From the NCBI GenBank assembly GCA_009786085.1, contig WQTW01000005.1:3783-36391 (forward strand): a stretch of 32,609 nt of DNA, given 5' to 3'. How positions within the stretch are numbered: position 1 is the first letter of the stretch; the number at the start of each line of letters is the position of its first letter. A model generated the notes under the pieces. The model had not been told where the DNA came from and searched no databases. It worked only from the letters and a program-made list of their open reading frames with translations. This DNA comes from Pseudomonadota bacterium (GTDB lineage Bacteria; Pseudomonadota; Gammaproteobacteria; Burkholderiales; Casimicrobiaceae). The position numbers were made by a program, and so were the translations under genes. This document shows, in pieces, positions 1-32,609 of the stretch.

Positions 1-940
1 GGGGTGGGGTGGGGGCATTCAACGCCCAGAACGGATAAAAATTAGACCACTGAAAAGGCGCTTTGATACATTCCGCTTCCAACATTCTGACAAAAGCGGT
101 GGCGTAGGGAATGATCGCCTCTTCTCTGTTACGACGCGGCAAGGCGATGGATTCGGCGAGTTGTCGCAAGGTAATAACGAAACGGCTGACGCAACCTTCC
201 CGATGGCGCGCGCCGAAAACAGCGAACAACGGACATTGCATCGTCGCGGCGAGAATGTAGGGGCTGATCGGAAAACAGGCGTCACGCCCCAAAAACGGAA
301 TTCGTGCTGTCGCCGCGCCGCCGCCCACCGGCACGCGATCGCCGGTAATCACCACAAAGCCTCCCGCTTCAATTCGTTGCGCCAACGCAACGGCGGTGTC
401 GATACCGATCTCGTCCACAGGAATCAGATCGACATCGTAGCCGGGATCGCGCTCTTTCAACAAACGATTGAAACGAACCGCGTTTTTCGTATGCGCGAGA
501 ACGGTCAAGCGCGCGCCGGTATAACGCTCCGACAGCTTGCGACACAGTTCGATGTTGCCGAAATGCGCCGAAACAAAAACCGCGCCGCGTTTTTGTTCCA
601 GCAACGACTGAACGCTTTCGGAACCATCAACACGGAACGGTATCGACAGATCGGCGGCGCCTGTCGCCATCAGCTTGTCGAGCAGAATTTCGGAATAGGC
701 CAGAAAGTGACGAAAGATGTTGCGGCGCGTCGGCAACGGCGTCGCGCCGCCGCTGAAAGTGTACAACTGTTGCAGGTAGTCGCGTGACGCTTCGCGGGCA
801 ATGCGCCGTCGCGCGTAAAACCACAGCAGGACGAAGAACAGCAAAAAGCGAAACGGCCAGCGCCCGCAAACGCGATAAACGTGCAGCAGAAAACGCATGC
901 CCGCCAGACCGCCCGCTTCCCGCACCGTCGCCCAATGCAT
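1..940 (-). CDS. LpxL/HtrB-like lysophospholipid acyltransferase of an aryl-polyene cluster (3' end outside window)
   Basis: This frame is open from an ATG at 940 to the left edge, so at least 313 codons are visible and the stop lies outside. The protein begins MHWATVREAGG and has a hydrophobic N-terminal segment around residues 29-42 (membrane anchor). The acyltransferase box HFGNIE is at about 126-131, the H(x)4E catalytic pair of the LpxL family. GDRVPV is near 200-205 and QWSNFYPFW near 297-305, which is where LpxL-type proteins end. The start overlaps the glycosyltransferase stop as ATGA, implying translational coupling. In APE clusters this enzyme is often fused to the glycosyltransferase; here the two are separate. 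It presumably transfers an acyl or aryl-polyene chain to a glycolipid at the inner membrane. The last visible codons enter a C-rich run resembling a repeat family found elsewhere, so the C-terminus may be repeat-extended. Confidence 0.85.
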   Translation of the reverse strand, partial: MHWATVREAGGLAGMRFLLHVYRVCGRWPFRFLLFFVLLWFYARRRIAREASRDYLQQLYTFSGGATPLPTRRNIFRHFLAYSEILLDKLMATGAADLSIPFRVDGSESVQSLLEQKRGAVFVSAHFGNIELCRKLSERYTGARLTVLAHTKNAVRFNRLLKERDPGYDVDLIPVDEIGIDTAVALAQRIEAGGFVVITGDRVPVGGGAATARIPFLGRDACFPISPYILAATMQCPLFAVFGARHREGCVSRFVITLRQLAESIALPRRNREEAIIPYATAFVRMLEAECIKAPFQWSNFYPFWALNAPTPP

Positions 941-1698
941 CAGCGTATCTCCGCAGAAGAAAAGTGGCGTGCGATCAGCGTCGGCAAACGCCGCAACATG
1001 CCGAAAAACAAACGCGCATGCATCCCGCTGATGCGCGCATTGTCGCGCCAGAGACGAAAGTGCGACACACCGCCCAACGGATAACGCACGGAAACCGGCA
1101 GATGGCGGATCGGCACACCCGCCCAGTCCAGCCGCACAAGAATTTCGGTGTCGAACTCCATCCGGCTTTGTGAGGGCATCGCATCGAGAACCGGCAGCGT
1201 AGCGGTGAGCGGATAAATACGCAGCCCGCACATTGAATCACGGATGCGAAACGACAAGGTGTTGATCCAGACCCAGACATGCGTGACGTAACGTCCCAAC
1301 AAACGTCCCTTCGGAACACTGGCGTCGTAATGCGGGACTCCGGCGATCACCGCTTGCGGCGTTTCACGCATCGCGTCGAGAAACGCAGGCAACGCCGCAG
1401 CATCGTGCTGGCCGTCGGCGTCCAGTTGCAAAGCGTGGCTGTAGCCTCTCGCGTGCGCTTCGCGCAAACCGGCGATGACTGCCGTGCCCTTGCCGCCGTT
1501 GATTGGCAACCGCAGCAATGTTGTCGACGCCTGTTCCGCCGCCAGCGCATCGAGTGCCGCCGCGCATTCGGCGTCGGAACCGTCGTCGATCAAAATCACC
1601 GGCAGCGCCAGCGCGTGCAAAGCGTGTACCACGGCGCCAACGGTGGCGGCGTGGTTATAGACCGGCACAATGGCAACCAGCGGCGCAACGGGTTTCAT
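940..1698 (-). CDS. Family 2 glycosyltransferase (DPM1-like), aryl-polyene cluster
   Basis: This 252-residue protein has the GT-A fold landmarks. They are IVPVYN near residues 9-14, DDGS near 38-41, and DADGQHD near 93-99, the DxD metal/nucleotide-sugar site. It lacks the C-terminal membrane segments of polyprenyl-phosphate glycosyltransferases, so it is probably cytosolic or peripheral. In aryl-polyene clusters such an enzyme, fused to or beside an LpxL-like acyltransferase, is proposed to build the glycolipid that anchors the polyene. The start at 1698 overlaps the stop of the upstream ligase gene as ATGA, and its own stop overlaps the downstream acyltransferase start. It is therefore inside a tightly coupled operon. 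The sugar donor cannot be told from sequence. Confidence 0.88.
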   Translation of the reverse strand: MKPVAPLVAIVPVYNHAATVGAVVHALHALALPVILIDDGSDAECAAALDALAAEQASTTLLRLPINGGKGTAVIAGLREAHARGYSHALQLDADGQHDAAALPAFLDAMRETPQAVIAGVPHYDASVPKGRLLGRYVTHVWVWINTLSFRIRDSMCGLRIYPLTATLPVLDAMPSQSRMEFDTEILVRLDWAGVPIRHLPVSVRYPLGGVSHFRLWRDNARISGMHARLFFGMLRRLPTLIARHFSSAEIR

Positions 1699-3419
1699 GC
1701 CTTGTCGTCCGGTGTGTGCGCCGGATGGGCAAACAACGCGCGTCCCTGCGAATGCACACCTTGCGCCGAGGCATAGACAAAGCGCACCTCTTTTTTCTCG
1801 GGAGAAAAACGAAGTGTCAGCGACACGTCGTCGTCAGGGCTCAGGATGCGCTGAAACCGGAGTTGGCGAAGACCGGAGAAGCGCCCCTCAATGAGAAAGT
1901 GCCGTTGCGCCAACCGTAACGCCCAATCGATTTGAGCGACACCGGGCAAAATCGGAAGTTCCGGAAAATGCCCATCGAACACTTGCGCACAATCGCGCAG
2001 CGCCAGCGTCAGCGTCGTTTCTTCCTCATTCGCGGTTTCGTGCGTCCGCCGCGCCGTGACCGTGAACGGCGGCAACGCCTGACGGTCGAACAAACGCACG
2101 ATGTCGGCAGTCGTGACTTTGCCCATCGCGTTGTAAGGCAACGACGACAAATAACGCCAGCGACGCGGCAACGCAATACGATCCAGCGATGCCGACAAAC
2201 GTTGTCGCATCCAGCGGTCGAAACGGGTTTTGCCGAGCGTTTGCAGTTGCGCACGACCGCTGTCGCTCAGCACCACCGCCGCGACGATTTCATCGCGCTC
2301 CCGGTACAGCGGCGCCGCGCGCGCCTCGGTCACTTCGGGCAGCGCCAACAGCGCCGTCTCAATCGCATCGAGCGCCACGCGGCTTCCTTCAATCTTGGCA
2401 ACGCGGTCGGCGCGACCCGTCAAACGCCAACCGTTGTCGCCGCGCACCGCCGTATCCTGCGTCTGGAACCAGTCATCGTCGGGCAGAAGCGGCGAGCGCA
2501 GCTTGAGGCAACCGCGTTCATCGAGCGCCAGCGTGACGCCCGGTTGTTCGCACCAGACACCGCCCGGCGCAAAGCGATACATCACACTGGCTGTTTCGGT
2601 GCTGCCGTAAATTTCAACGATGCGTGTCGCCAGTCGCGATTCGCACGCGGCGGCAACCTCGTCGTGCAACGGACTGCCGGCTGAAAACGTCGCCAGAAAA
2701 GTCGCCGACGATGAAAACGTTTCCAGTTGCGCCAAGCGTTTCAGCGTCGGCGGACTGCTGATCAGCACATGCGGGCCGACGCCCAGCCGCCCCAGTTCTT
2801 CCGGATAACGGAAGGGTTCGCTGATGATCGGATAGCCCGCCCACAACGGCCACATCAGCCGGAACGGCAATCCGAACATGTGCTGATGCGGCACAGAGCC
2901 GACGAAACAGGTGTCAGGCGGCAAAGCGTTGCCGAACTGTTGTTGCAACATGATCGCTTCACGGCACAACTGCGTCGGCGTTTTGAAAATGCGGTTGGGC
3001 GCGCCGCTGGAGCCGGACGTGAAAAGCACCAAACCGGGACGGTCGAACAGCGGAGCAGAATCAAGACGCACACCCACATCGCCTGCGCTGTCGCTCCAAT
3101 CCCGCAACACGCTGCTTTCGCAATGCCCCACCCAGGGAAGCGGAAGAAAGGCGCGCGTCGCCGGCAAATCTTCCGCCGCCAGCAATGCGGTTTGGCCGTT
3201 CTGCCAGCACGCGAGCAGCCAGACAATGAACGCATACGCATCGGCGTCGTGCAGCACAATCTCCGGCGCGTCGAGTGTTGCCAACGCCCGACGCGCGGCG
3301 ACGATATCCGCGCGAAACGCCGCATACGTTATCGGCGCGGTCTTTCGATAAAAAGCGATGCCGTTCGGCGACGCCGACAACAACGGCGGCGGCAACAACG
3401 CTTGTGATACATCACTCAT
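1695..3419 (-). CDS. Acyl-ACP synthetase (AMP-ligase) fused to a FabA/FabZ-type hotdog dehydratase
   Basis: The product has 574 residues in two parts. Residues 1-440 are an adenylate-forming enzyme: the ATP-binding loop TSGSSGAPNR is near 134-143, EIYGSTET lies mid-domain, LTGRADRVAKIEG marks the hinge, and NAMGKV near 430-435 carries the C-terminal catalytic lysine. Residues about 455-574 form a hotdog domain with HFPELPILPGV starting at about 484; that histidine matches the catalytic position of FabZ-type dehydratases. In APE pathways an acyl-ACP synthetase activates the aromatic starter (4-hydroxybenzoate or a cinnamate-type acid) onto ACP, and a dehydratase introduces double bonds. In the E. 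coli-type cluster these are separate neighbouring genes; here they form one chain. The gene overlaps the upstream COG4648 gene by 8 nt and the downstream glycosyltransferase by 4 nt. The substrate is inferred from context. Confidence 0.88.
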   Translation of the reverse strand: MSDVSQALLPPPLLSASPNGIAFYRKTAPITYAAFRADIVAARRALATLDAPEIVLHDADAYAFIVWLLACWQNGQTALLAAEDLPATRAFLPLPWVGHCESSVLRDWSDSAGDVGVRLDSAPLFDRPGLVLFTSGSSGAPNRIFKTPTQLCREAIMLQQQFGNALPPDTCFVGSVPHQHMFGLPFRLMWPLWAGYPIISEPFRYPEELGRLGVGPHVLISSPPTLKRLAQLETFSSSATFLATFSAGSPLHDEVAAACESRLATRIVEIYGSTETASVMYRFAPGGVWCEQPGVTLALDERGCLKLRSPLLPDDDWFQTQDTAVRGDNGWRLTGRADRVAKIEGSRVALDAIETALLALPEVTEARAAPLYRERDEIVAAVVLSDSGRAQLQTLGKTRFDRWMRQRLSASLDRIALPRRWRYLSSLPYNAMGKVTTADIVRLFDRQALPPFTVTARRTHETANEEETTLTLALRDCAQVFDGHFPELPILPGVAQIDWALRLAQRHFLIEGRFSGLRQLRFQRILSPDDDVSLTLRFSPEKKEVRFVYASAQGVHSQGRALFAHPAHTPDDKA

Positions 3420-3960
3420 GGGACACCGTTGGAGAAAGGCGACGCATCACGCGCCGACGGATCAACCATTCGCCGCCGAACATCACGCCCATCGCCACAT
3501 AGGCGATCAGGCCGTTATAAAACGTCCAGACAATCATGGATTGCGTCGTCGTCCACCAGGCGATGCCGCCGTTGACGACAAAGAACACGCACCAGGCGAG
3601 CGTCACTTTGCGTGTGTAGCGAACGCCTTCCGGCGGCAGGTCGGGATCGAGACGACGCGCCAATCGTTCGATCAGCGTTTGCGATTGAAAGAGGCTGATC
3701 GTGAACGCCAGCAGAAACACCGCGTTGACCAGCACCGGATAATAAAGCAGCGACACCGAAGAACGCAGCAACAACGCCGCCACCCCGAGCAGCGCCGCGC
3801 ACGGCCCCAGCCAGCCGAGCAAGCCGCCGATGCCGTGCCGCCGCCAGGCCAGCGGCAGCAGCAGAAAACCGCCCAGCCAGAACGGCCATTCCTGCCAATA
3901 ACACAGCCAGAAAAACAGCGGCAGGGCGATCCCGATCAGCGGAACGACGAACGTCGGCAT
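3412..3960 (-). CDS. COG4648-type integral membrane protein of the aryl-polyene operon
   Basis: I chose the ATG at 3960 (MPTFVVPLIG), which has GGAG 8 nt upstream; a TTG at 3966 is a less likely alternative. The product is about 182 residues and strongly hydrophobic. Segments near LIGIALPLFFWLCY, PFWLGGFLLLPLAW, LGPCAALLGVAALL, LLYYPVLVNAVFLLAF, CVFFVVNGGIAWW and GLIAYVAMGVMFG give about six membrane passes. Small membrane proteins annotated as COG4648 sit between the ACPs and the AMP-ligase in aryl-polyene clusters, which is exactly this position. The biochemical role of the family is not settled. The C-terminal ten or so codons overlap the start of the ligase gene, so translation is probably coupled. 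Confidence 0.8.
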   Translation of the reverse strand: MPTFVVPLIGIALPLFFWLCYWQEWPFWLGGFLLLPLAWRRHGIGGLLGWLGPCAALLGVAALLLRSSVSLLYYPVLVNAVFLLAFTISLFQSQTLIERLARRLDPDLPPEGVRYTRKVTLAWCVFFVVNGGIAWWTTTQSMIVWTFYNGLIAYVAMGVMFGGEWLIRRRVMRRLSPTVSHE

Positions 3961-3987
3961 CAGCAACGCTCCACCATGCGCCGACCG

Positions 3988-4248
3988 TCAGCTTTCTTGC
4001 AAATGCGCATGAACCGCATCCACCACATCGCCGACAGTGCGCACCTGCTTGAACACCTCGGGTGAGATCGGCCTGCCCGTCAACTGTTTCAGTTTGATCA
4101 GCAGATCGACCGCATCGATGCTGTCGATGTCGAGGTCTTGATACAGGAGCGCCTCCGGCGTTACGCGCTCCGCAGGAATTTCAAACTGCTCCTGCAAAAC
4201 ATTGCGCATCCAGCCGAGAATTTCTTCTTTGGACATTGTTGAAGGCAT
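3988..4248 (-). CDS. Acyl carrier protein (first of a tandem pair)
   Basis: This is an 86-residue acidic, helical protein with LDIDSIDAVDL. Serine 43 of the DSID motif is the expected 4'-phosphopantetheine attachment site. A second ATG at codon 5 (MSKEEILG) is an equally plausible start. In APE biosynthesis two dedicated ACPs carry the aryl starter and the growing polyene between ketosynthase, ketoreductase and dehydratase. The paralogous ACP gene lies 17 nt upstream in the same operon, and the two are clearly diverged from each other. A cytosolic carrier role is inferred from family and context. The COG4648 gene follows after a 27-nt gap. Confidence 0.9.
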   Translation of the reverse strand: MPSTMSKEEILGWMRNVLQEQFEIPAERVTPEALLYQDLDIDSIDAVDLLIKLKQLTGRPISPEVFKQVRTVGDVVDAVHAHLQES

Positions 4249-4265
4249 TTCATTTTCCCAAAATA

Positions 4266-4526
4266 TCAGCGGCTGCGATGCTCTGTGACAAACTCCGCAA
4301 GCCGACGAACCGACGCAAAGTGTTCCTTCGCCTCCTCCGCTTCCGCCGACAGCGTCAGGCCGTAGCGTTTGTGCAGCGCGACGCCAAGCTCCAGCGCGTC
4401 GATCGAATCGAGGCCAAGCCCTTCGCCGAACAACGGCGCGTCCGTGTCAATGTCGGCCACCGTGACATCTTCCAGATTCAGCGTTTCGATAATCAGTGTT
4501 TTAATTTCATCAATCAGGTCAGACAT
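4266..4526 (-). CDS. Acyl carrier protein (second of a tandem pair)
   Basis: This is an 86-residue acidic protein (MSDLIDEIKTLI) with GLGLDSIDALEL. Serine 41 is the predicted phosphopantetheine site. Its sequence differs clearly from the neighbouring ACP: it has an acidic stretch before the motif and SAEAEEAKEHFASV after it. This fits the rule that aryl-polyene clusters carry two specialised ACPs rather than a recent duplicate. The first 13 bases overlap the end of the upstream acyltransferase gene, so the two are probably translationally coupled. Confidence 0.9.
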   Translation of the reverse strand: MSDLIDEIKTLIIETLNLEDVTVADIDTDAPLFGEGLGLDSIDALELGVALHKRYGLTLSAEAEEAKEHFASVRRLAEFVTEHRSR

Positions 4527-5347
4527 TTCAACTCCCTGTTAAAAAAATCGGTAAGGTGTTCCGTCAATGCGCGCGACGCCAGCGTCGGCGAAGCGCCGCC
4601 CCAGCGCGCCGGATCCAGATCATCATACACGGTCAGCACAAAGTGCGAGCGTCGTTGTGGCGCCTGATACCAGGATTGTTGTTTGGTCAGCATCGGTTCG
4701 GTCACGGTGATCACGACCGGCGTCAGCGGCAACTGCCCGCGCACCGCGATGTTGGCCGCGCCGCGCTGCAACGGATTGACCTGCCGCTGAAGCAAGGCTT
4801 CTACGCGCGTGCGCGTGCCTTCCGGAAAAACAATCAGGTTGCTGCCGCGACGCACCGACGCGATGCAGTCGTCGATCAGTTGCGAGCCGTCCTGATTGCG
4901 GATGAACCCGCACAGCGCGACGGGGCCGAGCATGAATGGATTGCGCCAGGCAGACGCCTTGACCACGCAATCGGGTTGGCGCAACAGCGAAACCAGCATC
5001 ACCACGTCGATCAGTGACGGATGGTTGGCGACGACCAACAGACCGCGTCGCCGCAGTTTTTCACGACCGCGCACTTCATAACTGATGACGCCGACCCTGG
5101 TCATCAACTTGCAGAAAAGCCAAAAACTCAAGGTCACCACATCGCGCGCCAGTGTTTGGCGAAGCGCGCGCCGCCAGACCAGCAACCGCAACAACGGAAA
5201 GACCAGACAGAGCACCACCAGGCCACCGAAACCGAACACCGCAAAACAGAAGCCGGTCGCCACAATGCGCCAGCACCGCTCCGGCGAAAAACGCCGTCCG
5301 CCGTCAGCGTTCGCCGATGACGCCATCGACAGCAAGCGCTCAGGCAT
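4514..5347 (-). CDS. 1-acyl-glycerol-3-phosphate acyltransferase-like protein (LPLAT family)
   Basis: The 277-residue product has a hydrophobic segment near residues 29-55 (membrane anchor). It carries two diagnostic PlsC blocks: NHPSLID near 107-113 (the NHx4D catalytic motif) and FPEGTRT near 173-179 (acyl-acceptor binding). PlsC-like acyltransferases are regular members of aryl-polyene clusters, just upstream of the two ACP genes as here. They are proposed to move the finished acyl chain from ACP to a lipid at the cytoplasmic face. The gene overlaps its upstream ketosynthase-like neighbour by 8 nt and the downstream ACP gene by 13 nt. A housekeeping PlsC is less likely because of this embedding. 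Confidence 0.85.
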   Translation of the reverse strand: MPERLLSMASSANADGGRRFSPERCWRIVATGFCFAVFGFGGLVVLCLVFPLLRLLVWRRALRQTLARDVVTLSFWLFCKLMTRVGVISYEVRGREKLRRRGLLVVANHPSLIDVVMLVSLLRQPDCVVKASAWRNPFMLGPVALCGFIRNQDGSQLIDDCIASVRRGSNLIVFPEGTRTRVEALLQRQVNPLQRGAANIAVRGQLPLTPVVITVTEPMLTKQQSWYQAPQRRSHFVLTVYDDLDPARWGGASPTLASRALTEHLTDFFNRELKCLT

Positions 5348-6134
5348 GGCTGGTCTCCGGCGTCAGGCCTTGCAACGCCCCCTGCTGCATGGGCGCACGC
5401 AGCAACCGCCAGTCTGCCGCAGCGGTCAACGGCAACGTATGCTGCGATTCATCGAGGACAAAGCGCAACAAGGAGAGCAGCGAATCCGCAGGCAACGCCG
5501 ACGCTTCGCTTGCCTGCGCGGCTTCGTTGGGCGTTTCATTATAAGCGAGGCGGTAATCCTTGCCCGCGGTCATTTCGAGCGCGAAGGCAAAACACGTCGG
5601 CTCGTTATTGATGAACGAACCGAACAGCGCCGGCAACGACGCATCGCAAAACACCAGAATCACGGAAGACGCGCCATCGGCAAGCTGCGTCAGCGCCTCG
5701 GTCATTCCGGACAGCGCCAGCCGGTTTTCCGAGGCCAGCGCAACGACCGGCGCACGACTTTGCCGCGCGATCAGGAAAAGGCCGGGAACGGCATTGTGCA
5801 CCGACATGCTGAATTCCTGCGGCGAGACCCGCCCTTCCGCCGCCAGCGCCTGCTGAATCGCCAGCGAACGGCTGACCTCGCCGTGGCGACTGCAAAAAAC
5901 CATCGGTTGATCGGCATACGCCAGCGTCGGCGCATACAACACCTCCAGCGCGGCGCGCCCCAGCGCATGCGCCCGACGGCGCAACAGCGGCGGCATCGCC
6001 TTCACCGGCGCCGTTTCCTCGCCAGCGCCAAGCGGTTTTCCCTCGCGCGCCCAAGCCTGCCAATCCTCGGCATCCGTCATCGCGGGCGCCCAGGCGCTCC
6101 AGCGACGAAAAGAAAACTCCAGCAGCGCGGTCAT
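5340..6134 (-). CDS. Beta-ketoacyl synthase-like protein (ketoacyl-synt_2 type), probable first gene of the aryl-polyene operon
   Basis: The product has 264 residues, much shorter than a full ketosynthase (about 400). Its sequence (WSAWAPAMTDAEDWQAWA; ALGRAALEVL; CSRHGEVSRS; SMSVHNAVPGLF) matches the short ketosynthase-like proteins of aryl-polyene clusters, often called chain-length factor. No cysteine appears in the usual nucleophile context, so it is probably a non-catalytic partner of a full ketosynthase encoded elsewhere. It is the most upstream gene of the minus-strand operon: the next gene in that direction, mpl, lies across 339 bp of repeats. No good ribosome-binding site precedes the ATG. 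A TAGAAT-like -10 lies at 6164-6169 on the minus strand without a convincing -35. Confidence 0.78.
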   Translation of the reverse strand: MTALLEFSFRRWSAWAPAMTDAEDWQAWAREGKPLGAGEETAPVKAMPPLLRRRAHALGRAALEVLYAPTLAYADQPMVFCSRHGEVSRSLAIQQALAAEGRVSPQEFSMSVHNAVPGLFLIARQSRAPVVALASENRLALSGMTEALTQLADGASSVILVFCDASLPALFGSFINNEPTCFAFALEMTAGKDYRLAYNETPNEAAQASEASALPADSLLSLLRFVLDESQHTLPLTAAADWRLLRAPMQQGALQGLTPETSHA

Positions 6135-6473
6135 GGCAAGGTAAAAAGACTTATGTGTTTCGGATTCTAACCGATTCCTTTTCTCGCGGCATGCAAACGT
6201 CCCTTCCCCCCGTCATTCCCGCGAAAACGTGTGGCGCGTAGGTCGCCGGTGAGCGCAGCGAACCGCGACGGGTCGTTCTCACGCGAAGGCACGAAGCGGC
6301 GCAATCCACCGTGTAGCCCGGACAAGCGAAGCGCCGTCCGGGAATGACCTCACGCGGAGAATAATGGAGCGCGGGCGTCCCGCCCGCATCCCCCCACCCC
6401 AACCCTCCCCTTGAAGGGGAGGGCGTTTCGTTCCTTCGCGGCTTCGCGCCTTCGCATGAGGCAAAAATGCGGG
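6135..6473. repeat. Intergenic repeat mosaic 1 (between APE operon and mpl)
   Basis: I see no gene here. Modules in order are: a truncated dRS3-like CGTCATTCCCGCG (about 6211-6227); CTCACGCGAAGGC (about 6278-6301); a REP-like hairpin GTAGCCCGGACAAGCG...CGTCCGGGA (about 6311-6343); the palindrome GCGGGCGTCCCGCCCGC (about 6371-6387); CCCCACCCCAACCCTCCCC with TTGAAGGGGAGGG (about 6390-6423); and TTCCTTCGCGGCTTCGCGCC (about 6431-6460). All recur elsewhere in the window. The APE operon promoter should lie between about 6135 and 6210. Confidence 0.8.
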
Positions 6474-8033
6474 CTAAAAGTAGGCAATTTGGCCCGCGCT
6501 CCGTTTTTCTCCGCGCGACGAAAGGGAGTCCAGCAGCTTTTGGTGTATGCCGCCAAAACCGCCGTTGCTCATGATCAGGATGTGATCGCCCGTTCGCGCG
6601 TCGGCGGTGAGCGCGTCGAGCAGCGCCGGGAGCGCATCGAAGGTGCGCGCTTTTTTGCCCAGCGGCGCCAGCGCGGCGGCGGCGTCCCAGCCGAGGTTGG
6701 CGGCGTAGCAATAAACGGCGTCGGCGTCACGCAGGCTGTCGGGCAACGCTTCTTTCATGGCGCCGAGTTTCATCGTGTTCGAGCGCGGTTCGAGGACGGC
6801 AAGAATCCGGGCGTTGCCGAGTAACTTGCGCAAGGCATCCAGCGTGGCGGCGATCGCGGTCGGGTGGTGCGCGAAGTCGTCGTAAACCGTGACGCCGTGA
6901 ACCTGACCGCGCTTTTCCAGTCGCCGCGCAACGCCCGGGAAACGCGCCAGCGCGGCGAGCGCTTCGTCGATACCGACGCCGACATGGTGCGCGGCGGCGA
7001 TTGCGGCAAGCGCGTTCATCGCGTTCATCGTGCCGGGCTGCGGCAGCGACAGTGTTTTGTGTGTATTGTCGGGGGTGATGATCTGTGCCCCCTTTTCAAA
7101 GAGCCTGTCCCCGAAGTGATTTTGATCGGGGAGGGTGTCGGCGAAGCCGACGGGGGTTTGCTGTGGGAGAGGGGTAGAGAGAGAGGAGGGAAATGCTTCC
7201 CCTCTCCCGCTTTCCGCGGGAGAGGGGTCAGGGGAGAGGGTGACAAGCCGCCACTCCGGCGACGCCATCACTTCGCCGCGCCCGAAGTGTTCAACGCCGC
7301 TCCAGGCGCCGCGCGCCAGAACGCGCTGCAAGGCTTCACTGTCGGCGTTGACGATCAGTCGCCCGTTCGGCGGCACGGTGCGCACCAGATGGTGAAACTG
7401 CGTTTCGATGGCGGCAAGATCGGCGAAGATGTCGGCGTGGTCGAATTCGAGGTTGTTGAGAATCGCGGTGCGCGGTCGGTAGTGAACGAATTTCGAGCGC
7501 TTGTCGAAGAAGGCGGTGTCGTATTCGTCGGCCTCGATCACGAAGAACGGGCTGTCGGTCAAGCGCGCCGACACGTGAAATCCGGCGGGCACGCCGCCGA
7601 TCAGAAAGCCGGGGCGAAGACCGGCGCAGTCGAGAATCCAGGCCAGCATCGACGCGGTGGTGGTTTTGCCGTGCGTGCCGGCAACGGCAAGCACATGCCG
7701 CGCGCCCTGCGGCGTTGTCGTGCGCAGCACATGTTCGGCCAGCCATTGCGGGCCGGAGGTGTAGGGCAGGTTGCGTTCGAGGATCGCTTCGACGAGCGGA
7801 TTGCCGCGCGACAGCGCGTTGCCGATCACGAAAATGTCGGCGTCGCGGGCAACGGTGTCGAGTTGTTCGGCTTCATAACCGGACGTTAACGTGATGCCCA
7901 GCGCTTCTAGCTGCGTTGACATCGGCGGATAGGTTTGCGCATCGCAGCCGGTGACGCGGTGCCCCTGCTGCTGCGCCAGCGCCGCGATGCCGCCCATGAA
8001 TGTGCCGCAGATACCGAGGATGTGAAGGTGCAT
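6474..8033 (-). CDS. mpl: UDP-N-acetylmuramate:L-alanyl-gamma-D-glutamyl-meso-DAP ligase with internal repeat-derived insertion
   Basis: This cytosolic peptidoglycan-recycling ligase attaches the recovered tripeptide to UDP-MurNAc using ATP. The 519 residues show the Mur-ligase layout: MHLHILGICGTFMGG at the N-terminus, the P-loop GTHGKTTTAS near 119-128, EADEYDTAFF, NNLEFDHADIF, the C-terminal domain beginning near PGVARRLEKRG, and YDDFAHHPTA. The C-terminal IMSNGGFGGIHQKLLD is characteristic of Mpl rather than MurC. E. coli Mpl is about 457 residues. The excess is explained by residues about 265-320 (plus coordinates about 7076-7240), which are built from intergenic repeat modules and lie between the substrate domain and the conserved MNAMNALAAIAAA block. 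The last about 15 residues also resemble a repeat (see 6495-6515). The reading frame is intact, so the gene is probably functional. A TACAAT -10-like hexamer lies at 8055-8060 (minus). Confidence 0.93.
   Translation of the reverse strand: MHLHILGICGTFMGGIAALAQQQGHRVTGCDAQTYPPMSTQLEALGITLTSGYEAEQLDTVARDADIFVIGNALSRGNPLVEAILERNLPYTSGPQWLAEHVLRTTTPQGARHVLAVAGTHGKTTTASMLAWILDCAGLRPGFLIGGVPAGFHVSARLTDSPFFVIEADEYDTAFFDKRSKFVHYRPRTAILNNLEFDHADIFADLAAIETQFHHLVRTVPPNGRLIVNADSEALQRVLARGAWSGVEHFGRGEVMASPEWRLVTLSPDPSPAESGRGEAFPSSLSTPLPQQTPVGFADTLPDQNHFGDRLFEKGAQIITPDNTHKTLSLPQPGTMNAMNALAAIAAAHHVGVGIDEALAALARFPGVARRLEKRGQVHGVTVYDDFAHHPTAIAATLDALRKLLGNARILAVLEPRSNTMKLGAMKEALPDSLRDADAVYCYAANLGWDAAAALAPLGKKARTFDALPALLDALTADARTGDHILIMSNGGFGGIHQKLLDSLSSRGEKRSAGQIAYF
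7076..7240. repeat. Composite repeat insertion inside mpl
   Basis: On the plus strand this segment contains CCCCCTTTTCAAAGAG, then a small hairpin (CCCCGA...TCGGGG), then GGGTGTCGGCGAAGCCGACG and GGGGTTTG. Together these are the intergenic module CCCCCTTT/GTCGGC seen at about 15980-16020 and 30804-30852. The palindrome CCCTCTCCCGC...GCGGGAGAGGGG follows (about 7198-7226), with GGGGAGAGGG. It is read in-frame on the minus strand as about 55 residues rich in Pro, Ser and Gly, with no counterpart in normal Mpl. Confidence 0.85.
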
Positions 8034-8392
8034 GGCCGCTCGCCGGAAAAGCGTATTGTACGTCAGGGATCAGAGGTCAGAGAACAGAAGCCAGAAATCA
8101 GAAAAGCGCCATTCTGCGCGGCGCGTAGCGTGTCATCCTGCGCGAAGTCGCAGGACGCAGAATCCACATAACCTCAACCCTTCCCTTGAAGGGAGGGTTT
8201 TTTTGCCCTCTCCCCCACCACTCTCCCGCAAGCGGGAGAGGGGATCGCTCCTTCGCGGCTTCGCGCCTTCGCGTGAGGTGCTTTTTATGGATTCTGCGAT
8301 CCCGCTTCACTCCGCGCAGAATGACTGCTTTCGTGTCTTTCGTGTTTTTCGTGGTTAAAGAGGTTTCTTTGCGGTTAAATCCGGGCTACCCG
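8034..8392. repeat. Intergenic repeat mosaic 2 (between DUF4124 gene and mpl)
   Basis: I see no gene here. The modules are: TCAGRRR heptamers (about 8062-8102); GTCATCCTGCGCGAAG...GCAGAATCC (about 8131-8165); CCCTTCCCTTGAAGGGAGGG (about 8177-8197); CTCTCCCGCAAGCGGGAGAG with a CCCTCTCCC lead (about 8204-8243); CTTCGCGGCTTCGCGCC (about 8250-8277); GGATTCTGCG...CGCAGAATGAC (about 8288-8325); and a reversed ACGAAAGACACGAA/GGTTAA tract (about 8330-8377). The heptamer tract begins 2 bp upstream of the putative mpl -10. Confidence 0.8.
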
Positions 8393-9064
8393 CTACTTTT
8401 TCTCCGCCTGCCTCTCCGCTTCGATTCGCGCGCGTTCGGCTTCTTTCAGTTCGCGCCAGCGTTGTTTGTCGCGCTCGTATTTGGCGTAAATCGTTTCTTT
8501 TTCGCGGAGGTCGCGGTCGATGGAAGCGTTGCGGTTCGTGATTTCGCCTTCCAGCTTCTCCAGTTCGCCTTCCGGCAACGCGCCGCCGGCTTCCCGCCGC
8601 TCCAGCAGACTTTTGTGTCTGGTCTGCTGCTGGGACAGCATCACTTTCGTCGCCTCGATCCGCGCGTCCAGCGCAGAGAGGGCGCGGTCACGGGCAAGAT
8701 CGATGTCTTCTTCTTTCAGGTATGAAAACACCAGCGCCCGATCCTTGCGCTCGGCGATGTCTTTCTGCACTTGCTCAAGGCGTTTTTTCTCGGCTTCTTC
8801 TTCATTGATCTTGCGCTGGCTCTCCGGCGCAGACGCCTCGATTTTCCGCACTTGCCGCGCTTGCCGGTCGAGAATCGACTGCTCGCGGTTGACGGCTTCC
8901 AGTGGCGCTTTGTCGCTGTAGTGAACGACGCCTTTTTCGTCAACCCATTTGTAGGTCTTGCCGCTGGACGGCGTTTGTTGCGCCGCAGCCATGCCGACGC
9001 CCACCGAAAAGGCCAGCGCCAGGAAAATCGCTCCCGCTGTTTTCTTTATTTTCATCCCCATCAT
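8393..9064 (-). CDS. DUF4124 domain periplasmic coiled-coil protein
   Basis: I chose the ATG at 9064, which has CCGGAG a few bases upstream; ATGs at 9061 and 9055 follow directly. The product is about 223 residues. A signal peptide (KIKKTAGAIFLALAFSVGVG, then MAAAQQ) is followed by a short DUF4124 motif, TYKWVDEKGVVHYSDKAP, near residues 34-51. DUF4124 is a small beta domain common in exported beta- and gammaproteobacterial proteins. The rest is a charged, heptad-like coiled coil rich in E, K, R and Q, ending RIEAERQAEKK. It is transcribed divergently from xth. The function is unknown; an envelope-associated structural role is inference. Confidence 0.82.
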   Translation of the reverse strand: MMGMKIKKTAGAIFLALAFSVGVGMAAAQQTPSSGKTYKWVDEKGVVHYSDKAPLEAVNREQSILDRQARQVRKIEASAPESQRKINEEEAEKKRLEQVQKDIAERKDRALVFSYLKEEDIDLARDRALSALDARIEATKVMLSQQQTRHKSLLERREAGGALPEGELEKLEGEITNRNASIDRDLREKETIYAKYERDKQRWRELKEAERARIEAERQAEKK

Positions 9065-9371
9065 TTCGGCTCCGGTAAAACTCCCTTTGTTTGTACCGTC
9101 AAATTCCCTGGCTGTTTCTCTTGCGGTTTCCCCTGCCCTCGCTGTCGCAAACCGGCAACTTTTGCATTTCCGCGGTACACAGACCACCGCGTTCGCCGAA
9201 ACGCGCTCGGGAAAAACCGTTTTAACAAGACACACGCACATTCTGTGCCATCGTCCGCAAAACGTCCATCTTTTCGCGTCATTTTCGTACAAACCCTTGC
9301 GAAGTGTGTCGTCCGGCATACGAGGCCGCGGCTTTCCTGTATCCTGTCGCCTGCAAAACGGTTTCTTCACT
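9065..9371. other. Divergent intergenic region between the DUF4124 gene and xth
   Basis: This 307-bp stretch must hold divergent promoters for the DUF4124 gene (minus) and xth (plus). I see no convincing -35/-10 pair, no repeat module of the families found elsewhere and no small gene. It is one of the few gaps free of the repeat mosaic. Confidence 0.5.
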
Positions 9372-10466
9372 ATGCGCATCATTTCACTCAATCTAAACGG
9401 CATCCGCTCGGCGGAGCGCAAGGGCTTGTCCGACTGGCTTGCTCAGGGTTCGCCCTGGGATGTCTTGTGCCTTCAGGAGTTGAGGGCTGACCTCGCCGAC
9501 ATTCCCGCGACGCTGGCGTCGCTTGACGGAAAACACGCGGCGTTTCTTCCCGCGCAGAAAAAGGGCTACAGCGGCGTCGGGCTGATCGCCGCCGCGCCGT
9601 TCACGCCGCGCGTCGGCTTCGGCGATCCCGAATTCGACGCCGAGGGGCGTTACCTGCAAGCCGATTTCGACGGCCTCACGGTGGTCAGCGTCTATGTTCC
9701 GTCCGGCTCCAGCGGCGACGATCGGCAACAGGCCAAATACCGTTTTCTCGACCGCTTTTTGCCGCATCTGCACGCGCTCATCGCTACGTCGGCGAAAGAA
9801 GGGCGCGAGCTGATCGTCTGCGGCGACGTGAACATCGCGCACAAGGAAATCGACCTCAAAAACTGGAAGTCGAACCAGAAAAACTCCGGCTTTCTGCCCG
9901 AAGAGCGCGCCTGGCTCGACCGGATGTTCGCGGAAACCGGCCTTGTCGATGTGTTCCGCGCGCTCGATCCGCGCCCCGAGCAATACACCTGGTGGTCAAA
10001 CCGCGGGCAAGCCTGGGCGAAGAATGTCGGGTGGCGGCTCGATTACCAGTTCGCCACGCCGGGCATCGCCGCGACAGCGCGAACGACGTCGATTTACAAG
10101 GAACAGCGTTTTTCCGATCACGCGCCGCTCATCGTCGATTACGATTTCTCTCTCCCCTCTCCCGCTTGCGGGAGAGGGTGCCCCGAAGGGGCGGGAGAGT
10201 GGGCTGTCAGGCATCAAAAAAGCATCCTCTCACGCGAAGCCGCGAAGGCGCGAAGTGGAAAAGCCCCCGACCTGCCCCCTTTTCAAAGAGGGTGCCCGCC
10301 TTCGGCGGGCGGGGGTTTGCAGCGTTACGGGCGGCAGATTGCCGCCCCTACGTCTCTATCGGTACCTTTTGCCCGTAGGGGAGGCAACCTGCCTCCCGTT
10401 GCCGCACGAAAAACCCCCTCTCCCCCAACCCCTCTCCCGCAAGAAGAGCGGGGAGCAAAACCATGA
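9372..10466 (+). CDS. xth: Exodeoxyribonuclease III with a repeat-derived C-terminal tail
   Basis: This Mg-dependent AP endonuclease/3'-5' exonuclease acts in base excision repair. The conserved EEP-fold domain spans residues 1-259: MRIISLNLNGIRSA, LQEL with catalytic E36, the GYSGVGL loop, the GDVNIAH block with D152 and N154, WRLDYQF, and SDHAPLIVDY with D249/H250. Family members end about here (roughly 255-260 residues). The frame instead continues for about 105 residues made of intergenic repeat modules (Pro/Gly/Arg-rich) and stops at TGA 10464-10466. That TGA overlaps the ATG of the ABC-F gene as ATGA. The start ATG at 9372 has no strong ribosome-binding site, but the N-terminus matches the family exactly. 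Confidence 0.92.
   Translation: MRIISLNLNGIRSAERKGLSDWLAQGSPWDVLCLQELRADLADIPATLASLDGKHAAFLPAQKKGYSGVGLIAAAPFTPRVGFGDPEFDAEGRYLQADFDGLTVVSVYVPSGSSGDDRQQAKYRFLDRFLPHLHALIATSAKEGRELIVCGDVNIAHKEIDLKNWKSNQKNSGFLPEERAWLDRMFAETGLVDVFRALDPRPEQYTWWSNRGQAWAKNVGWRLDYQFATPGIAATARTTSIYKEQRFSDHAPLIVDYDFSLPSPACGRGCPEGAGEWAVRHQKSILSREAAKARSGKAPDLPPFQRGCPPSAGGGLQRYGRQIAAPTSLSVPFARRGGNLPPVAARKTPSPPTPLPQEERGAKP
10149..10460. repeat. Repeat mosaic forming the xth 3' coding extension
   Basis: Modules in order are: CCCTCTCCCGCTTGCGGGAG and GGGGCGGGAGAG (about 10152-10201); TCACGCGAAGCCGCGAAGG (about 10230-10258); the CCCCCTTTT...GGGTGCCCGCC/GGCGGGCGGGGG module (about 10274-10319); GGGCGGCAGATTGCCGCCC (about 10328-10347); GGGGAGGCAACCTGCCTCCC (about 10378-10397); and a CCCTCTCCCCCAACCCC/CTCTCCCGCAAGAAG module (about 10417-10445). 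Every module also occurs in non-coding gaps of the window, yet here the whole block is open in the xth frame. Confidence 0.85.
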
Positions 10467-12379
10467 TCCGCCTGAACCGCCTGACGCTGGCGCGCGGTGC
10501 GCAAATCCTGCTCGACGACGTGAGCCTGATGATTCACGACCGCCACAAAGCCGGCATCATCGGCGCCAACGGTTGCGGCAAGACGAGTTTGTTCGCGCTG
10601 TTGCGCGGCGTGTTGTCGCCGGAGTGCGGCGATGTGCTGCTGCCGAAGCAGGCGGTGATCGCGCATGTTGCGCAGGAAACGCCGAACGTTGCCGCGTCGG
10701 CGCTCGATTATGTGCTCGATGGCGACCGCGAACTGCGCACCGTCGAAGCCGCCATCGCCCGTTTGCAAGAGGCCGCGCAGCACCATCACGACGACGGGCA
10801 CGCGCTTGCCGAATGGCACCATCGCTTCGAAGCGATTGACGGCTACCGCGCCCGCGCGCGCGCCGCCGAACTGCTGGCCGGTTTGGGTTTTAGCCACGCG
10901 CAACACCACGATCCGGTCAACACCTTTTCCGGCGGCTGGCGGATGCGGCTGAATCTGGCGCAGGCGTTGATGTGTCGCAGCGATATTCTGCTGCTCGACG
11001 AACCGACCAACCACCTCGACCTCGATGCCGTGCTGTGGCTTGAGGACTGGTTGCGCCGTTATCCCGGAACCCTGCTGCTGATTACCCACGACCGCGATTT
11101 TCTCGACAGCATCGTTGACACCATCGTTCATTTCGATCAACGCACGCTGAAAACCTACAGCGGCAATTACGCGCAATTCGAGCAGGAACGCGCCGCCGCG
11201 CTCGCCAACCAACAGGCGACCTTTGAAAAACAACAGCGCACCGTCGCGCATCTGCAAAGTTTCATCGACCGTTTCCGCGCCAAAGCCACCAAAGCGAAAC
11301 AAGCGCAAAGCCGGTTGCGCCAACTGGAAAAGATGACGCGCATTTCGGCGGCGCATGTGGACAGCCCCTTCTCGTTCAGCTTCCCGCCGAGCGATTCGCG
11401 CGCGCGCCAACTGCTGCGGCTGGAAAACGCCGACCTCGGCTACCGCGCCGATGCGCCGGTGCTGCCGAGCGTCGAATGCGGCATTCTCTCCGACACCCGT
11501 TTGGGGCTTCTCGGCCCCAACGGCGCGGGAAAATCGACACTGATCAAATCCATGACCGGACGTCTGCCCTTGCTGCGCGGCTCGCGGCACACCGCGCGCG
11601 ATCTGCGCATCGGTTACTTCGCGCAGCACCAGTTGGACACCCTCGATCCGCAAGCGTCGGCGTTGCTGCACCTGCAACGTCTCGCCCCCGACGCGCGCGA
11701 ACAAAACCTGCGCGATTTCCTGGGCGGCTTCGCTTTTCACGGCGAACAAACGACGCAAACCATCGCCTCGTTTTCCGGCGGCGAGCGCGCGCGGCTGGCG
11801 CTGGCGCTGATCGTTTACGCGCGCCCGCAACTCCTGATCCTCGACGAGCCGACCAACCACCTCGACATCGACATGCGCGAAGCCTTGACCGAAGCGCTGC
11901 AAGCGTACAACGGCGCGCTGATCGTCGTTGCGCATGATCGGCATTTGCTGTCGGCGACCGTTGACGAATTCTGGCTCGTCCATCAAGGTGCGATCTCGCC
12001 GTTCGACGGCGACCTCGACGATTACCGCCGCTTCGTGCTCGATCATTTACGCGAAGACGCGCGCGAAGAAACGACCGACGTCGCTGAGACCGCCCCTTCC
12101 ACCACGCCCGACCGCAAAACCCAGAAACGCCTCGACGCCGAAGCGCGGCAGCGACGCGCCCCGTTCGTCAAACGCCAAAACGACATCGAAAAAACCCTGG
12201 AAACCCTCAGCGCCGAACGCACCGCGCTGGAACACTGGCTGGCGTCACCGGACGCCTACCTCGACGACGCCAAAGCGCGCCTGACCACCACGCTGGCGCG
12301 ACAGCGCGAAATCGGCAAACAGATTGAAACGCTGGAAACCGAATGGCTGGAGATCAGCGAAGCCATCCAGAAAAGTTAA
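10463..12379 (+). CDS. yheS: ABC-F family ATPase, YheS type
   Basis: The 638-residue length and layout match YheS (637 residues in E. coli). It has two ABC domains without membrane segments. The first carries Walker A GANGCGKTS near 34-42, signature FSGGW and Walker B ILLLDEPTNHLD. A charged linker contains FIDRFRAKATKAKQAQSR. The second has GPNGAGKST near 350-358, FSGGERARLALAL and LLILDEPTNHLDID. A basic/acidic coiled C-terminal extension ends EWLEISEAIQKS. ABC-F proteins bind the ribosomal E site and relieve stalled translation. The ATG lies within the xth stop (ATGA), so translation is probably coupled to the read-through tail of xth. GGGGAGC about 9 nt upstream can serve as a ribosome-binding site. 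Confidence 0.92.
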   Translation: MIRLNRLTLARGAQILLDDVSLMIHDRHKAGIIGANGCGKTSLFALLRGVLSPECGDVLLPKQAVIAHVAQETPNVAASALDYVLDGDRELRTVEAAIARLQEAAQHHHDDGHALAEWHHRFEAIDGYRARARAAELLAGLGFSHAQHHDPVNTFSGGWRMRLNLAQALMCRSDILLLDEPTNHLDLDAVLWLEDWLRRYPGTLLLITHDRDFLDSIVDTIVHFDQRTLKTYSGNYAQFEQERAAALANQQATFEKQQRTVAHLQSFIDRFRAKATKAKQAQSRLRQLEKMTRISAAHVDSPFSFSFPPSDSRARQLLRLENADLGYRADAPVLPSVECGILSDTRLGLLGPNGAGKSTLIKSMTGRLPLLRGSRHTARDLRIGYFAQHQLDTLDPQASALLHLQRLAPDAREQNLRDFLGGFAFHGEQTTQTIASFSGGERARLALALIVYARPQLLILDEPTNHLDIDMREALTEALQAYNGALIVVAHDRHLLSATVDEFWLVHQGAISPFDGDLDDYRRFVLDHLREDAREETTDVAETAPSTTPDRKTQKRLDAEARQRRAPFVKRQNDIEKTLETLSAERTALEHWLASPDAYLDDAKARLTTTLARQREIGKQIETLETEWLEISEAIQKS

Positions 12380-12999
12380 CGCAAAGAAAACCTTTTTTAA
12401 CCACGAAAAGACACGAAAGATACGAAAAGCACGAAAAAATCTCACGCGAAGGCGCGAAGCCGCGAAGCGCGTAGCCCGGATAAGCGAAGCGCCATCCGGG
12501 GATCAGGAATCAGGAATCAACGGTCAGGGATCAGAACGTAGGGGCGCGATTTATCGCGCCTATTCTCACGCGGAGACGCGGAGGAACAGCAAGTGTGCCG
12601 GGAATCGTCTCTGTCATTCTGCGCGACGCGAAGCGGCGTCGCAGAATCCAAAAAAACAGGGCGCGATAAATCGCGCCCCTACGGGCAAGACGCGCCGATA
12701 GCGCCCCTTCCCCCCGTCATTCCCGCGGGGCCTGCCCCCGCGAAAGCGGGGGGCGGGAATCCAGTGCCATAAGGCGGGGATGGGGGGATGCGGGCGGGAC
12801 GCCCGCGCTCCATTTTTCTCCGCGTTCTCCGCGCCTTCGCGTGAGATAACGCGGAGCCGCGAAGGAACGAATCTCCCCTCTCCCGCTTGCGGGAGAGGGG
12901 TGGGGGAGAGGGCGAACAAAAAGGGCGGGTTTGAAACCCGCCCCTACGAATTACGAGTTCGATTGTTGGGGTTCGCTTCGCTCACCACCAACCTACGCT
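12380..12999. repeat. Intergenic repeat mosaic 4 (620 bp, downstream of yheS)
   Basis: I see no gene here. Ordered modules are: ACGAAAAGACACGAAAG tract (12398-12439); CTCACGCGAAGGCGCG (about 12440-12470); REP-like GTAGCCCGGATAAGCG (about 12471-12499); TCAGRRR heptamers (about 12500-12538); GGGGCGCGATTTATCGCGCC (about 12541-12560); GTCATTCTGCGCG...GCAGAATCC (about 12612-12649); GGGCGCGATAAATCGCGCCC (about 12658-12677); an expanded dRS3-like ATTCCC...GGGAAT (12719-12760); GGGCGGGACGCCCGCG (about 12793-12808); CTCTCCCGCTTGCGGGAGAG (about 12878-12897); and GGGCGGGTTTGAAACCCGCC (about 12924-12943). It is the densest non-coding array in the window. Confidence 0.85.
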
Positions 13000-14103
13000 T
13001 TACACCCTACGCCTCGCCGCCAATCCGCCCAGCGCCAACGCGAGCAGCACCAGCATCGCCGGATGCATCACCGGCACGGAAGTCGCTGTCTGTGCCGCGA
13101 GCGGAGCGCCTATCGTCATGATCAGGCTTCCGTCACCGGTCACCGAAAGGGTGTATCTGTAGCCATTGAGCGTTCCGTTCTGCGACGCTGCCGCCAGGGT
13201 TCCGCTGAAATCGCAACCCGCTCCGCAGCCGATCAAGGTAAACACATCGCCCGTGCTCACGGTCAACCCCGAAGCAGCCGTCACGCTCACGGTCGAATTC
13301 GTGCTGATGCGCGCATAATCGGTCGTGGTCAGCACCGTGCCGCCGCCGCTCAAGCTCGCGGGCAAGGTAAACCGAAAGTTCTGAAAACTGTCCAGTTCGT
13401 AAACGGTCAAACCGGCGGACGCCATTTGCAAGGTGTTGCCGGTAGAGACGGCGGTGACGCCGCGGGCATCACCGCCGAAGAGGGAGGCGGTTACCCCGAA
13501 GGTCGAAGCCGGTAGATTGGCGACGATCACCACGGTGTTGTTGCTGGCTTCGGCGGCGCCGGAGTTGCTGTCAGCTAGCCCGCCCAAAACGGTTCCGTTG
13601 ATCGTGCCGCCGGTGATGGTCACGGTGTTACCGTTGGCGGTGGCGTTGCCAGCGCCGTTGTTATGAGCCATTCCGCCGTAAACGTTCGACACCGTGCCGC
13701 CGCTGACGGTTACCTGGTTGTTGTTGACGCTGGCGGCGTCGTTCGAGTTCAGCAAGTGATACGCGCCGAAAACATTAAAAGCCTCGCTACCGGTGATGGA
13801 CACGCGGTTGAAATTCACAGATTCGTCATCCAGACAATTGATCGCGCCCGAAACATGGTTAGGATTCGTCGCCGCGCCGCTGTTGAGCGTGACGGTGTTG
13901 GTCGGCGTCGTTGCATTGCCGCCGCTCACGGCGTTGCTTTTGAAGTTGCCGCTACCGTCAGGTGTGAGGACGTTGTTCCAAGCAGCCACACAGGTGATGT
14001 TTTGCAAGGCGCCTGGGGGATAAGTGACGTCTTCGGCCAGCACCGGAACAGAGAGCGTGAGCGCCAGCGCGCCGGTCAACGCAGGAAGGAAAAACCGTTT
14101 CAT
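13000..14103 (-). CDS. Secreted repeat protein with C-terminal PEP-CTERM-like sorting signal
   Basis: I chose the ATG at 14103, with AGGAG 6 nt upstream; the longer open frame upstream is leader. The product is about 367 residues. A signal peptide (MKRFFLPALTGALALTLS, cleavage after VLA near residue 22) is followed by Asn/Thr/Gly/Ser-rich sequence. Imperfect beta-strand repeats such as VTVSGGTVSNVYGG and VTITGGTINGTVLGG suggest a beta-helix/solenoid. The extreme C-terminus is VPVMHPAMLVLLALALGGLA then ARRRV: a Pro-containing motif, a membrane helix and an Arg cluster, as in PEP-CTERM/IPTL-CTERM substrates of exosortase-type enzymes. It is probably exported and surface-linked or polymer-associated. 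Upstream lie a sigma-54 promoter and a structured leader. The exact CTERM class is uncertain. Confidence 0.83.
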   Translation of the reverse strand: MKRFFLPALTGALALTLSVPVLAEDVTYPPGALQNITCVAAWNNVLTPDGSGNFKSNAVSGGNATTPTNTVTLNSGAATNPNHVSGAINCLDDESVNFNRVSITGSEAFNVFGAYHLLNSNDAASVNNNQVTVSGGTVSNVYGGMAHNNGAGNATANGNTVTITGGTINGTVLGGLADSNSGAAEASNNTVVIVANLPASTFGVTASLFGGDARGVTAVSTGNTLQMASAGLTVYELDSFQNFRFTLPASLSGGGTVLTTTDYARISTNSTVSVTAASGLTVSTGDVFTLIGCGAGCDFSGTLAAASQNGTLNGYRYTLSVTGDGSLIMTIGAPLAAQTATSVPVMHPAMLVLLALALGGLAARRRV

Positions 14104-14145
14104 GAAAAACTCCTTTTGGAAAAGTTTGCGGGAAGAAAAAAACAA

Positions 14146-14188
14146 CAGAAAACGAAAAAGCCCTGCCTTCCGATGGAAAACAGGGCTT
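14146..14188 (-). terminator. Terminator-like hairpin in the leader of the PEP-CTERM-like gene
   Basis: Read on the minus strand this is AAGCCCTG, a small inner stem TTTTCC/GGAAGG, then CAGGGCTT running into TTTTTCGTTTTC. The stem/U-tract shape is that of an intrinsic terminator. It ends about 45 nt before the start codon of the gene whose leader contains it. It may be an attenuator, or it may end a short sigma-54-driven RNA. Confidence 0.6.
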
Positions 14189-14197
14189 GAAAAATAA

Positions 14198-14221
14198 CGC
14201 GCGTTCCTTTCGGAACGCGCG
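14198..14221 (-). promoter_or_regulatory. 10-bp stem with GAAA tetraloop in the same leader
   Basis: On the minus strand CGCGCGTTCC and GGAACGCGCG pair perfectly around a GAAA (GNRA-type) loop. TTATTTTTC follows. It lies just upstream of the terminator-like hairpin, giving two tandem structures between the putative transcription start (about 14250) and the start codon. It could protect the RNA, act as an alternative terminator, or form part of a switch. Confidence 0.6.
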
Positions 14222-14240
14222 CTGTCTTTAAGATGGAACG

Positions 14241-14262
14241 AGTGAGTGAGTGAGTGAGTGAG
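14241..14262. repeat. Tetranucleotide microsatellite (AGTG)5.5
   Basis: Five and a half perfect AGTG units on the plus strand (CACT on the minus strand) lie immediately downstream of the sigma-54 promoter. They cover the expected transcription start. Copy-number change by slippage would shift the promoter-to-leader distance. Confidence 0.9.
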
Positions 14263-14276
14263 CAAGAATCGTGCCA
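14261..14276 (-). promoter_or_regulatory. Sigma-54 (RpoN) promoter of the PEP-CTERM-like gene
   Basis: The minus strand reads TGGCACGATTCTTGCT, a perfect match to the RpoN consensus TGGCACGNNNNTTGCW with -24 GG and -12 GC elements correctly spaced. It predicts a transcription start near 14250 and a leader of about 147 nt. RpoN control fits the established link between PEP-CTERM protein genes and the PrsK/PrsR two-component system, which acts with sigma-54. Neither regulator is in this window. Confidence 0.85.
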
Positions 14277-14454
14277 ACCCCGCGATGGGTTTCGGCGCAT
14301 GCCGGAAAAACGGTTTTGCTCGGGGCCATGATGAAAAAGCGGATTCGGATGGGTGCGACGATGGCGTCAGATCGCCACAATCTAACGTTGCCCGATGTAA
14401 AAAGCAAGAACTTTTTGGGGAAACAGGTGTCGGCATGGTGGTGGTGTTGGAAAA

Positions 14455-15005
14455 CAGGTATCAGAGGTCAGGGATCAGGGATCAGAAGGGCATCACCTCA
14501 CGCATCGCCGCGAAGCGAAGCGCGTAGGGTGGATAAGCCGCGAAGCGGCGCAATCCACCATTGGGAGCGCGGAAAAGGGGGCAAGGCAGGGGCTTGCCGT
14601 TTCTTAGCGGTTTCGCGTGAATATAAAAAGCCGTCATTGCGAGCCTTTAGCCGCGAGCGAGGCGAGGCGGAAAGCGAAGCAATCCAGCGATTTTTTTGTT
14701 GCGCACATTTTCTGGATTGCTTCGCTTCGCTCGCAATGACGCCGGTTTTTTCTTTGCGCTCTATGCGTTTCTTTGTGTTCTTTGCGGTGAAATGTTTTTT
14801 CTGATTCCTGACCTCTGATCCCTGTTCACCCGAAGGCGCGAAGCGCCGCTGATTGGAGGGTTGGTTGTTGGACTGCGCCGCTTTGCGGCTTGTCCAACCT
14901 GCGCGCTCATGGGAACTCTGGGATAAACGGCGGAGTGAGCAAGCCCCTTGCGCATTTTTTATTTGGCGAACTTCGGCTTATCATGGCGGCTTCTGTCTGG
15001 CCGCA
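14455..15005. repeat. Intergenic repeat mosaic 5 (upstream of purU)
   Basis: I see no gene here. Modules are: TCAGRRR heptamers (14460-14488); CTCACGCATCGCCGCGAAGC (about 14492-14521); REP-like GTAGGGTGGATAAGCC...AATCCACC (about 14525-14560); a GTCATTGCGAGCC...GAAGCAATCCAG hairpin (14633-14687); its reverse complement CTGGATTGCTTCGCTTCGCT (about 14712-14742); TTTCTTTGTGTTCTTTGCGG (about 14767-14787); reversed heptamers (14800-14827); and TTGGACTGCGCCG...GGCTTGTCCAA (about 14869-14900). The inverted GCAATCC pair could form one long stem. The purU promoter is not evident. Confidence 0.8.
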
Positions 15006-15029
15006 AACCGCATTATGGAGAATCATTAC

Positions 15030-15890
15030 ATGAGCTCATCGCGTCGCTATACTCTTACTCTTTCCTGTCCCGATCAGGTGGGCATTGTTGCCGCGGTCAG
15101 CGGCTTCATTGCCGGACATGGCGGCTGGATCTCCGAAGCCAATCATCATTCCGACGAGGATGCGGGACAGTTTTTTATGCGCGAGGAAGTTCTCGCCGAC
15201 TCATTACCCTTCGATATCGAAACCTTCCGCCAGAAATTCCTCCCCATCGCCGAACGCTTTGGCATGAACTGGAAGATCACCGACAGCGCGAAGAAAAAAC
15301 GGGTGGTGATTCTGGTTTCCAAACAGGAACATTGTCTTTACGACCTGCTCGGGCGCTGGCAATCGAAGGATCTGGATATCGAGATTCCCTGCGTAATTTC
15401 CAACCATGAGACTTTTCGCGGCTTGGTGGAATGGCATGGCATTCCTTTTCATTATGTGCCGATCACCCCGGAGAACAAGGCGGCGGCTTACGGGCAGATC
15501 ATGTCGATTTTTGCGGGGGTCGGGGGCGACGTGATGGTGCTGGCGCGCTATATGCAGATTCTTTCCAGCGAGATGTGCGAGCGTTTCCCGGGGCAGATCA
15601 TCAACATTCACCACAGTTTTCTCCCCAGTTTTGTCGGCGCCAAGCCCTATCATCAGGCTTTTTTGCGGGGGGTAAAATTGATCGGCGCTACCTGCCATTA
15701 CGTTACCGCCGATCTGGATCAGGGGCCGATCATCGAGCAGGATGTGGTGCGGGTGGATCATTCCGACCGCCCCGAAGATCTGGTGCACTACGGCAAGGAC
15801 ATCGAGAAGGCAGTGCTGGCGCGGGGGCTACGTTATCACCTTGAAGACAGGGCGCTGGTGCACGCCAACAAGACCATCGTTTTTCGTTGA
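15030..15890 (+). CDS. purU: Formyltetrahydrofolate deformylase
   Basis: The enzyme hydrolyses 10-formyl-THF to formate and THF, balancing one-carbon pools and feeding formate to PurT. I chose the ATG at 15030, with GGAG 9 nt upstream, giving 286 residues (about 280 in E. coli); an in-frame ATG at 15015 is possible. Residues about 5-85 are an ACT-type regulatory domain (YTLTLSCPDQVGIVAAVSGF). Residues 90-286 are the formyl-transferase-type catalytic domain with CVISNHETFR, NIHHSFLPSFVGAKPYHQAF and GATCHYVTADLDQGPIIEQD, containing the usual Asn/His/Asp catalytic set. No partner gene is adjacent. Repeat mosaics flank it on both sides. Confidence 0.94.
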   Translation: MSSSRRYTLTLSCPDQVGIVAAVSGFIAGHGGWISEANHHSDEDAGQFFMREEVLADSLPFDIETFRQKFLPIAERFGMNWKITDSAKKKRVVILVSKQEHCLYDLLGRWQSKDLDIEIPCVISNHETFRGLVEWHGIPFHYVPITPENKAAAYGQIMSIFAGVGGDVMVLARYMQILSSEMCERFPGQIINIHHSFLPSFVGAKPYHQAFLRGVKLIGATCHYVTADLDQGPIIEQDVVRVDHSDRPEDLVHYGKDIEKAVLARGLRYHLEDRALVHANKTIVFR

Positions 15891-16200
15891 TGCGGGATAA
15901 TTACGGGTTGCGAGAGCGAATTTCTATCTGTCGCGCTTGGACAAACCCCCGCTCGCCTTTGGCGGGCGCCCAGCAAACCCCCGTCGGCTCCGCCGACACC
16001 CCCTTTGAAAAGGGGGCTTGTCGTTTCTTCGTGGCTTCGCGTGAATATAAAAAGCCGTCATTGCGGTGAAATGTTTTTTCTGATCCCTGATCCCTGACCT
16101 CTGACTTCTGACATCTGACATCTGACTTCTGACATCTGACCCCTGACAACGACCGCCGCTTCTTTCTTTCTGCGCGCTCATCGCAGGAATGCGTCTATGA
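15891..16200. repeat. Intergenic repeat mosaic 6 (downstream of purU)
   Basis: I see no gene here. It contains two joined CCCCCGTCGGC/CCCCCTTTGAAAAGGGGG-type modules (15943-16018), then a GCGTGAATATAAAAAGCCG segment (about 16038-16056) also found at about 14617-14635. A reversed heptamer tract of about ten units (TCTGATC, CCTGACC and related; 16078-16147) follows. This is the second longest uninterrupted heptamer array in the window. Confidence 0.85.
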
Positions 16201-16213
16201 CAAAAAGACGGAA

Positions 16214-16219
16214 TATAAT
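16214..16219 (+). promoter_or_regulatory. TATAAT -10 hexamer upstream of the DUF3426 gene
   Basis: A perfect TATAAT lies 44 bp before the GTG start, just after the repeat mosaic. No good -35 is visible at 16-18 bp spacing, so promoter identity is tentative. Confidence 0.4.
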
Positions 16220-16263
16220 GATCCGCTCGGCCTTTCCCACTTTTCGGATATTCGCTTTCTGCC

Positions 16264-17457
16264 GTGCCCATCACTTTTCATTACACCCGTTGCCCGCAGT
16301 GCCACACGACGTTCCGCATCACGTCGCAGCAGTTGGCGCTGCGCGACGGGCGGGCGCGCTGTGGTCATTGCCGAACGGTGTTCAATGCGTTTGCGGCGCT
16401 GGTGGATTTCGCGGGGGAGCGCGTTCCCGGCCCCGGCATGGAGCCTGTGCAACGCGAAACGATGACGTTGCGCGATTCTGTTTCGTCGTCGGGAGACGAT
16501 TTCTCTGCGCCGCCCGCTCCCGAGGAAACGAAAGAAGAAAAACCGTCGCCGCCGCCGGTTTCTGAAGCGCCCGCTGACGCTCCGGCAAGCACGACCCCGC
16601 CCAGAAGGAAGGGCCCGCCCACCAAAGAGGAAATCGCGTTGGCGATCGCGGAAGCCGCCGGTGAAAAACCGCCAGATCCCACCAGCGCTCCGGCGAGCAC
16701 GACTCCACCCAGAAGGAAAGGCCCACCCACCAAAGAGGAGGTCGCGCTGGCGATCGCGGAAGCCGCCGGTGAAAAACCGCAAGGCCCTGCCAGCGCACCG
16801 GCAAGCACGACCCCGCCCAGAAGGAAAGGCCCACCCACCAAAGAGGAAATCGCGCTGGCGATCGCGGAAACGACGGAGGAACGACGGCAGCGCAATCTGC
16901 GCAAGGAAAAGCCGTCGCCGCTGACGCTGGTGCTCGACCCCGCCAAGAAGCCGACGATCTGGCAACGGCTGCATTTGCCGTTCTGGTGTCGCCCGCTGTT
17001 TTATCTGGTGTCGCTGCCGGTCTTGACCGCTTTGCTGGCCGCGCAAGCCGTCTTTTTTCTGCACGATGAGCTGGCCAGCGCGTATCCGAAGCTGACGCCG
17101 ACGATTGCGCTCGGCTGTCGCTGGCTCAACTGTGAAATCAAACCGTTGCAAAATCTCGATGCGCTGACGATCGAGGCGTCTGATTTGCAGTCCATCCCCA
17201 ACGATGCGCAACAGCTTCTGTTGACCATCACGCTGCGCAACCGCAGCAACAAGCCTGTCGCTTATCCGCGCTTGTCTCTCGAATTGAACGATGCGCAAGG
17301 CCGATTGCTGACGCGCCGTCTTTTCGCGCCGGAGGCGTATCTGGTTCGCGCTGCCGACATCGATGTCGGCGCACCCCCCGCCCGCGATCAGGTTCTGCGT
17401 TTGTTGTTGCGCTCCGAATTTCCCGCCACCGGCTACCGGTTGTCGCTGGTGTATTAG
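16264..17457 (+). CDS. MJ0042 zinc-ribbon, DUF3426 membrane protein with 36-residue tandem repeats
   Basis: The GTG start is chosen because the zinc ribbon begins immediately: MPITFHYTRCPQCHTTFRI, with C10, C13, C33 and C36 as metal ligands. The product is 397 residues. The order is: zinc ribbon (1-45); a long Pro/Glu/Lys-rich linker; three tandem copies of a 36-residue unit (TTPPRRKGPPTKEEIALAIA, then EAAGEKP and a short spacer; DNA period 108 bp from 16591); one membrane helix (PLFYLVSLPVLTALLAAQAV); and a periplasmic DUF3426 domain (LGCRWLNCEIKPLQNLDALT to the end). Such proteins are common in betaproteobacteria, often near prmA, which is absent here. The function is unknown. The repeat copies are nearly identical, so they arose recently. 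Confidence 0.86.
   Translation: MPITFHYTRCPQCHTTFRITSQQLALRDGRARCGHCRTVFNAFAALVDFAGERVPGPGMEPVQRETMTLRDSVSSSGDDFSAPPAPEETKEEKPSPPPVSEAPADAPASTTPPRRKGPPTKEEIALAIAEAAGEKPPDPTSAPASTTPPRRKGPPTKEEVALAIAEAAGEKPQGPASAPASTTPPRRKGPPTKEEIALAIAETTEERRQRNLRKEKPSPLTLVLDPAKKPTIWQRLHLPFWCRPLFYLVSLPVLTALLAAQAVFFLHDELASAYPKLTPTIALGCRWLNCEIKPLQNLDALTIEASDLQSIPNDAQQLLLTITLRNRSNKPVAYPRLSLELNDAQGRLLTRRLFAPEAYLVRAADIDVGAPPARDQVLRLLLRSEFPATGYRLSLVY
16591..16878 (+). repeat. 108-bp in-frame tandem repeat in the DUF3426 gene
   Basis: Copies begin at 16591, 16699 and 16807 with ACGACCCCGCCCAGAAGGAA or a close variant. The third is partial and diverges after ATCGCGGAA. The period is a multiple of three, so copy-number change only alters linker length between the zinc ribbon and the membrane helix. 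Confidence 0.92.
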
Positions 17458-17899
17458 CGCGGTTTCTGTTGGGTTGCGCACTCTTTCGCGTTGTGTCGCT
17501 TTGTTCCCTCCCCTTCAAGAGGCGGGTTAAGGTGGGTGTCAGGAATCAGAACGTAGGGTGGATAAGCCGCATAGCGGCGCAATCCACCGTGTAGCTTGCT
17601 GGACAAGCCGGGCAGCGGCGCAGTCCGGGACGTGCGTTACGGGCGGCAGATTGCCGCCCCTACGCCCTCTCCCCCACCCCTCTCCCGCACGCGGGAGAGG
17701 GGAACATTTTTCTCCGCGCCTTCGCGCCTTCGCGGCTTCGCGTGAGGTAAATTGCGGGCGGGACGCCCGCGCTCCGGCATTTTCCGCTCTCCGCGCCTCT
17801 GCGTGAGAACAAACAGGGCGCGATAAATCGCGCCCCGGATGGTGGATTGCGCTTCGCTTATCCACCCTACGCCCTGACCTCTGACCTCTGATCCCTGAT
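17458..17899. repeat. Intergenic repeat mosaic 7 (between convergent DUF3426 gene and gyrB)
   Basis: I see no gene here. Modules are: TCAGGAATCAG (about 17539-17549); REP-like GTAGGGTGGATAAGCC...CAATCCACC (17554-17588); a GGACAAGCC...GTCCGGGA hairpin (17600-17630); GGGCGGCAGATTGCCGCCC (17641-17659); CCCTCTCCCCC and CTCTCCCGCACGCGGGAGAG (17666-17701); CCTTCGCGCCTTCGCGGC (about 17719-17736); GCGGGCGGGACGCCCGCGC (about 17755-17773); GGGCGCGATAAATCGCGCCC (17817-17836); reversed REP-like GGTGGATTGCGC...ATCCACCCTAC (17840-17871); and reversed heptamers (17873-17901) ending at the gyrB stop. No clear T-tailed terminator is seen. Confidence 0.85.
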
Positions 17900-20311
<2,412 letters not shown>

Positions 20312-20347
20312 TTATTACTTCTTTCTGATAACTTCATTAAAACCATT

Positions 20348-20389
20348 GCGCCTGCGACGAAGATTCGTAAGTCGGCAGGCGCTTTTTTT
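20348..20389 (+). terminator. Intrinsic terminator-like hairpin between dnaN and gyrB, plus orientation
   Basis: GCGCCTGC and GCAGGCGC flank a loop with an inner GAC/GTC pair, followed on the plus strand by seven T. Both flanking genes are on the minus strand, where the hairpin is preceded by A's rather than followed by T's. As drawn it would stop antisense (plus-strand) transcription; it may also act weakly on dnaN mRNA. Confidence 0.6.
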
Positions 20390-20402
20390 GTCACCTTTCT
20401 TT

Positions 20403-21506
20403 TTAAAGGCGCATCGGCATCACAACGTATTTGTAATCGTGCTGCCCGGGAACCGTCAGCAACGCGCTGTCGCCGGAATTGCCGAACGACAACATCACTT
20501 TTTCGCTGGTCAGCCGTTGCAACATATCGAGAAGATAGGTGATGTTGAAACCGATGCTCAATTCTTCTCCACTGTACTGCACGTCGAGTTGTTCTTCGGC
20601 TTCTTCCTGTTCGTTGTTGCTGCAAATAATTTTGATTTCGTCTTTGACAAGATTGAAATGGACTCCGCGCACTTTTTCGTTCGATAAAATCGCTGCGCGT
20701 TGCAACGCCGCCAGAAACACCGCACGGGAAACTTCGACATGCCGGGTATAGCCGACAGGGATGACCCGATTGTAGTCCGGGAATTTTCCGTCGATCACTT
20801 TGGAAATGATTTCGGTCGAACCGAAATGGAACCGCACCTGGTTCGACAAAATATCCAGCGTGACCGGCGATTCATCATCGGCCAGCAGTTTTCCCAACTC
20901 CATCACGGTTTTGCGCGGGAGAATCACTTCCTGACGCGTGAAAACACCGCTCACCGGCAGGCTCGCCCAAGCCAGACGGTGGCCGTCCGTCGCCACCAGT
21001 TGAACCGCGCTCTGATCAATGACCCAAAGCATCCCGTTCAAGTAATAACGGATGTCCTGTTGCGCCATTGCAAATTCAACCTGGCGCAACAACGACTTCA
21101 ATACTTTTTTCGGCAAGGTGATGCTGGCCTGTTGCGTTTCACCGAGCGTCAACCTCGGATAATCGGCTGCCGGTAAGGTTTGCAAATGAAAACGTGAGCG
21201 TCCCGCTCTGACCAGCATCTTGCTGCCCTGCGTTTCCAACGAAACATCGACATCGTCCGGCAAGGCGCGAAGAAGATCCTGAAGTTTGCGCGCCGACACT
21301 GTAATGGCCTGCGCGGAGGCCTCCGGCACTTCACAGTACGCCGAGATCTGCAACTCCATGTCCATCGCCGTCATCCACAAGCGCTGCTCTTTTTGCTCGA
21401 GCAATACGTTGGACAAGATAGGCAGTGTGTGTTTACGCTCGACAATCCCTGAAACCGACGAGAGTGGTTTCAGAAGTTCGTCTCTTGCAATCTTATCTAG
21501 TTTCAT
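20403..21506 (-). CDS. dnaN: DNA polymerase III beta sliding clamp
   Basis: The homodimeric clamp tethers polymerase III to DNA. The 367 residues match the family (366 in E. coli). Features are: MKLDKIARDELLKPLSSVSG with VERKHTLPILSNVLL; AADYPRL; GMLWVIDQSAVQLVATDGHR, where the clamp family has a conserved TDGHRL; FPDYNRVIP; NEKVRGVHF; and the C-terminal VMPMRL that closes the protein-binding cleft. Directly upstream there is no dnaA, its usual neighbour, but about 840 bp of origin-like DNA and then divergent mnmG. No Shine-Dalgarno sequence precedes the ATG; the leader is AT-rich. Confidence 0.97.
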   Translation of the reverse strand: MKLDKIARDELLKPLSSVSGIVERKHTLPILSNVLLEQKEQRLWMTAMDMELQISAYCEVPEASAQAITVSARKLQDLLRALPDDVDVSLETQGSKMLVRAGRSRFHLQTLPAADYPRLTLGETQQASITLPKKVLKSLLRQVEFAMAQQDIRYYLNGMLWVIDQSAVQLVATDGHRLAWASLPVSGVFTRQEVILPRKTVMELGKLLADDESPVTLDILSNQVRFHFGSTEIISKVIDGKFPDYNRVIPVGYTRHVEVSRAVFLAALQRAAILSNEKVRGVHFNLVKDEIKIICSNNEQEEAEEQLDVQYSGEELSIGFNITYLLDMLQRLTSEKVMLSFGNSGDSALLTVPGQHDYKYVVMPMRL

Positions 21507-21597
21507 TGATAAAAATAGTAATAGATAATAAGGAGGCCGTTTTTCAGGAATAACCCTATATCTTCTTGAAAAACAACACGTTAAACCGTTTAAACAC

Positions 21598-21606
21598 TGT
21601 GGATAA
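21598..21606 (-). promoter_or_regulatory. DnaA box (perfect)
   Basis: The minus strand reads TTATCCACA, the consensus DnaA-binding 9-mer. Confidence 0.75.
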
Positions 21607-21665
21607 CCCGATGATCCGGTGTGAGCGGTTTCAGGATACTTTCTGCTTTGCGAGCAGAAAGCAAG

Positions 21666-21674
21666 TCATCCACA
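21666..21674 (+). promoter_or_regulatory. DnaA box-like 9-mer (one mismatch)
   Basis: TCATCCACA differs from TTATCCACA at the second base and lies 60 bp from the perfect box in the opposite orientation. Confidence 0.5.
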
Positions 21675-21725
21675 AATTATACTTCATTGCTTGTTTGATT
21701 TTGATTGGACAGACGTTTATTTAAA

Positions 21726-22136
21726 CCTGAAAACCTCAGTTGACCGCTTATAAAATGATGAAAAACTGCAAAGAGGCTTTTTTCCCACCCTTCACCTCTT
21801 GGGAGAGTACGCTACATGCTCTCCAGCACTGCGTCCGCCCACTTTTTTCTTTCCGATGCTGCTGCGTTGCTCTTCCTCGCGGGATGGCAGCCCGCGTCGT
21901 CGTCGCGCCAGGGGTCTGCTAACACTCTTTCCACAATCGCGAAGGGTAGATTGGGCCCGCCCATCGAGGCACGCGACGCAGCATGGGCCTACCGCCCATG
22001 CAAGGAGCGTAACGATGAGGGGCGGGGCAAGGCTCCCTTCCCCTCGGGTACGCAACGCGATTCGCGGAAAGAGTGTTAGCAGACCCTGACACGGCGGACG
22101 CAGCACTGGCGAGCACGCCCAACTGAGGTTTTTAGG
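21726..22136. mobile_element. 411-bp nested inverted-repeat element (MITE-like) at the origin
   Basis: Terminal inverted repeats of 21 bp match at 18 positions: left CCTGAAAACCTCAGTTGACC at 21726-21745, right the reverse complement ending AACTGAGGTTTTTAGG at 22136. Inside is a second, longer imperfect inverted pair (CAGCACTGCGTCCGCC at about 21825-21840 against GGCGGACGCAGCACTGG at about 22093-22108). A perfect 20-bp pair follows: GGTCTGCTAACACTCTTTCC at 21913-21932 and its complement at 22066-22085. At the centre is a hairpin, GCATGGGC/GCCCATGC (21981-22001). No convincing open reading frame and no clear target duplication were seen. It has the look of a non-autonomous transposon or a large structured origin element, and shares no module with the intergenic mosaics. 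Confidence 0.65.
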
Positions 22137-22280
22137 CTAAAGGAAGGTTTCTTTCTATAGAATAAGGGGTTGGTGTATAAAAAAGAGGGTGCTTCCTGAG
22201 CGGTGATCAGGGAAAAAGGCGAGGTGATTTGTGATAAATAAAAACTATTATCATATTGTTTATTATAATATAATTTAATA
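22137..22280 (+). promoter_or_regulatory. AT-rich tract upstream of mnmG (promoter, possible DNA-unwinding element)
   Basis: From about 22228 to 22280 the sequence is almost only A and T. TATAAT lies at 22264-22269. An alternative pair is TTGTGA (22229-22234) and CATATT (22252-22257) at 17-bp spacing. It directly precedes the first parS. It may be the mnmG promoter, the unwinding element of the origin, or both. Confidence 0.5.
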
Positions 22281-22296
22281 TGTTTCACGTGAAACA
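22281..22296. promoter_or_regulatory. parS: parS site 1
   Basis: TGTTTCACGTGAAACA is a perfect 16-bp palindrome identical to the canonical chromosomal parS bound by ParB/Spo0J. ParB is encoded about 6 kb to the right. Confidence 0.96.
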
Positions 22297-22309
22297 AAGT
22301 GTTGGAAAG

Positions 22310-22325
22310 TGTTTCACGTGAAACA
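22310..22325. promoter_or_regulatory. parS: parS site 2
   Basis: This is a second perfect TGTTTCACGTGAAACA, 29 bp (about three helical turns) from the first. It ends 21 bp before the mnmG start codon, so ParB bound here would sit in the mnmG leader. Confidence 0.96.
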
Positions 22326-22346
22326 GTATTCATCGTTGAGTGGAAA

Positions 22347-24488
22347 ATGAAGTATCCCGAACGTTTTGAAGTGATTGTTGTGGGTGGCGGACATGCGGGC
22401 ACGGAAGCGGCGCTGGCAGCGGCGCGTATGGGCGCAAAAACGCTTTTATTGACACACAATCTCGAAACGCTGGGACAAATGTCGTGCAATCCGTCGATTG
22501 GCGGGATCGGTAAAGGGCATCTGGTCAAGGAAGTCGATGCGCTCGATGGCGCGATGGCCCTGGTGACGGACGAGGCGGGAATCCAGTTTCGGCTGTTGAA
22601 TGCCAGCAAAGGCCCGGCGGTAAGAGCAACGCGGGCGCAAATGGATCGTGTTCTGTACCGCAACGCTATACGGAAAAAGCTGGAGAATCAACCGAATCTG
22701 CGGCTGTTCGCGCAGGCGGTGGATGATCTAGTCGTTGAAAACGGTGAGGTTCGCGGCGTCGTGACGCAAGTGGGGGTCGTTTTCGAGGCAGACACGGTGG
22801 TGCTGACAACCGGCACTTTCCTCGCCGGGTTGGCGCACGTCGGCCTTTCGCATTATGAAGCGGGCAGGGCAGGGGATCCCGCCGCCAAACCGTTGGCCGA
22901 AAGGTTGCGGGAACTGGAATTGCCGGTCGGACGGCTCAAAACCGGAACGCCGCCTCGGCTTGACGCCAGAACCATTGATTTTTCAATCCTTCAGGAACAA
23001 CCAGGCGACACGCCGACGCCGGTTTTCTCATTTCTCGGCAATCCGGCGATGCACCCGCCGCAACTTCCGTGCTGGATCACCTACACCAACGCCAACACTC
23101 ACGAAATCATCCGCGGCGGGCTGGATCGCTCGCCGCTTTATTCGGGCGTGATCACCAGTACCGGGCCGCGTTACTGCCCGTCGATCGAGGATAAGGTCGT
23201 TCGCTTTTCGCAGCGCGAAGCGCACCAGATTTTTCTGGAGCCGGAAGGGTTGCACACCCACGAAATCTATCCGAACGGGATTTCCACCTCGCTGCCTTTC
23301 GATGTCCAGTGGGCGCTGGTGCGCTCGATCAAAGGTTGCGAACGGGCGCACATCCTTCGTCCGGGTTATGCGATCGAATACGATTACGTCGATCCGCGGG
23401 CGCTGAAGAAAACCCTGGAACTCAAAGCGTTGCCGGGGCTTTTCCTGGCCGGCCAGATCAACGGGACGACCGGCTACGAAGAAGCGGCGGCGCTCGGTCT
23501 GCTGGCGGGGATCAACGCCGCCCGTAAAGTGCGCGGCAAAGACGGCTGGTGTCCGTCGCGCGATGAAGGCTACCTGGGCGTGATGGTGGATGACCTGATT
23601 ACCCGTGGCGTCACCGAGCCGTACCGGATGTTTACCTCGCGCGCCGAATACCGACTGCAACTGCGCGAGGACAACGCCGATATGCGGCTGACGGAGCAGG
23701 GGCGGAAACTCGGCGTTGTCGGTGACGCGCGCTGGACAGCGTTTTCCCGCAAGCGCGATGCGGTGGCGGCGGAGCTCGAACGGCTCAAATCGACCTGGGT
23801 CAACCCCAAGACCGTTGCCAGGATCGAGACGGAGAACCTCTTTGGACAAGCGTTGGAAAGAGAGTATGTGCTTGCTGACCTGTTACGGCGCCCGGGCATC
23901 ACCCATGCGGCGCTGATGTCCTGGTTTGATCGTCTTACCCTCTCCTGCGGGAGAGAGCGTTCCGACAAACCCCCGTCCGTCTCCGACGGACACCCCCTTT
24001 CAAAAGGGGGCGGGGCGGAAGAGCGCGACGGTAGAAGCCCTTCCCTTCAAGGAGAGGGTTGGGGTGAGGAAGGGGTTTCAGCTTACTCCCCTCTCTCTCA
24101 CGGGGAGAGGGGAGCAACAAACAATAGCACGCTCGTTCCCGCCGACGTTGCCGAACAAGTCGAAATCAGCCTCAAATACGAGGGCTACATCGTGCGGCAG
24201 CAGGAAGAAATCCGCCGCGCCAAAGCGCAGGAAGACGCGCGCCTTCCCGCCGATCTGGATTACCGCGACGTGCGCGGGCTGTCGAGCGAGGTCTGCCAGA
24301 AACTCAACGCCCACAAACCGGAAACCGTCGGCCAGGCATCGCGGATTTCCGGCGTCACGCCGGCGGCCATTTCGTTGTTGCTGGTGCATCTGAAGCGGTT
24401 GCGGGGTCAGGGATCAGAGGTCAGGAGTCAGGGATCAGAGGTCAGGAGTCAGGGATCAGAGGTCAGGAATCAGGATTCAGAAAGTTAA
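22347..24488 (+). CDS. mnmG: tRNA uridine-5-carboxymethylaminomethyl modification enzyme MnmG, with internal insertion and repeat-coded tail
   Basis: With MnmE this FAD enzyme installs the cmnm5 group on U34 of tRNAs. The start at 22347 gives [20 protein letters not shown], the family N-terminus; longer frames would translate through parS. The 713 residues exceed the usual about 630. Landmarks are GGGHAG near 13-18, [77 protein letters not shown] and [12 protein letters not shown] through [19 protein letters not shown]. Two additions stand out: residues about 531-592, made of intergenic repeat modules, and residues about 686-713, encoded by heptamer repeats. Removing both restores the normal length. 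MnmE is not in the window. The gene order mnmG-...-rsmG-parA-parB is the common one, apart from the accessory genes inserted after mnmG. Confidence 0.95.
23936..24120. repeat. Composite repeat insertion inside mnmG
   Basis: The modules are CCCTCTCCTGCGGGAGAGAG (about 23938-23957), then ACAAACCCCCGTCCGTC/GACGGACACCCCC/TTTCAAAAGGGGG (about 23964-24010), then CCCTTCCCTTCAAGGAGAGG (about 24039-24058) with GGGTGAGG, then CTCCCCTCTCTCTCACGGGG with AGAGGGGAG (about 24086-24115). It is read in-frame as about 62 residues rich in Ser, Gly and Glu. It sits between the conserved LLRRPGI block and the VAEQVEI block, a linker in MnmG proteins. Confidence 0.88.
24403..24482 (+). repeat. TCAGRRR heptamer array encoding the mnmG C-terminus
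   Basis: About eleven 7-bp units (TCAGGGA, TCAGAGG, TCAGGAG in rotation, then TCAGGAA and TCAGGAT). Three units make 21 bp, so the protein shows a 7-residue period, GSEVRSQ repeated. The array ends just before the TAA stop at 24486. The same heptamers occur in at least eight non-coding places in the window. Confidence 0.93.
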
Positions 24489-24521
24489 CCGCAAAGAACG
24501 CAGAGAACACAAAAAAACATC

Positions 24522-25655
24522 ATGGAAAATCCGCAGAAGGCATGGGAAACAGAAACGGAGGGCTTTCAGCCGACTCGTACTGAATATCGCTTTGTTTATG
24601 CTCCAAAAGAGATAAAAACAGGATTCGTTTGCGGAACAATCTTTTTATTGATCGCGTTGATAGCTCAAGCCGTCATTGATCACGCGAGTTTTCAAGTGAA
24701 TGAAGCGTTTCGCTCTATTATCTTTTTTCTCTTTGTTTCAGGGCCTTTGCTGTTGGTGCTTTCCTTTTATCAACAGCGTCTCAGCATTACCCTTGATCGA
24801 AAAGGCATAACTTGCAAGGGTTTCTGGTTCATTCGCTTGCCGCGCTATTGTGAGTGGAGCGATTTTTCTCAGATACGCGCAACAACCATCACATGGATCC
24901 GGGGGTGGACCGGCGAAACGGTGTTTCGGAAACTCGTTTTTACACATCACTCCGGGAACCATTATTTTTTAACGGTTGGGGGCAACAAAAGAGCAAGGTA
25001 TGTTGGTGTTGGACATTCTTTGTCTTTGGAGGCTGCCGTCAAACGGTTTGTCGGTTCTGTTGAAACCCTTAGCGAAGAAGAAAAAGAAAAAATTCCGGCA
25101 TTGGCGATGAGCGTCAATTTAGGCAAAGAAGTAAAGTACATCACGTATGCAGCATTATGGATGGCGTTGATCGCTTACGCCATGTTGCTTATTGGCCAGC
25201 CATTGCTGCTGGGTGACTCCATTGTCGGAACGCTTTGCTGGATGGCCGGTTTGGGCGCGGCCATCGTGGTTTATCGGTACTTGCGAAGCATCAGGAAAAG
25301 AGCCTTGATGCTTGTTCCCGCGCTTCTTTTTGGCGGCGCGGTCGCGTTTTTGCTTCTTCCAATCTCAAGCCGTTTGCCGTTGTGGCTGGGAAAAGAGGTG
25401 CGCGTTGTTTTTTCGATAAGCGAAGAAAACGACAAGGAACAGCGCTGGGAGGCAATGACCGATGCCAAAAAAACGTTTTGGGTTCATGCGCGCCCGGACA
25501 ACCGGGTTTTCACAGGTCTTGGAACCGAAAAGGTTTTGACGCTTTACCGAGGTCCGGGTTCGCTGACCGTTCTCCCGCGCAAAGAATATCATGCACTGTT
25601 TCGCAAGGCGCCGAAGTACAAAGGCAAGCACAGCAGGCAAGTAAAGGAAGAGTAG
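24522..25655 (+). CDS. Hypothetical integral membrane protein
   Basis: I do not recognise this family. The product is 377 residues. A hydrophilic N-terminus is followed by two membrane helices near 33-52 and 66-83 (TGFVCGTIFLLIALIAQAVI; SIIFFLFVSGPLLLVLSFYQ). Then comes a soluble domain of about 120 residues (RLSITLDRKGITCKGFWFIR, reminiscent of bacterial PH-like membrane proteins). Three more helices (ITYAALWMALIAYAMLLIG; LCWMAGLGAAIVVYRYL; LMLVPALLFGGAVAFLLLP) precede a basic soluble tail ending KGKHSRQVKEE. Base composition and codon use look more AT-rich than in neighbouring genes, suggesting later acquisition. It begins 33 bp after mnmG. The gap is a CCGCAAAGAACGCAGAGAAC repeat and no ribosome-binding site is visible, so expression is uncertain. 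Confidence 0.7.
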   Translation: MENPQKAWETETEGFQPTRTEYRFVYAPKEIKTGFVCGTIFLLIALIAQAVIDHASFQVNEAFRSIIFFLFVSGPLLLVLSFYQQRLSITLDRKGITCKGFWFIRLPRYCEWSDFSQIRATTITWIRGWTGETVFRKLVFTHHSGNHYFLTVGGNKRARYVGVGHSLSLEAAVKRFVGSVETLSEEEKEKIPALAMSVNLGKEVKYITYAALWMALIAYAMLLIGQPLLLGDSIVGTLCWMAGLGAAIVVYRYLRSIRKRALMLVPALLFGGAVAFLLLPISSRLPLWLGKEVRVVFSISEENDKEQRWEAMTDAKKTFWVHARPDNRVFTGLGTEKVLTLYRGPGSLTVLPRKEYHALFRKAPKYKGKHSRQVKEE

Positions 25656-25734
25656 CGCAAGAAAAGAGCGCGTTGCGATGGCTTGTCGTGCTCCGGTGAG
25701 GGGTGCTCACGCGCATCGGGAGCCGGTCAACAAA

Positions 25735-25767
25735 TTGTGGTAGTATCAGGTAACACCTATTGTTATC
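25735..25767 (+). promoter_or_regulatory. Promoter with overlapping operator palindrome for the TA-like operon
   Basis: TTGTGG (25735-25740) and TATTGT (25758-25763) are spaced exactly 17 bp. The -10 is buried in the palindrome TAACACCTATTGTTA (25751-25765). A ribbon-helix-helix antitoxin binding here would block transcription, the usual autoregulation of type II modules. Both elements are inferred by eye. Confidence 0.5.
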
Positions 25768-25780
25768 CAATGGACACGAT

Positions 25781-26071
25781 ATGCTCACCGCCACAGCCAA
25801 AACCGTCTCCGTGAAGCTGGACGACGGAATACGCGACCGCATAAGAAATCTGGCCGAAGCCCGGCAGCGTTCTACGCATTGGGTCATGCGCGAGGCCATC
25901 CAGCAATATGTCGAGCGCGAAGAAAAACGCGAGGCGTTTCGGCTGGCGACGCTGGCCGCCTGGCAGGAATATCAGGAGACCGGGCTGCATGTGACCGGAG
26001 AAGAGGCGGATCGCTGGCTTGCCAAGCTCGCCGAAGGGCAAGACGTGGAACCGCCGCCATGCCATCGGTGA
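25781..26071 (+). CDS. CopG/RHH-type antitoxin
   Basis: I chose the ATG at 25781; a TTG 21 bp upstream is in frame but lies over the putative operator. The product is 96 residues. Residues about 5-45 (KTVSVKLDDGIRDRIRNLAE, then ARQRSTHWVMREAIQQYVER) form a ribbon-helix-helix DNA-binding domain. The acidic C-terminus (YQETGLHVTGEEADRWLAKL) should wrap and neutralise the toxin. The reading frame overlaps the toxin gene by 13 nt. The C-terminal region resembles antitoxins paired with RelE/ParE toxins. It probably represses its own promoter. Confidence 0.88.
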   Translation: MLTATAKTVSVKLDDGIRDRIRNLAEARQRSTHWVMREAIQQYVEREEKREAFRLATLAAWQEYQETGLHVTGEEADRWLAKLAEGQDVEPPPCHR

Positions 26072-26352
26072 GATGGTCTCCTGTGGCGCTGCGCGATGTG
26101 CAGCGCCTGTATCGCTTTTTGGCGCGGAAGAATCCAGACGCTGCCCAACGGGCGGTGACGGCGATCAGGCAAGGCGCTCAAATGCTCAAGGAGCAAGCAG
26201 ACATCGGTCGCCCCATTGAGAACATGCCAGAACAGATCCGGGAATGGTTGATCGACTTCGGGGACAGCGGTTATGTGGTGCGTTATCGCATTGATGCTGC
26301 TAAAAGCGTCATGGTGCTGGCCGTATGGCATCAGAAAGAGGCGGGGATATGA
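26059..26352 (+). CDS. RelE/ParE-family toxin
   Basis: The start is ATG 26059, inside the antitoxin gene, giving 97 residues: VRWSPVALRDVQRLYRFLAR at the N-terminus, then AVTAIRQGAQML, a middle DIGRPIENMPEQIREWLIDF and the closing beta strands YVVRYRIDAAKSVMVLAVWH. This is the compact ParE/RelE fold with the typical WSP...L..I..F and R.....YVVRYR motifs. ParE proteins poison gyrase and RelE proteins cleave mRNA on the ribosome; sequence alone does not decide which. The stop overlaps the start of a third small gene as ATGA. Confidence 0.88.
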   Translation: MPSVRWSPVALRDVQRLYRFLARKNPDAAQRAVTAIRQGAQMLKEQADIGRPIENMPEQIREWLIDFGDSGYVVRYRIDAAKSVMVLAVWHQKEAGI

Positions 26353-26582
26353 AAGTTGTCGGTCGTCGTGTAACGCAGCAAATGTCGGAACGCGCAAGCG
26401 GCGAGCTTCTTGCCGAAGGTGCGCGGTTCAATGAATCCATCGCGCACTTGTCTCGCGCTGCGTATATTCCCAAAGGGGTGTACCGCTTCAAGACGCACGA
26501 AGAAGCAAACCGGCACGAGGAAGACCACATCGTTCGCGCGATGGCGCAGCGCATCTTGGAGCGCAGACAAGGGAGAAAATAG
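26349..26582 (+). CDS. Small third protein of the toxin-antitoxin-like operon
   Basis: The product is 77 residues starting MKVVGRRVTQQMSERASGEL; an ATG 24 bp upstream is in frame but the ATGA overlap with the toxin stop favours 26349. The sequence is charged and probably helical, with IPKGVYRFKTHEEANRHEED near residues 41-60. Similar short proteins with a GVYRFKTHEEA-like motif occur beside type II modules, but I cannot name a family or function. Translational coupling suggests it belongs to the module, as a chaperone, extra antitoxin or unrelated passenger. Confidence 0.72.
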   Translation: MKVVGRRVTQQMSERASGELLAEGARFNESIAHLSRAAYIPKGVYRFKTHEEANRHEEDHIVRAMAQRILERRQGRK

Positions 26583-26617
26583 TTGCACGAACCAGTCTTT
26601 TGGCATAAAACAAAAAT

Positions 26618-26625
26618 GCTACAAT
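26618..26625 (+). promoter_or_regulatory. Extended -10 promoter element upstream of rsmG
   Basis: TGCTACAAT (26617-26625) is an extended -10 about 20 bp before the rsmG start codon. TTGGCA at 26600-26605 is too close (14 bp) to be an ideal -35. It would transcribe rsmG-parA-parB independently of the TA-like genes. Confidence 0.45.
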
Positions 26626-26646
26626 GCGCCGGTTTTCGGAGCGCTC

Positions 26647-27339
26647 ATGTCTGCCCAATCTCCTTCTCCACCCCTTTCGCTGAACCAACAGCTTGACGCG
26701 CTGGGGGCGTCGTTGCCGGACGGGATCGCGGAAAAAGTGGGCGCTTACCTCGCGCTGTTGCAAAAATGGAACCGGACGTACAATCTGACGGCGATCCGTG
26801 AGCCGGCGCAGATGTTGACGCACCATGTACTCGACGCGCTGGCGATTCTTCCGGCGCTCGACCGGGTGTTGACGCCGGTGTTGGCGAACCAACCGACGGC
26901 GCGGTTGCTCGATGTCGGTTCCGGCGGCGGCATTCCCGGGCTGATGCTGGCGATGGCGCGGCCAGGCTGGCAGGTGACGATGGTGGACGCGGTGCAGAAA
27001 AAAACGGCGTTTGTCGCGCAGGCCATCGCCGAGTTGCGGCTTCCCAACGCGCAGGCGCTGACCGCGCGGGTTGAATCGCTGCGGGTGGAGGCGCTCGTTC
27101 CGCCGATGCGTTATGATCTCGCTGTTTCCCGCGCGTTTTCCGACCTTGCCACCTTCATGACGGGCTGCCGTCATCTTTTGACGCCGCACGGGGTTTGGGC
27201 GGCGATGAAAGGAGCGGTGCCGGAAGCGGAGATCGCGGCGTTGCCGGCGGACATCGCCGTCCGCGCGGTCGAGGCGTTGACGGTGCCCGGTCTCGACGCC
27301 CGTCGTCATTTGATTTTGTTGGAGCGCGTGCATGGCTAA
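26647..27339 (+). CDS. rsmG: 16S rRNA (guanine527-N7)-methyltransferase
   Basis: This SAM-dependent enzyme methylates G527 in the 16S rRNA decoding region. I chose the ATG at 26647 (MSAQSPSPPLSLNQQLDALG); the frame is open further upstream, but that part overlaps the TA operon and has no family features. The product is 230 residues (207 in E. coli). Motifs are LLQKWNRTYNLTAIREP, HHVLDALAILPAL, LLDVGSGGGIPGLMLAMARP (SAM-binding glycine loop), VTMVDAVQKKTAFV, YDLAVSRAFSDL and the closing RRHLILLER. The stop overlaps the parA start by 8 nt, indicating an rsmG-parA-parB operon. Confidence 0.96.
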   Translation: MSAQSPSPPLSLNQQLDALGASLPDGIAEKVGAYLALLQKWNRTYNLTAIREPAQMLTHHVLDALAILPALDRVLTPVLANQPTARLLDVGSGGGIPGLMLAMARPGWQVTMVDAVQKKTAFVAQAIAELRLPNAQALTARVESLRVEALVPPMRYDLAVSRAFSDLATFMTGCRHLLTPHGVWAAMKGAVPEAEIAALPADIAVRAVEALTVPGLDARRHLILLERVHG

Positions 27340-28264
27340 TGAGTTTCCCCGCATCATCGCAATCGCCAACCAGAAAGGGGGCGTCGGTAAAACCACGACG
27401 GCGGTGAACCTTGCGGCGAGTTTGCACGCGATGAAGCAGCGGGTGCTGCTGATCGACCTCGACCCGCAGGGCAACGCGACCACCGGCGCCGGGCTCGACA
27501 AGCGGCAAATGGACGACACGGTGTACCAGGTGCTGCTCGGCGAAAAAGGCATCGTGGAGGTTAGAAAAGCTTCGCCGACCAGCGGCTTCGACATCGTTCC
27601 CGCCAACCGTGAACTGGCCGGCGCGGAAGTCGAACTGGTGGAATTGCCCGACCGCGAAACGCGGCTGAAAGACGCGCTGACCGACGCGTTGTCGCAGATG
27701 AAAACGGCGATTTCGGAAGTCGCCGAAGAATATGACTTTATTTTGCTTGATTGCCCGCCGTCGTTGTCGTTGTTGACGCTGAACGGTCTTTGTGCCGCCG
27801 ATTCGGTGTTGATTCCGATGCAGTGCGAGTACTACGCGCTGGAAGGCTTGTCCGACCTGATTCAAACGCTGAAAAAAGTGCGCGCGCACCTCAACCCGAA
27901 GCTGGAAATCGAAGGCTTGTTGCGCACCATGTACGACCCGCGCAATACGTTGTCGCAGAACGTCGCGGCGGAACTGAAGCGCCATTTCGGCGACAAACTT
28001 TATCGGACGATCGTGCCGCGGAATGTGCGGCTGGCGGAAGCGCCGTCGCATGGCGTGCCAGCGCTCAAACTCGACCCATCGTCGAAGGGCGCGCAAGCGT
28101 ATCTGGCGCTGGCCGGAGAAATGCTGCGGCGGCAGGAAGCGGCGGCACAGGAAAACCTCCCCTCTCCCCGTCATTCCCGCGAAAGCGGGAATCCAGAGCC
28201 AGAGGGGGTTGGGGGAGAGGGCGGTGGAGATGGGGTTCCCGCCCAAAATCAACAAGAGGTATAA
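27332..28264 (+). CDS. parA: Chromosome partitioning ATPase ParA (Soj) with repeat-derived C-terminal tail
   Basis: This deviant Walker ATPase drives ParB-parS complexes along the nucleoid. The P-loop NQKGGVGKTT is at residues 13-22, with VLLIDLDPQGNATTG, DFILLDCPPSLSLLTLN and IPMQCEYYALEGLSDL also present. The conserved domain ends at about residue 267 (ALAGEMLRRQE); Soj-type proteins are typically 255-265 residues. About 40 further residues (NLPSPRHSRESGNPEPEG onwards) are encoded by a dRS3-like palindrome inside a CTCTCCC/GGGAGAGGG module. The TAA at 28262-28264 is immediately followed by the parB ATG. The tail therefore fills the space where the stop would normally be without breaking the coupling. 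Confidence 0.96.
   Translation: MANEFPRIIAIANQKGGVGKTTTAVNLAASLHAMKQRVLLIDLDPQGNATTGAGLDKRQMDDTVYQVLLGEKGIVEVRKASPTSGFDIVPANRELAGAEVELVELPDRETRLKDALTDALSQMKTAISEVAEEYDFILLDCPPSLSLLTLNGLCAADSVLIPMQCEYYALEGLSDLIQTLKKVRAHLNPKLEIEGLLRTMYDPRNTLSQNVAAELKRHFGDKLYRTIVPRNVRLAEAPSHGVPALKLDPSSKGAQAYLALAGEMLRRQEAAAQENLPSPRHSRESGNPEPEGVGGEGGGDGVPAQNQQEV
28154..28232. repeat. Nested repeat encoding the ParA tail
   Basis: ATTCCCGCGAAAGCGGGAAT at 28173-28192 fits the dRS3 formula ATTCCC-N8-GGGAAT and has the usual CGTC lead and CCAG follow-on. It is flanked on the left by CCTCCCCTCTCCCC and on the right by GGGGGTTGGGGGAGAGGG, the two halves of another repeat family. One element therefore appears to have inserted in the centre of another. 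Confidence 0.85.
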
Positions 28265-29125
28265 ATGATACGACCCAAAGGACTAGGCCGCGGCCTCGAT
28301 TCGCTGATCCCGTCGGGGGACGAAGCGGAAAACATCGCCGTGTCGGAATTGCAAACCGTGGCGATCACGCGATTGCAGCCGGGCAAATACCAGCCGCGCA
28401 CGCGGATGGACGAAGCGTCACTCAATGAACTGGCCGAGTCCATTCGAGAACAGGGATTGGTACAACCGATTCTGGTGCGCGCCGTTGGTGAAAACCGCAG
28501 TGACAGCCGCTATGAAATCATTGCCGGCGAGCGGCGTTGGCGCGCTGCGCAACGCGCCGGATTGAAAGAAGTGCCCGTGCTGGTCAAAACCATTCCCGAC
28601 CAGACCGCGCTGGCCTGGGCGCTGATCGAAAACATCCAACGCGAAAACCTGAACCCGCTCGAGGAAGCGCAGGGCTTGCAACGCCTGATCGGTGAATTTT
28701 CGTTGACCCACGAAGATGCCGCCAAAGCCGTTGGCCGTTCGCGTAGCGCCGTGACCAACCTGCTGCGATTGTTGCAACTGTCGGAGCCGGTGCAAACGCA
28801 TTTGAACAACGGTACGTTGGAGATGGGACATGCGCGGGCGTTGCTGGCGCTGCCGAATGGGCAACAAGCCCTCGCGGCGTCGCGCATCGCCGAAAAAGGA
28901 ATGAGCGTGCGTGAGGCCGAGCGCCTGGTGCACACGATGCAGCATCCGCCGGTTAAGAAAAAAACCGTGACGCACGACGCCGACCTCGCGCGGCTCGAAA
29001 CCGAATTGTCGGAACACCTCGGCGCCAACGTGCGCATCGAATGCGGCAAAAAAGGCACGGGCAAACTGATCATCCATTACACCAACCTCGATACACTGGA
29101 CGGGATACTGGAAAAATTGCGGTGA
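28265..29125 (+). CDS. parB: Chromosome partitioning protein ParB (Spo0J)
   Basis: This CTP-dependent clamp loads at parS and spreads on DNA. The product is 286 residues. The N-terminal ParA-interacting stretch (RPKGLGRGLDSLIP) is followed by the CTPase/ParB-N domain with the GERRWRAA box near 88-95 and ENIQRENLNPLEEAQG. The helix-turn-helix LTHEDAAKAVGRSRSAVTNL comes next, and the C-terminal dimerisation domain ends LDGILEKLR. Two perfect parS sites lie about 6 kb upstream beside mnmG. It starts directly after the parA stop. A repeat mosaic follows, where an atp operon is often found in other proteobacteria. Confidence 0.97.
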   Translation: MIRPKGLGRGLDSLIPSGDEAENIAVSELQTVAITRLQPGKYQPRTRMDEASLNELAESIREQGLVQPILVRAVGENRSDSRYEIIAGERRWRAAQRAGLKEVPVLVKTIPDQTALAWALIENIQRENLNPLEEAQGLQRLIGEFSLTHEDAAKAVGRSRSAVTNLLRLLQLSEPVQTHLNNGTLEMGHARALLALPNGQQALAASRIAEKGMSVREAERLVHTMQHPPVKKKTVTHDADLARLETELSEHLGANVRIECGKKGTGKLIIHYTNLDTLDGILEKLR

Positions 29126-29600
29126 GCAGGGGGCAGGGGTCAGATATCAGAGGTCAGATATCAGAGGTCAGGGATCAGGGATCAGAAAAACCATTTCACC
29201 GCAAAGAACGCAAAGAAAAGCATGGCGCGCAGGTGGCGTCATTGCGAGCGAAGCGAAGCAATCCAGAAAAGTTTTCTCACGCGAAGCCGCGAAGGAACGA
29301 ATCTCCCCTCTCCCCTTGCGGGAGAGGGGTCGGGGGAGAGGGGTAAAAGCAAGCGTAGCCAACAGGGAATCAAAAACACGATTAACCGCAAAGAAAGCAA
29401 AGAATAATTCGCACGCGAAGGCGCAAAGACGCATTTCTGATACATGACCGCTGATTCCTGACAACCCCATCCCCACCCCAACCCTCCCCTTGAAGGGGAG
29501 GGGGCGTCGTTCCTTCGCGCCTTCGCGTGAGATGATGCTTTTCTGATACCTGACATCTGACATCTGACTTCTGCCCCCTGATTGACACCCCGCCATCACA
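29126..29600. repeat. Intergenic repeat mosaic 8 (downstream of parB)
   Basis: I see no gene here. Modules are: TCAGRRR/TCAGATA heptamers (about 29139-29187); ACCGCAAAGAACGCAAAG (29197-29214); GTCATTGCGAGCGAAGCG...CAATCCAG (29237-29265); TCACGCGAAGCCGCGAAGG (29277-29295); CTCCCCTCTCCCC/GGGAGAGGGGTCGGGGGAG (about 29302-29340); TTAACCGCAAAGAAAGCAAA (29382-29401); CGCACGCGAAGGCGCAAAG (about 29411-29429); reversed heptamers (about 29440-29463); CCCCAACCCTCCCC with TTGAAGGGGAGGG (about 29475-29502); TTCCTTCGCGCCTTCGCGTG (about 29510-29529); and reversed heptamers (29544-29586). Confidence 0.85.
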
Positions 29601-29645
29601 TGGAATACCATGAGCGCGCAAACCGGCTCCGCCTTTTTGGAGCCG
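29599..29645 (+). promoter_or_regulatory. Two inverted repeats in the leader of the DUF3617 gene
   Basis: CATGG-AATA-CCATG (29599-29612) is a short palindrome suited to a regulator. CGGCTCC/GGAGCCG (29624-29630 and 29639-29645) is a 7-bp stem with a T-rich loop, followed by TCTTATTATC. The second could be a weak terminator or attenuator 30 bp before the gene. Confidence 0.4.
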
Positions 29646-29675
29646 TCTTATTATCTATTCTGAGGAGTCAGGAAC

Positions 29676-30092
29676 ATGAGCGTTCAACGATGGATGGCGG
29701 TGCTTTTTTTATCTGGTTTTGTCGCAGCGCCCGCATTCGCTTTCGACATCAAGCCAGGTGAATGGGAAGTGGAAACGAAAATGACCGGCCTTCCCGCAGG
29801 CATGGAGTTGCCAAAAACGAAGGTGTGCATTACCCCTGAACAAGCCAAAAAAGGTCCCGTGGGCACAGATCATCCGCCGGAATGCAAAGTTAAAATCACC
29901 GAAAACAAGAAAGATCTGGTCTCCTATGAAGTGAGTTGCAAGGGTGAAGGGGAAATGAAAGGCTCGGTGAGAAGAATCAGCGACGGAGAAGTCGTGACGG
30001 ACGTGACAACGACCGTAAACGAAGGTGGTCAGAAACAAACCGTTCGGACGACCATACGGCAGAAATACCTCGGGCCGACGTGCAGCAAGTAG
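29676..30092 (+). CDS. DUF3617 family exported protein
   Basis: The product is 138 residues from the ATG at 29676, with GAGGAG about 10 nt upstream. The signal peptide RWMAVLFLSGFVAAPAFA is probably cleaved before FDIKPGEWEVE. The GEWEVETKMTG opening, the central CITPEQAKK, the paired cysteines and the YEVSCKGEGEMKGSV strand match the DUF3617 pattern. These are small periplasmic proteins of proteobacteria, apparently beta-rich, with no established function. Four cysteines (at CITPEQ, PECKV, VSCKG and GPTCSK) could form disulfides. It stands alone between two repeat mosaics. Confidence 0.85.
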   Translation: MSVQRWMAVLFLSGFVAAPAFAFDIKPGEWEVETKMTGLPAGMELPKTKVCITPEQAKKGPVGTDHPPECKVKITENKKDLVSYEVSCKGEGEMKGSVRRISDGEVVTDVTTTVNEGGQKQTVRTTIRQKYLGPTCSK

Positions 30093-30275
30093 TCAGCTAT
30101 CGGTTTTTTATAACCACGAAAAGCACGAAAGACACGAAGAAAAAAAGCCCCCTTTTGAAAGGGGGTGCCCGCCTAAGGCGGGCGGGGGTTTGTTTTCCCT
30201 CTCTTCATTCTGCGGGCAAGGGGCGGGATTCAAACCCGCCCTTGCTCAGAAAAAACACGAAAGGAAAAGAAACAG
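30093..30275. repeat. Intergenic repeat mosaic 9 (between the DUF3617 and YecH-like genes)
   Basis: I see no gene here. Modules are: ACCACGAAAAGCACGAAAGA (30112-30131); a CCCCCTTTTGAAAGGGGG / GTGCCCGCC...GGCGGGCGGGGG module (30148-30191); and GGGCGGGATTCAAACCCGCC (30221-30240). A partial ACACGAAAGG tract runs into the next gene's leader. Confidence 0.82.
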
Positions 30276-30515
30276 ATGGAATCGGTACACGGCCATGAAG
30301 TATTGAACATGATGATTGCGTCGGGCAAAACCTGGACGCGCGAGAGTTTAATCGCAGAGATTCACCAGAAATTCGGAAACGACGTGCGTTTTCACACCTG
30401 CTCGAGCGACGACATGACGGCGGGCGAATTGATCGACTTTCTCGAAGCGCGCGGGAAGTTCGTGGCGCGCGGCGACGGGTTTGCGTCTGACGAAAGGCAT
30501 GTTTGTCATCATTGA
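30276..30515 (+). CDS. yecH: YecH family (DUF2492) putative metal-binding protein
   Basis: The product is 79 residues, beginning MESVHGHEVLNMMIASGKTW and continuing FHTCSSDDMTAGELIDFLEA, GKFVARGDGF and a C-terminal ERHVCHH. It closely resembles E. coli YecH in length and in the HGHEVLNMM, FHTCS and MTAGEL blocks. The conserved His and Cys residues at both ends are plausible metal ligands. The role is unknown. A membrane 4Fe-4S protein is the next gene, 489 bp downstream across a repeat mosaic, but no operon is evident. Confidence 0.88.
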   Translation: MESVHGHEVLNMMIASGKTWTRESLIAEIHQKFGNDVRFHTCSSDDMTAGELIDFLEARGKFVARGDGFASDERHVCHH

Positions 30516-30930
30516 AAAGAGGCTCCTTTCCTTTCACCCTCTCTCCCCCTCTTACCATGTACTGGATTCCCGCTTTCGCGGGAAAGACAGGGAGAAGGGG
30601 AAAAACAAGCCCCCTTTTTAAAGGGGGTGCCCGCCGAAGGCGGGCGGGGGTTTGACTTTGTGGCGACGCGGTAAATAATTGCGTCATTCTGCGCGTAGCG
30701 AAACGAAGTCGCAGAGTCCTCAAACAGGGCGCGATAAATCGCGCCCCCTGCGCCCTGATACCTGTTTCCCGGACTGCGCTTCGCTTGTTCAGGCTACGAC
30801 GCACGACAAACCCCCGTCGGCTTCGCCGACACCCCCTTTCAAAAGGGGGCTTTCTTCTTCGCTGCGTCGCGCCTTCGGGTAAGCCCGATCCGCCGCGGTT
30901 TGTTGCGCCCACCACAACCCACGCGCCACC
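30516..30930. repeat. Intergenic repeat mosaic 10 (upstream of the 4Fe-4S protein gene)
   Basis: I see no gene here. Modules are: CCCTCTCTCCCCCTC (30538-30552), then a reversed dRS3-like ATTCCCGCTTTCGCGGGAAA (30566-30585), then AGGGAGAAGGGG; CCCCCTTTTTAAAGGGGG with GTGCCCGCCGAAGGCGGGCG (30611-30651); GTCATTCTGCGCG...GTCGCAGAGTCC (30683-30719); GGGCGCGATAAATCGCGCCC (30727-30746); REP-like GGACTGCGCTTCGC (about 30772-30785); and ACAAACCCCCGTCGGCTTCG with CCCCCTTTCAAAAGGGGG (30806-30849). Confidence 0.85.
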
Positions 30931-30958
30931 AGAAAAAACATTAAAAATACGCATTCTG

Positions 30959-30967
30959 TGGTATAGT
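30959..30967 (+). promoter_or_regulatory. Extended -10 promoter upstream of the 4Fe-4S protein gene
   Basis: TGGTATAGT is an extended -10 about 38 bp before the ATG. TTAAAA at 30941-30946 is a poor, close -35. Confidence 0.4.
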
Positions 30968-31004
30968 GCGCGGCGGCATGATCCATCTATTCAGGGGAAC
31001 GAAA

Positions 31005-32192
31005 ATGGCAGAGGCGCAAAACGAAGTGAAGTTGGCGGCGACCAACCCGGAGGCGGCACGTCACGACGATGATGAGGCGGCGGCAAAACGCGCCAAGAAA
31101 ATCCTGATCCGTCGTCCGGGGATGACGGGCGGTCGCATGTCCTGGTTTGACCGCCGCAACGTCAAAACCTGGCGACACGCGACGCAACTGGCGTTCGTTT
31201 TGCTGAACGTCTATTTATGCGTTCAGTTCTATCTCTGGGTGCGTTATTACGAAACCGGCGGCGCGACGCTCCAGGTGGCGCGACCGGACGGTGTCGGCGG
31301 CTGGCTGCCGATCGCCGGATTGATGAACCTCAAATACACCTTGATGACTTTCGAAATCCCGCCGATCCATCCGGCGGCGATGTTTTTGCTGGTGGCGTTT
31401 TTTCTGGTCAGCCTGTTGCTCAAAAAAACGTTCTGTTCCTGGCTGTGTCCGATCGGCACCTTGTCGGAAGCGTTGTGGCGCTTCGGGCAGCGGGTTTTCG
31501 GGCGCGCCTTCCTGCCGCCGCGTTGGCTTGATCTGCCGCTGCGCTCGCTCAAATACCTTCTGATGGCGGTGTTTTTGTATGTGGTGGTCACCATGTCGGC
31601 GGACGCGATTGAAGCGTTCATGGTGTCGCCGTACGGGCTGATCGCCGATGTGAAAATGCTGAACTTCTTTCGGTTCATCGGCGCCACGGCGCTGATCACC
31701 ATCATCGTGTTGATGATCAGCAGTATCTTTATCAAAAACCTGTGGTGCCGTTACCTGTGCCCGTATGGTGCGCTGGTGGGCTTGCTGTCGCTGCTGTCGC
31801 CGTATAAAGTCCGGCGCGACGCCGAAGCGTGCATCGATTGCGCCAAATGCGCGAAAGTCTGTCCGGCGCAGTTGCCGGTCGATAAAAAAATGCAGATTTG
31901 TTCCGCCGAATGCACCGCCTGCTTGTCCTGCGTGGCCGAGTGTCCGGCGCAGGACGCGTTGCAGTTTTCATTGCGACCGGCCAAAGAAATCGCCGCCAAC
32001 GGCGATGTTCAGGGTGTTCGTCGTCGCTGGCGTCGGCGAACCCTGTCGGGCGCGATGCTGACCCTGCTGCTCGCCGTCCTGGTCGGCGGCGTGATCGGCG
32101 CGGCGAAATGGACGGGGCACTGGGAAACGCTGATACCCGACGCCATATACCAGCAATTGATACCGCGGGCGCAACAGTTGGCGCATCCGTGA
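31005..32192 (+). CDS. Integral membrane 4Fe-4S ferredoxin-type protein (NapH/NosR/YccM-like)
   Basis: I chose the ATG at 31005, which has AGGGGA 8 nt upstream; GTG 30966 and ATG 30978 are in frame but lack a site. The product is 395 residues. A charged N-terminus precedes about five membrane helices (QLAFVLLNVYLCVQFYLWV; MFLLVAFFLVSLLL; LKYLLMAVFLYVVV; ALITIIVLMISSIF; MLTLLLAVLVGGVIGA). Two CxxxCP motifs, CSWLCPIGTL near residue 144 and CRYLCPYGAL near 248, follow the NapH/NosR pattern. Two ferredoxin clusters follow: CIDCAKCAKVCP near 276 and CTACLSCVAECP near 303. It probably passes electrons between quinol and periplasmic or membrane partners. No reductase or FMN-binding gene is adjacent, so the pathway is unknown. 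Confidence 0.88.
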   Translation: MAEAQNEVKLAATNPEAARHDDDEAAAKRAKKILIRRPGMTGGRMSWFDRRNVKTWRHATQLAFVLLNVYLCVQFYLWVRYYETGGATLQVARPDGVGGWLPIAGLMNLKYTLMTFEIPPIHPAAMFLLVAFFLVSLLLKKTFCSWLCPIGTLSEALWRFGQRVFGRAFLPPRWLDLPLRSLKYLLMAVFLYVVVTMSADAIEAFMVSPYGLIADVKMLNFFRFIGATALITIIVLMISSIFIKNLWCRYLCPYGALVGLLSLLSPYKVRRDAEACIDCAKCAKVCPAQLPVDKKMQICSAECTACLSCVAECPAQDALQFSLRPAKEIAANGDVQGVRRRWRRRTLSGAMLTLLLAVLVGGVIGAAKWTGHWETLIPDAIYQQLIPRAQQLAHP

Positions 32193-32406
32193 TCAGGGAT
32201 CAGAGGTCAGGTATCAGAGTGTAGGGGCGCGATTTATCGCGCCCTGTTTGTTCTCACGCGAAGCCGCGAAGGAACGAAACCCCTTCCTCCGCGTACGGGG
32301 GAAGGGGTTTCGTGGCTTTTTCGTGGTTTAAAGGTTTTTCTTCCCGGACTGCGCTTCGCTTGTCCAGGCTACACGGTGGATGGTGCCGCTGCGCGGCTTA
32401 TCCACC
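32193..32406. repeat. Intergenic repeat mosaic 11
   Basis: I see no gene here. Modules are: TCAGRRR heptamers (about 32191-32218); GGGGCGCGATTTATCGCGCC (32224-32243); TCACGCGAAGCCGCGAAGG (32253-32271); an ACCCCTTCC...GGAAGGGGT hairpin (about 32279-32308); TTTTCGTGGTTTA (about 32318-32330); GGACTGCGCTTCGCTTGTCC (32347-32366); and REP-like GGTGGATGG...TTATCCACCCTAC (about 32375-32410). Confidence 0.85.
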
Positions 32407-32609
32407 CTACGAGATTTGACGCCTGCGCCAACCTGCCATTCCGCCCAACGCCAACGCCAGCAGCGCCAGGCTTACCGGATTCAGCACGGGCACCGAGGCC
32501 GTATTGATGTTGAACGGGCTGGCGACAGGGTTGACCGTGAGGCTGTGCAGACCACGCGTGTAAGTTGGGCTAAAGCCTTCCCCGTTGAGCCTCAACTCAG
32601 TGACGTTAT
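32407..32609 (-). CDS. C-terminal fragment of a second PEP-CTERM-like protein (5' end outside window)
   Basis: The frame is open to the right edge; about 66 codons are visible. The end reads VPVLNPVSLALLALALGGMA then GWRRRQIS: a VPVxxP motif, a hydrophobic helix and an Arg cluster. It is strikingly similar to the C-terminus of the protein at 13000-14103 (VPVMHPAMLVLLALALGGLA, ARRRV), although the rest is unlike it. This shared tail across unrelated proteins is the hallmark of a sorting signal recognised by an exosortase-type enzyme. The preceding sequence (SPTYTRGLHSLTVNPVASPF) gives no function. Confidence 0.8.
   Translation of the reverse strand, partial: NVTELRLNGEGFSPTYTRGLHSLTVNPVASPFNINTASVPVLNPVSLALLALALGGMAGWRRRQIS

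Follow-up and report, generated by a model that had tools for sequence, protein, structure and literature searches.

The window, a stretch of 32,609 nucleotides, corresponds to positions 3783-36391 of contig C5 of the source genome (G000), a small betaproteobacterial genome of 2.25 Mb in 178 contigs, whose closest named record is JAITMH010000047.1 ('Burkholderiales bacterium Pcu381_bin7'). The mpl gene, located on the minus strand (positions 6474-8033), encodes a UDP-N-acetylmuramate:L-alanyl-gamma-D-glutamyl-meso-diaminopimelate ligase of 519 aa, an enzyme of cell-wall recycling, that matches TIGR01081 with 633 bits, above the cut-off. This match is broken into two stretches around residue 254, and the sequence LVTLSPDPSPAESGRGEAFPSSLSTPLPQQTPVGFADTLPDQNHFGDRLFEKGAQ separates the conserved parts of the protein. 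Comparison with nine congeners delimited a complete in-frame insert (7083-7244, minus strand) that takes the place of a linker only a few residues long in a beta-hairpin loop. The fixed flanks enclose 75 residues, compared with 26 in the empty loop of sister genome G010, and the net gain of 49 aa is close to the about 55 residues originally estimated.

The insert exhibits a composite structure. Its BJ element (76 nt; 7087-7162, minus strand) consists of module B (AAACCCCCGTCGGCTTCGCCGACACCC..CTTTGAAAAGGGGGC) with module J nested inside, and is identical at 76 of 76 nucleotides to L118:16958-17033, a copy with discrete ends that is apparently intergenic and lies on contig C2; partial copies are found at L150, L143 and L128. 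The core of module J (GATCAAAATCACTTCGGGG; 7109-7127, minus strand) has 27 genome matches with up to three mismatches, and the reversed control gave 0. The A-long element (62 nt; 7179-7240, minus strand) is 93.5% identical to L153:3435-3496, with further copies at L122:6910-6971 (92%) and L149 (90%). It bears the A palindrome, CCCCTCTCCCGC ggaaa GCGGGAGAGGGG (7199-7227), whose 12-bp stem yields a fold of -16.1 kcal/mol (z = -6.8). Between the two elements, a second A module persists as a remnant (CCCCTCTCCCACAG; 7163-7178, minus strand), as comparison with the insert in L128 revealed; it remains intact in the copy within rsmB. When the insert DNA was compared with 815 kb of G000 (36% of the genome, sampled in stretches, as were 800 kb of G007), 46 matching pieces were recovered, whereas a control stretch of mpl of the same length matched only itself. 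These results confirm that the Mpl insert is dispersed repeat DNA, far beyond chance, and that the in-frame composite insertion proposed in the initial annotation is real. One might instead invoke a loop that is inherently variable in Mpl and biased in composition, unconnected with the repeats, as loop length does vary among Mpl proteins (57 residues between the matched parts in 3hn7); however, the full identity with intergenic DNA refutes this explanation for G000, and other genes read the same DNA in different frames, which leaves it scarcely credible.

Both main families are abundant. The A palindrome (CTCTCCCGCNNGCGGGAGAGG) has 195 genome copies and none in the reversed control, and about 200 module B-type hairpins (203 matches) were detected, with folding z values of about -3.2 for B and BJ. 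A and B are thus dispersed, hairpin-capable repeats of the RPE-like kind. No 14-mer of the shuffled sequence reached the copy number of the modules, and module DNA accounts for about 6% of sampled G000 versus 1.3% in G007. Module J is nested in B at five places and elsewhere in A, within the A loop. A plasmid search for the modules returned just one 48-nt piece, in Cupriavidus, and a literature search with the A sequence gave chance matches only. Among the commonest repeats of the genome are also 7-nt minisatellites of the TCAGAGG / TCAGGGA type, which form mostly intergenic arrays in the window (24387-24504, 29113-29202 and 16064-16160); additionally, a 108-nt repeat occurs three times in tandem inside a long ORF (16578-16901).

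The comparison set comprised the source genome and ten sister genomes of the same genus, g1, in which ten Mpl orthologues were read between fixed flanks of the EWRL and LSLP type. This comparison of Mpl length and DNA among sister species, proposed in the initial annotation, found empty, single-palindrome and composite loops. The loop lacks any module in G010, G006, G002, G004, G009 and G008, contains exactly one A palindrome in G007, and carries composites that all differ in G000, G005 (74 residues) and G003 (112 residues). In the composites of G005 and G003, J occupies the same site as in G000 in the opposite orientation. The mpl reading frame is intact in every sister species, whether the loop is filled or empty. 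A tree of the Mpl flanks groups the four carriers (G000, G003, G005 and G007) together as a single clade (support 80/97); the simplest history is therefore a founding insertion, with later accretion in each lineage separately. The load of A palindromes follows the same pattern, with 195 copies in G000, 10-68 across G001-G003, G005-G007 and G010 (32-195 in the Mpl-insert carriers), and 0-2 in G004, G008 and G009, whose Mpl loop is empty; G006 and G010 possess 35-40 copies and yet have an empty loop. No target-site duplication or element ends were discernible when empty and filled Mpl sites were compared, the ends being impossible to fix because the old linker was replaced. The Mpl of G005 (L004) also contains about 11 extra residues, NINEHTNKHVS, in its C-terminal domain that do not belong to the known modules.

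The expectation that the inserted peptide would be missing from Mpl of genomes lacking the repeats withstood a check of 36 Mpl proteins. The sole outside case was a Sideroxydans Mpl (L042:4650-4760; Sideroxydans sp. DAIDAG010000017.1), in which a short palindrome of comparable type (STPSPSGGGLGWGNG) sits in frame a few residues ahead of that loop and is apparently an independent insertion.

The dN/dS ratio of the Mpl flanks, calculated among carriers and against the non-carrier G010, was 0.04-0.20; therefore, Mpl is under purifying selection and still used. An AlphaFold model based on 36 sequences (mean pLDDT 86) displayed a normal Mur-ligase fold with core values above 90; the nearest solved structures are 3hn7 and 3eag, the model being closest to 3hn7. 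Confidence drops below pLDDT 50 at residues 270-311, which lie in the turn linking strands 260-264 and 316-319 and are remote from the P-loop GTHGKTT (residues 119-125). According to this model, the insert is a disordered surface loop in a beta-hairpin that leaves the core intact. The intact frames together with the dN/dS values suggest that it is translated and present in the mature protein, in which case GEAFPSSLSTPLPQQTPVGFADTLPDQNHFGDR would be an example of a predicted tryptic peptide spanning it.

Mpl is not the only enzyme affected. In-frame module inserts were identified in 13 genes in the 815 kb of G000: mpl, mnmG, recG (two sites), gpmI, a U32 peptidase (about 130 aa), rlmD, rsmB, gcvT, tsaD, tsaB, rlmJ, tsaE and a GalE-like epimerase. 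This count is based on comparison with G007 and on Pfam domain breaks, excludes N-terminal read-through and omits unproven rlpA-like, Mu-transposase and Mu-portal cases. Candidate blocks in dnaK and lolA were rejected, because they belong to DNA ahead of the gene start that is read through from upstream. Modules seemingly disrupt few genes, and at least the ABC-F case is an upstream extension. In 260 compared genes, G000 had 56 segments of 8 aa or more that G007 lacks, of which 12 were module DNA (one of them in a low-complexity protein), versus 1 of 50 in the reverse direction. The mnmG gene (22299-24488, plus strand; TIGR00136, 872 bits) carries modules B, A2 and A (23946-24119, plus strand), and families A and B are indeed common to its insert and that of mpl, as initially proposed; the insert is present in G000 and G007 and absent from the more distant species G002, G001, G004, G008 and G009. 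The rsmB insert repeats the A-long / A / BJ order of mpl in the same frame. In-frame insertions of these modules therefore occur in several unrelated conserved genes and are absent from orthologues.

RNA-modification genes are strikingly frequent among the inserts. All three of the t6A tRNA-modification genes seen carry one, namely tsaB (L153:4071-5024, minus strand), tsaD (L152:13345-14490, plus strand) and tsaE (L129:3281-4171, minus strand), in addition to mnmG, rlmD, rsmB and rlmJ. In recG (L132:13800-14190), the two module inserts flank part of the helicase domain, and the assembly contains one N there.

An assembly or binning artefact, with repeats misjoined within mpl, could be suspected from the fragmentation of the assembly, from the general tendency of repeats to break assemblies and from that N in recG. 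Nevertheless, the separate assemblies of G003, G005 and G007 are filled at the same loop and in frame, and the frame is kept in all 13 genes; an artefact, already disfavoured, is thus very improbable.

We next consider how the modules are read. The initial annotation placed them opposite to the gene, which is wrong with respect to the coding strand: module B runs in the sense direction (AAACCCCCG...) in both mpl and mnmG, and it looks reversed in mpl because that gene lies on the minus strand. The proposed difference in frame holds for module B between mpl (phase 2) and mnmG (phase 0), but the rsmB cassette shares the frame of mpl. Three reading phases are used for A and three for B, and six of nine module B hairpins are in one phase. 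Similarly, the suggestion that the modules are free of stop codons applies to the inserted families, whose consensus sequences are open in six of six frames (A) and five of six (B); it fails for family F, with stops in three of six, and for the pool as a whole, as module runs taken together are not stop-poor (2.64 versus about 2.3 stops per 100 codons in first-order Markov shuffles). Family F occurs in 112 of 326 blocks and yet is absent from the 13 in-gene inserts, which fits a survival filter, although this absence is partly built into the open-frame search.

Orientation is also biased. The C-rich strand is usually the sense strand of in-gene inserts, and A-tail and B copies in verified in-gene inserts are 16 sense to 2 antisense, in contrast to 12 sense and 28 antisense (28 of 40) between unidirectional genes in the G000 sample (L113-L158 plus the window); the difference is significant by copies (Fisher 4e-5) and by genes (9e-4). 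Pure neutrality does not predict this bias unless a filter acts, and peptide chemistry or a G-rich, Shine-Dalgarno-like mRNA are candidate causes of the reversal. The orientation bias and preferred frames yield hydrophilic peptides rich in Pro, Ser and Gly, and all four carriers retain something in the Mpl loop, as might be expected if the peptide had acquired a role, such as that of a linker for regulation or interaction, and been kept by positive selection. However, insert length and order differ in every species, the inserts affect 13 unrelated enzymes, the Mpl insert is predicted to be disordered, and such biases can arise from the purging of stops, hydrophobic peptides or Shine-Dalgarno-like sense strands. 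We therefore consider positive selection for the peptide improbable; most likely it is functionless and tolerated.

Altogether, the Mpl segment is very probably a composite of small, hairpin-forming, non-autonomous repeats of the REP/MITE-like kind that multiplied as DNA and came to lie in a surface loop able to tolerate them. The intergenic twin, the empty sister sites, the three frames and the 13 unrelated genes strongly support the original view in so far as dispersal of repeat DNA, rather than shared protein ancestry, accounts for the likeness of the inserts. We propose that the ancestor shared by the four carrier species probably already carried one A palindrome in this loop, and that later modules (the A remnant and B with its nested J) would have been added at the same spot lineage by lineage, as the elements apparently insert into or recombine with each other. 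Because Mpl stays under purifying selection, only states that keep the frame, lack stops and lie in a disordered loop would survive.

The elements may be mobilised in trans by a candidate HUH (Y1) transposase, such as the RAYT or an IS200 TnpA of the genome. G000 contains IS200-type Y1 transposases and one RAYT-like gene. This RAYT-like Y1 transposase ORF (L157:8945-9262 on contig C80; open frame of 203 aa) has GTAG-tagged repeats, CGTAGCCCGGATAAGCGAAGCGCCATCCGGGAA (CGTAGCCCGGATAAGCG...), in inverted orientation on either side, the typical arrangement of a REPtron. Neither A nor B lies next to it, the flanking repeats being GTAG REPs, and no transposase is linked to A or B because both lack the GTAG tag.

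The composites could instead have grown by replication errors (template switching, hairpin-primed slippage or gene conversion between dispersed palindromes), making a transposase unnecessary. This proposal, to which we assign a considerable though less than even chance, contests the mobilisation step alone, not the repeat-DNA origin of the insert. It agrees with the nesting of modules in palindromes, with the inverted J of G005 and G003, and with the lack of a transposase tied to A and B and of a visible target duplication; template switching between palindromes is a serious alternative for the nesting step. Conversely, an exact 76-nt BJ copy with discrete ends on another contig demands copying over distance, and gene conversion requires pre-existing homology at the site. 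Returning to mobile, non-autonomous repeats, we tentatively suggest, with the balance tipped slightly against it, that the palindromic cassettes of this genus insert preferentially into one another, hairpin into hairpin, so that an in-gene copy acts as a seed for in-frame accretion under an orientation and frame filter. If true, essential enzymes would, inside a single genus, gain new disordered segments 20-130 residues long.

In-frame protein-coding palindromes are a known but rare phenomenon (Rickettsia, Wolbachia and scattered REPs), whose origin and fate are usually hard to see. Here, empty, single-module and multi-module states of one loop are found in sister species, and the same cassettes recur in a dozen other housekeeping genes; landing, nesting, frame filter and tolerance can therefore be ordered and tested, and the genus provides a natural set of loops in well-studied enzymes where insertions are tolerated. 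In the papers searched, no earlier report described these repeat families or their nesting, nor the graded sister series or the orientation reversal.

The closest precedents are intragenic GTAG/CGTC REPs and the palindromic elements of Rickettsia. Intragenic GTAG/CGTC REPs have been described in Opitutus, Thauera, Xanthomonas and Thioalkalivibrio, where repair and RNA-modification genes are hit, palindrome clusters encode 43-82 aa (in Thauera and in R. conorii), and two Xanthomonas species have different REPs at nearly the same position in recB (PMC3733652). Our inserts likewise place palindromes within coding regions, including repair and RNA-modification genes, but A, B and J copies have no GTAG tag, and the RAYT gene, which in RAYT systems lies between copies of the same repeat, is not flanked by A or B. 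CGTC REPs have a CGTC (or TGTC/CCTC) tag, an 8-9 bp stem and a 4-5 nt loop, unlike A, whose stem spans 12 bp and which lacks the CGTC tag. G000 does harbour GTAG repeats (family I) as well as CGTC-like ones (family D), neither of which contributes to the Mpl insert. Some MITEs, such as Correia/NEMIS, ERIC and RU, are also read through in frame, with stop-free copies in genes and stop-rich ones between them (PMC2229807), a distribution shared by our modules, although no terminal inverted repeats with TA target duplication could be made out here. Rickettsia palindromic elements (RPEs) and Wolbachia palindromic repeats are dispersed, probably neutral hairpin repeats that interrupt many conserved genes in frame and are missing from the orthologues in related species (PMC2229807, PMC3733652). 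RPEs are 105-146 bp long, with long (12-bp) terminal inverted repeats, and belong to AT-rich alphaproteobacteria (PMC2229807). The modules reported here do not fit this description, being G+C-rich units of 29-76 nt, stacked and nested in a betaproteobacterium, but they resemble RPEs in forming hairpins, in being dispersed and in lying in frame in conserved genes.
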